DNA from: Deroplatys truncata | Lineage: Eukaryota > Arthropoda > Insecta > Mantodea > Mantidae | NCBI GenBank assembly: GCA_030765065.1 | Contig: CM060986.1 | Location: 72,285,573-72,349,572, forward strand | DNA: 64,000 nucleotides | Direction of reading: 5' to 3' | Shown here: positions 1 to 64,000 of the stretch, piece by piece | Position numbering within the stretch: position 1 is the stretch's first letter | Layout of the letters: each line of letters starts with the position of its first letter | Position numbers and translations under genes: made by a program | The notes under the pieces: generated by a model | Told to the model about the DNA's origin: nothing | Databases searched by the model: none | The model's input: only the letters and a program-made list of their open reading frames with translations

Positions 1-2700
1 TCAAGTAACTTGAAGCTCTATGGACCCTGGGTTCATTTAACATCATTTCATCCGATATGACCTATATGATTTAAGGACATTTAAAGTAAAAACCTATGGC
101 ATTAAACATAAAATAAAGCAGTACTTATTATCAACAGACAAGATGTTTTAAGTAGTGTTTAACACCCATTTTTACTGCATACAGCACCATAGGCAGTGGA
201 CAATAATGATGCATGAGATGATAATTTAGAAACAAAACATTCTAGGCATGGGTTGTATTTCACTTCTAATGCTAATAGAATGCATTTAGTTCTCCTGCCA
301 TCAGTTCCTTTAGAATACATTACAATGGTACACTTGTAGTAGGGGAGATTTTGATAAAGGAGTGGTTATTATCTTTACATTGAGTGCACTGCAATGGGGA
401 TTTGGTAAATTTCAAATAGCCCATTACTTCTTAAAGTGTATAACCGTGGCTGGAAAAGCTAAAAGAGGTTTACATGCAAAATGAAACCATTTCATGTTCT
501 TTGCTGATATACCTTTGGATTTTCAACATGAATCTCATACCATTAGCTTTAAAGCAATCGTAAGTTCTAATTTGTATGCACTGGGTTTTTAAATAATTCA
601 GATTTGCAGATTATAGTCCCATCTGAAAACATAGCAAAAAAGAAAAATCTCCCTACACTTCTTATACATAGTGTACATATTAATTCCTTATCAGCATTAA
701 TATCAAATGTTGCACAAATGCAAACAAATATAAAAAGCAATGGTTAGGATAAATCTCATAGCACACTCATACAGAAATGTTTCATTGAGAACTTCCATAG
801 AGGTTATCTTTGGCTGTGTAAGCTAATGTAAAATAATTATACAGACTTTAAAATTTATGGATCAAAGCTGGTGCTGAGAGATTTATTTTGTTATGTATTT
901 ATTCACTTAATTCTTGTCACTTAAGTTAAAAGGTTAACTCAAACAGATGTTAGGGGGACATGCGTCAAGGAAAAGACCAAAGAAACAAAAATGTCAAATT
1001 AGAGACATGTTATTTTGTTTGCTTGATATATAATCTTGTAATTCACCCCTACCCATAAGCCATTAATGTATAAATTTACAAATTATGTGGAATATTATGA
1101 CAAATGGAGGGGGGGCCCTTTGTGCAACATAGTGGAGATGCACATACTAAGTAGATCATTTAATTATGTAGTGTGCTATATCTAGTGCTAAAGGATAATC
1201 TTATCTGTTTAATGTTAATTTTTAGCGTGCAGAGAGCACCACAAATATTAGTTTTTTCTCTGATTTGATTCATATAGAAATGGAGGGGGATTATACTTAC
1301 CGTATTGAAACCTTTGAGATTTATTGTATTAGATATTCTCGTATCTTTAAAATTTTAGTCAAATAGGCCTGTTCCTTTAATAAGGTCCAGTAGATTTTTA
1401 ACTAAATTCTTTGTATGAATATCTTCTGGGTTTACAGTACTTAGTAGGTAGTTTTCTCTCTGACCGAACTTAAGGGTCTTTGTCAGTATAATTTATTTGT
1501 AACTTTCACACAATGATATTCCATGCAGAGATATAAAATACCAAGCCAAGAACAGGTAAAAGACCCAGCTATCTTTTTATAGGTCATGGTATCATTCAAC
1601 AATAATAATATTTTGTTTGTTAACGATGCTGTCAATTTCCAGGATCATATCAGCGCCACCAGTGTGCTGGAATTTTGTCCTGCAGGAGTTCTTTTACATG
1701 CTAGTAAATCTACTGATATGTGGCTGTTGCTTTTAAGCACTTTTAAAAACCATCTGTCTGGGTTTATGGAACTAAGTTTCTAAATTATAGTTCTTTAGTA
1801 AGGCTTAAGTCTCTGTTACATCAAATCAAACAGGTTTATGTATGCAACATCAAATATATAGCTGCTCCCACTAATACTTAGTTTTGTGGTACTGTGTCAA
1901 GCTTAGAAGAATTTCTCAAATATGGGATTTAAATAAAAAATACTAATTTGGTTTTAGCATTTATATTATTTACATAGTATTGTGATGGTTATAATTTTAT
2001 TTTAACACATTTTTGATAAATATGAGTTCATATAGTTTGAGATGTTCAGGACAGACGTGGTTTACATAACTACAGGAAATTGTCTTAGATTTCTTGCTAG
2101 TCATTTCCTGGATATTGATGTAAGCAGAGATCGGGTGACATACAGTTTAGAGAAAAATTTCACCTTTTGTCTCATGCATGTGGAAATTAAGTAAATTCTG
2201 TTGACAGACACACCATAAGCTATTAGGATAGGAACGATGCAATATCGGTGGGTATTTAAACAGGCTTTTGACAGTCTTTTCTTGAATATCCATGTGCCTA
2301 GCAAGAATCTCTGCCAGTTCGAAAATTCATTTTTAATTTACAAGCACAATGTAGGAGCTAGGCTGACAACGCTGGACTGCCAGACCTCCTCTGCCACTCA
2401 GGTAAATTCACCATTTGTCTAATTCTTTCTTTTGGAAATATAGTTTAGGTTAAATTAAAGTTTAGAAAAGATTGGGAACAGGAATTATGTGTGTCAATAA
2501 GGGCACCCTTGCTACTGTAACCAGTAACCCTAGGGAAGCCATCCTGTGCTACGTTTTCCCCATCCTTTTAGTGACACTAGTTAATGGCACCACGGATGCA
2601 TCACAGTATACAACAAAGCAAATTAAACATGTTTGTTGCAGCATATGAAGTATTAAAAATGCTATTCTGCTTCTTAAAGATATGCCTCAGATATTCGGCT
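1..2700. other. AT-rich stretch, no gene recognised
   Basis: Both strands were read. Only short open frames of at most 67 codons occur, none resembling a known protein and none with convincing splice context. No tRNA, SINE head or HINE-like repeat was seen. It could be intergenic, intronic or a long 3' UTR. Confidence 0.5.
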
Positions 2701-2729
2701 TTCAGGTTTAGTACTTTATGGGATACTCT

Positions 2730-3195
2730 CTATACCTTATTATTCCTCTCAAATGCCTGGTTATAATTTTTAGTTGTTTGTGGATCAGTTTTTCTGCATT
2801 CTTCAATCATAATTTTCTTTACTTCTTCTTTGAATGAAATGGTAGTTTGTTTCACCCTTTGATTAATGCTTCTCCACAAATCTTCAATTTGACTTAGGTT
2901 TGGCAAATACAGAAATGCTTCCAGCACCTTCGAACAGTTGTAAAGAAGCTACAAACGTGTGTGCTTTGGATTGTTATCCAAATATAATACTTGAATGTGT
3001 CCCTTATTTCTAGATGCTCAGCAGTTTTAAATTGGACTTCAAAATGTCCAAATATATGCAATAATTCATAGTTTTAATGAAAACAAGCTCGCCAAACCCC
3101 ACTTGCAGTCATTAAATCCCAAAAAAGAACACTTTCTTTATCATGCTTCACTGTTCACAGCAGATTCTTCTTATAAAGTTAAATGTTCACTTTTT
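2730..3195 (-). pseudogene. Tc1-like transposase relic (C-terminal part)
   Basis: Translating the minus strand in shifting frames gives recognisable pieces of a Tc1-family transposase in the right order. First comes SVLFWDLMTASGVWRACFH (matching the family's 'W..fsa.GvG.L' stretch). Then follow a segment like 'iYldILk.nLk.SA..L', then YLDNNPKHTRL (the family's DNDPKHT catalytic-aspartate motif, one D kept), then LSQIEDLWRSINQRVKQ (the 'lNPIEnlW..lkr.v' box). Stops and frameshifts separate the pieces. The N-terminal HTH and the TIRs were not found. The order of four motifs makes the family call fairly safe; activity is excluded by the damage. Confidence 0.72.
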
Positions 3196-4574
3196 GGCAT
3201 ATGTAGTATTTTTCATTAGAAAAATAAATATAAATTCATCATCCTACCAGGCATCATTTTTATCTACATACATTTTTGCAAAGTGAAATGTCTTTTTCCT
3301 ATCAAAGCACTTATGTATTATTTCTTCCTTGCTATTTGACCATTTAGCTACTTGTTCTCATAACATGCCTTACAGTTTCCACACTCACTTATTTTCTTTA
3401 TCATCTTACACACATATTGTAAGTTTTGGAGCATTTAGGAGACGATTTTGTTTTATTTTTGTATGTACTGTGCATTGTTCATGTCTGGTTAGTATTTTTG
3501 ACCTACCTTTTTTGCAGTGTGGATGCTATGCTGTCTTCATTTTTTGTATACTTGGACTATCACCCTCCCTGCTTTTACTAATTTTTCCAATCTCAGCTCA
3601 TTTCAGCCCTTTTCCGTAGTAAAAGATTACCAACTGTCTTTGTTCAAATGCAATATTTTTTTCCTTTACAACTACATCCTACAAACTGCAGTCAAAAAAA
3701 GCTTGGCTGGAGTTCAGAAGGTAAACCCTATCCTGGCTTCAAAGTGATTTACCTCAAACAAGTGCAAAGTGAACATACCACAACCAAATGTTGATGGGGC
3801 AAAACAATATTAATGGGACATGATTATGCAGCAATAAATTATATGCAATTTTTATCTAGATTATTTAATGATATAAAAGGATAATCTTCATATGGTTAGA
3901 TGCTAAATACATAAAAGTGCATAACTGTTTCACTACATCAGCTTTATTGGCACCACATAGTTTCAAATTTGTTCAAACTTAAAAAGGCACAAAAAACAAA
4001 ATATTAATGGGAGCAACTGCAGGCACCATAATTCACACTCTCAATTAAATGCTAACACCCACTTGGGTAAAGGTAAGAAGTTGAGCCTGTCACTTCTGTA
4101 ATTGCACAGGTCTACCAGTTTCATTTTGAGAGATTTTGGCATTATGTATATGTGATAAGTATTTCCCTAGTCAGAAGTGGTTAGTACTGAATACTGTGTT
4201 CTCTCAGGTTAAGGGCGGTATGTTTTTGAGCTGGACTTCAATCTGGAGCCCTTGTGTCCCTTACATTGCTTTTTTTCACAACTGTAAATGAGCTGTTAAA
4301 TGGCAATGAAGACAAACTTGAGGCATACCTATTGTTTTTTTTTTGCACAAATTAAAAAGAAACTACCAACTGCTGAGTCACCTGTTATAATGTTAGTTCA
4401 TTACTGACAATTCTTCACTTAGCAAAGAGTTTCATTAGAAGAGCTTACAGTTTAATGAAGATTAGGTACCCATGCATGTATGTATATTACTGTAAGCACA
4501 AAATCATACCTCAGAAGCTGTAAGCCTTTGTTTGTTTGTTGCTTTTCTTGTTTGTTCAGCATAGATATTTTTTT
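3196..4574. other. No gene recognised
   Basis: A 96-codon plus-strand frame at 3329-3619 is hydrophobic and T-rich, of the kind produced by T-rich DNA. It matches nothing I recognise. No repeat family shared with the rest of the window was seen. Confidence 0.45.
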
Positions 4575-5318
4575 ACTTTCTCTACCATGTTCCTAGAGGA
4601 AGAAAAGGTATTGTACTCCACCCAAAAATTTGATATCAAGATTTCATAGGAAATACGCATTTTGAGGTTCACTGAATAAAAAAAAAAACAGCATTGTTAG
4701 AAAAAAAAGGCCATGTGTGTGTCTTTGAACAACATATTTAAAGAACACAAAGCCAGAGGAATATCAAAAGTTCAATATCTTCCAAAGACAAGACACAAAG
4801 ATTCTCAAGAAAATCTCCGCAATCCAAACTTCCCTTTACATGGACAATGTTCCTAAATTTTTTATTTTCTCAAAATTGACTCTGATTAAAAAACATGTTT
4901 AATACATTTGCATGACAAACAAAGTGTATATCTTGAATTTTCTGGGAATAGCTTGTTGTTTTTTTATTTATGGACGTTCTTTAACTACTATGGTCCTTAG
5001 CGTCCCATTCTATATTGGGTGTGAAAGATCGGTAATTTTGCTCAGAGACCTCTTTATCAGGCTTGAGCTTCTTTTACGTGCCGTAAATCTACGACACGGG
5101 ACCACCAGCTTTACTTCCCTTCCAAAGGAAGCCATGCTAAGGATTTTTACACCCGAAAAAATCCATCGCCCTCCGCCGGGTTTGAACCCGTGACCTTGAG
5201 AACTAGAGGCTAGCACGGCACCACTAGTCCACAGAGGACGACGGAATAGCTTGTGAAGTCCCCTTCATTCTGAATTACTGATAAACTGTAAGAGACAGTC
5301 AAATCCTTACTACACACA
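4575..5318 (+). mobile_element. HINE-like repeat, old diverged copy, interrupted by a SINE
   Basis: It begins with ACTTTCTCTACC after a T tract. The usual blocks follow in order: the 'CACCCAAAAATTTGAT' block, the A-run, the AACAACAT block, 'CCAAAGA', and 'TTGAATTTTCTGGGAATAGC'. Sequence then jumps over the SINE at 4957-5242 and resumes with GAAGTCCCCTTCATTCTGAA. The 3' end is missing where a LINE fragment begins near 5320. This belongs to the older subfamily ('GGGAATAGCC' instead of 'GGGAATGTCT'). Confidence 0.75.
4957..5242 (-). mobile_element. tRNA-derived SINE, family A
   Basis: Read on the minus strand it starts with a tRNA-like head (GTCCTCTGTGG..., B-box-like GGTTCAAACCC) and continues with a body containing 'AAATCCTTAGCATGGCTTCC' and 'GGTCTTTCACACCC'. 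It ends with CATAAATAAA and an A-rich tail (a T run on the plus strand). A 12-bp target duplication, GGAATAGCTTGT, flanks it at 4945-4956 and 5243-5254. This is a typical LINE-mobilised SINE insertion into an older repeat. Confidence 0.85.
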
Positions 5319-5319
5319 G

Positions 5320-6235
5320 GGAAGATTAGCAATGACTGTTATAAGAATATGCTTAAAGAAAATACCAGATATGCAAATTAAATGGTTGAAAAGGGTTTAC
5401 AAAGCTGTAGTTGAAGCAAAAATGGCCTATGGATCAGAGATTTGGGGAAGTGACAAAGGACGGGAGATGATTGATAAAGTACATAGATCGTTCTGTAAAT
5501 ATATGTTAGGTTTATTTATTTCATTACCTAATGGAGCAGCAATGTTGGAGTTGGGAAGAGTAGGTAGCAAGGGCATAGTAGTAGAAAAGATACTTAAATA
5601 TTGGCATAGATTGAAATCATTGGACGAGCATAATATCTTGAGGCAATGTTTAATAATACAAGAAAAATCCAGTAATGGGATGAACTGGGCTCAAGGAATA
5701 AGGAGAATTTTACAGGAAATAGGAATGGGTAACTTATGGGAGGAGAGAGAGGGGTTAGTTAAAGGTTTCTGGAAAGAAGTGAGGAACAGAGTAGAAGATA
5801 TAGAGAAACAAGAATTATTTCAAAGTCTGGAAGTAAAGAAAAGTTTGGAACTATATAGACAATTAAAGGTGGACTGGGGAACAGAGAAGTATGTGGATGT
5901 AGGTAATAGGTTAGTGAGAGAAGGGTGACCTGGTCTAGATTAAGTGCATATAGGCTAAGGGGAGATAGGAAGAGTGCGAATTTGAATAGTGTCCTCCTTG
6001 TGGAGAGATCAGTTTTTACCTAAAGAATGAGAGAATGTTAACAAAGAAGTATTAAAAGTTAGGATAATGAAAATACAAAAGGAGAGGGATATAAAAAGAA
6101 TAGGAGAATATATGGGGAGAGTAAGAGAAAAATGGTTTAGAAAAATAAAGCAATATGAAGTTGTTATGACCCACCATGCATAAATAACCACGGTGTTAAA
6201 ATACATGATGGACTAAAGAAAGAAAACAAAAAAAA
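5320..6235 (+). pseudogene. LINE fragment: C-terminal region of a non-LTR reverse transcriptase
   Basis: An open frame at 5332-5928 (198 codons) reads as the region downstream of the RT domain in non-LTR retrotransposons. It contains VYKAVVEAKMAYGSEIWG, then VHRSFCKYMLGL, an ELGR element and KYWHRL, an arrangement common in arthropod LINE ORF2 proteins. The frame ends at a TGA at 5926-5928, while LINE-like, A-rich sequence continues to about 6235. The 5' part (endonuclease and RT core with YADD) is absent, as in 5'-truncated insertions. The ATG at 5332 is internal to the original protein, so this is not a gene start. Confidence 0.75.
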
Positions 6236-6338
6236 ATAGCAACTCAAAGTAATGTATTAAAAATTGTAAGAATTTTATATAGCATTATGGAAATATATAT
6301 ATATATATACTACACACAATTTATGCCACAACATTTTT

Positions 6339-7262
6339 ACTTTCTCTACAACATACATAGTAGGTAAAGAAGGTATTGCATTCCACCCATAAATTCAATA
6401 CCGAGATTTCACCGGAAACACGTGTTTTGAGGATCCCTGAATTAAAAAAAAAAATTTTTAGAAAAAGCTCAGTGTGTCTGTGAACAGTATAACTTAAAAA
6501 TGAAGTCGGATACACACCAAACTTGGTATTTAGGTTCAGTACCTTCCAAAGATGTGGCATAAAGATTTTGAAGACAATCCTCCCACCATACCAAACCACC
6601 CTTTACATGGAAGATTTTTCGAAATTTTTTATTTTCTAAAAAATGGCTAACGATTTTGATTAAAATACCATAAATTAAAGATATTTACATAAAAAATAAA
6701 ATGTATATCTTGAATTTTCTGGGAATAGCCTTTGAAGTCCTCTCCATCTGGAAGGAATTTTTATAATCTTGTACAACTGTTAAATGTTAAGCAAAATACG
6801 AAAACATACTACACAAGAAATCCAGTTTTCTTTAAGACATACAATTTATTTTAAATAACTTTTTGGTAGCATCAGCCATTCCCAGATATCCATAATTAAT
6901 GGTTCAAATTGTCAATATTTAGTCATTCTTTTTAAGTAGTGTCAATTTTTAGTTTTTTCTCGCAATGTTATGGACAGTTTTTTTTAAAGCCAGCACGTAG
7001 CATCCAGTTCTAAAACACTTGACTATCCCTGTTCCCTTTGCATCTATAACAAAATGTGTAATGCGAAATTTCTGGAAACATTTATCTGGATTAAAACACT
7101 TGACTATCGCTGTTCCCTTTGTATCTGTAACGAAATGTATAATGCACTATATCTGGAAATGTTTATATGGATTAAGAAGATAAATTTTTGTAAGAATAAT
7201 TTGTATACCACTAATAAGATATAGAGGGTAAGGGAAAGTCATGTGAATGTAACACATCAGAA
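6339..7262 (+). mobile_element. HINE-like repeat, old full-length copy
   Basis: It starts with ACTTTCTCTACA behind five Ts and ends in AAGTCATGTGAATGTAACAC + ATCAG. The terminal stem ATGTG/CACAT is preserved. The TG microsatellite block is reduced to GTGTGTCTGTG. An 80-bp direct duplication lies inside (near 7012-7090 and 7092-7160). Confidence 0.75.
7012..7160 (+). repeat. Tandem duplication, about 80-bp period
   Basis: The block AAACACTTGACTATC...CTGTTCCCTTTG...TAAC(A/G)AAATGT...AATGC occurs twice in direct orientation, starting near 7012 and 7092, with a few mismatches. It lies in the 3' half of the HINE-like copy. Confidence 0.7.
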
Positions 7263-9475
7263 CTTTTTTTTTTGTGGCATTAGCAATTTCTGAGAAATAC
7301 TTCATTGCTTTGAATTTTCAAATACTTAATACTTTTTTTTTAAGTGGCAAATTGCTTTTCATTTTTTGTGGTTATAAAAGAAGCATGGAATTTCAAAGCC
7401 ATCATATAGTGATGCACATTTTTAAAAAGCTTTAGCCTATTTACTTATTTTGCTGTTTACAGTGTCAAAACACAAAAGAACAATGTCAAGAGCGCGTGCG
7501 CACGAAGAAGATCCTAACCACTAGTTGTTATTTACAAATTCCTCTATATTGTAATATGCTTTTTCTATTAGATACCTTTTTGGTATTGTTTTAAATTTAT
7601 TCTTATTGCACAATTTGATGTCATTTGGTAGGACATTGTAAAACTTTAATCCCATTAAACTAGGCATATTTTCACAGAAGTGTAGTCGACTGGGGATTGC
7701 TAGGTCCTCTTTATGTCTAGTATTGTGGTTGTGTCTTATCAGAGTTGCTTTCTAGGAGGAAGTTCAAATTTCTTAAATGCAGGATAGTTTGATAAATATA
7801 TAGGCTAGGGAGAGTTGGGATTTTTAACTTGAGAAAGTTTTGCAACAAGACTCATTGTACTTAAGATTACTAAGGTATCTGATGGCTCTCTTCTGTAATA
7901 CCAAGATTTTATTAAAGTTGGCTACTGTTGGTTTCCCCATAGTTCAAATCCATATGAAAGATGTGAATGGATTAAAGAATAATAAATCATTTTGGCAGTA
8001 TCTTTAGTTACATATTTCACCAAGTATTTGAGAGCAAATAGGTTTTTACAGATCCTGTTTCCTAACTTATTGATGTAGTTTGAGAATGAGCGTGTTTTAA
8101 CTAGTGTGACTCCTAATAGCTTTCTTCATTTGGTATTTTAACTGGGTTTTTGCCAATGTTTATCTGAAAATTAGTGTTTTTAGATCCAAATAACATTGGT
8201 TCACTTTTGCTGGAGTTTACAAACATATTCAAATCTCTAAAGTATTGCTGTAATTTATTTGTAGTATCATTTAAAGTGCTATCCACTACAGTATCATCTT
8301 TATGACATGCAGTGATTGTGGAGTCATCTGCATATTGAAATAATTTAGCATCTACAGGTATGAGGTCATTAATGTCATGCATGTAAAGAATAAATAATAT
8401 AGGTCCTAAAATGGCCATGTGGTACACCATGAGTTAGTATTTGCCTATTTGATATAAATTCACCATGTTCTGTTTTTAATATTACGGATTGCTTTTGGTT
8501 AGTCATGACTTAAGGATTTTTTGTACATGGCCTCTAATGCCCAGGTCATAGATTTTGTCCATCAATATACTTATCTACGCAGTCAAAGGCTTTAGTTAGG
8601 TCTAACAGGACACCAGCTGAATCAATGTTGGCTATTATCTCTTCAATGCAATCCGATATGCATTTTATGGTAAAGCTATTTTTCACAAATCCATATTGAT
8701 GTTTGGACAGTAAATCGTACTTTCCCAGATAATTCATAATTCTTTTGTAGAGAGTGCATTCAAATATTTTAGAGAAGGCAAGTAAGATAGATGTAGGCTG
8801 GTAATTATCAATGTCCTCTTTGCTCCCTTTTTTTGAAAACAGGTGTAATTTTAGCAGTTTTCCAAATAGCATTTTCCAAACACGAGTTTATAATTGCTGC
8901 AAGGGGATCTGCAATTGTTGTTCTACATGCTTTTAAGAGGGACATAGGAATATTATCATTACCAATACTGTTATGGGTTTTCTAGGATTTTATTATATTT
9001 GATACTTCTGTACTATTTGTAGGATAGAGGTACATACTAGAAGTGGATTTCGATTTGCCTGATAGTCCTATACTGCTGTAGGTACTGGTTATGGGACTGT
9101 TATTTTTTAAATTAGCTGCGATGGACACAAAATGGTTGTTAAACTATTAGCCACTTGTGTTGGTTCTTTGACAGTGCCATTTCCCATATTAATGACTACA
9201 TTGTAAGTGATAGCAGGGGTTTTCCGAAAATGTTTTATTATTTGCCAACTCATTTTGCATATATTATAGGAGTTTATTATTTTAATACTGATACTATTCC
9301 ACTTAGCAGCTGTCACTAGTTGGTCATAAGTGTGTTTTATTTGTTTATATGTTCTTGTTAAACCTACAACAAAATGTGTAATGAAAGTTTATCTATATTG
9401 GCAAGAAGTAGGTAAAATGTAGAAAACGAGTAAAGAAAGTCACGTGAATGCACATCAGATTTTTTGCACAGCATT
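7263..9475 (+). mobile_element. HINE-like 3' fragment, apparently split by a LINE
   Basis: 7263-7490 matches the internal 3' half of the old HINE-like subfamily (GCATTAGCAATTTCTGAGA, GAAGCATGGAATTTCAAAG). 9365-9466 matches the terminal part (ACAAAATGTGTAATGAAAG ... AAAGTCACGTGAATG, CACATCAGATTTTTT). The intervening 1.9 kb is a minus-strand LINE, so the simplest reading is one HINE copy split by a LINE insertion. No target duplication was found. Confidence 0.6.
7505..9364 (-). pseudogene. LINE retrotransposon relic (Jockey/CR1-type reverse transcriptase)
   Basis: Minus-strand frames give RT hallmarks in order. Around 9316-9107 is a linker-like segment. At 8872-8546 there is NYQPTSILLAFSKIFE (the 'NYRPISLL...SK.fE' block), KHQYGF and LLDLTKAFDCVD (the first catalytic aspartate region). 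At 8430-8113 there is LGPILFILYMHDI followed by FQYADDSTI (the YADD catalytic core). Below 8113 the C-terminal tail follows (YINKLGNRI, YYSLIHSHLSYGFELWG). Frames are shifted and interrupted between the pieces, so it is inactive. The endonuclease domain is missing (5' truncation). The exact clade cannot be fixed by eye. Confidence 0.82.
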
Positions 9476-10494
9476 AAGCTAAAACTGGTTCACATATATT
9501 ATGTTTTTCTCAAGGTAACAAATAAAAGTCCTAGACAGACTGACAAAAATACCATTTATTACACTGTTAATACATTTCAACAGATAAAGCATTTGATAAT
9601 GGGATTACAATTAATGTAGTATAATGGACAAACATTTTTATAAGCACCAAGAGGAGGAATGTAGCAATACATTGTTTGCTTATGTTCTCTGCTGGGACTA
9701 CTGATTTTTGTTAATGGAAATAAGGTACCATACATTATTCTTTTTGCTGATGCTAAAGAAATAGATTTCTAGAGTAGGTTTTATATTATTGCATTTTAGT
9801 TAATGGCAAAGGAACAGACTACAAACATGAATGAGAAGATAGGAAATAGCTGACTCGTATTACAAATTAACAAAGTGAGAAAAGTCCAGCAGTAGCAATA
9901 AATAACTGCATTACTGTATTCCCTATACAATCAGATTTGTCATGCTGGATATATTATTTATAAAATTTAGTATCAATGAATTCATTTATTGATTGAGTGG
10001 CTAAATAAAAGGGGTCCATCCTGCTTTCTGGTCAAATTCTTGTTTTCAGCTTTATCTTAATGTCCTGACCTTGTCGTGTACATGTCCAAAAGGAGAATGT
10101 TATGTCAAGTGGCCTTTATTTAAAAAGTGAGCTAGAACACTTGGTAGGAAAACAGATCCTTTCTAATCTCGCCATTGTTAAAACGACTTGGTAATCAATC
10201 TGCTGACGGTTGCAATAAAGTGCAAGTGTGTATTAAATAAACCAAAATTTTGAATGAAATTAGCTGTGAAATAGTAAAGAAGATTATATTTGGGGAAGAA
10301 GTCCTCTTTATAGCTTCAAAATGTAGACAAAAGTTGCAAAACAAAACATTTTCTTAACTTATGCCTTATATAGTATAAGTAAGAATTGTCTTGTGACTTC
10401 TATAAACTATCACACACAAACCAGTTACGTACAAGTGCTTGCTCTGTTAGATATAACCGAACTGTTAACTTAGTATAGTGAATTGTTTGTTTTT
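9476..10494. other. No gene recognised
   Basis: Low-complexity AT-rich sequence without long frames, SINE heads or the HINE-like blocks. Confidence 0.45.
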
Positions 10495-11338
10495 ACTTTC
10501 TCTGCCACCTACCAGTAATAGATAAGAGAAAGTATTGTATTCTATCCAAAACTTTGATGTCAAGATTTCAACACAAATACATATTTTGAAGCACAATGAA
10601 TGAAAAGAAAAAGCATTTTTAGAAAAAGGTCTGCCTGTGTGAACAGTATAACTGAAAAATGAAATGCTGGATAAATGCCAAACTTGATATTTAAGTTCAG
10701 TATGTTACAAAAATGCAACATGAAGATTTTCAAATAAAAATGCCCCCACTCAAACTATGCTTTATATTGGACAATTTTTCAAAATGTTTATCTCAAAAAT
10801 GGCTCCAATAATTTTGATTAAAATACTATATATTTAAGACATTTAAATAAAAAAATATATCTTGAATTTTCTGGGAAGAGCCTGTGAAGTCGTCCTCATT
10901 TGGAAAGAATTTTTAATAATTTCATATAACTGGTAAACCATAAGATGTGGACAAAAACTTACTACAAACAAAATGCAGATCTCTTTAAAAGACACAATTT
11001 ATTTCAAATAACTTTTTCTATGGCATTAGCCATATCCAAGATATGTGTTGTTATTGGTTTGAATTTTTTAAAAGTGTTGTTGCTATTTGGCTGTTCTTAT
11101 GGTGTTCAGGGAAACAGTATGGAATTTCAAAGCTGGCATATAGCAACATTTGACTATCAATTTTATTTTTCGTATCCCATTTGTACCTTGAACAATTTGT
11201 GTAATGAAACTATTTCTGCAAAGGCTTATTTCAATTAAGGTGAAGTAGATAGAAAAATAACCTTTCATAGTCTGTAGTAGCTATATAAAAATAAATGATA
11301 GTGGGTAGAGAAAGTCAAGATGAACTTAACACAGATGT
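10495..11338 (+). mobile_element. HINE-like repeat, old copy
   Basis: It starts with ACTTTCTCTGCC after TTTT and ends GTAGAGAAAGTCAAGATGAA...ACAGATGTTTTT. Internal blocks (CATTTTTAGAAAAAGG, AATTTTCTGGGAAGAGCCTG) place it in the older subfamily. The 97-codon frame at 10945-11238 lies wholly inside and is an artefact of the repeat. Confidence 0.72.
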
Positions 11339-11952
11339 TTTTAGCATATAAAATCACAGAACTGTGAATGGCTCCATTCATATTTCCAAATGCTGCTCAC
11401 GTGTCTTCAGTCCCTAAATAGAAATCAAGTCTAGTTAGTAGAAGTATATTCAAAGCAGTGCGCATTATTAGATTTTTTTTTTCTACTAGAGGAGTTACTG
11501 TGTAATATTACTTCACAGATGGAATACTTAAAATATGTACATGTCTGAGAATAGGGAGTACAAGGGGTATACATATCTTAACTAGTTATTTTACATGCTA
11601 CACTGAATGAAATAAATTGTAGTTTTAAAATGAAAGTTTTTATTTTGTTTTTTTGTATTGGTTTGAGCAGTAGACTTGTCATAAAATACCAGTTTTCATG
11701 ATATTTATCACTCCAGTACACCATAAGATATACTGAACTTAGCTTAAGGACAGATCAAAAGAAATTGAATCCAGTAAAACGTGTGTGTGTATATATATAT
11801 ATAATTTATTTAAAGGTGAGTCGGAATTGTTACACTAACATCACTTAAGTTTACTCATTTAACATGTTTCGGGAAACGGTTGTTCCCATCCTCAGAAGTT
11901 TTCTTTTCATTACAATATCAACACAAAATATATATATATTTTGTTTTTGCTT
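11339..11952. other. No gene recognised
   Basis: AT-rich sequence with a short TG/TA run near 11781-11803. Nothing else is supported. Confidence 0.4.
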
Positions 11953-12186
11953 ACTTTCTCTACCACATATATAGTGAGTAGAGAAGGTGCTACTTTCCAC
12001 CCAAAAATTTGACATTGAGATTTCACCAGAAATACATGTTTTGAGGACCAATGACCCCTTATGTGGAAAATGTTTTGAAATGTTTTATTTTCTCAAAAAT
12101 GGCCCAAAAAGATATTTATTAAAGTATCATTTAATGCATTTGCATGACAAAATGTACATCTTGAATTTCGAGGAATAGCCAGTTAA

Positions 12187-12860
12187 GGCAATGCATCTGT
12201 CAACATCCAAAAGTCTACAATTTTCTTCTGTTTGCTTTGACTGTTTTACCATATACTCAGAACACAAAAGAGATATGCCAAACTGCTAAGAGATTAATTC
12301 TTTTTTTATTCATAATCAATCATTCATTTTTTTATATGGTTATACGAAATGATCCTTAGACCCTACAGTTTATAACATTACTCTCAAATTTTTAATTTGA
12401 GTCGAATAAATAAACTTAAAGAAATTGTTGTGTAAGCATTTCGTAATTTTAATTAGTTTAACATAAAAAACATTTTGTACACACATTATTGAATTTTTCA
12501 ACATTTTCAATAATTTATGAAAAATAATTAATTTCAACTGAACTATTTTTTAACAAGTACAGAATAATTTTTAAATCCGTAATTCATGAAGCTATCTGGA
12601 AAAGTTCAAGTTATAAAGTTTGAATAGTGGAAAATGCTGAAAAGAAGGAACTGAGAAAAATGGAGTTTAAAGTTTAATGCGGTGCTTTACTTAAATGGTA
12701 AAGAACAGATTAAGTAGCCATTTGGGCTTTAAAATTATTTATATTAGAAAACTAGTTATGTGGTATTAAAGTAAAAGTTATAAGTATAATAAAAATGCCA
12801 AAAAAAAAAAAATTAAAATTTTCACTTTTTTTTTTTACCAAATTTCACCAATGCATTGCC
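12187..12860. mobile_element. 674-bp MITE with TTAA target duplication (piggyBac-like)
   Basis: The insertion is bounded by TTAA at 12183-12186 and 12861-12864. Its ends are inverted: GGCAATGCAT at the left and ATGCATTGCC at the right (10 bp perfect, then partial). The interior is AT-rich and has no coding potential. The flanking HINE-like repeat rejoins in register across one TTAA, which defines the insertion precisely. TTAA duplication is characteristic of piggyBac elements, but the usual CCC-type terminus is not present, so the superfamily is inferred. Confidence 0.72.
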
Positions 12861-12916
12861 TTAAGTGCTCTTCATTCTGAACAAATTTTGTATAACTGGC
12901 AAAATCTTACTTAAAA

Positions 12917-12920
<4 letters not shown>

Positions 12921-12955
<35 letters not shown>
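12921..12955. repeat. (TA)n microsatellite
   Basis: About 17 uninterrupted TA units lie inside the 3' part of the HINE-like copy. Confidence 0.95.
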
Positions 12956-12959
<4 letters not shown>

Positions 12960-13364
12960 TTCTTGTTAAAGCGCACAATTTATGTCAAATAAAAATTTTT
13001 GTCGCCAAATCAACCATTTCCAAGGTATTTTTTCGTTATTGGTTTGAATTTTCAAATACTTACCACTTTTATCAAGTAGAAAGTCATTACTCAATTTTTC
13101 TCATACTTATGCAAAGAGCATGGAATTTCAAAAGCATTATATAGCATCTTGCTTTTTAAAAATTCTGACTATTGCTTTAATTTACTGTATCATGCTTATA
13201 TCTAAAATGAATGCACAAATGTGTATTGAAAGTTTAACTCAGCTAACCAGAAGTAGGTAAAAAGTCATTCACAGTCATATGATGCAATGCACAAGATCTT
13301 TTTGTAAAAGTCTACATCCACACAATTTATCATTGCAGTTTCAGAGTGTAATTTTTGTTGTATA

Positions 13365-14648
13365 TGAGGGTGGTCTGAAAATTTTCCGACCTAATAAAGA
13401 TGCAAGACATTTTTTCAATTTTTTTTTTTTTTTATTATTTTTCAACATAGTCTCCTTGTAACTCTACACACTTCTCCCAGTGATGCTCCCATCTCTGTAA
13501 CCCATCCAAATAGTACTCAGCATTTTTCTCTGCTAAACAATTGTTCACGAAGGTGATTGCCTCTTCATTTGACGAAAATCTCCGTCCTCCAAGTGCAATT
13601 TTCAGATGAGGGAACAAAAAGAAGTCGCTTGGGGCTAGATCTGGTGAGTAATGCGGATGGTCAAGCAGTTCAAACTGTAATTCGTGGATCTTCGCCATTG
13701 CAACCGCTGAGGTGTGAGACGTTGCGTTGTCTTGGTGAAACAGGATTTCCTTTTTCTGAAAATGTGACCATTTTTCCGCAAATTCTGCCTTTAGCTTGTC
13801 AAGTAATGATGTGTAGTATGCTCCTGTAATGGTTTTTCCTTTTTGAAGATAATCAATTAAAATAACTCCATGACTATCCCAAAAAAACAGTCACCATCAC
13901 TTTCCCAGCCGAAAAAACAGTTTTTGCTTTTTTTGGAGCCGGTTCCCCCTTTGCAGTCCACTGTTTGGACTGTATTTTTGTTTCGGGCGTATAATGGTGT
14001 ATCCAAGTTTCATCTACAGTAATTAATCGGCGCCAAAACTCGGATTTATTGCGTCTAAATTGCGTTGGAAATGTTCATTCGAACACGTTTTTGGTCTAAC
14101 ATGAGCAAACACGGCACCCAACGTGCGGACAGCTTTCTCATGTCTAAATGTTGATTTAATATGTGACAAACACGTTCTTTTGACATGTTCATAACCTTTG
14201 CTATCTCTCTCACTTTAATTCGGCGGTCATTTAGCACCATTTGATGAACTTTCGCGATGTTTTCGTTGGTAGTTGTAGTTTTTGGACATCCCGAATGTTC
14301 ATCGTCTCCCAAGCTTTTATGGCCACGTTTAAATTCAGCTGCCCAAAATTTCACTGTGGTAAATGATGGTGCAGAATCCCCATACACAGAATCCAACTCA
14401 TCTTTGATTTATGTAGGTGTATTGCCTTTCAAAAACAAATATTTAATGACAGCTTGATACTCGATTTTGTCCATTTTCATAAAAACACTCACATCACCTC
14501 AAACGACTGTTACATAACAACTGAGCATCCAAAATGGCTGAAACTTTGGTGAGTAACTGTCAACAGATGAACAATGAAGTTCACTAGCTTTTATTTACGA
14601 GTGCTGCCATCTTCATGTTGAGGTTGGAAACTTTTCACACCACCCTCG
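13365..14648 (-). mobile_element. mariner transposon, full length but inactive
   Basis: A 1284-bp element is flanked by TA dinucleotides (13363-13364 and 14649-14650). Its terminal inverted repeats of about 28 bp begin TGAGGGTGGTCTGAAAA on the left and CGAGGGTGGTGTGAAAA when the right end is reverse-complemented. Length, TA target duplication, TIR and transposase all agree with the mariner group of Tc1/mariner. The coding strand is minus. Confidence 0.93.
13435..14480 (-). pseudogene. mariner transposase, broken reading frame
   Basis: From an ATG at 14480 the frame starts MKMDKIEYQAVIKYL and carries the N-terminal HTH region (FWAAEFKRGHKSLGDDEHSG, REIAKVMNMSKERVCHILN). The three catalytic aspartates are recognisable: VDETWIHHY, HQDNATSHTS and HYSPDLAPSDFF (the D34D signature). 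The C-terminus ends ELQGDYVEK at 13438. Lesions visible: an in-frame TAA at 14409-14411; a shift near 14060, with residues lost just after RMNISNA; and a one-base expansion of a homopolymer at 13881-13887. Few lesions and clear motifs suggest a moderately young copy. The protein would act as a cut-and-paste transposase if intact. Confidence 0.9.
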
Positions 14649-15266
14649 TATTACATCTGAAAATGTCTAAGAGAAGTGCCTACCCTGAACTGCATTGTAC
14701 CTCTTGTATTTGGAATTCCAGCAGATAACAACAATTGTGCTTTGCACTGAGATAAAGCTTGGTCAGATATAAAAATTTCAACAATGAAGCCATATTGGTA
14801 ATACTAGGAAATTTATCTCCTAGAACTGAGATGCAGATTTAAATTCTAATGGAATTCGCTAGGTGACCTCTTTGTGTTCAATGCAGAAACTGGAAATATG
14901 AATTATTAAATCAGAAAAGAGGACTACAAAATATATTCTTGATGTAAAAAATGTATTCTTCTAAACAGAAATTAAAATTGAATAATAGCTTGGATAGTTG
15001 AAAGTTCCTTATAGAGTTGTTTAAGGACATTCATTCATAAGTGTGATACAAATACATTACAAATAAACCCAAATTTTTCTTGCATGTCATTATGCTTGCA
15101 AACACACTGAAGTGGGATGGGCTCTTATTTCATACATACACGTGACAGAATAAGGAGGATTGATCCTAAAGGCTAATGGAGGCGTTTTTGGCTCGTGGCT
15201 GGGCTAAAATTGGCATACCAATGTAGAACTGCAGTTAATAACCGCTTTGATTAAAGATTTAATAAA
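14649..15266 (-). other. 3' flank of ARL6IP4
   Basis: Downstream of the ARL6IP4 stop on the minus strand. An ATTAAA hexamer (minus, 15263-15258) sits immediately after the stop, too close to be convincing alone. No canonical AATAAA was seen in the next 200 bp, so the polyadenylation site is not located. Confidence 0.4.
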
Positions 15267-18200
15267 TCATTCATTCAGTTTTGCAGCCATAGTTGCTTGA
15301 AAGAATGTTCCATCTCCTCTTGTAGCTTGCTTATTTATTTCACGATGTCGATCCTTGCTTACTATTTCTTCAAGAACCTCTCCGTCACCTTTAATCAACC
15401 TACAACAGTGTAATATTAACATTTTATAATACAAGAAAATGCAATTTTAAAATAGCAGTACATAAACACCATTAATAAACTTCTTCTAAATGATGACATA
15501 GCATAACTTAGTGAGCTTTTAGTTGATGAAGCTTTAATCTTTACAAGCAAAACATTTCTAGTGATTTTTAGAGCTTGGAATATAACTGATATTCATGTGC
15601 ATAACAGACAATTCTTTGTACCTGGGTACATTATATTTTCTCTAGAACTTTACTATGAAACTTGGTATAAAATACACCTTCCCACTTAGAGAATAGATTG
15701 TGTTAATTACTTCCCCCAAAGAGGGAGTTTTATTATGGTGTAGGAAGTCAAGGAATCTAAATATTTCACATAATGTTGAGTTGTGTGTAACAAAACATAA
15801 GTTATTAAGTATAGGTTTTTATCAACTTTGTCATTTACAAAATGTTTATATGATGAATATTTAAACAATTAGTTTTATTTTAATATTTCTACTTGTTTTT
15901 TTGGGTATACACACCAGCAGTTTGGTATGATTTGTTTTTGAGTTACCATTGAAAGCATTATATAGTTCCAAACATATATAAGACATAACATTTTTCCCTC
16001 TCCTGCAGAGTTTTTACTCTTTTGTTAGGATGAAAAGCAGCAGCTTTTAGCAGTTTAGATTCCAGAGTTCATTTACACATTCATTTCCTAATTAAATGTG
16101 AGAGGAAACTAAGAATGTGATTATGTTCAAGTTTAATAAAATAGATTAAAGCTTTACAAAATTTACAGTTTAAAAACACTAAGGTTTTTTGTGTAAGGTA
16201 AATCTACATATCTTTTGCACATTAAATTAACTCTTCGCAGTGGTTCATAGCATTTTTCTTTTTCCATTAACTTTGCAGAGCACTAAAACGTTACGTGCCA
16301 GAAATATAGAAACAAAGGAGAGAAAAATAAAAAGGAAAGGGGACATTTCAACGCTAATAGGATAATGCAGGCTTAACTGCAGGTTCTGCTAGTTTATGAA
16401 TATAAGGAGCTGTACCTACAGCAATTTAATTTCAGCAGAATTGAGTAAGCAATATGCATTGGAACAATGCTGTTGGCTCTATAGTCATTACCAGTCACAC
16501 CAATGGCATGGTCATACTGCCATAGGTTGCCCGAAGTCCAGGGTGTGCCAGTCTGTGTGTGTGTGTGTGTGTTCTTTAAGCTGGGTTATTCAACACGTGT
16601 TAAGTTAATAATGCCTGATCTCAGATATTCTATTGCATAGTGTGTTCATGTAAGATTTTCATAGGCGCGCTGAATCAACTTGAGCTGTAAGGAGATTATT
16701 TCAAGAGAGATTTCCAGGCATTAAAATTGCAGGTCTAATCATGATTTGCATACACATCTTGTGAAACAGGAAATATTCAAGATAAGAAAGCCCAAAATCA
16801 AGGCTACATCTACACAGGAAAATTTAGATATCCTAATACCAGATATATAATTTCCCCAAAAATCCCTTAGTAATTTTCACGGCAAATGGGAATTTCCTAT
16901 TGCTCTTTACAAATTACTACAAAGTCACTGAGTTAAAACTGTATAAAATGAATTTAGTTTAAGAGTTTAAACTGGAAGATATTTTTACATACAGAAGTAA
17001 ATCTTATGACTGGATTTTGGATAGTATCTACAGTGAAAGACTTGATCATAGTTCCACCTGTATGGTTATGTTAATACACAAACAACCAATAATAGAGGGC
17101 TGAAAAAGCTAACCTGCTGCATGAGGAAACCCTACATAATCTAAACTTAAGAATATGCTGCACTGTTAAATAACAAAAGATACAGCCTACCTTTTTTTTA
17201 GGAAACATAGCAGCGCAATTAACTGAAAAGTAACATCATTTCACAACTTTCTAAGAGTGCTCTGCCACAGCACATGTACGGTCAATTCTGTTAATTGCCA
17301 AAACAGGACATAATATTTATTGTATGGTGTAGCTCTAAATTTTCAATTGCTCATAGTGGCTAGTCAGATATTTTCGCTAAACTGCTCTCTATCTGTGACC
17401 CCCAAATAAGTGTAAAAAAACCTGAGATAAAAGCAATGAAAATACCTAAACTAAAGGTTTAGGAGAAGGTGTGAGCACTTGGAAAGCCTGTAATCCAATT
17501 GCTCTCCCTTTTAAGACACTTTCTTTTATAGCAACATGATCATGAAATATCAACAAAGGACTTCAGCTTGTTACTTCAGTTTCTTTTGCACAGAAGAAAC
17601 TGCCAAACCTAGTGTAATTTGTGAAAACCGGTTATTTGAATCCTATTCATATACACACACAAACCTAGGCATCATCACCTAATCTCAGGATAAATTTCGA
17701 AACTACAGGACCCTGTCATCTTGTTTATGTACACATACTAATCTAGGCATCGTAACCTAACCCTGAGCTGAATTTTGAAACTATAAGACCCTGACGTTTT
17801 ACTGCATGTTTTTCACTGAAATGTTGGCAGCTTTTCAGTTCTGAAATGCATCAACAAGAAGAGTCGCAAAGTGTCCCCTACTGGCAGGAGCACAAACTAA
17901 CTACAGGCCACAGAGATGAAGTTTGTCAGAAATTATTTAGCATTTTAAAATGTGTAAACTACTACGAAGCAGCTTCTAACTTTAAGAGATCATATCATAC
18001 CCCAAATGCAAGAGGGCCACAACCCAGAAAAATTAAAAGTTGATATACTCCCATTATTGAGTTTTGTATTCTCTACTTTTATACCTATGTGCAGGAAGGC
18101 CATGTTTTTATTTTCACAAAATTCCACTAAATAGCAACTAATATCTCATAACACTTAACAGTTCTTTAGCTTTTACCAGTACAACATGGTCAGATTCCTG

Positions 18201-19559
18201 ACTGGTTTGTTGCATTGTTGTGCTTTCACTTTAATGAGACAAGCCCATTAAATAAATTTCCTAGCATTTTTCTTCAAACCAAAATGCAGATTATATATGC
18301 ACTGTTTAATATTTTAAAGCTTCGCCTGCAAAAGTAGAAAGTTTCAAGTTGCACTCCTTTTGCATAAGGAGTGCCAAATTACCTAACTTTTTTCAGTGGT
18401 GTTAATGTAATTCAGAAGGCTTCTTGTTATATACATATCTTATATAGACATATATAGACCTTTTGATCCATCAGTTACAAAAAAGGATGACACTCTCAAG
18501 AAAATTCATTCTGTGCACAATTTGTATGACCAGAGGGATGCAGCAGCAGAGTATATGGTACATTACACCCTATGCTTGTCTTGAAACTAATTTGGTATTA
18601 TTACTGTTGTTGTTTGAATATTTAAGGTTTTTATGTAAGCATAATCAGGGCTAACATACATCAGTTAATGATGATAAAATATGACCCTCAGGTACTACAC
18701 TATCCTATATTTGTTTGTATTATAAGAAAATGATCAGCTTAAAAATAGCATTTAAAAAAGGTTTGTGGGAAAGTGTTTTTTATGAAACTGCACAGCTTCA
18801 CTGAAGCAGAGCAGTGAGTTTCTAAGTTTTAAAATGTATTACTCTAGGATAACTTTTAAAATATTCAAAGCTGAGCAAGGAAAGAATGAAATATCATATG
18901 AGAGCTACACAAGCATCACAGTTATTTGTTTTTATTCTGTGACTTCTTGTATGGTATGAAGGTACTAGGTATAAGAGTTGACTCAACTACAGTGAAATTT
19001 GTGTACATATATTTTCATTCTTTTTTTTTCTTTCATTTTTTTAAAGGGCTTAAAGGGCATCTTACCTATGTCTACCAGTCTCTTCATCGTAAACCCTTCT
19101 AACAACACTCTGTCTTTTTTCCCACTCTTCTTTAGTCATTGGGGCCATTGCTTTTGCACGATCTTGCAACAATCTGTCAGTATCATCTTCACTTTCTGTT
19201 TCCTTGGGTTTCAAAGGTTTGGCTTTTTCTGCAGTTACCATTTCTCCACTTACTTTCTTCATTTTCTGCTTATCCTTTTTCAGTTTCTTCTTAGACTTTT
19301 TCTTCTTTTTCTTTTCTTTTCTCTTTTTGGATTTACTGTGCTTTTTTCTTGATTCATGTTTAGTGGGACTACTTCCCCTGCTTCTAGAAGTGGATGATGA
19401 ATCACTTTCGGATTCAGTAGAACTCTCAGAGGACCTTTTTCTTTTTTTCTTCAGCTTTCTGTCTGAACTGTGCTTTCTTTCTGCTCGCTCTTTACTTCTC
19501 TCTCTGGATGAAGATCGAGACGAAGATCTGCTTGCATGTCTTTTCTTTTTGCTTGCCAT
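15267..19559 (-). CDS. ARL6IP4: ARL6IP4 / SR-25 family nuclear speckle protein, two coding exons
   Basis: Coding exons are 19559-19066 and 15399-15267 (minus), giving 208 residues. The start is the ATG at 19559 with a good context (A at -3, G at +4); an in-frame TAA lies about 40 bases upstream. Residues about 3-130 are basic and low in complexity: SR/RS repeats, then polyserine-acidic patches, then long lysine runs ([15 protein letters not shown]), typical of nuclear-speckle proteins. From residue 138 the conserved family domain appears: [26 protein letters not shown], then across the splice [20 protein letters not shown] and [10 protein letters not shown], ending MAAKLNE. The donor is CATAG|gtaag and the acceptor ttgtag|GTTG; joining restores H-R-L-I-K in frame. 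The family is linked to pre-mRNA splicing and binds ARL6 in mammals; the insect function is inferred. The protein is shorter than mammalian forms mainly in the low-complexity part. Confidence 0.95.
15400..19065 (-). other. Intron of ARL6IP4 (3666 bp)
   Basis: Bounded by GT (19065-19064) and AG (15401-15400) on the minus strand. It is AT-rich and, unlike most of the window, free of the HINE-like repeat, SINEs and recognisable transposons. The pyrimidine tract before the acceptor is weak. Short frames at 17846-18043 and 18463-18654 are not supported as genes. Confidence 0.88.
16555..16572. repeat. (GT)n microsatellite
   Basis: Nine GT units inside the ARL6IP4 intron. Confidence 0.9.
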
Positions 19560-20137
19560 TATTTTTTTGAAAAGTTGCAAGTTTCCAAGATATTTTTCTG
19601 TGTAACCTTACTTGATTACAATTATTACTTTCATTACAGCATGTAAGTGTCCTAATACTTTACATGTTACAATAGTAAATTTGCCCTTATATGCCTAAGC
19701 TGCACCCTTGTAGTATAACATAGAAGCATAACTGAAAGAGTTTCTCAGATTTCAAGAATGATTTACCATAAACAGATTCAGCAAAAATCCATTTTATTCA
19801 CCATTCACCTTAAAAGTATAAAAAGGACGAAACATTGCTAAATCATAACCTAACCTAAATAAACTCTGCCTTGTTTTGTTTATCTCGCACAAACTGATAA
19901 AACAAATGCACATCGAATTTCACGTAAAGTCCAACAACCGCCGACAGAGTTCGTTACTGTGACTGCGTGTTCGTCCTCTCTTTGCCCTTGACGTCAGGTG
20001 GAATCAGCTGCTTCAGGAGTCACCTACATATTTTCAGAGGTAAGTGGACATTCCTGAATAAACTTCAGTACACCTAATGTTATTTCTTTGTATATAACTT
20101 CGCTGTGTTAATTACAATTTTGGTTTTGCTGTTGTCT
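19560..20137 (-). promoter_or_regulatory. ARL6IP4 upstream region with a palindromic CRE
   Basis: This stretch is richer in CpG than its surroundings. It contains a perfect palindromic cAMP-response element, TGACGTCA, at 19989-19996, with CAGCTG close by at 20005-20010. Some 230 bp further on, CACGTG occurs at 20228-20233. No clear TATA box or initiator could be assigned. Location and composition suggest the ARL6IP4 promoter, possibly bidirectional because a plus-strand splice donor lies at 20040. Transcription start sites are not readable from sequence alone. Confidence 0.5.
20034..20045 (+). other. Candidate plus-strand splice donor (non-coding first exon?)
   Basis: TCAGAG|GTAAGT matches the consensus donor closely, with the exon ending at 20039. 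It lies 45 bp from the CRE. No coding frame was recognised upstream, so if used it would end a 5' UTR exon of a divergent gene whose coding part lies elsewhere. Confidence 0.3.
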
Positions 20138-20458
20138 TCATTCAAGGCAAGTCACTTTGATATTTAGAGTGGGTTTATTAACTTGCAAAACCGCGCCCCC
20201 TTTTTCGTTTAATTTATTTAAATAGAGCACGTGGGTGGAATTTTGTGATTGCAAAGTAAGGAATTTAATCTCGTGGTCTCTATTTTTATCCGCCTCTTCG
20301 TAAGACAAATTCTCTATCCTTAAATGTTCAGGTTCAGGCTTCTTCAGGTTTTTATTCAAATTTGAATAGCTACGCCAAATTTTGCTTTTAAAATATTGTA
20401 ATTTCGTATGAATAAAGAGTTTTGATACAGCTGGATGTAGAAACCGAATTATGCTCAT
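20138..20458 (-). CDS. Small open frame (106 aa), possible mitochondrial protein, unidentified
   Basis: The frame runs ATG 20458 to TGA 20138 with A at -3. The N-terminus (MSIIRFLHPAVSKLFIHTKL) is basic and free of acidic residues for about 30 positions, with Arg/Lys spaced among hydrophobics as in mitochondrial targeting peptides. The remainder is polar with an acidic stretch (RIENLSYEEADKNRDHE). I recognise no family. It sits in a relatively CpG-rich island on the same strand as, and about 580 bp upstream of, ARL6IP4. It could be a one-exon gene, an exon of a longer gene, or chance. No canonical poly(A) signal was seen shortly after the stop. Confidence 0.35.
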   Translation of the reverse strand: MSIIRFLHPAVSKLFIHTKLQYFKSKIWRSYSNLNKNLKKPEPEHLRIENLSYEEADKNRDHEIKFLTLQSQNSTHVLYLNKLNEKGGAVLQVNKPTLNIKVTCLE

Positions 20459-21720
20459 ATTGTGACGCAGAAAGTCTACTTTGGGGACATGTGCTAGTCA
20501 AATGCAGTACTCTCTACAGCCAAATGGGAAATGATGAAATGATAATCCTGTATTACGCAACTCTTGAATTGCAGTGTATTAAATGCTGTTTTGTTTTATT
20601 GGAACAGAATATGGGCGTCTTTAACTTACTGTAGGGCAATGGAATGTTCTTCATAAACCCCAAATTACTTCGTGATACTTGCATTTTGGCCGCTTTTATA
20701 AATATGATTTGATAGACAGCTGGCTATAATTAGTTCATAGGGATAGGCCGCATGTAGAGATTTTGTCAATTCATTCGTGTCTACGTTGCAAATTAACTGC
20801 GATTTGCAGGTTCGAGCTTCCCGCCCTTTGCAGGTAGTGGTTGCTATAGTGATGTTCATGCACGTACACGGCACGTACCAACGTGGCCCACAAAGCTATT
20901 TCTTAACATTTAAAACGCCGGTGTAAGTGTAGAAAGTGTTAAATGGGGTCAAGCTTGTTTACTAGGAAAGCAATGCTTCCTATAGTCGAACGTGACGAAG
21001 CACATTCATCATAGTTCACAAGTTCTATAAGGAATTTTCTACTGAAAACATGAGTGCAAAAATAACTACGTGAAGTAAAATCTCTTAGTTAAAAATGAAT
21101 GAAAGATGGATGCTGCATTCAGGATCTACCAAACGATGGTTTGATCTTGAAATTTAGTTGTAGCAATAACAAAAGAGCTATAAAACAAAATAATAATAAT
21201 AAAAAAAGTCCTCCCTAACGTACAGATTCACAATTGAGCAATTTAAATATTTTCAGCGTGAATGAACATCGCAAGTGTTTGAAAGTGTTTAACATAGCAG
21301 TACCTTGTGTAGTAATTTGTGGTATCTCTCTATTTTAGAGCAAGCAAATTTGTTACGTCGTTGAACTTGGTATGAATATGATGCAAACTCTTACTAATTG
21401 TTGGGATTAGTCGGAGCCGAATTAGAATGCAACCGTTAATCTAAAAATGTTCCTAGGTAGGTAGGTTGATTTTTGGGTTGCGTATGCTGCTACGTGAACC
21501 TATTATCGTCACTTCGCCCGTATGCATAAATTTGCCAACCGCTGTAGTATATTTTATATAATGTAGTTGAACAAAATTTATCCACGCATTTAAAATAGGG
21601 TTGAAATCTATATAAAATGAAGGGTAATTAAGATCTTTTGAATAGATCTAAGTTTTTGAACAGAGGCTTAACGGCTTTGAAACTTCAGATAGCTAAAAGA
21701 AATAATGCAATTAAATATAA
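20459..21720. other. No gene recognised; CpG-containing flank
   Basis: Contains a minus-strand GC box (CCCGCCC on plus, near 20821) and scattered CpGs near 20780-20930, compatible with a promoter for the 20138-20458 frame. No coding frame or known repeat was recognised. Confidence 0.35.
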
Positions 21721-21724
21721 TTAC

Positions 21725-22025
21725 AATTTAGCACCAGACGAGATTTAATAAGAAATGAAAGAATTCGAGAGATTAGGCATATATTATATAAATTAAAAGA
21801 TAAAATAGAAGAAAGTAAACCGAATTGGAAAGGACATGTGAATAGAATGAAGTATTAATAAGATAAAATCCTCGTGGAAGAAGAGTTTTAGGACGCCCAG
21901 AAGAAGATGGGAGTAGTTGGAAAGCGAAGACGGAACACACATGCCTAAACCCTGAAGGGAAGAAGAAGAAGAAGAAGAAGAAGAAGAAGAAGAACAAGAA
22001 CAAGAAGAAAAGAAGAAGAAGAAGA
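21725..22025 (+). pseudogene. LINE 3' end relic with (GAA)n tail
   Basis: Plus-strand translation in shifting frames resembles the C-terminal tail of arthropod non-LTR ORF2 proteins: WKGHVNRM, then a basic FRTPRRRWE segment, then an acidic end. The match is to the common 'W.GHv.RM....GRR..GRPr.RW' motif. It runs directly into (GAA)n at 21959-22025, as expected for a LINE with a microsatellite-type 3' terminus. Upstream ORF2 is missing. Confidence 0.6.
21959..22025. repeat. (GAA)n microsatellite
   Basis: About 20 GAA/GAAC units. The minus-strand open frames with poly-F or poly-S here are artefacts of this tract. Confidence 0.93.
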
Positions 22026-22525
22026 ATATAGTTACGTAATTGACTGCAAACCGATGTGAGGAAATAAACACGCTGCATTTTATGTTTTAGTATCATTAAA
22101 AGCGGAATATAACACAATGGAATCCCAGGAAGTAACCGAGGATTATTAGCTAGGCCGGGATTCTGATGACATCCTTTAATTGTTGCATCATAGACATTGC
22201 TAACGTGTACTTAAATCTTTATCGTGGGATCCCAGATTATAAAAATCTGATGTGTTACAGTCACATGACTTTCTCTACTCTTGTAAAAACTATTTTTACA
22301 AACGCTTATTCTCCATCTACTTCATGTTAAACGAGATAAACATTTGGAGAGTCTATCTTATTGCTAATTTTCTTGTAGATGTAAGAGGAATATATATTTA
22401 CAAGGGCAATATAGAATAACCGTAGCCTTTAAGCACATACATATCTCTTAATAACTGGTTGCTAGGTGCAGCACCATTCCCTTTCCCACAGCTTAATACT
22501 CTTTGCATATCCAAGACAAAAAAAA

Positions 22526-23216
22526 TCTGATGTGTTACACTCACATGACTTTCTCTACTCTTGTACAATCTGATTTTACAAACGCTTATTCTCCATATGC
22601 TTCATGTTAATCGAGATATCGAGATGTCAATCTTATTGGTAATATTCATGTAGATGCAAGGGGAATGTGGTAGCTTTTAAGCGATAGTCAAATATTTTAA
22701 CGCTGGTTGCTATGTGGAGTATTCCATTCTCTTTGCATGTCCAGGACATAAAAAATGAATAACGAATTTGAGAAAAAGTATAAGTATTGGAAAATTTAAG
22801 GAAATAACAAGCAATATCTGGAAAACGGTTCACTCAACAGAAGAAATGTATATGACATAAGTTGTGTATTTTAACGCGATCTACATTTTTTGTGTAGTAA
22901 CATTTTGTCTATCTCTTATGGTTTACCAGTTATGCAAAAGTCGTTCACAATGAAGAATACTTTTGGAGACATTCCCAGAAAATTCGAGATATACATTTCA
23001 TTTCTCATGACATTATCTTAAACATATGATATTTTCATCAAAATCGTTAGAGCCATTTTTGAGAAAATTAAAATTTTCGAAAAATGTTCCATGTAAAGGG
23101 TAGTCTGGGGTGGGGGGATTTTCTTGAAAACCTTCGTGTCGCATCTCTGGAAGATACTGAACCTAAATACCAAGTTTGGTGCTTATCCGACTGTTCGTTT
23201 TTGAGTTATGCTGTTC

Positions 23217-23247
<31 letters not shown>

Positions 23248-23437
23248 CACAGACAGACAGACACACAGACACACAGATACACAGACACACAGACAGACAC
23301 ACACACGGACATGTTTCCAAAAATGCTTTTTTTGGATTCAGGAAGTCTCAAAACATGTATTTCCGGTGAAATCTTGGTATCGAATTTTTGGGTGGAATGC
23401 AATACTTCCCCTACTTACTATACGTAGTAGAGAAAGT
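22526..23437 (-). mobile_element. HINE-like repeat, full-length nested copy
   Basis: It begins, in its own orientation, at 23437 with ACTTTCTCTACTACGTATAG and ends at 22526 with CACATCAGAT. Its microsatellite carries CAGA units (23216-23312). Its 5' end abuts a second partial copy (23443-24110). Confidence 0.88.
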
Positions 23438-23442
23438 AAAAA

Positions 23443-24110
23443 TGAATAACGAATTTGAGAAAAAGTATAAGTATTGGAAAATTTAAGGGAATAACAAGCA
23501 ATATCTCGAAAACGGTTCACTCAACAAAAGAAATGTATATGACATAAGTTGTGTATTTTAACGCGATCTACATTTTTTGTGTAGTAAAATTTTGTCTATC
23601 TCTTATGGTTTACCTGTTATGCAAAAGTCGTTCACAATGAACAATACTTTTGGAGACATTCCCAGAAAATTCAAGATATACATTTCATTTCTCATGACAT
23701 TATCTTAAACATATGATATTTTAATCAAAATCGTTAGAGCCATTTTTGAGAAAATTAAAATTTTCGAAAAATCTTCCATGTAAAGGGTACTCTGGGGTGG
23801 GGGGATTTTCTTGAAAACCTACGTGTCGCATCTCTGGAATATACTGAGCCTAAATACCAAGTTTGGTGCTTATCCGACTGTTCGTTTTTGAGTTATGCTG
23901 TTCACAGACACACACACACACACACAGACACACACACACACACACAGACACACACACACACACACACAGACACACACACGGACATGTTTCCAAAAATGCT
24001 TTTTTTGGATTCAGGAGGTCTCAAAATATGTATTTCCGGTGAAATCTCGGTATCGAATTTTTGGGTGGAATGCAATACTTCCCCTACTTACTATACGTAG
24101 TAGAGAAAGT
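23443..24110 (-). mobile_element. HINE-like repeat, 5' two-thirds only, in tandem
   Basis: Runs from the 5' end (24110) to the internal T-run (23443), where the next copy starts. Its own 3' third is not found beyond that copy. The pair therefore looks like a head-to-tail tandem rather than a simple insertion. Confidence 0.82.
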
Positions 24111-24613
24111 AAAAATGAATAACGAATTCCCATTTGAGAAAAGTATTGAAAAATGTAAGGGAATAACAAGTAATATCTCGAAAATGGTTCACTCAACAAA
24201 AAAATGTATATGACATAAATTGTGTATTTTAACGCGATCTACATTTTTTGTGTAGTAAAATTTTGTCTATCTCTTATGGTTTACCAGTTATGCAAAAGTC
24301 GTTCACAATAAAGAATACTTTTGGAGACATTCCCAGGAAATTCAAGATATACATTTTATTTGTCATAAAAATATCTTAAACATATGATATTTTAATCAAA
24401 ATCGTTAGAGCCATTTTTGAGAAAATTAAAATTTTCGAAAAATCTTCCATGTAAAGGGTACTCTGGGGTGGGGGGATTTTCTTGAAAACCTCCGTGTCGC
24501 ATCCTTGGAAGATACTGAACCCAAATACCAAGTTTGGTGTTTATCCGACTGTTCGTTTCTGAGTTATGCTGTTCACAGACACACACACGGATATGTTTCC
24601 AAAAATGCTTTTT

Positions 24614-24750
24614 ACTTTCTCTACTACGTATAGTAAGTAGGGGAAGTATTGCATTCCACCCAAAAATTCGATACCGAGATTTCACCGGAAATACATGTTT
24701 TGAGACCTCCTGAATCCAAAAAAAGCATTTTTGGAAACATGTCCGTGTGT

Positions 24751-24791
<41 letters not shown>

Positions 24792-25542
24792 TGTGTGTGT
24801 GTGTCTGTGTGTGTGTGTGTGTCTGTGTGTGTGTGTGTCTGTGTCTGTGAACAGCATAACTCAAAAATGAACAGTCGGATAAACACCAAACTTGGTATTT
24901 AGGTTCAGTATCTTCCAGAGATGCGACACGAAGGTTTTCAAGAAAATCCCCCCACCCCAGACTACCCTTTACATGGAACATTTTTCGAAAATTTTAATTT
25001 TTTCAAAAATGGCTCTAACGATTTTGATGAAAATATCATATGTTTAAGATAATGTCATGAGAAATGAAATGTATATCTCGAATTTTCTGGGAATGTCTCC
25101 AAAAGTATTCTTCATTGTGAACGACTTTTGCATAACTGGTAAACCATAAGAGATAGACAAAATTTTACTACACAAAAAATGTAGATCGCGTTAAAATACA
25201 CAACTTATGTCATATACATTTCTTTTGTTGAGTGAACCGTTTTCGAGATATTGCTTGTTATTTCCTTAAATTTTCCAATACTTATACTTTTTCTCAAATT
25301 CGTTATTCATTTTTTTTATGTCCTGGACATGCAAAGAGAATGGAATGCGCCACATAGCAACCAGCGTTAAAATATTTGACTATCGCTTAAAAGCTACGAT
25401 ATTTCCCTTGCATCTACAAGAAAATTACCAATAAGATTGACTTCTCGATATCTCGATTAACTTGAAGCATATGGAGAATAGGCGTTTGTAAAATTAGATT
25501 GTACAAGAGTAGAGAAAGTCATGTGAGTGTAACACATCAGAT
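24614..25542 (+). mobile_element. HINE-like repeat, full-length nested copy
   Basis: Starts with ACTTTCTCTACTACGTATAG right after the host's TTTTT and ends AACACATCAGAT plus T run. The TG tract is at 24745-24845. Confidence 0.88.
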
Positions 25543-25549
25543 TTTTTTT

Positions 25550-25754
25550 ATGTCCTGACATGCAGAGAGAATGGAATACGCCGCATAGCAACCATCGCTT
25601 AAAAGCTACCATATTCCCCTTGCATCTACAAGAAAATTACCAATAAGATTGACATCTCGATATCTCGATTAACATGAAGCATATGGAGAATAGGCGTTTG
25701 TAAAATTAGATTATACAAGAGTAGAGAAAGTCATGTGAGTGTAACACATCAGAT
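25550..25754 (+). mobile_element. HINE-like repeat, isolated 3' end in tandem
   Basis: Duplicates the last 200 bp of the element, from the internal T-run (ATGTCCTGACATGCAGAG) to CACATCAGATTTTTTT, immediately behind a full copy. The host resumes at 25755 with GGATTCAGGGGGTCTC. Confidence 0.82.
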
Positions 25755-26019
25755 TTTTTTGGATTCAGGGGGTCTCAAAACATGTATTTCCGGTGAAATC
25801 TTGGTATCGAAATTTTGGGTGGAATACAATACTTCCCCCTACTTACTCTACGTAGTAGAGAAAGTAAAAAGGCGTATTAGTTCACTTTTTGGTCATTTTA
25901 GGTTTTTTTTTTCGATTTTACGTTTTGTCATTTTCTTGCTTCTGTAGTTATTTTCTTGCATTTACATTGAGTATATAAAAGTTTTATGTTATTGTCATTT
26001 TACATAAGAATAACTTTTT

Positions 26020-27956
26020 ACTTTCTCTACTACGTATAGTAAGTAGGGGAAGTATTGTATTCCACCCAAAATTTCGATACCGAGATTTCACCGGAAATAC
26101 ATGTTTTGAGACCCCCTGAATCCAAAAAAAGCATTTTTGGAAACATGTCCGTGTGTGTGTCTGTGAACAGCATAACTCAGAAACGAACTGTCGGATAAAC
26201 ACCAAACTTGGTATTTGGGTTCAGTATCTTCCAGGGATGCGACACGAAGGTTTTCAAGAAAATCCCCCCACCCCAGAGTACCCTTTACATGGAAGATTTT
26301 TCGAAAATTTTAATTTTCTCAAAAATGGCTAACGAATTTGATTAAAATATCATATGTTTAAGATATTTTTATGACAAATAAAATGTATATCTTGAATTTC
26401 CTGGGAATGTCTCCAAAAGTATTCTTTATTGTGAACGACTTTTGCATAACTGGTAAACCATAAGAGATAGACAAAATTTTACTACACAAAAAATGTAGAT
26501 CGCGTTGGCACCTCTTGAGGGGACTATCCATCACTCGCTGTAGTTCACGCTGAGAAATTTCTTGGCGGATATTTTGTTTTCATTCTTCCAGGGTGTGTGG
26601 GTTTGTCATATACACTTTGTTACCCCGGAGGGGTATTTTATGAACAATATTACCGGCTGAGCGGTGTTTTTCCACTGGGCGTGTGGAAATATAAATTATG
26701 ATAACGCATTGCTGCTATAAACAGTCACGCTGTTGTGGTTTTGCTGTGCAGTGTGAAGTGCAGTTTTGAGTTGACGGTGATGTGATGTAGTTCAGTTATT
26801 ACGAGTTATTTATTATTTTGTCCTGTACTTAGTCACAAAGTATTTTATGGCTCTGTATGTTTTCTACTGCACAGCGTATATTTATTTATGATTCGTATGT
26901 TAGCTCGCCAAGTAAAAGTACGATTTGCAGAAGGATTTTCAGATGTAAAAGTTCCAGGTCGTACAACAATCCATGAACTTTACAGTAAATTTCAGGTCAC
27001 AGGAAGTGTTGAGGCTGTAGCGTTTGATTGCGGGAGTGGTGACACCAGGATATTGTCTTGAAAGAAACACTGTTTTTTACTTTTCTCACTCTTATGCTAG
27101 AAATGCTGCAAGATTCATTGATATTCTCTAACACGCGTGATTCTTTTTAGCACTGTCTTCCCACTATTGTCTCTTTGAGCACTAAGTTTGCTCCGGCTAG
27201 TTATTTAATATCTCTGTGCTCTATCACCGTTCTTTAGATTCGCGCAAACTTGAAATAGTCACTTGACTAACATTAACTCATTTATGAGCTACATCACTTT
27301 ATAGTTGAGCGGTACTTACCAAATTTCGGAACTTAGCGTCCTTTTCGGATCCAGAGTGCTACGTGTTACCTCAACGAAGAATCATGACAAACTGCCTCAA
27401 AACCACGCTCTCATTCACATATATCAACGACTGCTCGCCTCCAAATTTTATACATATCACTGCGTCTCCCTATGTTTCCATTGTTCTCGCGCTTATTCTC
27501 TACGTTTATTGGTTCCCTGGTTGAAAATTCAAAGCCTAATTGTAAGAAATGTTGCCTCATAGCGTCTGTTTACCCTTAAAACTTGCCTCGAATCCACGAA
27601 CTACAAAAGGTTTCGATTTTTATGGCCCTACACTCGGAAAACATAATGGACACTAAAACGAACCTACTTTTATTTTTGCCTAAATCTTGCAGTTTTTCTT
27701 ATGCAATTACGCCTTTTATTCATTTTTTTTATGTCCTGGACATGCAAAGAGAATAGAATGCGCCACATAGCAACCAGCGCTTAAAATATTTGACTATCGC
27801 TTAAAACCTACCATATTCCCCTTGCATCTACAAGAAAATTAGCAATAAGATTGACATCTCGATATCTCGATTAACATGAAGCATATGGAGAATAAAGGTT
27901 TGTAAAAATAGTTTGTACAAGAGTAGAGAAAGTCCTGCGAGTGTAACACATCAGAT
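26020..27956 (+). mobile_element. HINE-like repeat, 5' and 3' parts separated by 1.2 kb of unrelated DNA
   Basis: 26020-26506 is the 5' half and 27715-27956 is the 3' third, ending CACATCAGATTTTTT. About 145 bp of the element between them is missing and 26507-27714 is unrelated sequence. Both parts are in plus orientation and probably derive from one copy that suffered a deletion and insertion, though two independent fragments are possible. Confidence 0.65.
26897..27061 (+). pseudogene. HTH (DUF4817-like) fragment, 54 codons
   Basis: The frame from ATG 26897 to TGA 27061 reads RQVKVRFAEGFSDVKVPGRT followed by TIHELYSKFQVTGSV. This resembles the short N-terminal helix-turn-helix segment widespread in arthropod transposon-derived proteins ('RF...FP...vP.r.tIh.l..kF..TGSV'). 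The conserved part stops after TGSV and the rest is unrelated, so this is a fragment. No DDE domain was seen downstream. The identification is from memory of the motif and is moderate. Confidence 0.5.
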
Positions 27957-30080
27957 TTTTTGTTTATTTTTTCTGTTTTTGTGATCTCAGGTGCTTAACC
28001 CAGTAGTTTTTTATGTATTGCATATATATTCGACATGAATAAATCTATAGCCAGAGGGTGGCGCTGATGACCATAGAAGTTTTGCGCCACTCAAATAGCT
28101 ATTGCTACACAAAAGTTTTGAAAAGGTTTCGGGGGGGGGAGTTGTTTTGATGTGAATTTACAGAAAATTAACATAATTAGTAGTGAAAGAGTCGTTCATT
28201 AGGATTAGCGTTATTAAACGTAACCTCCTTGCCTATCTTTGTTTCCAGAAATCCCCTATAAGTATTTTAAACCTACCTGTTTAGTTCTGGAATATTTTAA
28301 TCGCAGTTTAATGAATTCTATTGCATTCCTTAAAATATTCTGCAAGTAACGTCGATTTAAAATTGTATGCTTTCGAGGGATCTTCTGGAAACAACGGACA
28401 AGCATAATTTCTGTTAAGGTTGTAATAAATGAGCGAGCCTAATTATTTTTTGCAGTTGTACTCAATTTCGTAATTTTGATAATAGCACTAGTATAAAAGC
28501 TTTTCCAAAGTCGAATCTGTTCCTCTGAGAAAGACCCTCTGAAACAATATTTTAAATCGATCAGCTTGTTTCCGGGAGATTGTTAATGAACGCGATAATA
28601 TCAGTATACCAACTGTTTGTCTACCCACCTCCGTGACGGGAAAAGCGTGTCTCCTCGCAGTCAAGAAGTCTCGAGTTTATATCTCGGCTAATGAGCTACC
28701 TGGATAAGATTAATGTAGGGTTTTCTCTTATTCTCGGAAGACGAATTTAGGGCAACTCCTAGCTCCATGGCCATTCGTCGTCCGGTATGAGCTACTTTTG
28801 TTTTTTTGTTTTTTTATTTCTTTCTTTCTCGGCAAGAAATCTATTGAATTTCAGTTCTAATGGGCCGTGGTTCTAAACAGTGAACAAACAACATCGTTGC
28901 CAGGGGAGAGGCACATCATTTCAGTTATTTATGTAAGTTCTTTCTTTCGTCCCACGGAAAATTTCCGTGATGAAAATATCTCATTTCACAATGCAATAAC
29001 GGCAAAATCATCTGTAATAAGATCTACGCGCTTTACACCTCAGGTATGTTATGGTGGCTTTAGATTTGAACATAAAGCGCTAGTTTTTATTGTTAGATCG
29101 TATAATCGACCGATGCGAGGTAATGTGATAAAATGCTTTTGTAGTCACAGAACTGTAAATACTTGCAAAGGTGTTCACGAAAAAATTCTAAATTGTGAAT
29201 TGCATTACAGGATTTCTTACTAGTTATATAATGTTTAAGACATTATTACATCAGCCTCTGAGCCATGCTATTAAACCCAGGAAAACAAATTTACGAGGTT
29301 TTTTTTTAGGGAACATGGTAATTGTCTACTTTAGCACCCGGTGGCCATTTTTTTTCAAACTTATTTTACTCTATGCTAAATAATACCCTAATGACGTTTT
29401 GGAATGTCTTCTTTGGGGTCAAAAGCTTAGTTTGGCCACAATAAATGTTTTAGAATATTACTATTACATACGTCACAGCGATCAGACCATAAGTGCCCAC
29501 TTTTTGAGTTAAGGATAATACATTGAATTGGTTAATTTTATTTCAATGACAAGTTCATTATTTTTTGTACCTGTATGTGCTTGCTTAGCTAAAATCCTGC
29601 TGGAAAATGTAGTAATGTTTTAATAGGATGCCACCCCTTCCTGTCAGTTGGGAAAAGATTTGAAAGTTTTGAAGTCTTTGAATAATTTCTTACTCCAATT
29701 AAACAGTTGGTCTATAAATGGGTTTTATGAAAAATGCTATAGTTATAGGTGGCTTCGAATACGTACTCCATAAATTAGATTTTATAAAAACACTATAGTG
29801 GCAGATGTGTTATTTGTTTGCATCAAATATGTACCTACTCCAATTAAATAATATTGTATCCATTATAAATTACTTATTACCGCCGCCTGCCTGAAATAGC
29901 GGGCTTATCTTTAATGATGCCTCCAGGTACGACTCGTAGCAGGTATCGAGTTGAATGACCTCGCGCTCCGGTAGTCTAGCTCACGCATTTACTGAGGGCA
30001 ACATTTGCAGTTCAGTCTAGCGTTTCGCATTGTGTGTATTGGAAATAACGTTATGGGAAATGGTGTACACTGCAGAACAA
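27957..30080. other. No gene recognised; possible degenerate SINE near 28625
   Basis: At 28625-28790 a tRNA-like stretch occurs (CTCCGTGACGGGAAAAGCGT, B-box-like GAGTTTATATCTC) followed by a body not shared with the other SINEs here. The 118-codon frame at 28867-29223 resembles nothing known and begins with a non-ATG codon. Confidence 0.35.
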
Positions 30081-30085
30081 TGTTG

Positions 30086-30190
30086 GTAAAGAAACCTCTG
30101 AGCAAAATTTCCGGTCTTTCACGTCTAATATAGAATGAGACGCTAAGAGCCATAGTAGTTAAAGAGCGTCCATAAATAAAACTCAATTTA
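30086..30190 (+). mobile_element. SINE family A, 3' fragment
   Basis: Covers the terminal part only: AAACCTCTGAGCAAAATTTC, GGTCTTTCACG, and CCATAAATAAAACTCAATTT. The tRNA head is absent (5' truncation). Confidence 0.8.
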
Positions 30191-30593
30191 TTTATTTTGC
30201 AGAACAGCGTGTGTTAAGTTTGCTCCAAAGGGGTAATATGTGAAGTATCGTTGAATTTATACAGAAATTATTATACTGTGTCCTGTTAGACAAAACGAAA
30301 TGCAGATAGCAACAGTTCTAACCAAGGAAACAGAGTTGGATGCTACCATGGAAAGAAGTCTAGAGAAATCGCTGCCTTGTATTACGTGTTTTTGGTCACA
30401 GAATATCTGGTCTACTTGCTCTCCAGATCTAAATCCGTTGATTATCTGTAGGGAATGCATAAAGATAACGTTAACCAGCAAATCCCTATAAGCTCGACAA
30501 ATTAGATAACGGTATCCGGCGTTTTCCAATATGACTGCAGAAATTGGTCGAGTGCTCAATAATGCGTTCAGTGGTGTCAGCTTGTATATACTA

Positions 30594-30869
30594 ATTTTTT
30601 TATTTATGGACGCTCTTTAACTACTATGGTCCTTAGCGTCCCATTCTCTATTGGGCGTGAAAGACCGGTAATTTTGCTCAGAGGCCTCTTTATCGGGTTC
30701 TTTTACGTGCCGTAAATTTGACACGGGACCACCGACTTTACTTCCCTTCCGAAGGAAGCCATGCTAAGGATTTTTACGCCCGAAAAAATCCATCGCCCTC
30801 CTCCGGGTTTGAACCCGCGACCTCGGGAACTAGAGGCTATCTCGGTACCACAAGTCCACGGAGGACGAC
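30594..30869 (-). mobile_element. SINE family A, near full length
   Basis: Minus-oriented. The head at 30860-30790 carries GGTTCAAACCC (B box) and the body is as in the copy at 4957. Flanked by an 8-bp duplication ATATACTA (30586-30593 and 30870-30877). Minus-strand translation of such copies gives short FTPEKIHRPPPG peptides that are not genes. Confidence 0.85.
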
Positions 30870-30877
30870 ATATACTA

Positions 30878-31446
30878 GGAACGGCATCATTTCGAACACA
30901 TTATATAACCAAAGAAAAGTGTAATACTGATTTTTCGTATCGTTAGCATTATCTAGGTTAGAAACTGCAGTCCGGTCCGCCGCTACTGCACGGACGGATG
31001 CGTATAGGAGTGTTCTGGGAGCGGCCGGCTGTAAGTCGCGCCATTAAAGAGAAATCGGTGTTATCAATATTTAAACTTTACTAGGTGTATAGAACCAAAA
31101 GGAAAACGGGAGATGGAAGAATATATCACAACAGTGATCTTCTGAACTTAAATAATTAACACTGCAAATATACTTGTTTTGTTAGTTACCCCCACACATT
31201 CATTGGTGATGCATTTTGGAAGCCAAACTAATGGAAACATCACGATGCGTATAATGGTGCTTCTACACCGGCATGCTTTCCTCAACATTGTTGAACAACA
31301 TTTTCATCTGTGAATCAGCCTATATAGCGTTAATTAAAATGTTGATTATCAAAATTTCGCTAACTTTTAGAACGACACAATTACATTTTAGTACATTTAT
31401 TATGTTGCCGATGTACAGCTGTAAGCGTCTGCGATACGTATTTTTT
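30878..31446. other. No gene recognised
   Basis: Some GC-rich sequence (CGGCCGGCTG near 31021) but no frame, splice structure or repeat could be assigned. Confidence 0.4.
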
Positions 31447-32079
31447 ACTTTCTGTATTACGTACTTACAGTAAGTCGAAGTATTATATTCCACCCAAAAA
31501 TTCGATATAGAGATTTCGCCGGAAATACATGTTTTTAGACCTCGAACCCCAAAAAAATCCTTTTTAGAAAAAAACTCCGCACGCGTGCGTGAGTGAACAA
31601 CGTAACTCGAAAACGAAAAGTCGGTTAAATACCAAAGTTGGTATTAAAGTTCAGTGTCTTCCAAAGATGCAACACGAGGATTTTCAAGAAAATCCTCCCA
31701 CCCCAACTACTCTTTACATGGAACATTTTTCGAGTTTTTAAAAACAATTTAGTTAAAATAACTTTTCTTTCTTTCTTTTTGTATCAGCCATTTCGAGATA
31801 TCCATTATTAATGGTTTGTTATTTTTTTAAAGTAGTCGGCATTCGGTTGTTTTCGCGATTGCATGAAAAGAGTAGGACCAACTATAGCCTTTAATTCTTG
31901 AACATTTGACTGTCGGTATTCCTTTTATATGTGTAACGAAGCTGTAATAGATCTATTTCTGCAGAGGTTTATCTCGATTAAAATGAAGTAGATAGAAAAA
32001 TAAACTTTCGTAAGAACAATTCTATAGCCACTAACAAACTGTTGAGGGTAGACAGTCATCTGAATGTAACATATAATAT
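31447..32079 (+). mobile_element. HINE-like repeat, old copy with internal deletion
   Basis: Starts with ACTTTCTGTATTACGTACTT and keeps the CCACCCAAAAATTCGATA and CATTTTTCGAG blocks, then jumps to the 3' part and ends ACAGTCATCTGAATGTAACA. Confidence 0.72.
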
Positions 32080-32110
32080 TTTTTTAATATTGTATTTTGA
32101 GTAACTTTTT

Positions 32111-33011
32111 ACTTTCTCTACTACGTATAGTAAGTAGGGGAAGTATTGTATTCCACCCAAAAATTCGATACCGAGATTTCACCGGAAATACATATTTTGA
32201 GACCCCCTGAATCCAAAAAAAGCATTTTTGGAAACATGTCCGTGTGTGTGTCTGTGTGTGTGTCTGTCTGTGAACAGCATAACTCAGAAACGAACAGTCG
32301 GATAAACACCAAACTTGGTATTTGGGTTCATTATCTTCCAAGGATGCGACACGAAGGTTTTCAAGAAAATCCCCCCACCCCAGAGTACCCTTTACATGGA
32401 AGATTTTTCGAAACTTTTAATTTTCTCAAAAATGGCTCTAACGATTTTGATTAAAATATCATATGTTTAAGATATTTTTATGACAAATAAAATGTATATC
32501 TTGAATTTTCTGGGAATGTCTCCAAAAGTATTCTTTATTGTGAACGACTTTTGCATAACTGGTAAACCATAAGAGATGGACAAAATGTTACTACACAAAA
32601 AATGTAGATCGCATTAAAATACACAATTTGTCATATACATTTTTTTTTTGAGTGAACCATTTTCGAGATATTGCTTGTTATTCCCTTAAATTTTTCAATA
32701 CTTATTTTCTCAAATGGGAATTCGTTATTAATTTTTTTTGTCTTGGATATGCAAAGAGTATTAATCTGTGGCAAAGGGAATGGTGCTGCACCTAGCAACC
32801 AGCTATTAAGAGATATGTATGTGCTTAAAGGCTACTGTATTTCCAATTGCCCTTGTAAATATATTATCCCCTTACATCTACAAGAAAATTAGCAATAAGA
32901 TAGAGTCTGCAAATGCTTATCTCGATTAACATGAAGTAGATGGAGAATAAGCGTTTGTATAAATAGTTTGTACAAGAGTAGAGAAAGTCATGTGAGTGTA
33001 ACACATCAGAT
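32111..33011 (+). mobile_element. HINE-like repeat, best uninterrupted reference copy (901 bp)
   Basis: A complete, un-nested copy. Its 5' end is ACTTTCTCTACTACGTATAG after TTTTT. The A-run site is at about 32213-32219, the short TG/CTG tract at 32240-32270 and the internal T-run at 32732-32739. The 3' subterminal repeat AGTAGAGAAAGT is followed by the stem-loop ATGTGAGTGTAACACAT and CAGATTTTT. No open frame longer than read-through noise exists, so the element is non-autonomous. Confidence 0.9.
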
Positions 33012-34357
33012 TTTTAAAGTTTTCTTTGAAATTAACGGCGGGGGAATATTATAGAAAAAAAACTTATTTCCCATCTTAAATACCTATGTCCAGTGTTTTG
33101 ATTTCCACGTATATATTGATTTTAAGTTTTAATCGAGGCACTTCCTTTTATTCTAGATTTGTTAATATCCTACGTGATGTGTGCTTTTAGGATTTCATTT
33201 TGTTTGCTTTTATTCAAACTACTGAATATGCCAATCTCCATTAGGTGTTAAATGCAAAGTATTTTGTATTGCCGGAGTGAACCTACAACATGGGCAACAA
33301 TAGAATGGCTAATTTTATTTAGTATCGTGCGAGTTGGGGTTTGTACTAGTCATTTTATATTTCCTATACGCCAGAATTGTCTACAGAATTAAGTATGGAC
33401 CAATAAAGTTTGTAACTCAAAGTTTTAAACCATAAAAAATGCATGTCTCGCGATTGCTTTTACTCGCTTTTATTTATTTTTCATCCTTTGCATTATCTTT
33501 GCCTTTTATCTTGTATTTATCTTTTTCACCCGTCCTGCCCCAACTCCTTGTACAGTTTCCTGCTTTGCTCTCCTACGGTCTTTCCTCCTTCCCCCCTCAA
33601 GTTGCTCTCTATTACCCGGAGTTTCTGATAACTTATTCATTACCCAATTATCTTAGACGCTTGTTCCATGGGAGGAGGAACGTTAATTTAGCGAACTCGT
33701 AAACTTACCAGTTTGTGATCATGAAAGAGCAAATGTCACATCGAAGTTTCAACTCATTTTGCGTATAATTTTCTACTGGAACCCATATTTGAAGCCGGAC
33801 AGGACTCTGTAACACTTTGCTAATCATTTTGCTTTGACGCAATGTATTGTTCTGTATTTACAGACTCTACGTCAGTACACACAAACAATGTTGCTTTAAA
33901 TGCAAAATATGCTTTGACGCGAAGAGATGGTAATTGCTCATATACATTTCTGAATTATAATTGCATAATGTGTTAATGAATAGAGGGATATTTTCATTTT
34001 AGAGGAGTCCTAGACAAACTGAGGTACGCTACCAAGGGTCAACGTAAAATGTTAGTGTTGGGTTATTTAGTAAACTGGCAGTTAGAAATTCCAAATGAAA
34101 TTAAATAGGGTTAGAATGCCTTCATAATAGAAATAAATCCGACTGTTAGTAAGCAATGAACGCTGATATCGCAGTTAGCTTTAAAATAATTTGTAACATT
34201 TCTAAACACATACTTTCACACTTTCATACTTCTTTCTAGAAAGGTTAATCACCCTAAGCGATAACATTGTATGTTATATGGGGTGGAAGAGTCATTTATT
34301 TCATAACTTAACTGGTTATTCTACATGTCACACTGAATAAAATATTATAGTAATATT
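33012..34357. other. No gene recognised
   Basis: The open frames at 33439-33702 and 33443-33628 are hydrophobic, C/T-rich and unlike known proteins. No shared repeat was detected. Confidence 0.42.
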
Positions 34358-35122
34358 CACTTTACTACTTACCTATAATTAGAGGGAATATTGTATTCCA
34401 CCCAAAAGTTCTATACCGATATTGCTAGAAATACGCTTTTTGAGGCGCTCTGAATCCAAAATTATTTTAGAAAAAGGTCTGCGCGCGCGTCTGTGAACAG
34501 CATAATTCAAAATCGAAAAGTCGGTTAAATACCAAAATTGGTTAAGTTCAGGGTCTTCCAGGGATGCGACTATGACTTTCAAGAAAACACTCCATCTCAA
34601 ACTACCCTTTATATGGAAAATGCTTCATTATTTTTATTTTCTCGAAAATGGTTAACAATTTTTATAAAATACCATATGTTTAAGCTATTTGCATGACAAA
34701 TGAAATGTACTTATATCTTGAGTTTTCTGGAAAAAAAGCCTGAGAAGTCCTTCATTATAGTGGACCTTTCTAAAACCGTTAACTGTAAGTGATTAGCAAC
34801 ATTTTACTGCACAGAAAATGTAGACCTCGTCAAGGGACACAATTTGTCATTGTTGTGACCTTGCCCGATTTCCGAGATATTCTTTATTGGTTTGAATTTT
34901 CAATATCTCTCCTTTTTTTCTAGCGGTCTTGCAAAGAGCATGGAATTTCAAAATCATCACATTTTTTAAAAACACTTAGTATCGCTTTAGCCAACCTTAT
35001 ACCTATAAAGAAATGTGTAAATGCACAAGGAAAGTTTATTTCGACTAACAAGATGAACATAGAAGAATAAAATTTCGTAAAAATACTTTGTGGAAGATTG
35101 AGTAGAGAAATCGTGTGAATGC
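34358..35122 (+). mobile_element. HINE-like repeat, old diverged copy
   Basis: Recognised by CACTTTACTACTTACC, CCACCCAAAAGTTC, GTCTGTGAACAGCATAA, TCTTCCAGGGATGCGAC and the end GTAGAGAAATCGTGTGAATG. The terminal CACATCAG is degraded. Confidence 0.7.
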
Positions 35123-35125
35123 AAC

Positions 35126-35984
35126 GATTCCCTCCTTTGAACACTACCAGATTTGCAACACTCATACACACCGACATTATTCTGCTACTGTTACTGGTAA
35201 CGAAAGTAACGAATTTAAAGTTTTGGAGAATAAAATGCAACGAATTTTACGTTCAAATCTAGCGCTCGTAATTCCGATACATCTCGACAAGGTTCGGAAC
35301 AACATGGCATCTGCCATCGATCGATTTAGACCTATTCTCGAAAACACGCACTGCCAATAGAAATGCAATATGCCTTCTCTTCCCTTTGTGATGCGTACTG
35401 TCTTGGTATGCTTTGCGGATGCATATATTGGCTATATTGCCAAACGAAGGACGCTGTGAAAATTTGACAGTAATATCTTGTCGATGTCATGTGAAGCGAA
35501 GCGTCGATCGTAAAGTTCGTCCAAGTGGCTGATGTGCTAACAGTTTGTGTAGCAACTATTAGTTTGGATATGGAAACAAGTGAGGTGCGAAGATTACTGA
35601 TCTAATTTAATTGTAATGGTTTAAATACCTACGTTAATTACATACAAACCAGCAGACATGCCAGGGAAAGGCTGTTTTTCAAGACACGTGGTTAGTGAGC
35701 TAAGAATTCAAATTCATGGCTGAGATCAGTTGATGGGCACAAACTTGATGCTTACTGTTTGTTGTGAAAAGAAAGGGGGGGGGGAAAGGTTCAACATTGG
35801 ATAATGTGGCATCTGCAATATACGACTACATGCAAAAGCTAAAAAGCACGTGGCATTAGCCGGTCCCCTTAACTCCACTACACAGAAATTAGTCTTAGGT
35901 ACCTTATATCTCTGAAAGTGATTCAAATATGACATCTTCAAAGGTACAATTTCAATCAGTACCCATCAGCAGTGGCGTTTCTAG
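35126..35984. other. No gene recognised
   Basis: The 81-codon plus frame 35115-35360 overlaps the end of the repeat and has no recognisable family. Nothing else is supported. Confidence 0.4.
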
Positions 35985-36100
35985 TTTTTACTTTCTCTAC
36001 TACGTATAGTAAGTAGGGGAAGTATTGCATTCCACCCAAAAATTCGATACCGAGATTTCACCGGAAATACATGTTTTGAGACCCACTGAATCCAAAAAAA

Positions 36101-36796
36101 TCTGATGTGTTACACTCACATGACTTTCTCTACTCTTGTACAATCTAATTTTACAAACGCTTATTCTCCATATGGTTCATGTTAATCGAGATATCGAAAT
36201 GTCAATCTTATTGGTAATTTTCTTGTAGATGCAAGGGAAATATGGTAGCTTTTAAGCGATAGTCAAATATTTTAACGCTGGTTGCTATGTGGCGCATTCC
36301 ATTCTCTTTGCATGTCCAGGACATAAAAAAAATGAATAACGAATGTGAGAAAAAGTATAAGTATTGGAAAATTTAAGGAAATAACAAGCAATATCTCGAA
36401 AACGGTTCACTCAACAAAAGAAATGTATATGACATAAGTTGTGTATTTTAACGCGATCTACATTTTTTGTGTAGTAAAATTTTGTCTATCTCTTATGGTT
36501 TACCAGTTATACAAAAGTCGTTCACAATGAAGAATACTTTTGGAGACATTTCCAGAAAATTCGAGATATACATTTCATTTCTCATGACATTATCTTAAAC
36601 ATATGATATTTTCATCAAAATCGTTAGAGCCATTTTTGAGAAAATTAAAATTTTCGAAAAATCTTCCATGTAAAGGGTAGTCTGGGGTGGGGGGATTTTC
36701 TTGAAAACCTTCGTGTCGCATCTCTGGAAGATACTGAACCTAAATACCAAGTTTGGTGTTTATCCGACTGTTCGTTTTTGAGTTATGCTGTTCACA

Positions 36797-36837
<41 letters not shown>

Positions 36838-36994
36838 ACATACACACACACAGACACACACACGGACATGTTTCCAAAAATGCTTTTTTTGGATTCAGGA
36901 GGTCTCAAAATATGTATTTCCGGTGAAATCTCGGTATCGAATTTTTGGGTGGAATGCAATACTTCCCCTACTTACTATACGTAGTAGAGAAAGT
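36101..36994 (-). mobile_element. HINE-like repeat, nested full-length copy
   Basis: In its own orientation it starts at 36994 (ACTTTCTCTACTACG) and ends at 36101 (CACATCAGA). The TG tract is at 36797-36865 as CA on plus. Confidence 0.88.
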
Positions 36995-37016
36995 AAAAAG
37001 CATTTTTGGAAACATG

Positions 37017-37018
<2 letters not shown>

Positions 37019-37068
<50 letters not shown>

Positions 37069-37070
37069 TG
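37019..37070. repeat. (GT)n microsatellite of the HINE-like host
   Basis: About 23 GT units at the fixed microsatellite position of the element. Tract length differs in every copy in the window. Confidence 0.9.
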
Positions 37071-37535
37071 TGAACAGCATAACTCAAAAACGAACAGTCG
37101 GATAAACACCAAACTTGGTATTTAGGTTCAGTATCTTCCAGAGATGCGACACGAAGGTTTTCAAGAAAATCCCCCCACCCCAGACTACCCTTTACATGGA
37201 AGATTTTTCGAAAATTTAAATTTTCTCAAAAATGGCTAACGATTTTGATGAAAATATCATATGTTTAAGATAATGTCATGAGAAATGAAATGTATATCTC
37301 GAATTTTCTGGGAATGTCTCCAAAAGTATTCTTCATTGTGAACGACTTTTGCATAACTGGTAAACCATAAGAGATAGACAAAATTTTACTACACAAAAAA
37401 TGTAGATCGCGTTAAAATACACAACTTATGTCATATACATTTCTTTTGTTGAGTGAACCGTTTTCGAGATATTGCTTGTTATTTCCTTAAATTTTCCAAT
37501 ACTTATACTTTTTCTCAAATGCGTTATTCATTTTT

Positions 37536-38384
37536 ACTTTCTCTACTACGTATAGTAAGTAGGGGAAGTATTGCATTCCACCCAAAAATTCGATACCGAG
37601 ATTTCACCGGAAATACATGTTTTGAGAATCACTGAATCCAAAAAAAGCATTTTTGGAAACATGTCCGTGTGTGTGTCTGTCTGTGTGTCTGTGAACAGCA
37701 TAACTCAAAAACGAACAGTCGGATAAACACCAAACTTGGTATTTAGATTCAGTATCTTCCAGAGATGCGACACGAAGGTTTTCAAGAAAATCCCCCCACC
37801 CCAAACTACCCTTTACATGGAACATTTTTCGAAAATTTTAATTTTCTCAAAAACGGCTCTAACGATTTTGATTAAAATATCATATGTTTAAGATATTGTC
37901 ATGACAAATAAAATGTATATCTCGAATTTTCTGGGAATGTCTCCAAAAATATTCTTCATTGTGAACGACTTTTGCATAACTGGTAAACCATAAGAGATAG
38001 ACAAAATTTTACTACACAAAAAATGTAGATCGCGTTAAAATACACAACTTATGTCATATACGTTTCTTTTGTTGAGTGAACCGTTTTCGAGATATTGCTT
38101 GTTATTTCCTTAAATTTTCCAATACTTATACTTTTTCTCAAATTCGTTATTCATTTTTTTATGTCCTGAACATGCAAAGAGAATGGAATTCGCCACATAT
38201 AACCAGCGTTAAAATATTTGACTATCGCTTAAAAGCTACCATATTCCCCTTGCATCTACAAGAAAATTACCAATAAGATTGACATCTTGATATCTCGATT
38301 AACATGAAGCATATGGAGAATAGGCGTTTGTAAAATTAGATTGTACAAGAGTAGAGAAAGTTATGTGAGTGTAACACATCAGAT
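37536..38384 (+). mobile_element. HINE-like repeat, nested full-length copy
   Basis: ACTTTCTCTACTACGTATAG to CACATCAGAT, 849 bp, with a short TG tract (37665-37692). Confidence 0.88.
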
Positions 38385-38754
38385 TTTTTTTTTATGTCCT
38401 GGACATGCAAAGAAAATGGAATGCGCCACATAGCAACCAGCGTTAAAATATTTGACTGTCGCTTAAAAGCTACCATATTTCCCTTGCATCTACAAGAAAA
38501 TTACCAATAAGATTGACATCCCGATATCTCGATTAACATGAAGCATAGGAGAATAGGCGTTTGTAAAATTAGATTGCACAAGAGTAGAGAAAGTCATGTG
38601 AGTGTAACACATCAGATTTTTTGCAATGTGATGCAGTTTCATAGGCTGAGATTCTATGGTCAGCACATTGTGCTATGTCTACAGCGGCGCCTTCAGTGGA
38701 TTTATTTCCGCAAATGTTCCCAGGCAGGCTCATATCCCTAGGACGTGTTGTTGA

Positions 38755-40020
38755 GAAGTGTTAAGGAAAGTCCTGTTTGCTTTTTCCATTAATGAAAGCC
38801 TCAACGATATTGCTCATAGAGAGCAAATGATTGTTGTGGTAAATTATTGGGATGATAATTCAGATTTAATAAGTACTAGGTACTTGATATATTTATTCCT
38901 AGAAAAATCAACATCCTGGAATATAATGAACCACTATCTGAAAACAACCTTGGATTTGAAAAGCTTACTCAGGTGTCTACAGATAGCCCTAATGTAAACC
39001 AAAAACTCTTGTCCGATCTAAGAAGTGTCGTCCTCCGTGGTGTAGTGGTTACCATGCTAGCCTCTAGTTCCCGAGGTGGTGGGTTCAAACCCGGCCGAGG
39101 ACGATCCTAAAAATCCTTAGCATGGCTTCCTTCGGAAGGGAAGTAAAGCCGGTGGTCCCGTAACGTAGATTTACGGCACGTAAAATAACCTCAAGCCTGA
39201 TAGAGGCCGCTAAGCCAAATTACCGGTCTTTCACGCCCAGTATAGAACGGAACGCTAAGGACCACAGCAGTTAAAGAACGTCCCTAAATGAAACTAAATT
39301 TCGATCACATGAAAAATTGTTTGATTTCTGAAAAACTGATAGTTGGTGCTGGGACATGCTCCCTTCATCAGTCTTTGTATGGTATTTTTAAGTAGTCCCC
39401 AAGAGTTGCATTCATTGCTGCAACTGCTACTTCAACATTTCCCAAAAGTTCTTTGCCATAAGGTGGACAGAGAACTCTGTTACTGAGGAAAGCCTTGAAA
39501 TGTTTCCTCACATGAAAAAGTTTCTCTTCCATTGATTCCCACTACTTTTCCATAGTCAAAAATGCAATCGATGATTCTACGCTTCCAACTAAGCTTCACT
39601 TTTTGACGATTTATAAAGATTTGGAAACTTTCCAAACCAATAGGCCTCTTCTTCCGTTTTTTAATTTTGAAATTGTTACCAAATAAAAATATTACAGGAA
39701 ATGTGAGAGTATAATGGACACACTCATCTTTTAGGAAGTTTGCTGAAATTAATTTTCATTCCAAAGATGTATTTAGAAAGACAGAGGAGATTGATACAGG
39801 TTTTGATGCAGGCTGCGCTTTGAAGCAGCTGAAAGCAGTAGATGCTCTGCTCATAAAGGAAAATTGCAGGAGGTTCCTTGTTGACATTGTCACGAAATTT
39901 CTTCAGAAAAGTCCTCTTAAGAAAAATTTGGTGTTCATTGCAGCGTGCATTTCGTTGCAAGTTCAACAACGAGCCCCTCGTCATAAAAAATTTACAATTG
40001 ATACAATAAACTCGTAGATG
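38755..40020 (+). pseudogene. hAT-type transposase relic, split by a SINE
   Basis: Plus-strand translation with frameshifts gives a collinear series typical of hAT transposase-derived proteins. The series is: FAFSINESLNDIAHREQMIV (the 'DEStD..hreQl' block, with the first catalytic D replaced by N); KLTQVSTDSPNVNQKLLSDL (the 'DGPNVN' block); then, after the SINE at 39028-39297, LIVGAGTCSLHQSLYGIFK ('iGtCgLH..h'). Next come FAIRWTENSVTEESLEMFP (the 'RW.EN' block), LYKDLETFQTNRPLLPFF, and CALKQLKAVDALLIKENCRR with FLVDIVTKFLQKSPLKK. Stops separate the blocks, so it is dead. The N-terminal BED finger was not seen. Confidence 0.78.
39028..39297 (+). mobile_element. SINE family A, full length with clear tRNA head
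   Basis: The head has a closed acceptor-like stem (CGTCCTC at the start, GAGGACG about 65 bases on), A box TGGTGTAGTGGTTA and B box GGGTTCAAACCC. The body carries AAATCCTTAGCATGGCTTCC and GGTCTTTCACGCCC, and the end is CCTAAATGAAAC. It interrupts the hAT relic. It is the best copy for defining the family; the parent tRNA was not determined. Confidence 0.9.
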
Positions 40021-40376
40021 GTTGCGTATGAAAATGGAAAAGCACTGGTCGTCCTCGCATAACAAATGGTGCTCATTTTGAACACATCAAATACAATTTT
40101 GAACTTTTCTCTATTCAGTGATGTATAGTGTGTGTCGCAGCTATTGTTCATTAGAAATAAATATTTCAAATCTGTTCCTTCTTTTTGAATAACCTCGTAT
40201 AAAACCTCCCATACCCCCCTCCAGTTTTAATATTATTGGATATATTTTATAGCCTATGTCCGTCCGAAAGAATACTGCTTTTCAGTGGTGAAAGCGTTAT
40301 CAAAATCATTTGAGGGTTTCCAAAATTATCTTACACACGCGCACAACAATTTTTCTCTTTATAATTACTTTCTCTA

Positions 40377-41253
40377 CTACGTATACTAAGTAGGGGAAGT
40401 ATTGTATTCCACCCAAAAATTCGATACCGAGATTTCACCGGAAATATATGTTTTGAGACCCCCTGAATCCAAAAAAAAAAGCATTTTTGGAAACGTGTCC
40501 GGGTGTCTGTCTGTGAACAGCATAACTTGGAAACGAACAGTCGGATAAACACCAAACTTGGTATTTAGGTTCAGTAGGTATCTTCCAGAGATGAGACACG
40601 AAGGTTTTCAAGAAAATCCCCCCACCCCAGATTACCCTTTACATGGAAGATTTTTCGAAATGTTTAATTTTCTCAAAAATGGCTCTAACGATTTTGATTA
40701 AAATATATGTTTAAGATATTTTCATGACAAATAAAATGTATATCTTGAATTTTCTGGGAATGTCTCCAAAAGTATTCTTCATTGTGAACAGTTTTGCATA
40801 ACCGGTAAACCATAAGAGATAGACAAAATTTTACTACACAAAAATGTAGATCGCGTTAAAATACACAATTCATGTCATATACATTTTTTTGTTGAGTGAA
40901 CCATTTTCGAAATATTGCTTGTTATTCTCTTAAATTTTTCAATACTTATTTTCTTAAATGGGAATTCGAAATTCATTTTTTTTGTCTTTGATATGCAAAG
41001 AGTATTAATCTGTGGCAAAGGGAATGGTGCTGCACCTAGCAACCAGCTATTAAGAGATATGTATGTGCTTAAAGGCTACTGTATTTCTACATTGCCCTTG
41101 TAAATATATATTCCCCTTACATCTACAAGAAAATTAGCAATAAGATAGAGTCTGCAAATGTTTATCTCGATTAACATGAAGTAGATGAATATGCGTTTGT
41201 AAAAATAGTTTATACAAGAGTAGAGAAAGTCATGTGAGAGTAACACATCAGAT
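40377..41253 (+). mobile_element. HINE-like repeat, full length
   Basis: Starts ACTTTCTCTACTACGTATAC, has a very short TG block (GGGTGTCTGTCTGTG), carries the GGTGCTGCACC subtype block and ends AACACATCAGATTTTA. The 5' flank has only TT rather than a long T run. Confidence 0.85.
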
Positions 41254-41810
41254 TTTATTAGTAATTTTGTGGAAATAAATGATAGAGAGCAGAAAAAGTC
41301 GTTTGATGGCAATTGATGTTTAATTTTCGGTGACTCAGGCGCACATAAAGCCTTAACTCCCAGGAGTTGTTAAAAACAAGAAGGCAAATGTAAAATTGAC
41401 TCCGGTGCGACATTATGAACGCTAGCTGAGCTTCAGCTTCTTGTGATTAATCAAGAGTGTTTCCGCGGTATAAACTTAGCAGGAAATTAACTAGATGCTG
41501 TAGCAGTAGCTTTTAATTGCGCTGGGAATGAGAGGCGAAACGGGACGATTATGTGATGTAATCCGGAGTTAGTTATTCGCAGAGCATCCGTCCGTGTATT
41601 TCATTTCCATCAAGAGAACCGGTAAACCTTAAATAAGGTGTAAGTCCGAGATACAGCGTGCTCAGGTTGATTAAAACCCAATCAACATGACTTTTGGCAA
41701 CTTAACCTCGATCACCATGTGTACTTTAAACAAAATTCAAATAACATGCAGTGTTGCCCTAAGAAATTAAGAAAACCTGCATACGTATCCCTAAGTATGC
41801 TTAACGGCCA
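41254..41810. other. No gene recognised
   Basis: No frame or shared repeat was identified between the HINE-like copy and the candidate TIR at 41811. Confidence 0.4.
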
Positions 41811-43259
41811 TTCACATAGAAACATTAAAATATTAACGCGGCGAGATAAACGTATTGATGAACGCAAAATTCGCCTTGCCATTCAGAGTGCTAACACGTT
41901 AACGTCAAAACACGATAACTGAAGTGTGAAGGCGATTAAAGTTGGAGGCTGCGATTGATTGACAATGATGCAGCAGTACGTTTTATGTTTCTATAAACTA
42001 GATTAACTTTGTATTATATTATATTCTTCCTTATATGTAAGAAAAAGGAATAGTTTATAACCTAGAAGTTTCACACACGAAAGTCGCCATAGTAATAATA
42101 AAACTAAAACCTATTCAGTTCATCATCAATCAATCTGTTTTCATATATTTTGTTCTAAATTATATTTGTAGGATTTACACGTTTTGCTATAAAGACAGCG
42201 ATATTCATATAAAATAATTTCGCATCAAATGGCTCTTCTCTTTCCTGTTTCTGTGCAATGTGATATTTTACTTTCTCTACTACGTATGGTAATTAGGGGA
42301 AGTATTGCATTCCACACAAGAATTCGATACAGAGATTTCACTGGAAATGCATGTTTTGAGGTGTCTTGAATCCAAATAAAGCATTTTTGGAAGCATGTCC
42401 GTGTGTGTCTGAACAGCATAGCTCAAAAACGAAAAGTCTGATAAATACAAAACTTGGTATTTGAGTTTAGTATCATATGAGGATGCGACACGAAGATTTT
42501 CAAGAAAATCCCCCCACCCCAAACTACCCTTTACATGGAACATTTTTCGAAAATGTTTATTTTCTCAAGAATGGCTCTAACGACCTCGATTAAATATCAT
42601 GTGTTTAAGATATTTTCATGGCAAATGAAATGCATATCATGAATTTTCTGGGAATGTCCCCAAAAGTCTTCTTCGTTCTGAATGACTTTCTTATAACTGG
42701 TAGGTAAACCGTAAGAGATAGACAAAGTTTTACTTCACAAAAAATGCAGATCTCATTAAAACACCAATTTATATCCTACACCTTTTTTTGGTCGAGTGAA
42801 CCATTTTCGAGATTTTCCTTGTTATTTGTTTGAACTTTCCAATACTTATCCTTTTTCTCAAATGTCCTATATATGCAAAGAGAATAGAATGCTCCACATA
42901 GCAACCAATTCTCAAAAGATTCGACTATCGCTTAGAGCCTATCATATTCCCCTTGCACCTAGAAGAAACTTAGCAATAAGTTTCTGCAAATGTTATCTTT
43001 ACTAACATGAAGTAGATGGAGAATAGGTATCTATAAAATTAATTTGTAAAAGGAGTGGAGAAAGTCATGTGAGTGCAACACACAAGATTTTTTCTCTCGA
43101 ATTCCATTAACGCGAACATGAAGTCTTGGAGACTGCAAGGTTTGGCCTTAGCGTCTGGCGATAGCGTTCATGTTAACGCAATCATTGTGAATGGACCCCA
43201 TTAATTAATTTGGCCACAAGCTTTTGTGTTCGTGTTGCATTTCCGTTAACGTTTCTATG
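41811..43259. mobile_element. Candidate TIR element with GGCCATTCACATAGAAAC ends, split by a HINE-like copy
   Basis: GGCCATTCACATAGAAAC + (A/G)TTAA occurs at 41813 on plus and again inverted near 43240-43258. The interior outside the HINE copy has several TTAACG/CGTTAA words and a second CCATTCACA-like motif (inverted, near 43188). The ends look like terminal inverted repeats of a cut-and-paste MITE (Harbinger-like in style), but no clean target duplication or coding capacity was found. Confidence 0.35.
42270..43088 (+). mobile_element. HINE-like repeat, moderately diverged full-length copy
   Basis: ACTTTCTCTACTACGTATGG at the start, CAACACACAAGAT plus T run at the end. The TG block is minimal (GTGTGTGTC). 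Sequence is intermediate between the young and old subfamilies. Confidence 0.82.
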
Positions 43260-46217
43260 TGAATGGGCCCTTCTGCTCTATTCTAGGAAGTTTAATAGTA
43301 GTAAACGTTGCCATTGTTGCGCATGTTCTGTTTCTTCCAGCTTGAGGTCTTCGGGGAATGAAAGGGAGAGGTAAGGTACTCCACATTAATCTTATGCGAA
43401 AGGTTTTCGGCATCTCTGCTGTCGTGGTTATGCAGCTTCTGTTTAAAGTTTCCATCTCATAGTAGAATGCTAATCTAGCTGTTAACTTCTTTCCTATGCA
43501 CCAGATTTTAATGAAACTTTATAGCAATTAGACACAGCATTCTGCAGTTTTGTACATATCTTGTCAGCATTTTGTTTAGAGTTACTACTTCTTTATAGGT
43601 GGTGAATTCAGACAAAATTAGTAACTTATTTCTTACTCGATTGAAATGAAACTTTGCACAGGAGTTATGAGTAGCATCCTGCTATTACGTGCAGATCCTC
43701 ACTATAGAGGTAGCTTCTCTCACTCTTACAAGATTTTCACAAAACTTGTATGTGGGTTTTAAATAACAAACCCTGACTGTATTTGGATAAGAGAAACTCC
43801 CCATTACAGGGATTAATTCAGGCAAAATTGGTAACTTCTTTTCTATTTAATAACTTGTCACAGAACGTTACGAAATTATGTATAATGCAGTTTTTAAATA
43901 GATACACAATGGTTCTAATTTACATCCAAAGCAGTCAGCAGGAATCTACGTTCTTTCTTTTATACTACAGATGTCACTGTTTCTATCTTTAGAACCTTTC
44001 CGAATGTTTTATTGCTCTTTAGATAATTTATTTTCTACCAGCAGAGCCAGTGTCTCTACTTCGGTATAAGGCTGTAGTATTAGTTACCTATTTGGATGTA
44101 TAGGGCTTTTATTTTAGTTGCTCTTGTAGGACTGTTTTGGGTAACCTCCCTCATGTCAGCAGCATTTTCTTGAAGATTGCAATGTGCACTGAGCAGCGAA
44201 AACGATTTGCTACAGAAAAGGCCTCATCTCTGATTCTGCTTTAGAAACTCTGCACATTTATAAACCAAATCGGGGAAGCGCACAGGTTTATTTAGTCAGA
44301 ATGTTTTAGAAACCTTTCTTTAATTCTGCGGCACTACTTAAAACATTTAATGTATTCAAACACATGTTTTTAGTTGCATAGCTGTTATTGGGTGTTCAGT
44401 GTCATCAGTGCTAATTATTATAACTTGCGGCAGGAAGGTTCTGAAAAAAAATTGAGTATCTCAAAATTGTGTTAAAGCGAGCACTTGATAATTTAGCACA
44501 GGAAATTGCATTAATTTCTCTCTCTCTCCCCCCTTTTTGTTAGAAAAGTTTTCAAACCTTCACCTTCTGCACAAAACTTATAGGCCTGAGTGAACTTGGA
44601 AAATACTGAATTATTTCAGTGTCTCCACGTGCATACAATAAACTAAATAATACATATATTGTTTGGAATAATATATATAAAAGCTCAACTAAATGACTTT
44701 TAATTGTGTTTAACTGTAGCACAAACCTATACTACAAATGTGCATAATAGTTTTTCACTCTCCTTTCATAACACATGTGAACATCACTCTAAAACTAGAA
44801 TGCAACTGCAGCCCTTATCCAGCTGCAACCTCATGATTAACTCAACTCCCAACTTTGGCTATGCACCAGAGATAAGTGTTTCTGAAAAAAAAAGAGATAA
44901 GATAAGCACTAAAGGATGTCCCAACAATCTTAAGTATCAAGGGACAATAACATTAAAGGTTAAAGGTAGGAATTTGACTTTTCTCCAGCCAGATTCTGGT
45001 TTCGTCCACGTGCATCTTAGCAAATTTGACATTCATATCATAATGCAAGGAACAGACTAATAATTCATGTTGGTAGAGTAAATGGATTTCAGGAAAATGC
45101 TCTTCTCATTTACAAGGCCGGAACGAATAAAGATAACGAAAAATGCGATGTTTGAAAAGTGTATTCCAGAAAAATAATTTGCTCCTTTGTTGTAATCTTA
45201 GCTAATGTTCCACACTATAATGTAAAAATAGACAAATCCCCTTCCGGAATTTCCGCAAAATCTGCTATATCAGGTTGCAGAGCAGAGGTTCAATACGACA
45301 GTTCTTTGCGTAAATTAGAAATGTATAAGTAAACTGCCTAAAGAGGCGCTTAAAGTGGACGCATTTTTACTTTCTTTGAGCAACGTCGTTCGCCTTGCCC
45401 CATACATGCTACATCTGAATCTCATAGAACCTGCTTGCGTCGAGGGAAACGAATGGTTGGTTACTAAAAGAAAAGTAAAATATTTCGCGATGTAATTCTT
45501 CGAGGTTATATCGCTAATTAATCGAAACACTGACAGCGTTTTCACAAACATGTACAGAAGGAAATGTAACTGGGAGAAGGTACAGTGAAAACGCCATTGT
45601 GTTATCGTTTCGCTGGGAGAGGACAGCAGCGATTAGTTTTCCTCTTCCTCCTTCAGTGAAAATGAGTCCATTTCCGAAAAGCGGCCCGCCAGCTTGTCTG
45701 AGGTGAACGCATATTTTTATAAGGTAAATATAGTAATCAAAATTAATAACTTTTAGTTTCGCCATCACGTAGGTAGTTCTTTGCGTTAATCTTGCGAGTA
45801 TACATGCTCCAAACTTGGCACTATTTCAATAAACGTCAGTACAGCATTAGATATCATAGTCTAGCTGAAATTTACTGAACTGTCGAATGATTGCATTCAC
45901 GTGGACAGAGAGTAATTCCAGTAAGCTCGGTCTGTTTGTCGAGTATGGGAATACGCATTGCCCGACAGGCTTATTTGTTTTGTCTAGTAGTAGGTATGTC
46001 GCTCACATTCAGAGGGATTTTTTAGGGGCGATACGAATGGGTGGTCTCGGATTTTAGGAAACCTGGAGGTTTAAAATAATGTTACTTTGTTCTCTTCTAC
46101 CTGTGCATCACTAGCTTTCGATTATTATAACAATTGAGTGATACTTTATGATGAAGTCGAGAAGAATGCCAAAAGCTGCGATTTCTCAAGGGTCCTGAAT
46201 TGTGTGCGATGCATACA
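43260..46217. other. No gene recognised
   Basis: Open frames at 43255-43455 (minus), 44704-45060 (plus, no ATG start) and 45315-45768 (minus) match no family I know and lack splice support. No HINE-like repeat or SINE is present in this 3 kb, which makes it one of the least repeat-dense parts of the second half of the window. Confidence 0.4.
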
Positions 46218-46509
46218 AAATTGAGTTTTTATTTATGGACGCTCTTTAACTGCTGTGGTTCTTAGCGCTCCATTCTATATTGGGCGTGAAAGAGCGATAA
46301 TTTTGCTCAGAGGCCTCTTTATTGGCTTGAGGTTCTTTTACGTGCCAAATCTACGACACGGGACCACCGGCTTTACTTCCCCTCCGAAGGAAGCCTTGCT
46401 AAGGATTTTTACGCCCTAAAAAATCTATCGTCCTCCGCCGAGTTTGAACCCGCGACCTTGGGAATTAGAGGCTAGCATGGTAACCATTACACCACGGAGG
46501 ACGACACGG
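46218..46509 (-). mobile_element. SINE family A, full length
   Basis: The minus-strand head at 46508-46435 includes GTCCTCCGTGGTGTAATGG (A-box region) and the B-box-like GGTTCAAACTC. The 3' end is CATAAATAAAAACTCAATTTT. An 8-bp duplication TGCATACA flanks it (46210-46217 and 46510-46517). Confidence 0.88.
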
Positions 46510-46712
46510 TGCATACAGAGAAATATAAATAATAATAAATCACCGACAACGCTTAGTATGTTGTGCGGGACGGTAAATATCACTTTTCAAACGGGGGCTT
46601 GTGTCGGGAAAAGTGTAGTTTGAAAAATGTGGTGCCTAGAAATCTGACAACGCTCAGGATATGGTGATAGGCGTGGTTCACATTTTGTCAAGTTGCCGTC
46701 TTCAAACCAAAG

Positions 46713-46834
46713 AGGCTGGCCCCGTAGCTCAGTCGGTAGAACACCTAGGGATCCAAGGTTCGATTCCCGGCTGGGGTGGGAATTTTTCTCTAGCTAAGAT
46801 TATTCTCTACCCTCCCCAGAGTCTGGAAGTATAA

Positions 46835-46842
<8 letters not shown>
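46713..46842 (+). mobile_element. SINE family B (tRNA head lacking most of the anticodon arm)
   Basis: GGCCCCGTAGCTCAGTCGGT (A-box region) is followed after only about 20 bases by AGGTTCGATTCCCGGC (B box) and GGGGT closing the acceptor-like stem. The body CTAGCTAAGATTATTC...CAGAGTCTGGAAGTATAAAT leads into a (GT)n tail. A second copy lies at 50382. Confidence 0.7.

Positions 46843-46889
<47 letters not shown>
46843..46889. repeat. (GT)n microsatellite at the end of SINE B
   Basis: About 22 GT units directly follow the SINE body. Confidence 0.93.
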
Positions 46890-46891
<2 letters not shown>

Positions 46892-47024
46892 TGATTTAAT
46901 GATAAAAACCCAAAGTGCAAGAAACCCAACAAATACGAATTAACACCTTTGCCTTAGGCAATAAGTTCCAAAAGAAAGCTCGCTGATAAGACCAATGTAG
47001 AAATGGAACTTAAAAATCGCAAAA

Positions 47025-47145
47025 GTGGTTAGAATTGTCAACCCCCTTCTGGATTACAGAACCAAGCTGCTACCTACAACACATGCACTGATTGCCATTT
47101 ATGCCTTCCTCGCAGCTTTGGGAGGCATTCTACTGCCCTTCACAG
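47025..47145 (+). other. Exon-like segment, copy 1 of an inverted pair
   Basis: Plus-strand translation gives TKLLPTTHALIAIYAFLAAL + GGILLPFTG, a hydrophobic stretch that could be one membrane segment, ending at a splice-donor-like CACAG|GTATGT (exon end 47145). A paralogous segment on the opposite strand at 48000-47838 encodes TRFLIIYCTLASIYAVPAAL + GGILLTFTG and also ends CACAG|GTGAGT. Conservation of frame, length and donor suggests a coding exon of a small membrane protein. I do not recognise the family. Confidence 0.45.
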
Positions 47146-47837
47146 GTATGTACAGCAAGAAAATGGTGCGTGTATATGCTTACTTTTCGCGCATGCAGTG
47201 GCGTCCTATTTAAGTGCACGGTTCTAGAATATTTGCATATGAATATATTGCTTTGAACAATAGCTTTACTCATCACTTATAAGCATGTTAAATAATACCG
47301 ATATAATTAAATAACACCACGTTTTGCACAATATCTCCACGAAAAAAGAATTGGTGTCAACATAATGTAAAACTGAAATATATTACACTGTTTATTCTCA
47401 GAGGACACATTTACCAGAAATTATTTTAATAATCTGCCCAACCTCTATTCCTGTCCAATACCTGATTTAGCCGCCTAGGCACCTAATTGCTTAGGTGCTG
47501 GAAGAACTTTGATCTAAACATATATATTCTCACATTTCAAGACAGTGTTCCCACAGGGCGACGAGTGGTTCAGTCAATGGACGGATTATTAAAATAATGT
47601 CCAGTAAATGTATCCTATTTGAGAGTATTGTGTTGCTATTAAAAATATTTTTTCACGAAGAAATTGGGCAAAACGGAGTTTTATTTAGTTATATATTTAA
47701 ACGTGGTTATTATATGTAAGTGATGATGAGTAAAGCTATTCTTATGACAATCTAGAATTGTGTACGTAAACCAGGACGCCACTACATGCGTGAGAAAGTA
47801 AACAGTTACACCACTACTACTTGCTAAACCTACTCAC

Positions 47838-48000
47838 CTGTGAAGGTCAGTAAAATGCCTCCCAAAGCTGCGGGGACGGCATAAATAGAAGCGAGTGTAC
47901 AATAAATTATTAGGAAGCGAGTCGTGACGTGATTTCGCTCATGCATGGGGGCAGTTAGTCCAACCACCTTACACTGATGGCTATTGGGTTGCGTATCCAT
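47838..48000 (-). other. Exon-like segment, copy 2 of an inverted pair (with ATG)
   Basis: From ATG 48000 the frame reads MDTQPNSHQCKVVGLTAPMH, then a hydrophobic segment (IYCTLASIYAVPAALGGILL) and TFTG, stopping at a consensus donor CAG|GTGAGT (exon end 47838, phase 1). It looks like a first coding exon of a short membrane protein. The other copy (47025-47145, plus) shares about two thirds of the hydrophobic segment. No downstream exon was found in the window, and the family is unrecognised. Confidence 0.45.
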
Positions 48001-48018
48001 TATTAGCAGATAAAACAT

Positions 48019-48411
48019 TGTGAAGAAACGTAATAGACCTCAGTGTCTATATGATACGTTTCCGTACATAGATCCCATTTAAAAACTTAGTTGGTTTGCC
48101 TTCCCCTACAGCACACTAAGTGCTGTTGGTGTTGTGGGTCACACAGTAGAAATTTTGTTTACACTGCGTGCGGAAATAAGCAACATAGGGTTGGCAACAA
48201 ATGTTGCTTTTTGGCAGTATGCGATATTTTCCATGAATCGCAATTCGTGTCCAATTACATACCAGAACAAATTAAAACTGCTAACTGTTTTATCCACTAC
48301 TTGACTGAGTATACACTTTTAAAATGTTACACCCAATCTTTTGTTTCTCATCAGGCAATGCAGAGTACATAAAAGTAATTGTTAAGGAAAGTCATGTAAT
48401 TGAAAGCAATG
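48019..48411. other. No gene recognised
   Basis: The 93-codon plus frame (48091-48372) is cysteine-rich but matches nothing known. Confidence 0.35.
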
Positions 48412-48768
48412 TTTTTGCCTTTTCTACCACTTACCTATAGTAGAGAAAGGAAATATTATATTCTACCCAACATTCGATATCAGATTTTACTGGATGTATG
48501 CACTTTAAAGCCCTGCCTGAACCCATCTAGCCCCAAAAGCATCTTTAAAAAGAAAAAGAAAAAACGTTGCGCGTGTGTTTACATCTTGAATGTTTTTCGA
48601 ATAGCTTGTGAAGATCCTTTATCCTGAATGAATTTTGCATAAATTTGTATAACTGTAAAACATAAAAACTTAACTACACAAAAAATGTAGACCTCTTTAA
48701 AGCGTACAATTTATGCCCAATACTTTTTTTCAGGGACATTTTCCATATTGGTATAAGTTTTCAAATGT

Positions 48769-48772
<4 letters not shown>

Positions 48773-48799
<27 letters not shown>
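48773..48799. repeat. (TA)n microsatellite
   Basis: About 13 TA units in the old host copy. Confidence 0.9.
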
Positions 48800-48803
<4 letters not shown>

Positions 48804-48898
48804 GTGATATTTTTTCTTTCCTTCTTATTCGTCCTTCCTTCTCGTGGTCATGCAAAGAGCATGGAATTTCAAAGCCAGCATATAGCGACCCGCTTTTT

Positions 48899-49024
48899 AC
48901 TTTCTCTACTACGTATAGTAAGTAGAAGTATTGTATTCCACCCAAAAATTCGATACCGAGATTTCCCCGGAAATACATGTTTTGAGACCCCCTGAATCCA
49001 AAAAAAAACATTTTTGGAAACATG

Positions 49025-49074
<50 letters not shown>

Positions 49075-49812
49075 AACAGCATAACTCAGGAACGAACAGT
49101 CGGATAAACACCAAACTTGGTATTTAGGTTCAGTATCTTCCAAGGATGCGACACGAAGGTTTTCAAGGAAATCCCCCCACCCCAGAGTACCCTTTACATG
49201 GAAGATTTCTCGAAAATTTTAATTTTCTCAAAAATGGCTCTAACGATTTTAATTAAAATATCATATGTTTAAGATATTTTTATGAAGACTAAAATGTATA
49301 TCTTGAATTTCCTGGGAATGTCTCCAAAAGTATTCTTCATTGTGAACGACTTTTGCATAACTGGTAAACCATAAGAGATAGACAAAATTTTACTACACAA
49401 AAAATGTAGATCGCGTTAAAATACACAATTTATGTCATACATTTTTTTTGTTGAGTGAACCATTTTCGAAATATTATTTGTTATTCCCTTAAAGTTTTCA
49501 ATACTTATTTTCTCAAATGGGAATTCGTTATTCATTTTTTTGTCTTGGATATGCAAAGAGTATTAATTTGTGGGAAAGGGAATGGTGCTGCACCTAGCAA
49601 CCAGCTATTAAGAGATATGTATGTGCTTAAAGGCTACTGTATTTCTATACTGCCCTTGTAAATATATATTCCCCTTACATCTACAAGAAAATTAGCAATA
49701 AGATACCTTGCAAATGTTTATCTTGATTAACATGAAGTAGATGGAGAATAAGCGTTTGTATAAATAGTTTGTACAAGAGTAGAGAAAGTCATGTGAGTGT
49801 AACACATCAGAT
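48899..49812 (+). mobile_element. HINE-like repeat, young full-length nested copy
   Basis: ACTTTCTCTACTACGTATAG to CACATCAGAT, 914 bp. The TG tract is at 49025-49073; GGTGCTGCACC subtype. Confidence 0.88.
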
Positions 49813-49965
49813 TTTTAAAATTTTGACTATCGCTTAACCGGTCTGGTACATCGAAGTAGGTATATAATAAAAGCATTCCTGTAAACGTTTATCTCGATCA
49901 ACAAGAAGTATGCAGGTTTAATTTTTGTAAGAATAATTTATAGAATAGTAGGCGAATGTAACAGT

Positions 49966-50250
49966 TTTTTTTATTTTCTCGAAAAAAAAAGGCTTTGCCG
50001 ATTTTGATTAAAATGCAGCATGTTCAAGATATGGCAAGTATATCTAGAATTTTCTATGGATAGCCTGTGAGATCCTCTTTGATTGAATTTTGTACAATTT
50101 TGTATAGGTAGGAAACCTTAGAAGTTGGACAAAAACGAAAAAATAGAGCTCATTAGAATATGCAATTGTAATTTTTCCACCTTTCCCCCTCGTAATTTTA
50201 GCCGTTTTCGAAATATTCCATGTTGAAGTTTAAACCTTTCCCTAGCCTCA
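49966..50250 (+). mobile_element. HINE-like repeat, old internal fragment
   Basis: Shows TTTTCTCGAAAAAAAAAGGC, GATTTTGATTAAAATGCAGC, and GAATTTTCTATGGATAGCCT in the family order, with both ends missing. Confidence 0.65.
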
Positions 50251-50381
50251 TCTGACAGACCTGCTTGAAAGTTTGCGCATTTTCTGCAGTTAACATCGCA
50301 ATCGTATGGACTTCATATTGCATAACAACTTGCACTCAAGGTTTGTTACTCGAAGTTAAAGCAAGACAATACTTACGGACT

Positions 50382-50520
50382 ACCTCTGGGTCGAATGGTC
50401 GGTGCTCTGGCTTCTCAACCCAGAGGTCCCAGGCTCGATTCCTGGCTGTATTTTTTGTTTAGCCAGAATCATTCCCTATCTCATGCAGTCTGGAAGTATG
50501 AATTGTGGAGGTGAATTTGG
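50382..50520 (+). mobile_element. SINE family B, second copy
   Basis: The head CCTCTGGGTCGAATGGTCGG ... AGGCTCGATTCCTGGC is tRNA-like with a full anticodon arm (CTGGCTTCTCAACCCAGAG). The body AGCCAGAATCATTCCCTAT + CAGTCTGGAAGTATGAAT matches the copy at 46713. Useful for reconstructing the family head that is shortened in the other copy. Confidence 0.68.
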
Positions 50521-51006
50521 ATGTGTTAAATAGTTAAAAACTGGTAAAGTTAATATTAAGAGAACCTACAGTTCAGCAAGCAATAAAAACTAGCAGCTGT
50601 TGCTTCTCAAGTCAAAGCACCCGTTAGAAGTTGCCCTTTACATTAATCCAACACAACTAGATGACGTTAACCTCTTCCAAATAAAATATTACTTTACGCA
50701 GTCGCACGTTAGGAGGAAAACGACCAATGTAGGGGAATAATTGAGTTCTGTACCCTACAAGCATAAAGCAGAGGAAAGCAATTAGCTGCGGAGGCGATTC
50801 CTTAGTACCTACTGATTCTGAGTTTGATTGCTGGGGAAATAATTACGTAACAGTGATGGTGAGGCGCAGTTGTCGGTAGCAGACTGGCAGATGTTGGTGA
50901 AGGGTTATCATGTAATGCACAAATAGTGTCTAGTCTGCAGAAATGCTCATTGTTTCCATAAAGCTTGATGCCAGCATTGCCGCTGTAATTTTGGAAGAAG
51001 TAGTAT
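50521..51006. other. No gene recognised
   Basis: A weak tRNA-like B-box stretch (GAGTTTGATTGCTGGGG near 50820) is the only notable item. Confidence 0.35.
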
Positions 51007-51765
51007 GTAAAGAAATTGCCTTCTCTATAAAGAAGGTACCGCGTTCCACTCAAAAATTCTAAATCGAAATTTGACCGGAAATACATGTTTTGAGGTGCCA
51101 TAGCCTCAACAGAATTGTTAGAGAGAAAGCGAGAGAGATGGAGGGAGTGTGTGAACAGCATAACGCAAAAAAAATGTAATTTCGGATAAATACTAAACTT
51201 GATATTTAAAGTTCAGTACCTTCCAAAGATGCGACGCGGAAGATTAAAAAAAAAATCCTATCTCATACTACGCTTTACACGGAAAATATTTTATTTTTTC
51301 TCAAATTGCTAACGATTTTGAATAAAATGTCATATGTAACCATTTCTGGGAATATCATTTGAAGTCCTATTCATTTGGAAGGAATTTTGTATACTTTTAT
51401 ATAACTGGTATCTGGCGAGATGACAAAATCTCATTACTTAAAAGATACCTATTTCTTTAAAACAATTTCAAATAGCTTTTGAGGCATCCTTTATTGGTTT
51501 GGATTTTTCGGTACTTAAATATGTTCAAGTGCAGCTGTCACAATTCAGTTGTTTCTCGCTATGTCATGGAAGGAGTATGTAATTTCTAGGTAGCATATAG
51601 CGATCCGCTTTTAAACATTTGACCATCGGTCTGCTCTATCCATTTTGTATTTACCTCAACGAAATGTGCAATGAAAACATTTATTCAAGCGTTATATCGT
51701 TTAAGATGAAGTAGATGGAGAAACCATAATTTGTAGAAGCTATATATTAATAAGCGACAGTGGGT
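51007..51765 (+). mobile_element. HINE-like repeat, old diverged copy
   Basis: CCTTCTCTATAAAGAAGGTA, CCGGAAATACATGTTTTGAG, GTGTGAACAGCATAACGC and CTTCCAAAGATGCGACGC appear in order. The terminus is degraded. Confidence 0.7.
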
Positions 51766-52376
51766 GTTTAACTACGCTGGAAACTAAAGTTTCCGCAAAT
51801 TAATTTCTATTTGCTACCTTGGCCTTAACATTGTAAGAGTTTATAAAATGTTCACCTAAAGGTTTTCTAGAATTATGGTAATCTCCACCGCGTTGTGCGG
51901 TTCTTTATCAATAATACTGCAGTACGTACGTACTTTTTTCTATTGAATAGCGTTTTCAGTCGCAGAAGCGTGTTCTGAGGCGCATTTTGTGTATTTTCAT
52001 GTTGCTGAGAGTGAATTGATATTGGTGGCTGTTGGTTTAATCCTTAATGGAACGTTTTAAGTGCCTCGAAACATGGTCCCGTGCGGAACTCTGCAGTGCC
52101 ATCATTTTTATGGGCAACCCATTTTGCTCTCACTGACATTCATAGATAATTTATCGAGTTTTATGGCGAAAGCATGCGGAGAATTACTTGGTAGGAAATG
52201 GTGCAGAAATTTCTCGGAAGCGACCTGGCTTGCCCGTCTGGTTAAACAATCCTGCATCGTGCTTCCATACGGCCTGGACCTAGCACAAATACTCGTATAC
52301 GAAAAATCTGTTGGAAGGGGAAGGTATCGGTATTCGACTCGTTGATTTCATTAATAAGCTGTTACAGAACATTTTC
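51766..52376. other. No gene recognised
   Basis: The 94-codon plus frame 52061-52345 matches no known family. Confidence 0.35.
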
Positions 52377-52466
52377 ACTTTCTCTACCGCTTACATGTAA
52401 TATACTAAATGTTACGTTTTATCCAAATATTCGAAATCGGGATTTCACGAACATTCGCTTTTTTAG

Positions 52467-53273
52467 AAAGGTAGAATCAGATGACTGAAAAATTCAATGC
52501 CATAGCCGGGATTTGAACCACGGATCTCCCGGTCACCGTCCGGTTGCTCTAACCACTGAGCTACCATGGCAACATGCCGACACGACATTAAATTCTCCAG
52601 CTGATTCGCATTTTTCCCGGTAAACCACAAGGAGATCTCAAATTGTATTGAGATGCCATACCCCAATGGCGACTTACATTTATGTAAGTACTTTAAGTTC
52701 CGGGCTTTATAGTTGCAACCACTATTAGGTCAATTAATGCAATTAATTGTTCTTTCACACAAGCCGTGTGTTGGACAGGGTTGGAAAGGTAGAATCAGAT
52801 GACTGAAAAATTCAATGCCATAGCCGGGATTTGAACCACGGTGACGGGGAGATCCGTGGTTCAAATCCCGGCTATGGCATTGAATTTTTCAGTCATCTGA
52901 TTCTACCTTTCCAACCCTGTCCAACACACGGCTTGTGTGAAAGAACAATTAATTGCATTAATTGACCTAATAGTGGTTGCAACTATAAAGCCCGGAACTT
53001 AAAGTACTTACATAAATGTAAGTCGCCATTGGGGTATGGCATCTCAATACAATTTGAGATCTCCTTGTGGTTTACCGGGAAAAATGCGAATCAGCTGGAG
53101 AATTTAATGTCGTGTCGGCATGTTGCCATGGTAGCTCAGTGGTTAGAGCAACCGGACGGTGACCGGGAGATCCGTGGTTCAAATCCCGGCTATGGCATTG
53201 AATTTTTCAGTCATCTGATTCTACCTTTCCAACCCTGTCCAACACACGGCTTGTGTGAAAGAACAATTAATTG
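52467..53273. mobile_element. 807-bp palindromic tRNA-headed SINE dimer with 15-bp target duplication
   Basis: The insertion is flanked by CATTCGCTTTTTTAG at 52452-52466 and 53274-53288. Two arms of 375 bp (52467-52841 and 52854-53228) are inverted copies, seen without indels where checked, around a 12-bp centre. Each arm contains a tRNA-like head (minus 52498-52570; plus 53125-53197) and is itself slightly more than one 318-bp head-to-tail unit. A further 45 bp (53229-53273) is present only on the right. The long target duplication points to LINE-type integration. Confidence 0.88.
53125..53197 (+). other. tRNA-like SINE head (not a functional tRNA)
   Basis: 73 bases with cloverleaf spacing: a 7-bp acceptor stem (GCCATGG with CTATGGC, one G-T pair), D stem GCTC/GAGC, and T loop TTCAAAT. 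The anticodon loop ACGGTGA lacks the invariant T before the anticodon, and the T stem has two mismatches. It is repeated on minus at 52498-52570. I therefore call it a tRNA-derived SINE promoter region. Confidence 0.75.
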
Positions 53274-53440
53274 CATTCGCTTTTTTAGTTCATCGAAGCC
53301 TTAGTGTGAGAGATGGAGGGAGGGATAAGATTAAGTCAAAAACGAAGTTTCGAAAAAATACCAAATGCCTTTACATCCAGCATCTTTCAAGGATACAACA
53401 CGAATTTTTCATATAATTCCCCCATCCATTACATGGAAAA

Positions 53441-53900
53441 ATAGTATATTATGCAACGAGACTATAATGGTAGAAATTAAAATTCGAGTATTATTAACCG
53501 AGCGAGCGAAGCGAGGTTAATAATTATCATATGAGCGCTTTAATCGCTATTATAGTAAAGTTTCATACGACTGTTTATGCCCGACCATGTATCTAAATTA
53601 AAGGTTTCATAAGTATTCGTTTCTGGTTTAATGTGTTACAATCGTTATTCCTTTATCTGTGGTTACAATACAAGGACCTTGTAGCACCTGTGTCAAAGTT
53701 GCTAGGGTTGTAAGATGTACTACGCAGAATAATCGATACTTGCGCTTTCACAATGTTACGTGGCCACTTCTGATTGGTCGAATACCAATGATGCCCATTA
53801 AAGCACTGCTACCAGTCGTATAAATACATTTTGGCATGGTCGAGCATAAATGTCTTTATTGTTTAATGAAAATTGAGCAGCTTTTCAGAAAACATGAAAC
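53441..53900. repeat. Foldback region with GAGCGAGCGAAGCGAG hairpin
   Basis: ATTATTAACC (53490-53499) and GGTTAATAAT (53515-53524) form a perfect 10-bp stem around GAGCGAGCGAAGCGA. Farther out, TTTATGCCCGACCATG (53574-53589) recurs inverted at 53835-53850 with one mismatch, and ATACGACTG/CAGTCGTAT are also paired. This looks like a non-coding foldback or MITE-type element. I cannot name a family or its exact ends. Confidence 0.5.
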
Positions 53901-53904
53901 TTTA

Positions 53905-54425
53905 CTTAATAAAATGTAGGTCTTAAGTTTCCATAAATAGGCTTTGAAGTCCTCTGCATTGCGATTAAATTTTGAGTTGATTACATTGTAGGTGTACATA
54001 TTTAGATTTTTCTAAAAATGCTTTTAATAGAGGAGTTCAAAACTTATATTTTCAGTGAATCTCGTCAAATTTTTGGATCGAATGAAAGTAATTTCTTTAC
54101 TTTAAATATACAAGCCATAAAGTAATAAAATTTCTGTAAGCATTTTAATATTCTCCACCACTTGTCTATGGTAGGTAGAGGAAATATCGCATTCGACCAA
54201 AAAAATTCGATATCGAGATTTCTCCGAAGAAAAAAGAAAAAGCAGTATAACTGAAAAAGAAACGTCGGAAAGTTAGCAAACTTGGAATTTAAGTTCAGTA
54301 TCTTCTAGGAAATGACACGAACATTTTCAAGAAAGTCTCCTCACCCCAAATAACCTTTACATGGAATATGTGTGGTTATTTATTTTATCAAAACCGTTCT
54401 AAGGTTGTGATTAAAATATATCTGA
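53905..54425. mobile_element. HINE-like repeat, shuffled old fragments
   Basis: 53920-54000 (plus) shows AGGCTTTGAAGTCCTCTGCA. 54005-54100 (minus) shows the inverted 5' block. 54147-54425 (plus) shows CTCCACCACTTGTCTATGG...GATATCGAGATTTCTCCG and TTACATGGAATATG. The orientation changes mean several rearranged pieces. Confidence 0.6.
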
Positions 54426-55865
54426 TGAATAAAGCCCTGTTGCGATTTTGCCTTACTAGTCATGTTAATTGGACTACCGCTTTGTGCAAATAGCATGTGA
54501 AATTTTTAAATCTCATTTTCTTGCAATCCCGTTTTCTCATATTTCATTCACTCACTTCATTAATTAATTCATTCACTCATTCATTTTAAAATGTTCCCCG
54601 CTATACAGTTAAGTTTCTTCAGGTGGATAGAGAGCTGGAATCAGCCTTTTCATAACATCAATTAAGGGTTTGGATTTAGTGTTTTAATAATTTAACGCGA
54701 TGAATTTTTAGAAAATTAAAAATCTTTCTCATTTTTTCAAGGAAATGTTTTGGTGGTTACACAAAATCTAATCTTTAACTTTGAAGAAGTGTGTTCGAGA
54801 TATATATGTGTGTGTGTAAGATTAAAACTTCAACATATTACCAGGTGGCTCGATTTAATGTTTTTGAAAATTATTTTATTAGAAGGTTAAATACGTAGGA
54901 ACATAAAAATTAATTTTCTACTATAATTGGAACAAATCTCTGGAAAAATTTGATGAATTTTGTAAAGCTCTGCAATTTAAGTAGAGTACTGAATTTAAAA
55001 TCAAAAGTTCAGAATTTTGGTAATAATATTGAGTAATGAACAGATCTATTATTTTGTTTATCTGCAAACCCCCTTGGAGACTTTCCACTCTCCGTAATAC
55101 CTTATTTTTACATGTTGTAGGTGTCATATAAATGTGTATACGGTAGTTGTATTTTTAAAGGAAATCACTTAATGCTGTTTACGAGTTGAGATATGTACAG
55201 AGCAAATTAAGCGATGTCACTTTGAGCATCTATTTGTTAGGTGCTGTACATAATAAAACTAAGTCACAAAAAAAAACTGTGTTGTATCAGTTGACAATAG
55301 TAATTGTGGCATACACACAAATCTGTTTAGCGAGATAGAGGCGAGCCTCCAAGTATGGAGTTATGCAACCAGATATTTTTAAACTCATTTTCATGTCTGA
55401 GGCAAACATGTTTAACAGCCCGGGTGCGAAGTGCAAGGCTAAATTTGTCGTTTTTATCTTTGGGTGAACCGAAACAGTTTACAACTATAAGACCTTTAAT
55501 CGCAGAGTCAACTCGCTGCGTTTGTTGCTAGGCAAGTTGTCCAAGTTGCTTTCTCATCCATTAATATGGAGGAAACCGGTTGTTAGTGATTAAAATACAA
55601 AACTGGATACATTACAATGTGAGCTGCTGTGTCATTTACTTCTTGGTCCCAAAATGGTGTTTCAAGCTATATCGTAGCTAATAACTATATATCGGAATTG
55701 TATGCAATATTTAAGCTCTCAAAACCTTCAAAATATGCACTATGCAGGCAATAAAATAAGCTTTTAACTTTATGCGTTTTGGTACTTCATATGCATTCGT
55801 CCAGTCGTAATTTGATTTGTAGTATAAAGTTATTTTCTCGAAATGCTCAGGTGCAAGTTTTTCAG
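54426..55865. other. No gene recognised
   Basis: AT-rich, with a short TG run near 54806. The small frames on both strands have no recognisable family. Confidence 0.42.
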
Positions 55866-56110
55866 TTTCCGAGGTCGTGGGTTCAAACCTGGTGGAGGGC
55901 AATGAATTTTTTCGGGCGTAAAATCCTTAGCATGGTTTCCACCGGAAGGGAGGTAAAGTCGGTGGTTCCATGTAGATTTACGACACGTAAAATAACCTCA
56001 AACCTGTTAAGAGGCCTCTGAGCAAAAATTTCCGGTCTTTCACACCCAATGTAGAATGGGACGCTAAGAACCATACTAGTTAAAGAGCATCCATAAATAA
56101 AACTCAATTT
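55866..56110 (+). mobile_element. SINE family A, 5'-truncated
   Basis: Starts in the head at TTTCCGAGGTCGTGGG + TTCAAACC, continues with AAATCCTTAGCATGGTTTCC and GGTCTTTCACACCC, and ends CATAAATAAAACTCAATTT. A HINE-like copy starts directly in the terminal T run. Confidence 0.83.
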
Positions 56111-56113
56111 TTT

Positions 56114-56974
56114 ACTTTCTCTACTACGTATAGTAAGTAGGGGAAGTATTGCATTCCACCCAAAAATTCGATACCGAGATTTCACCGGAAATACATGTTT
56201 TGAGACTCCCTGAATCCAAAAAAAGCATTTTTGGAAACATGTCCGTGTGTGTGTCTGTCTGTGTGTCTGTCTGTGTGTCTGTGAACAGCATAACTCAAAA
56301 CAGAAGAGTCGGATAAACGCCAAACTTGGTATTTAGGTTCAGTATCTTTCAGAGATGCGACACGAAGGTTTTCAAGAAAATCCCCCCACCCCAGACTACC
56401 CTTTACATGGAACATTTATCGAAAATTTTGATTTTCTCAAAAACGGCTCTAACGATTTTGATTAAAATATCATATGTTTAAGATATTGTCATGACAAATA
56501 AAATATATATCTCGAATTTTCTGGGAATGTCTCCAAAAGTATTCTTCATTGTGAACGACTTTTGCATAACTGGTAAACCATAAGAGAGACAAAATTTTAC
56601 TACACGAAAAATGTAGATCGCGTTAAAATACACAATTTATGTTATATACATTTCTTTTGTTGAGTGAACCGTTTGCGAGATATTGCTTGTTATTCCCTTA
56701 AATTTTCCAATACTTATACTTTTTCTCAAATTCGTTATTCATTTTTTTTATGTCCTGGACTTGCAAAGAGAATGGAATGCGCCACATAGCAACCAGCGTT
56801 AAAATATTTGACTATCGCTTAAAACCTACCATATTCCCCTTGCATCTACAAGAAAATTACCAATAGGTTTGACATCTCGATATCTCCATTAACATGAAGC
56901 ATATGGAGAATAAACGTTTGTAAAAATAGTTTGTACAAGAGTAGAGAAAGTCATGTGAGTGTAACACATCAGAT
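56114..56974 (+). mobile_element. HINE-like repeat, young full-length copy
   Basis: ACTTTCTCTACTACGTATAG to CACATCAGAT, 861 bp, inserted in the TTTTTT at the end of SINE A. The microsatellite is GTGT/CTGTCTGT mixed (56245-56280). Confidence 0.88.
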
Positions 56975-57056
56975 TTTTTGCTATATACCATTACGAGAAA
57001 AGAAACTTCTACTTAAGAAAAGTGTTAAATATTCGAAAATTGAAAACCAATAACTG

Positions 57057-57104
57057 AGAGAGAGAGAGAGAGAGAGAGTGTGTGTGAGTGCGAGAGTTTA
57101 TGGG

Positions 57105-57152
<48 letters not shown>
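57057..57152. repeat. (GA)n microsatellite, compound
   Basis: Two GA blocks separated by a GTGTGTGTGAGTGCGAGAG spacer. They produce a spurious minus-strand SLSLSL frame. Confidence 0.92.
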
Positions 57153-57156
<4 letters not shown>

Positions 57157-57157
57157 T

Positions 57158-57345
57158 AAATGCAAGATGTTGATATTTTCATGACAAATAAAATGTGTAC
57201 CTTGAATTTTCTGGAAACAGCCTCTGAAGCACTCTTCATTCTGAATCACTTTTTACTTTCTCTATTACGTATAGTAAGTAGAGGAAGTATTGTATTCCAC
57301 CCAAACATTCGATACGAGATTTCAGCGGAAATATATGTTTCGAGG
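57158..57345 (+). mobile_element. HINE-like fragments: old internal piece followed by a 5' end
   Basis: 57158-57250 carries GACAAATAAAATGTGTACC and AATTTTCTGGAAACAGCCTC. At 57254 a new 5' end (ACTTTCTCTATTACGTATAG) starts within TTTTT and continues for about 95 bp. The rest of that copy is missing. Confidence 0.7.
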
Positions 57346-58020
57346 ACGTAAAAGGCTTTGTGCCGAAATCCTTCTTTTGCATGTCGTATTGTTTCAATAA
57401 AGCAGCTTCACGAAGAATTTGGTATATATTTGCAGGCAATTGTTCACTCCGGAAGCGGTCCTTTGTATGGGTTCTTCATTATATAAAAATAAAATATTTG
57501 TAGCAATAATTTTCCATAGACATCAATAACCTACTTCTCTGCATTGTCTGATACTACATTTATAATGAAAGGAGCTCAAGGACGTCCTCTTACAATACGG
57601 GGAGCTTGAACTGGAAATAACATGAACAACCTTGAAGAAAAAAAAAATATTGACCGTTAAGAAATCTAGTATGTTTAATGAACTCGAACGGTGTCTTAAA
57701 TGTCGGGAAAAAGTTTTTTCTCGTTAAACAAGGAGAAAACCTTCTCGTAATTGGGGAATGTTTTAGGAAAGTTCATTAACTTTAGATACCAAATTATGTA
57801 AATGCCTTAGAAACGCTCAAGGTTAGTTATCTGACAAACGAGTGGCGTAATGGAAAGGATTGCATTATAAGCCCCGATTTCGATTCATTATTTTCTCCAT
57901 CGTTGCATCCTCATATCAGAGTAACCTAATACATAATATATAATCTTAAAATATGGCTGTGTAGATTTATAAATATTTAAGTGACGTGTGACTGAAACAC
58001 TACAATTTGTAACGATTTTT
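57346..58020. other. No gene recognised
   Basis: A possible very degenerate tRNA-like stretch near 57840-57900 (AGTGGCGTAATGGAAAGGAT) is the only item. Nothing is coding. Confidence 0.35.
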
Positions 58021-58728
58021 ACTTTCTCAACAACGTAGGTAGTAGGTAGAGAAGGTATTGCATTCCACCCAAAAATTCGATACCGAGATTTCACCGGAAA
58101 TACATGTTTTCTGCCCCCTGAATAAAAATAAAAAAAAAATTAGAAAAAAATCCGAGTGAGTGTCTGTGGGGTGTGAACAGCGATACTCGAACGAAAATGA
58201 TCGACACCAAACTTGGTATTTAAGTTCAGTACCTTCCAAAGATGCGACTCGAAGATTTTCAAGAAAATCCCCCGCCCCAAACTGCCCTTTACATGGAACA
58301 TTTTTCGACATTTTTTAATTTCTAAAAAATGGCTAACGATTTTGATTAAAATGCCATATATTAAAGATATTTTCATGACAAATAAAATGTATATCTTGAA
58401 TTTTCTGGCAATAACCTTTGAAGTCCTCTTCATTCGGAAGGAATTTTGTATAACCTCGTATAACTGTTAAGCGATAGACGAAAACTAGTACTCAAGAAAT
58501 GTAGATCTCTTTAAAACGCACAATTTATTTTAAATAACGTTTTTTGTGACATCGGCCATTTCCGAGGTATCCGTTATTAATGGTTCGAATTGTTCATACT
58601 AGCCATTCTTTTAAAGTCCTGTCAATATTCAGTGGTTTCTCGCGATTGCATGGAAACGGTACGGAATTTTAAGGCTACGCATAGCGTCCAGTTCTTAGTT
58701 ATTTAACTATCGCTGTTTCCCCTTTTTT

Positions 58729-58863
58729 ACTTTCTCTACTACGTATAGTAAGTAGGGGAAGTATTGCATTCCACCCAAAAATTCGATACCGAGATTTCAC
58801 CAGAAATACATGTTTTGAGACCTCCTGAATCCAAAAAAAGCATTTTTGGAAACATGTCCGTGT

Positions 58864-58900
<37 letters not shown>

Positions 58901-59605
58901 TGTGTGTCTGTGAACAGCATAACTCAAAAACGAACAGTCGGATAAGCACCAAACTTGGTATTTAGGTTCAGTATCTTCCAGAGATGCGACACGAAGGTTT
59001 TCAAGAAAATCCCCCCACCCCAGACTACCCTTTACATGGAACATTTTTCGAAAATTTTAATTTTCTCAAAAATGGCTCTAACGATTTTGATGAAAATATC
59101 ATATGTTTAAGATAATGTCATGAGAAATGAAATGTATATCTCGAATTTTCTGGGAATGTCTCCAAAAGTATTCTTCATTGTGAACGACTTTTGTATAACT
59201 GGTAAACCATAAGAGATAGACAAAATGTTACTGCACAAAAAATGTAGCTCGCGTTAAAATACACAACTTATATTATATACATTTCTTTTATTGAGTGATC
59301 CGTTTTCGAGATATTGCTTGTTATTTCCTTAAATTTTCCAATACTTATACTTTTTCTCAAATTCGTTATTCATTTTTTTTAAGTCCTGGACATGCAAAGA
59401 GAATGGAATGCGCCACATAGCAACCAGCATTAAAATATTTGACTATCGCTTAAAAGCTACCATATTCCCCTTGCATCTACATGAATATTGCCAATAAGAT
59501 TGACATCTCGATATCTCGATTAACATGAAGCATATGGAGATTAAGCGTTTGTAAAAATAGTTTGTACAAGAGTAGAGAAAGTCATGTGAGTGTAACACTT
59601 CAGAT
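58729..59605 (+). mobile_element. HINE-like repeat, young full-length nested copy
   Basis: ACTTTCTCTACTACGTATAG to CACTTCAGAT, 877 bp, with the TG tract at 58857-58910. Confidence 0.87.
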
Positions 59606-59606
59606 T

Positions 59607-59746
59607 TTTAATTTATGGGCCCTTTAACTGCTTTGGTTCTTAGCGTCCTATTCTACATTGCACATGAAAGACCGAAAATTTTGCTCAGAGACCTTTATCG
59701 GGCTTGAGGTTCTTTTACGTGCCTAAATCTGCGACACGGGACCACG
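59607..59746 (-). mobile_element. SINE family A, 3' half
   Basis: Minus-oriented and lacking the head. Contains the complement of GGTCTTTCATG and CTCTGAGCAAAATTTTCGG. It begins with the terminal T run shared with the preceding HINE-like end. Confidence 0.78.
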
Positions 59747-59984
59747 CTTTGTATCTGTAACGAAATGTGTAATGTAGCTCTTTCTGCAAAAGTTTATTTG
59801 GATTAAAATGAAGTAGATATAAAAATAAGATTTATTAAGACTAGCGTGTATACTCGCTAATAAACGTTAGAGGGTAGAAAAAGTCGTGTGAATGTATCAT
59901 CAGATATTTTTCTCGATAAAAACACTTTAGGGAATTTAATTGTCTCTTAATTGCTAAAGCTGTCATGTAACACTAGATTAAAGA

Positions 59985-60204
59985 GCTTTTATAGATAAAA
60001 AGGATAAATACCAAACTGCATACTTTACTGAAACAAAAATCTTGCTTTCGCGATTTCTTCTACTCGCTCTTCTGTAAACAATCCTCGCAAAAACTTCTAT
60101 CGACTTCTTGTTAATACAGATAAGCATCTTCGGTGAAATCTCGGTATGCATTTTTGTGTGCAATACAATGCTTCCTCTACTTACTATAGATTAGCAGAGA
60201 AAGT
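59985..60204 (-). mobile_element. HINE-like repeat, old 5' fragment
   Basis: On minus: ACTTTCTCTGCTAATCTATA, then a block like GAAATCTCGGTATGC on plus. Abuts the next copy at a T/A run. Confidence 0.6.
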
Positions 60205-60212
60205 ATAAAAAA

Positions 60213-60916
60213 ATCTCATGTGTTACACTCACATGACTTTCTCTACTCTTGTACAATCTAATTTTACAAACGCCTATTCTCCATATGCTTCATGTTAATC
60301 GAGATATCGAGATGTCAATCTTATTGGTAATTTTCTTGTAGATGCAAGGTAAATATGGTAGCTTTTAAGCGATAGTCAAATTTAACACTGGTTGCTATGT
60401 GGTGCATTCCATTCTCTTTGCATGTCCAGGATATAAAAAAAATGAATAACGCATTTGAGAAAAAGTATAAGTATTGGAAAATGTAAGGAAATAACAAGCA
60501 ATATCTCGAAAACGGTTCACTCAACAAAAGAAATGTATATGACATAAGTTGTGTATTTTAACGTGATCTACATTTTTTGTGTAGTAAAATTTTGTCTATC
60601 TCTTATGGTTTACCAGTTATGCAAAAGTCGTTCACAATGAAGAATACTTTTGGAGACATTCCCAGAAAATTCGAGATATACATTTCATTTCTCATGACAT
60701 TATCTTAAACATATGATATTTTCATCAAAATCTTTAGAGCCATATTTGAGAAAATTAAAATTTTCGAAAAATCTTCCATGTAAAGGGTAGTCTGGGGTGG
60801 GGGGATTTTCTTGAAAACCTTCGTGTCGTATCTCTGGAAGATACTGAACCTAAATACCAAGTTTGGTGTTTATCCGACTGTTCGTTTTTGAGTTATGCTG
60901 TTCACAGACACACACA

Positions 60917-60947
<31 letters not shown>

Positions 60948-61078
60948 GGATATGTTTCCAAAAATGCTTTTTTTGGATTCAGGAGGTCTCAAAACATGTA
61001 TTTCCGGCGAAATCTCGGTATCGAATTTTTGGGTGGAATGCAATACTTCCCCTACTTACTATACGTAGTAGAGAAAGT
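60213..61078 (-). mobile_element. HINE-like repeat, young full-length copy
   Basis: In its own orientation it starts at 61078 and ends at 60213 (CACATGAGAT). The microsatellite is compound, (CA)n(CG)n at 60908-60950 on plus. The 144-codon frame 60863-61297 is read-through of this copy. Confidence 0.87.
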
Positions 61079-61861
61079 AAAAATGGCAAATGTATTTCGT
61101 CCGTAACTGAAGCAAAAACTACAAAGGTGTTAAATTATTCAAACAAAAATCTGCGCATTCTGCAAGAGAGAGAAACTGCTCTAACACGACTAAACATTTA
61201 TGTGTATCGCTTTTTATGTAAGAAAATGTTAATTTATGCACATCACGTTAATTCCGATTATTTTGCCCATCAGAGTTCAAATCGAGCAGCACTTTAAAAG
61301 GAACTAACACTCCACTCGTTCGAAAGCAAAGTTTCGTTCAGGTTGGACGGTTGGCTGAAAGGGCGACACTGATGAGTGGTTAAAGTTTAATATTATAAGG
61401 TTTTTCGTTTATACTACACACAAACGTGGGCAAATCTTTTTGTAAAATGTTGGGGAGTTTGAGAGCTTGAAGCGTGTATCTGGTGAAATCCAGATCAGAG
61501 AAACATTTAATATATTGCTATAAATACTCAGTTAAGATTCTTTCCGTACCTCTGTTGAGAATAAACTCGACCTGGGATGGAATTTGAAGGAAGATACCTC
61601 TGCTTTCCTCTTCTCAATGCTAAGGCTTCGGGAAATCGATTTTGATTAAATTTTGTGTTGGATGGCGTTTCAATCAAGATATCCGATTTTTCTTTCACAA
61701 GGAAAACCTTCAGATTCCCTCTTCTTGTCGCTTCCTGCGTGTGTCACTTTATGTAGTTGATGTATTGAAATGTTTCGTTTTAATCAGTTTCTGTGGAATA
61801 GTTTACGTGTTGGGTACTGGGCAATTCGCACTACTTTCGGCATTTGGCAAGTTTTAAATTA
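61079..61861. other. No gene recognised
   Basis: No frame beyond repeat read-through; no shared repeats. Confidence 0.4.
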
Positions 61862-62880
61862 CCGTATTTATGCGAATCTAATGCGCACCCCATATTTGAA
61901 ACTTAAAATTATGAAGGGGGGAAAAAAGGGGGTTTGTATCGAATATAAAGCGCATCAATGACAAAATAGGTAATAGGTATTTTATTTAATACAAAAATGG
62001 ATTTATCGTGTGTGTATGTATAAACCATTAGATTATAGAATTGAAAGTGTCCTATTGTTGGGTGACCACATTGTTAAAGAACAAAATTAGTGTTACGCGC
62101 TGTTTTTCGCACCCTGTTGTTTTAATGATAATTTCCTTTGTCCCCTTCTCAATAATAGTGTAGTTCCACTGCATATAAAACTAAATTAGCGTCTCAGCAT
62201 TGCCTATTTGCCCCATTGATTTTTTTTTTATTTTTATTTTTGTCCGAAGTGAAATGATATACCCGAAACGTTTGTGGTTTGCCCTAAAAATCTGCAGGAA
62301 GCTTCTGATACATTGTGTACGTTGTCTTAGAGATAAATCCGTCCGTTGCATGAAGCGACCCCTCTTTAGCTTTCTTTCGTATAGCATCACCAGTCACAGG
62401 TTGCTCATTCTTCCTCCTTTCCCACACAAATTCCAGCACTTTTTCAACTTCAGTATGTCTTCCTTTGCGAGGACCCGTAAATTTCTTCCTATTAGCTTTA
62501 GTAGCAAACAATGCCAATTTCTGTTTTCGCCACAAGCGAATATTATTACTCTGATACGTTGACCTCGCTTCCTACGTTTCTATTACCATTTTTTCAGCAT
62601 AAAGGATACTTTACGCTTTAAAGATGCATCATAATACGTTCTTCTCTGTTTTATCGTAACTAAAAATGCTCAATGACCAATGATAAATGAGCGGCTAGCT
62701 TGACGGGAGTTTCCGGATGCATGTTAATTCCAGCAATCCATTGTGACGTAATAAACGAAAAATTTGAATGAAGTTACTGGCGTTCTACGGAACGGATTTG
62801 CACTCGAATCTAATGCGCACCACGATTTTGAGTGCTACATTTGGTAAAAAAAGGTGCGCCTTAGATTCGCATAATTACCG
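61862..62880 (-). mobile_element. pogo/Tigger-like DNA transposon, internally deleted (1019 bp)
   Basis: Flanked by TA. The left end CCGTATTTATGCGAATCTAA and the inverted right end CGGTAATTATGCGAATCTAA form TIRs extending through GCGCACC. A related motif also occurs internally near 62795. TA duplication, this style of TIR and the CENP-B-like HTH inside agree with the pogo group of Tc1/mariner. The DDE catalytic domain is missing, so the copy is non-autonomous. Confidence 0.8.
62284..62650 (-). pseudogene. CENP-B-type HTH of a pogo-like transposase, fragment
   Basis: Minus-strand frames give YYDASLKRKVSFM (the family's 'sydasfKlkvi.yAee' start) and, after a frameshift, WRKQKLALFATKANRKKFTG + PRKGRHTEVEKVLEFVWERR, then EQPVTGDAIRKKAKE. 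This is the classic CENP-B/Tigger N-terminal DNA-binding arrangement: first HTH ending in WRKQK, then the second HTH region. The protein would bind transposon ends; the catalytic part is absent. Confidence 0.75.
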
Positions 62881-63264
62881 TATGTATTTTTCTACTTGTC
62901 TAATTCCTTGTTTTTCTTATGCACTTCCTGTATCTTCGCGCTTTCCACATTTCGTTTGTTCAGTTAATTCGCGTACTACAATCCTTGTGCATTGATGCAC
63001 TCTATCGGAAATATAAAAGACTGCTATTCTTTAGCCTTGGAACGAGCCGACACCTACTCGTTTAAATGTACAGATAAACAAGTAATATCAAAATAGAAGA
63101 AAGGGTCCAATAGACCCGTGGGAATTACTCTCAACAAAGCTGTTATTTCAGTTTTGCGTGTAGTTTCAGTATGCAGTAATTTTTTGTACGAATATCGGTT
63201 GCGTTGTCCATGACTTGTCGGTTGTTTGTACGTAATTTTGACACGTAGATGCCGCAACTTTTGC
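62881..63264. other. No gene recognised
   Basis: Nothing beyond short frames. Confidence 0.4.
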
Positions 63265-63509
63265 ATCGTTCTCCGTGGTGTAGTGGTTTCGCGGGTTCAA
63301 ACCCGTCGGAGGGCGATGGATTTTTTTCGGGCGTAAAAGTCCTTAGCATGGCTTCCTTTGGAAGGAAAGTAAAGCCGGTGGTCCCGTCGTAGATTTACGG
63401 CACGTAAAAGAATCTCAAGCCTGAAGAAGAGGCCTCTGAGCAAAATTACCGCTCTTTCACCGCTCTAACAGAGCGTCCATAAATAAAACTCAATTTAATT
63501 TAATTTCGA
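63265..63509 (+). mobile_element. SINE family A with shortened head
   Basis: GTTCTCCGTGGTGTAGTGGT is joined directly to CGCGGGTTCAAACCC, so about 30 bases of the tRNA-like head (anticodon-arm region) are deleted. The body and the CATAAATAAAACTCAATTT end are normal. A 9-bp duplication AACTTTTGC flanks it (63256-63264 and 63510-63518). Confidence 0.87.
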
Positions 63510-63518
63510 AACTTTTGC

Positions 63519-64000
63519 CTAGTCCAAGTGCGCTCTTCAGTCGAATGTAATTCTGTACGCACTGTAGAATTACACAGGGAACAGAAGACTTGCTTCAAAT
63601 TAAGCGAGTAGGAAAAAGTAAAGGGAAGCTTGTTTAAATTTCATAGAATATGAATGTCTAGGTTCCTTCCTCTTACACAGTATTTGTGAAATAGAATTCT
63701 AACGAACTATCAGGATGATGTGTTCGAAATTAAAAACAGGGATTAAAGGGACGAAAAATTAGTCGCTGCGTTTCCCATATTTTTCAGTTTTCGCCTCCCT
63801 CTTTACGGGGTTCAAATCCCGCTTTAGCAGGCAGCACCGGAGGTGGGAATAGCTGTAGTTGATAAAGTGAATGTCAATGGAAATAAGAAAAAGCTTCCCT
63901 TGGGAAGATGCTCAAACACAAGTGCACCTGATCTTAAAACGTGCATTCGTGGAAGTGGTAACTGAAGATGCCTTTTAGGGAACTTTGAAAGCATAGACTA
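63519..64000. other. No gene recognised
   Basis: A B-box-like GGGGTTCAAATCCCGC near 63818 hints at another degraded tRNA-derived repeat. No coding frame. Confidence 0.35.

Follow-up and report, generated by a model that had tools for sequence, protein, structure and literature searches.

The nested locus

The locus lies in a 64-kb window (C12:72285573-72349572, the whole stretch of DNA analysed) of the 4.29-Gb, 818-contig genome of Deroplatys truncata, where 17,399 of the 64,000 bases belong to one repeated element, diverged relatives included. At 35985-38622 a host copy of this element is cut twice, at a run of seven A by a full copy inverted relative to it and at a T-run by a full copy parallel to it. 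The features of this nest, referred to below as nest 2, are as follows.

35985..35989, plus strand: TTTTT before the 5' end of the host
35990..36100, plus strand: host 5' piece (element 1-111, subtype A), ending in the A7 target
35990..36023, plus strand: 5' palindromic subterminal repeat, ACTTTCTCTACT...AGTAGGGGAAGT
36101..36994, minus strand: A-run guest, a full copy, inverted relative to the host
36995..36999, minus strand: TTTTT on the guest strand, 5' of the A-run guest
37000..37535, plus strand: host middle with a GT microsatellite, ending in the T-run (CATTTTT)
37536..38383, plus strand: T-run guest, a full copy, parallel to the host
38384..38616, plus strand: host 3' tail, starting in a T10 run and ending in CAGA
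38583..38594, plus strand: 3' subterminal inverted repeat, AGTAGAGAAAGT, then a short palindrome, ATGTG..CACAT
38617..38622, plus strand: T6 past the 3' end of the host

The original prediction had the host on the plus strand, as a different subtype from the host of a similar nest at 22.2-25.9 kb (nest 1), and both points stood, the hosts being of subtype A in nest 2 and subtype B in nest 1. The first break, put about 105 bases in, was re-measured and the A7 found at 36094-36100, which is host position 105-111. The second break is at the T-run, as had been stated, but it falls ~645 bases into the nest 2 host, microsatellite included, and not at about 620.

Nest 1 has its subtype B host on the minus strand, and the orientations of its guests relative to the host are those of nest 2. 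Its features, from the 5' end of the host to the 3' end, are as follows.

25754..25865, minus strand: host 5' piece, subtype B
25542..25753, plus strand: extra tail (element ~620-857) past the A-run guest, giving a composite with two 3' ends
24614..25541, plus strand: A-run guest, a full copy, inverted relative to the host
24111..24608, minus strand: host middle, subtype B
23438..24110, minus strand: T-run head (element 1-624), without a tail of its own
22526..23437, minus strand: full copy at the T-run of the preceding head
22246..22525, minus strand: host tail, subtype B

That the A-run guest is inverted and the T-run guest parallel in both nests was therefore right as to orientation, but the implied simple guests were not found in nest 1, where the "guests" are composites. 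At the T-run of that nest a head and a full copy are followed by a single tail, which is that of the subtype B host.

Other features of the window include a perfect 379-bp inverted repeat with a 12-nt spacer (52463-53232), each arm of which has an Rfam tRNA match of 53.6 bits, and a broken mariner-type transposase on the minus strand (13435-14408; PF01359, E 8.1e-12 on 13435-13890) with a weak Mos1-type HTH at 14055-14408, also on the minus strand (E 0.0024, below its cut-off). An open frame at 19062-19607 on the minus strand matches SR-25, a splicing-associated nuclear protein (PF10500, E 2.1e-21), and is perhaps an exon or a processed copy. The stretch 39028-39260 is SINE-like by eye, with a tRNA-like head and other sequence, and received no Rfam call at threshold.

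Anatomy of the element

Copies of the element are ~0.82-0.93 kb long (~0.87 kb for the nest 2 host), the length varying with a GT/GTCT microsatellite of variable size at position ~135 of the aligned window copies. The element is non-coding; the longest ORF in its copies is at most 170 aa, and the ORFs listed there cross the GT repeat. No Rep or helicase was found by Pfam in 10 of the 26 listed window ORFs, Rfam at its gathering threshold gave no match within either nest, and exact motif scans returned 0 matches in viral contigs and 0 in prokaryote genome contigs.

The termini are ACTTTC and CAGA and the target is a T-tract. The 5' end, ACTTTCTCTACTACGTATAGTAAGTAGGGGAAGT, is self-folding, its repeat pairing back on AGTAGGGGAAGT, with a hairpin z of -3.58 against 200 shuffles, and its first bases, ACTTTCTCTACT, recur as an inverted copy (AGTAGAGAAAGT) 22 nt from the 3' end CAGA. 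The 3' palindrome, ATGTG-N7-CACAT, has a 5-bp stem and lies 4 nt from the end; it is short and weak, its stability being that of shuffled sequence (z -0.21). Two main subtypes, A and B, are ~10% apart. In the majority sequence of subtype A (7 copies) the longest homopolymers are an A7 at 105 and a T8 at 651, the next being an A6, and the T8 is at ~620 in the shorter copy used as query. The majority sequence of subtype B (3 copies) has as its longest runs a T10 at 530, a T8 at 622 and an A7 at 105.

Polarity of insertion

Searches of the whole genome for an inverted guest with T5 at the A-run gave 750 + 771 = 1,521 exact junctions, with 0 for the control; part of them are in arrays, such as the four at C1:158.33-158.34 Mb. 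The pattern used for the reverse polarity was looser, with up to 10 bases allowed between CCAAA and ACTTTC, and yielded 53 matches genome-wide, in none of which (0/53) does the 5' end of the guest abut the A-run. Read by eye, 51 of these 53 loose parallel matches have T directly before ACTTTC and so look like insertions in other T stretches.

The same bias is seen at the T-run. Among 335,773 fetched bases from 76 sources the T-run junctions were parallel in 23 matches (21 distinct) and inverted in 0, while A-run junctions in the same bases were inverted in 11 matches (8 distinct) and parallel in 0; several of these matches share one array. Fuzzy junction counts at the 530 and 515 sites are mixed with look-alike flanks and were set aside, and the lone contrary match there (L064) is an A-run, i.e. 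of the usual polarity. Tabulation of guest orientation against the T-strand, genome-wide for the A-run and in the fetched bases for the T-run, thus gives a T bias in both, and the strand-specific recognition of T-tracts proposed from the nest is supported by the exact inverted A-run junctions set against the lack of A-abutting parallel ones.

It had also been claimed that guests always read TTTTT-ACTTTC, which is nearly, though not strictly, the case. TTTTT precedes 84 of 100 distinct 5' ends and at least four of the last five bases are T for 96, whereas AAAAA precedes 0/100; by chance alone TTTTT would precede a position with a probability of 0.0075 (both window strands). These 5' ends come from 74 sources (L002-L074 and the window, 322,873 bases), most of the loci having been picked by similarity or by a 3'-end motif.

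T-runs at the two ends and the identity of the element

Counts of T differ between the two sides of the element. At 74 5' ends the left run has 5 T in 48, 6 in 12 and fewer than 5 in 11, and at 78 3' ends the right run has 5-9 T in 62, fewer than 5 in 13 and at least 10 in 3. The right run looks like the target while the left is nearly fixed, and this difference between a nearly fixed and a spread run suggests that T5 is supplied by the element, at its 5' end, and that insertion takes place at the 5' edge of a T-tract. In both nests the guest in the A7 run is flanked by T5 and T7, which is five beyond the uninterrupted A7 of other copies. Genome-wide, T5 follows 111,120 exact 3' ends (control 0) and a non-T base follows 10,216, ends with one to four T falling in neither class. 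When non-T 3' ends were examined in 10 of 30 fetched loci, in 8 of the 10 a single altered base was followed by four or more T. In a small random sample, made up of the first 5 kb at 10 of the 80 positions drawn, 4,673 of 50,000 bases in ten stretches were element, relatives included.

Runs of T on both sides might also be read as the 5-bp target duplication, almost always TTTTT, of a cut-and-paste MITE. Nearly every target is T, so a T5 duplication and a T5 of the element's own give like sequence, and such a duplication would agree both with T5 or more at 63/74 left and 65/78 right ends and with the five extra T at the A7 site. A near-fixed left T5 with a variable right run is, however, unexpected for duplication anywhere in a T-run, and in the single clear case of an altered left run (TTATT, at L023) the right side is unmatched (TTTTCG). 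Head-to-tail junctions in arrays are exactly T5, which favours T owned by the element over target duplication. The element also has no terminal inverted repeats, its inverted copy being 22 nt inside the 3' end, and on this ground and that of the left/right asymmetry of T a MITE with T5 duplication was rejected as improbable.

A SINE-like retroposon lying on the other strand, with T5 the complement of a poly-A tail and insertion primed at T-runs by a non-LTR endonuclease, would account for the strand preference at T-runs and for an A-run at one terminus. Its run is nevertheless nearly constant at five, not a variable tail, and no duplication beyond T was seen by eye in the 47 complete copies listed. 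The paired subterminal repeats, the precise head-to-tail arrays and the lack of an Rfam match in the nests also argue against it, and the retroposon was rejected as more improbable still than the MITE.

The reading preferred here is that host and guests alike are copies of a single non-coding rolling-circle element of the HINE type, that is, a non-autonomous Helentron. Together with the mechanism given below this is put at a probability of about 0.88. The assignment is made because the palindromic 5' repeat, its inverted 3' copy, the GT/GTCT microsatellite and insertion in T-tracts match a published plan. Copies mostly take the form T5-[ACTTTC...CAGA]-T5 to T9 and are of one polarity wherever counted. 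An enzyme from an unseen Helentron would nick at the 5' end of the element, one strand would be peeled off until the 3' end (hairpin and CAGA) on that same strand is reached, and the product would then be attached to another T-tract on its T-strand. The T5 on the 5' side would be carried by the element and not made as a target duplication. Composite units would arise when copying of a nest starts at the outer 5' end and stops at the first 3' end on that strand, or when one 3' end is skipped.

Two independent nests at the same sites

The hosts of the two nests differ at 86 of 816 aligned positions and the A-run guests at 13 of 825. A blastn comparison of the outer 400-bp flanks of nest 1 with those of nest 2 gave no match at E<=10. 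Phylogenetic analysis was based on a tree of 69 rows, in which the bootstrap is not settled and many forks are weak. The nest 1 host falls in the B clade (8 rows, 100/100) and that of nest 2 in A; the T-run guest of nest 2 clusters with five further genomic copies in a young subclade (100/99), and the full copy at the nest 1 T-run groups with the window copy at 58729 and a copy from L025 (98/93). Because the host subtypes differ, the guests are in different clades and the outer flanks share nothing, nests 1 and 2 are, to judge from their sequences, separate events, which bears out the original prediction of independent hits in two hosts.

Identity of sites and orientations is what would be seen if both nests were duplicates of one ancestral composite. 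Such a duplication was ruled out by the flanks, subtypes and clades just described; moreover, nest 1 holds composites and nest 2 none, and the same type of nest is present at other sampled loci, so that a single ancestral nest is hardly credible. The same two sites recur because the A-run and the T-run are long homopolymers of the element, the A7 and T8 being the two longest of subtype A, and look-alike nests are a predictable outcome of target choice.

Repeated hits at these sites were found in the sampled loci, at the T-run in L004, L005, L007, L010, L011, L012, L014, L019, L026 and L028, at the A-run in L003, L027 and L029 and at the 530 run in L008 and L030. The proportions of nest types in these loci are biased, since L001-L030 were selected for their resemblance to the T-run guest and L043-L072 for having a base other than T directly past the 3' end.

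Composites and tandem arrays

Heads (5' end to T-run) and tails (T-run to 3' end) are unequal in number at several loci, which simple nesting would not yield. Local duplication of tails is not favoured as the source of the composites, since the distance between the extra tail and that of the full copy next to it (0.04 in nest 1; 0.06-0.12 in L007, L051, L055, L056 and L071) is about the same as between random pairs of family tails (mean 0.075 for 83 tails). Two loci on C1, near 21.07 and 21.66 Mb (L055 and L056), have identical flanks and two and three tails, respectively, and represent a duplicated locus in which the number of tails is changing; their extra tails are alike (0.027-0.064). With flanks in common and tail numbers that differ, this pair indicates that exchange changes copy number after insertion.

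A whole nest is repeated in tandem at C1:158334001-158343900 (L075), where the unit of 2.43 kb has the architecture of nest 2 and is 94.2% identical to window 35990-38383 over the unit length. Three units of 2,418-2,430 bp are 2-8 substitutions apart (of about 2,420), and a fourth looks deleted. The full unit consists of the host 5' piece, the inverted A-run guest, the host middle, the parallel T-run guest and CAGA-TTTTT, followed by the start of the next host, so that the junction reads CAGA-TTTTT-ACTTTC with exactly T5. Within the stretch fetched, which covers one end of the array, the host tail is present only after the last unit. The unit thus begins at the outer 5' end and stops at the first 3' end on that strand, the end of the opposite-strand guest being ignored, and copying between these two points would give such an array. 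The same junction could also result if a composite inserted next to its donor, at the T5 belonging to the donor itself.

Unequal crossing-over or slippage, in place of rolling-circle copying, might also have produced the composites and arrays. The differing tail numbers of L055 and L056 on common flanks, with extra tails that are alike, agree with exchange, as does the last L075 unit, which looks like a deletion product between direct repeats. Yet the extra tail is about as far from its neighbour's tail as random family members are, and by our own reckoning exchange between direct repeats within a nest should lead to a period of ~1.55 kb without a CAGA-T5-ACTTTC junction, against the 2.43 kb and that very junction in L075. 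Exchange as the source of these structures is regarded as unlikely, although it retains appreciable weight. As to the rolling-circle reading, the chances seem roughly even that the longest homopolymers of the element serve as its insertion sites, which would make nesting inherent to it, and that whole nests are then copied as larger units, each running from the outer 5' end up to the first 3' end met on that strand.

Two other kinds of array were observed. At C16:6118801-6121800 (L076) ~21 tandem heads (element 1-119), 71-83% identical to the family, are followed by a longer piece of the element, and GCATTTTT lies directly 5' of the next ACTTTC at 17 exact places, making this a satellite built of 5' ends. 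An array near the start of contig 1 (C1:20518-122776; L031 and L032) has a period of ~3,409 bp, with one element copy in each of two fetched units.

Relation to known elements

HINE or DINE-1 elements have been described as non-autonomous Helentrons with high copy number and a tendency to cluster, and clustering through missed termination has been discussed (Thomas et al. 2014, PMC4067079). According to the portions of that account consulted, HINEs have a 3' palindrome, subterminal repeats (12-15 bp) that in the mite families are themselves palindromic, in some cases microsatellites, and a T-rich target with T on both sides that is counted as the element's (PMC4067079). The present family is similar in being non-coding and abundant and in its subterminal inverted repeats, 3' palindrome, microsatellite, T-rich target and clustering, a likeness judged by the published description and not by a consensus sequence. 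It differs from the mite HINEs in the spacing of its 3' end, the repeat lying ~38-60 nt and the palindrome ~8-35 nt from the end in seven mite families (which do not amount to a definition) as against 22 and 4 nt here, if the end is CAGA (PMC4067079).

Cg_HINE of Crassostrea gigas, in the passages seen, likewise has an 11-12-bp subterminal repeat with an adjacent complementary copy, a GTCY-type microsatellite and T-rich targets; it is described as making no target duplication, and its arrays are central and satellite-like, whereas those found here are of heads, tails or a whole nest (PMC7492417). In Fusarium oxysporum the FoHeli elements of the Helitron2 group insert into themselves to form composites in which a single 3' end is combined with several 5' ends, and the explanation offered is a start at the outer 5' end and a stop at the first 3' end; outward PCR for circles was performed on FoHeli, and a three-copy tandem is mentioned in another fungus (PMC5148889). 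Unlike the present family, FoHeli inserts between TNAT and A (two subgroups) with an invariant number of T, and one nested example is given; the parts of the account consulted contain no tandem repeat of a nest (PMC5148889). Helraiser and the canonical Helitrons share a bypassable 3' hairpin terminator, plus-strand transposition, circles and tandem arrays, but have 5' TC, 3' CTAG and an AT target in place of ACTTTC, CAGA and a T-tract (PMC4778049, PMC5876387, as far as these sources were seen). A canonical Helitron, with 5' TC, 3' CTRR and insertion between A and T, was rejected as an identity for the element on its termini and its T-tract target.

T-rich targeting by Helentron-type elements has thus already been published, and the family here is a new and very abundant member. 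The freshest result is the L075 array of a nest-2-type unit, since it is unusual to see a whole nest repeated in tandem so clearly; no description of a tandem array of a two-strand nest was found at the level of titles and abstract openings of the top-ranked papers, and absence from print is not claimed.

To our knowledge Helentron transposition, unlike that of Helraiser, has not been rebuilt in the laboratory. A family with more than 111,000 exact 3' ends permits counts of polarity, of the length of target runs, of bypassed terminators and of self-insertion. Nests with one guest per strand, together with the tandem nest-type unit, bear directly on the choice of the copied strand and on the point at which copying ends. 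If the reading proposed here is true, the array at C1:158.33-158.34 Mb would be a natural test of strand-specific termination and would mark a route from a transposon nest to satellite DNA.
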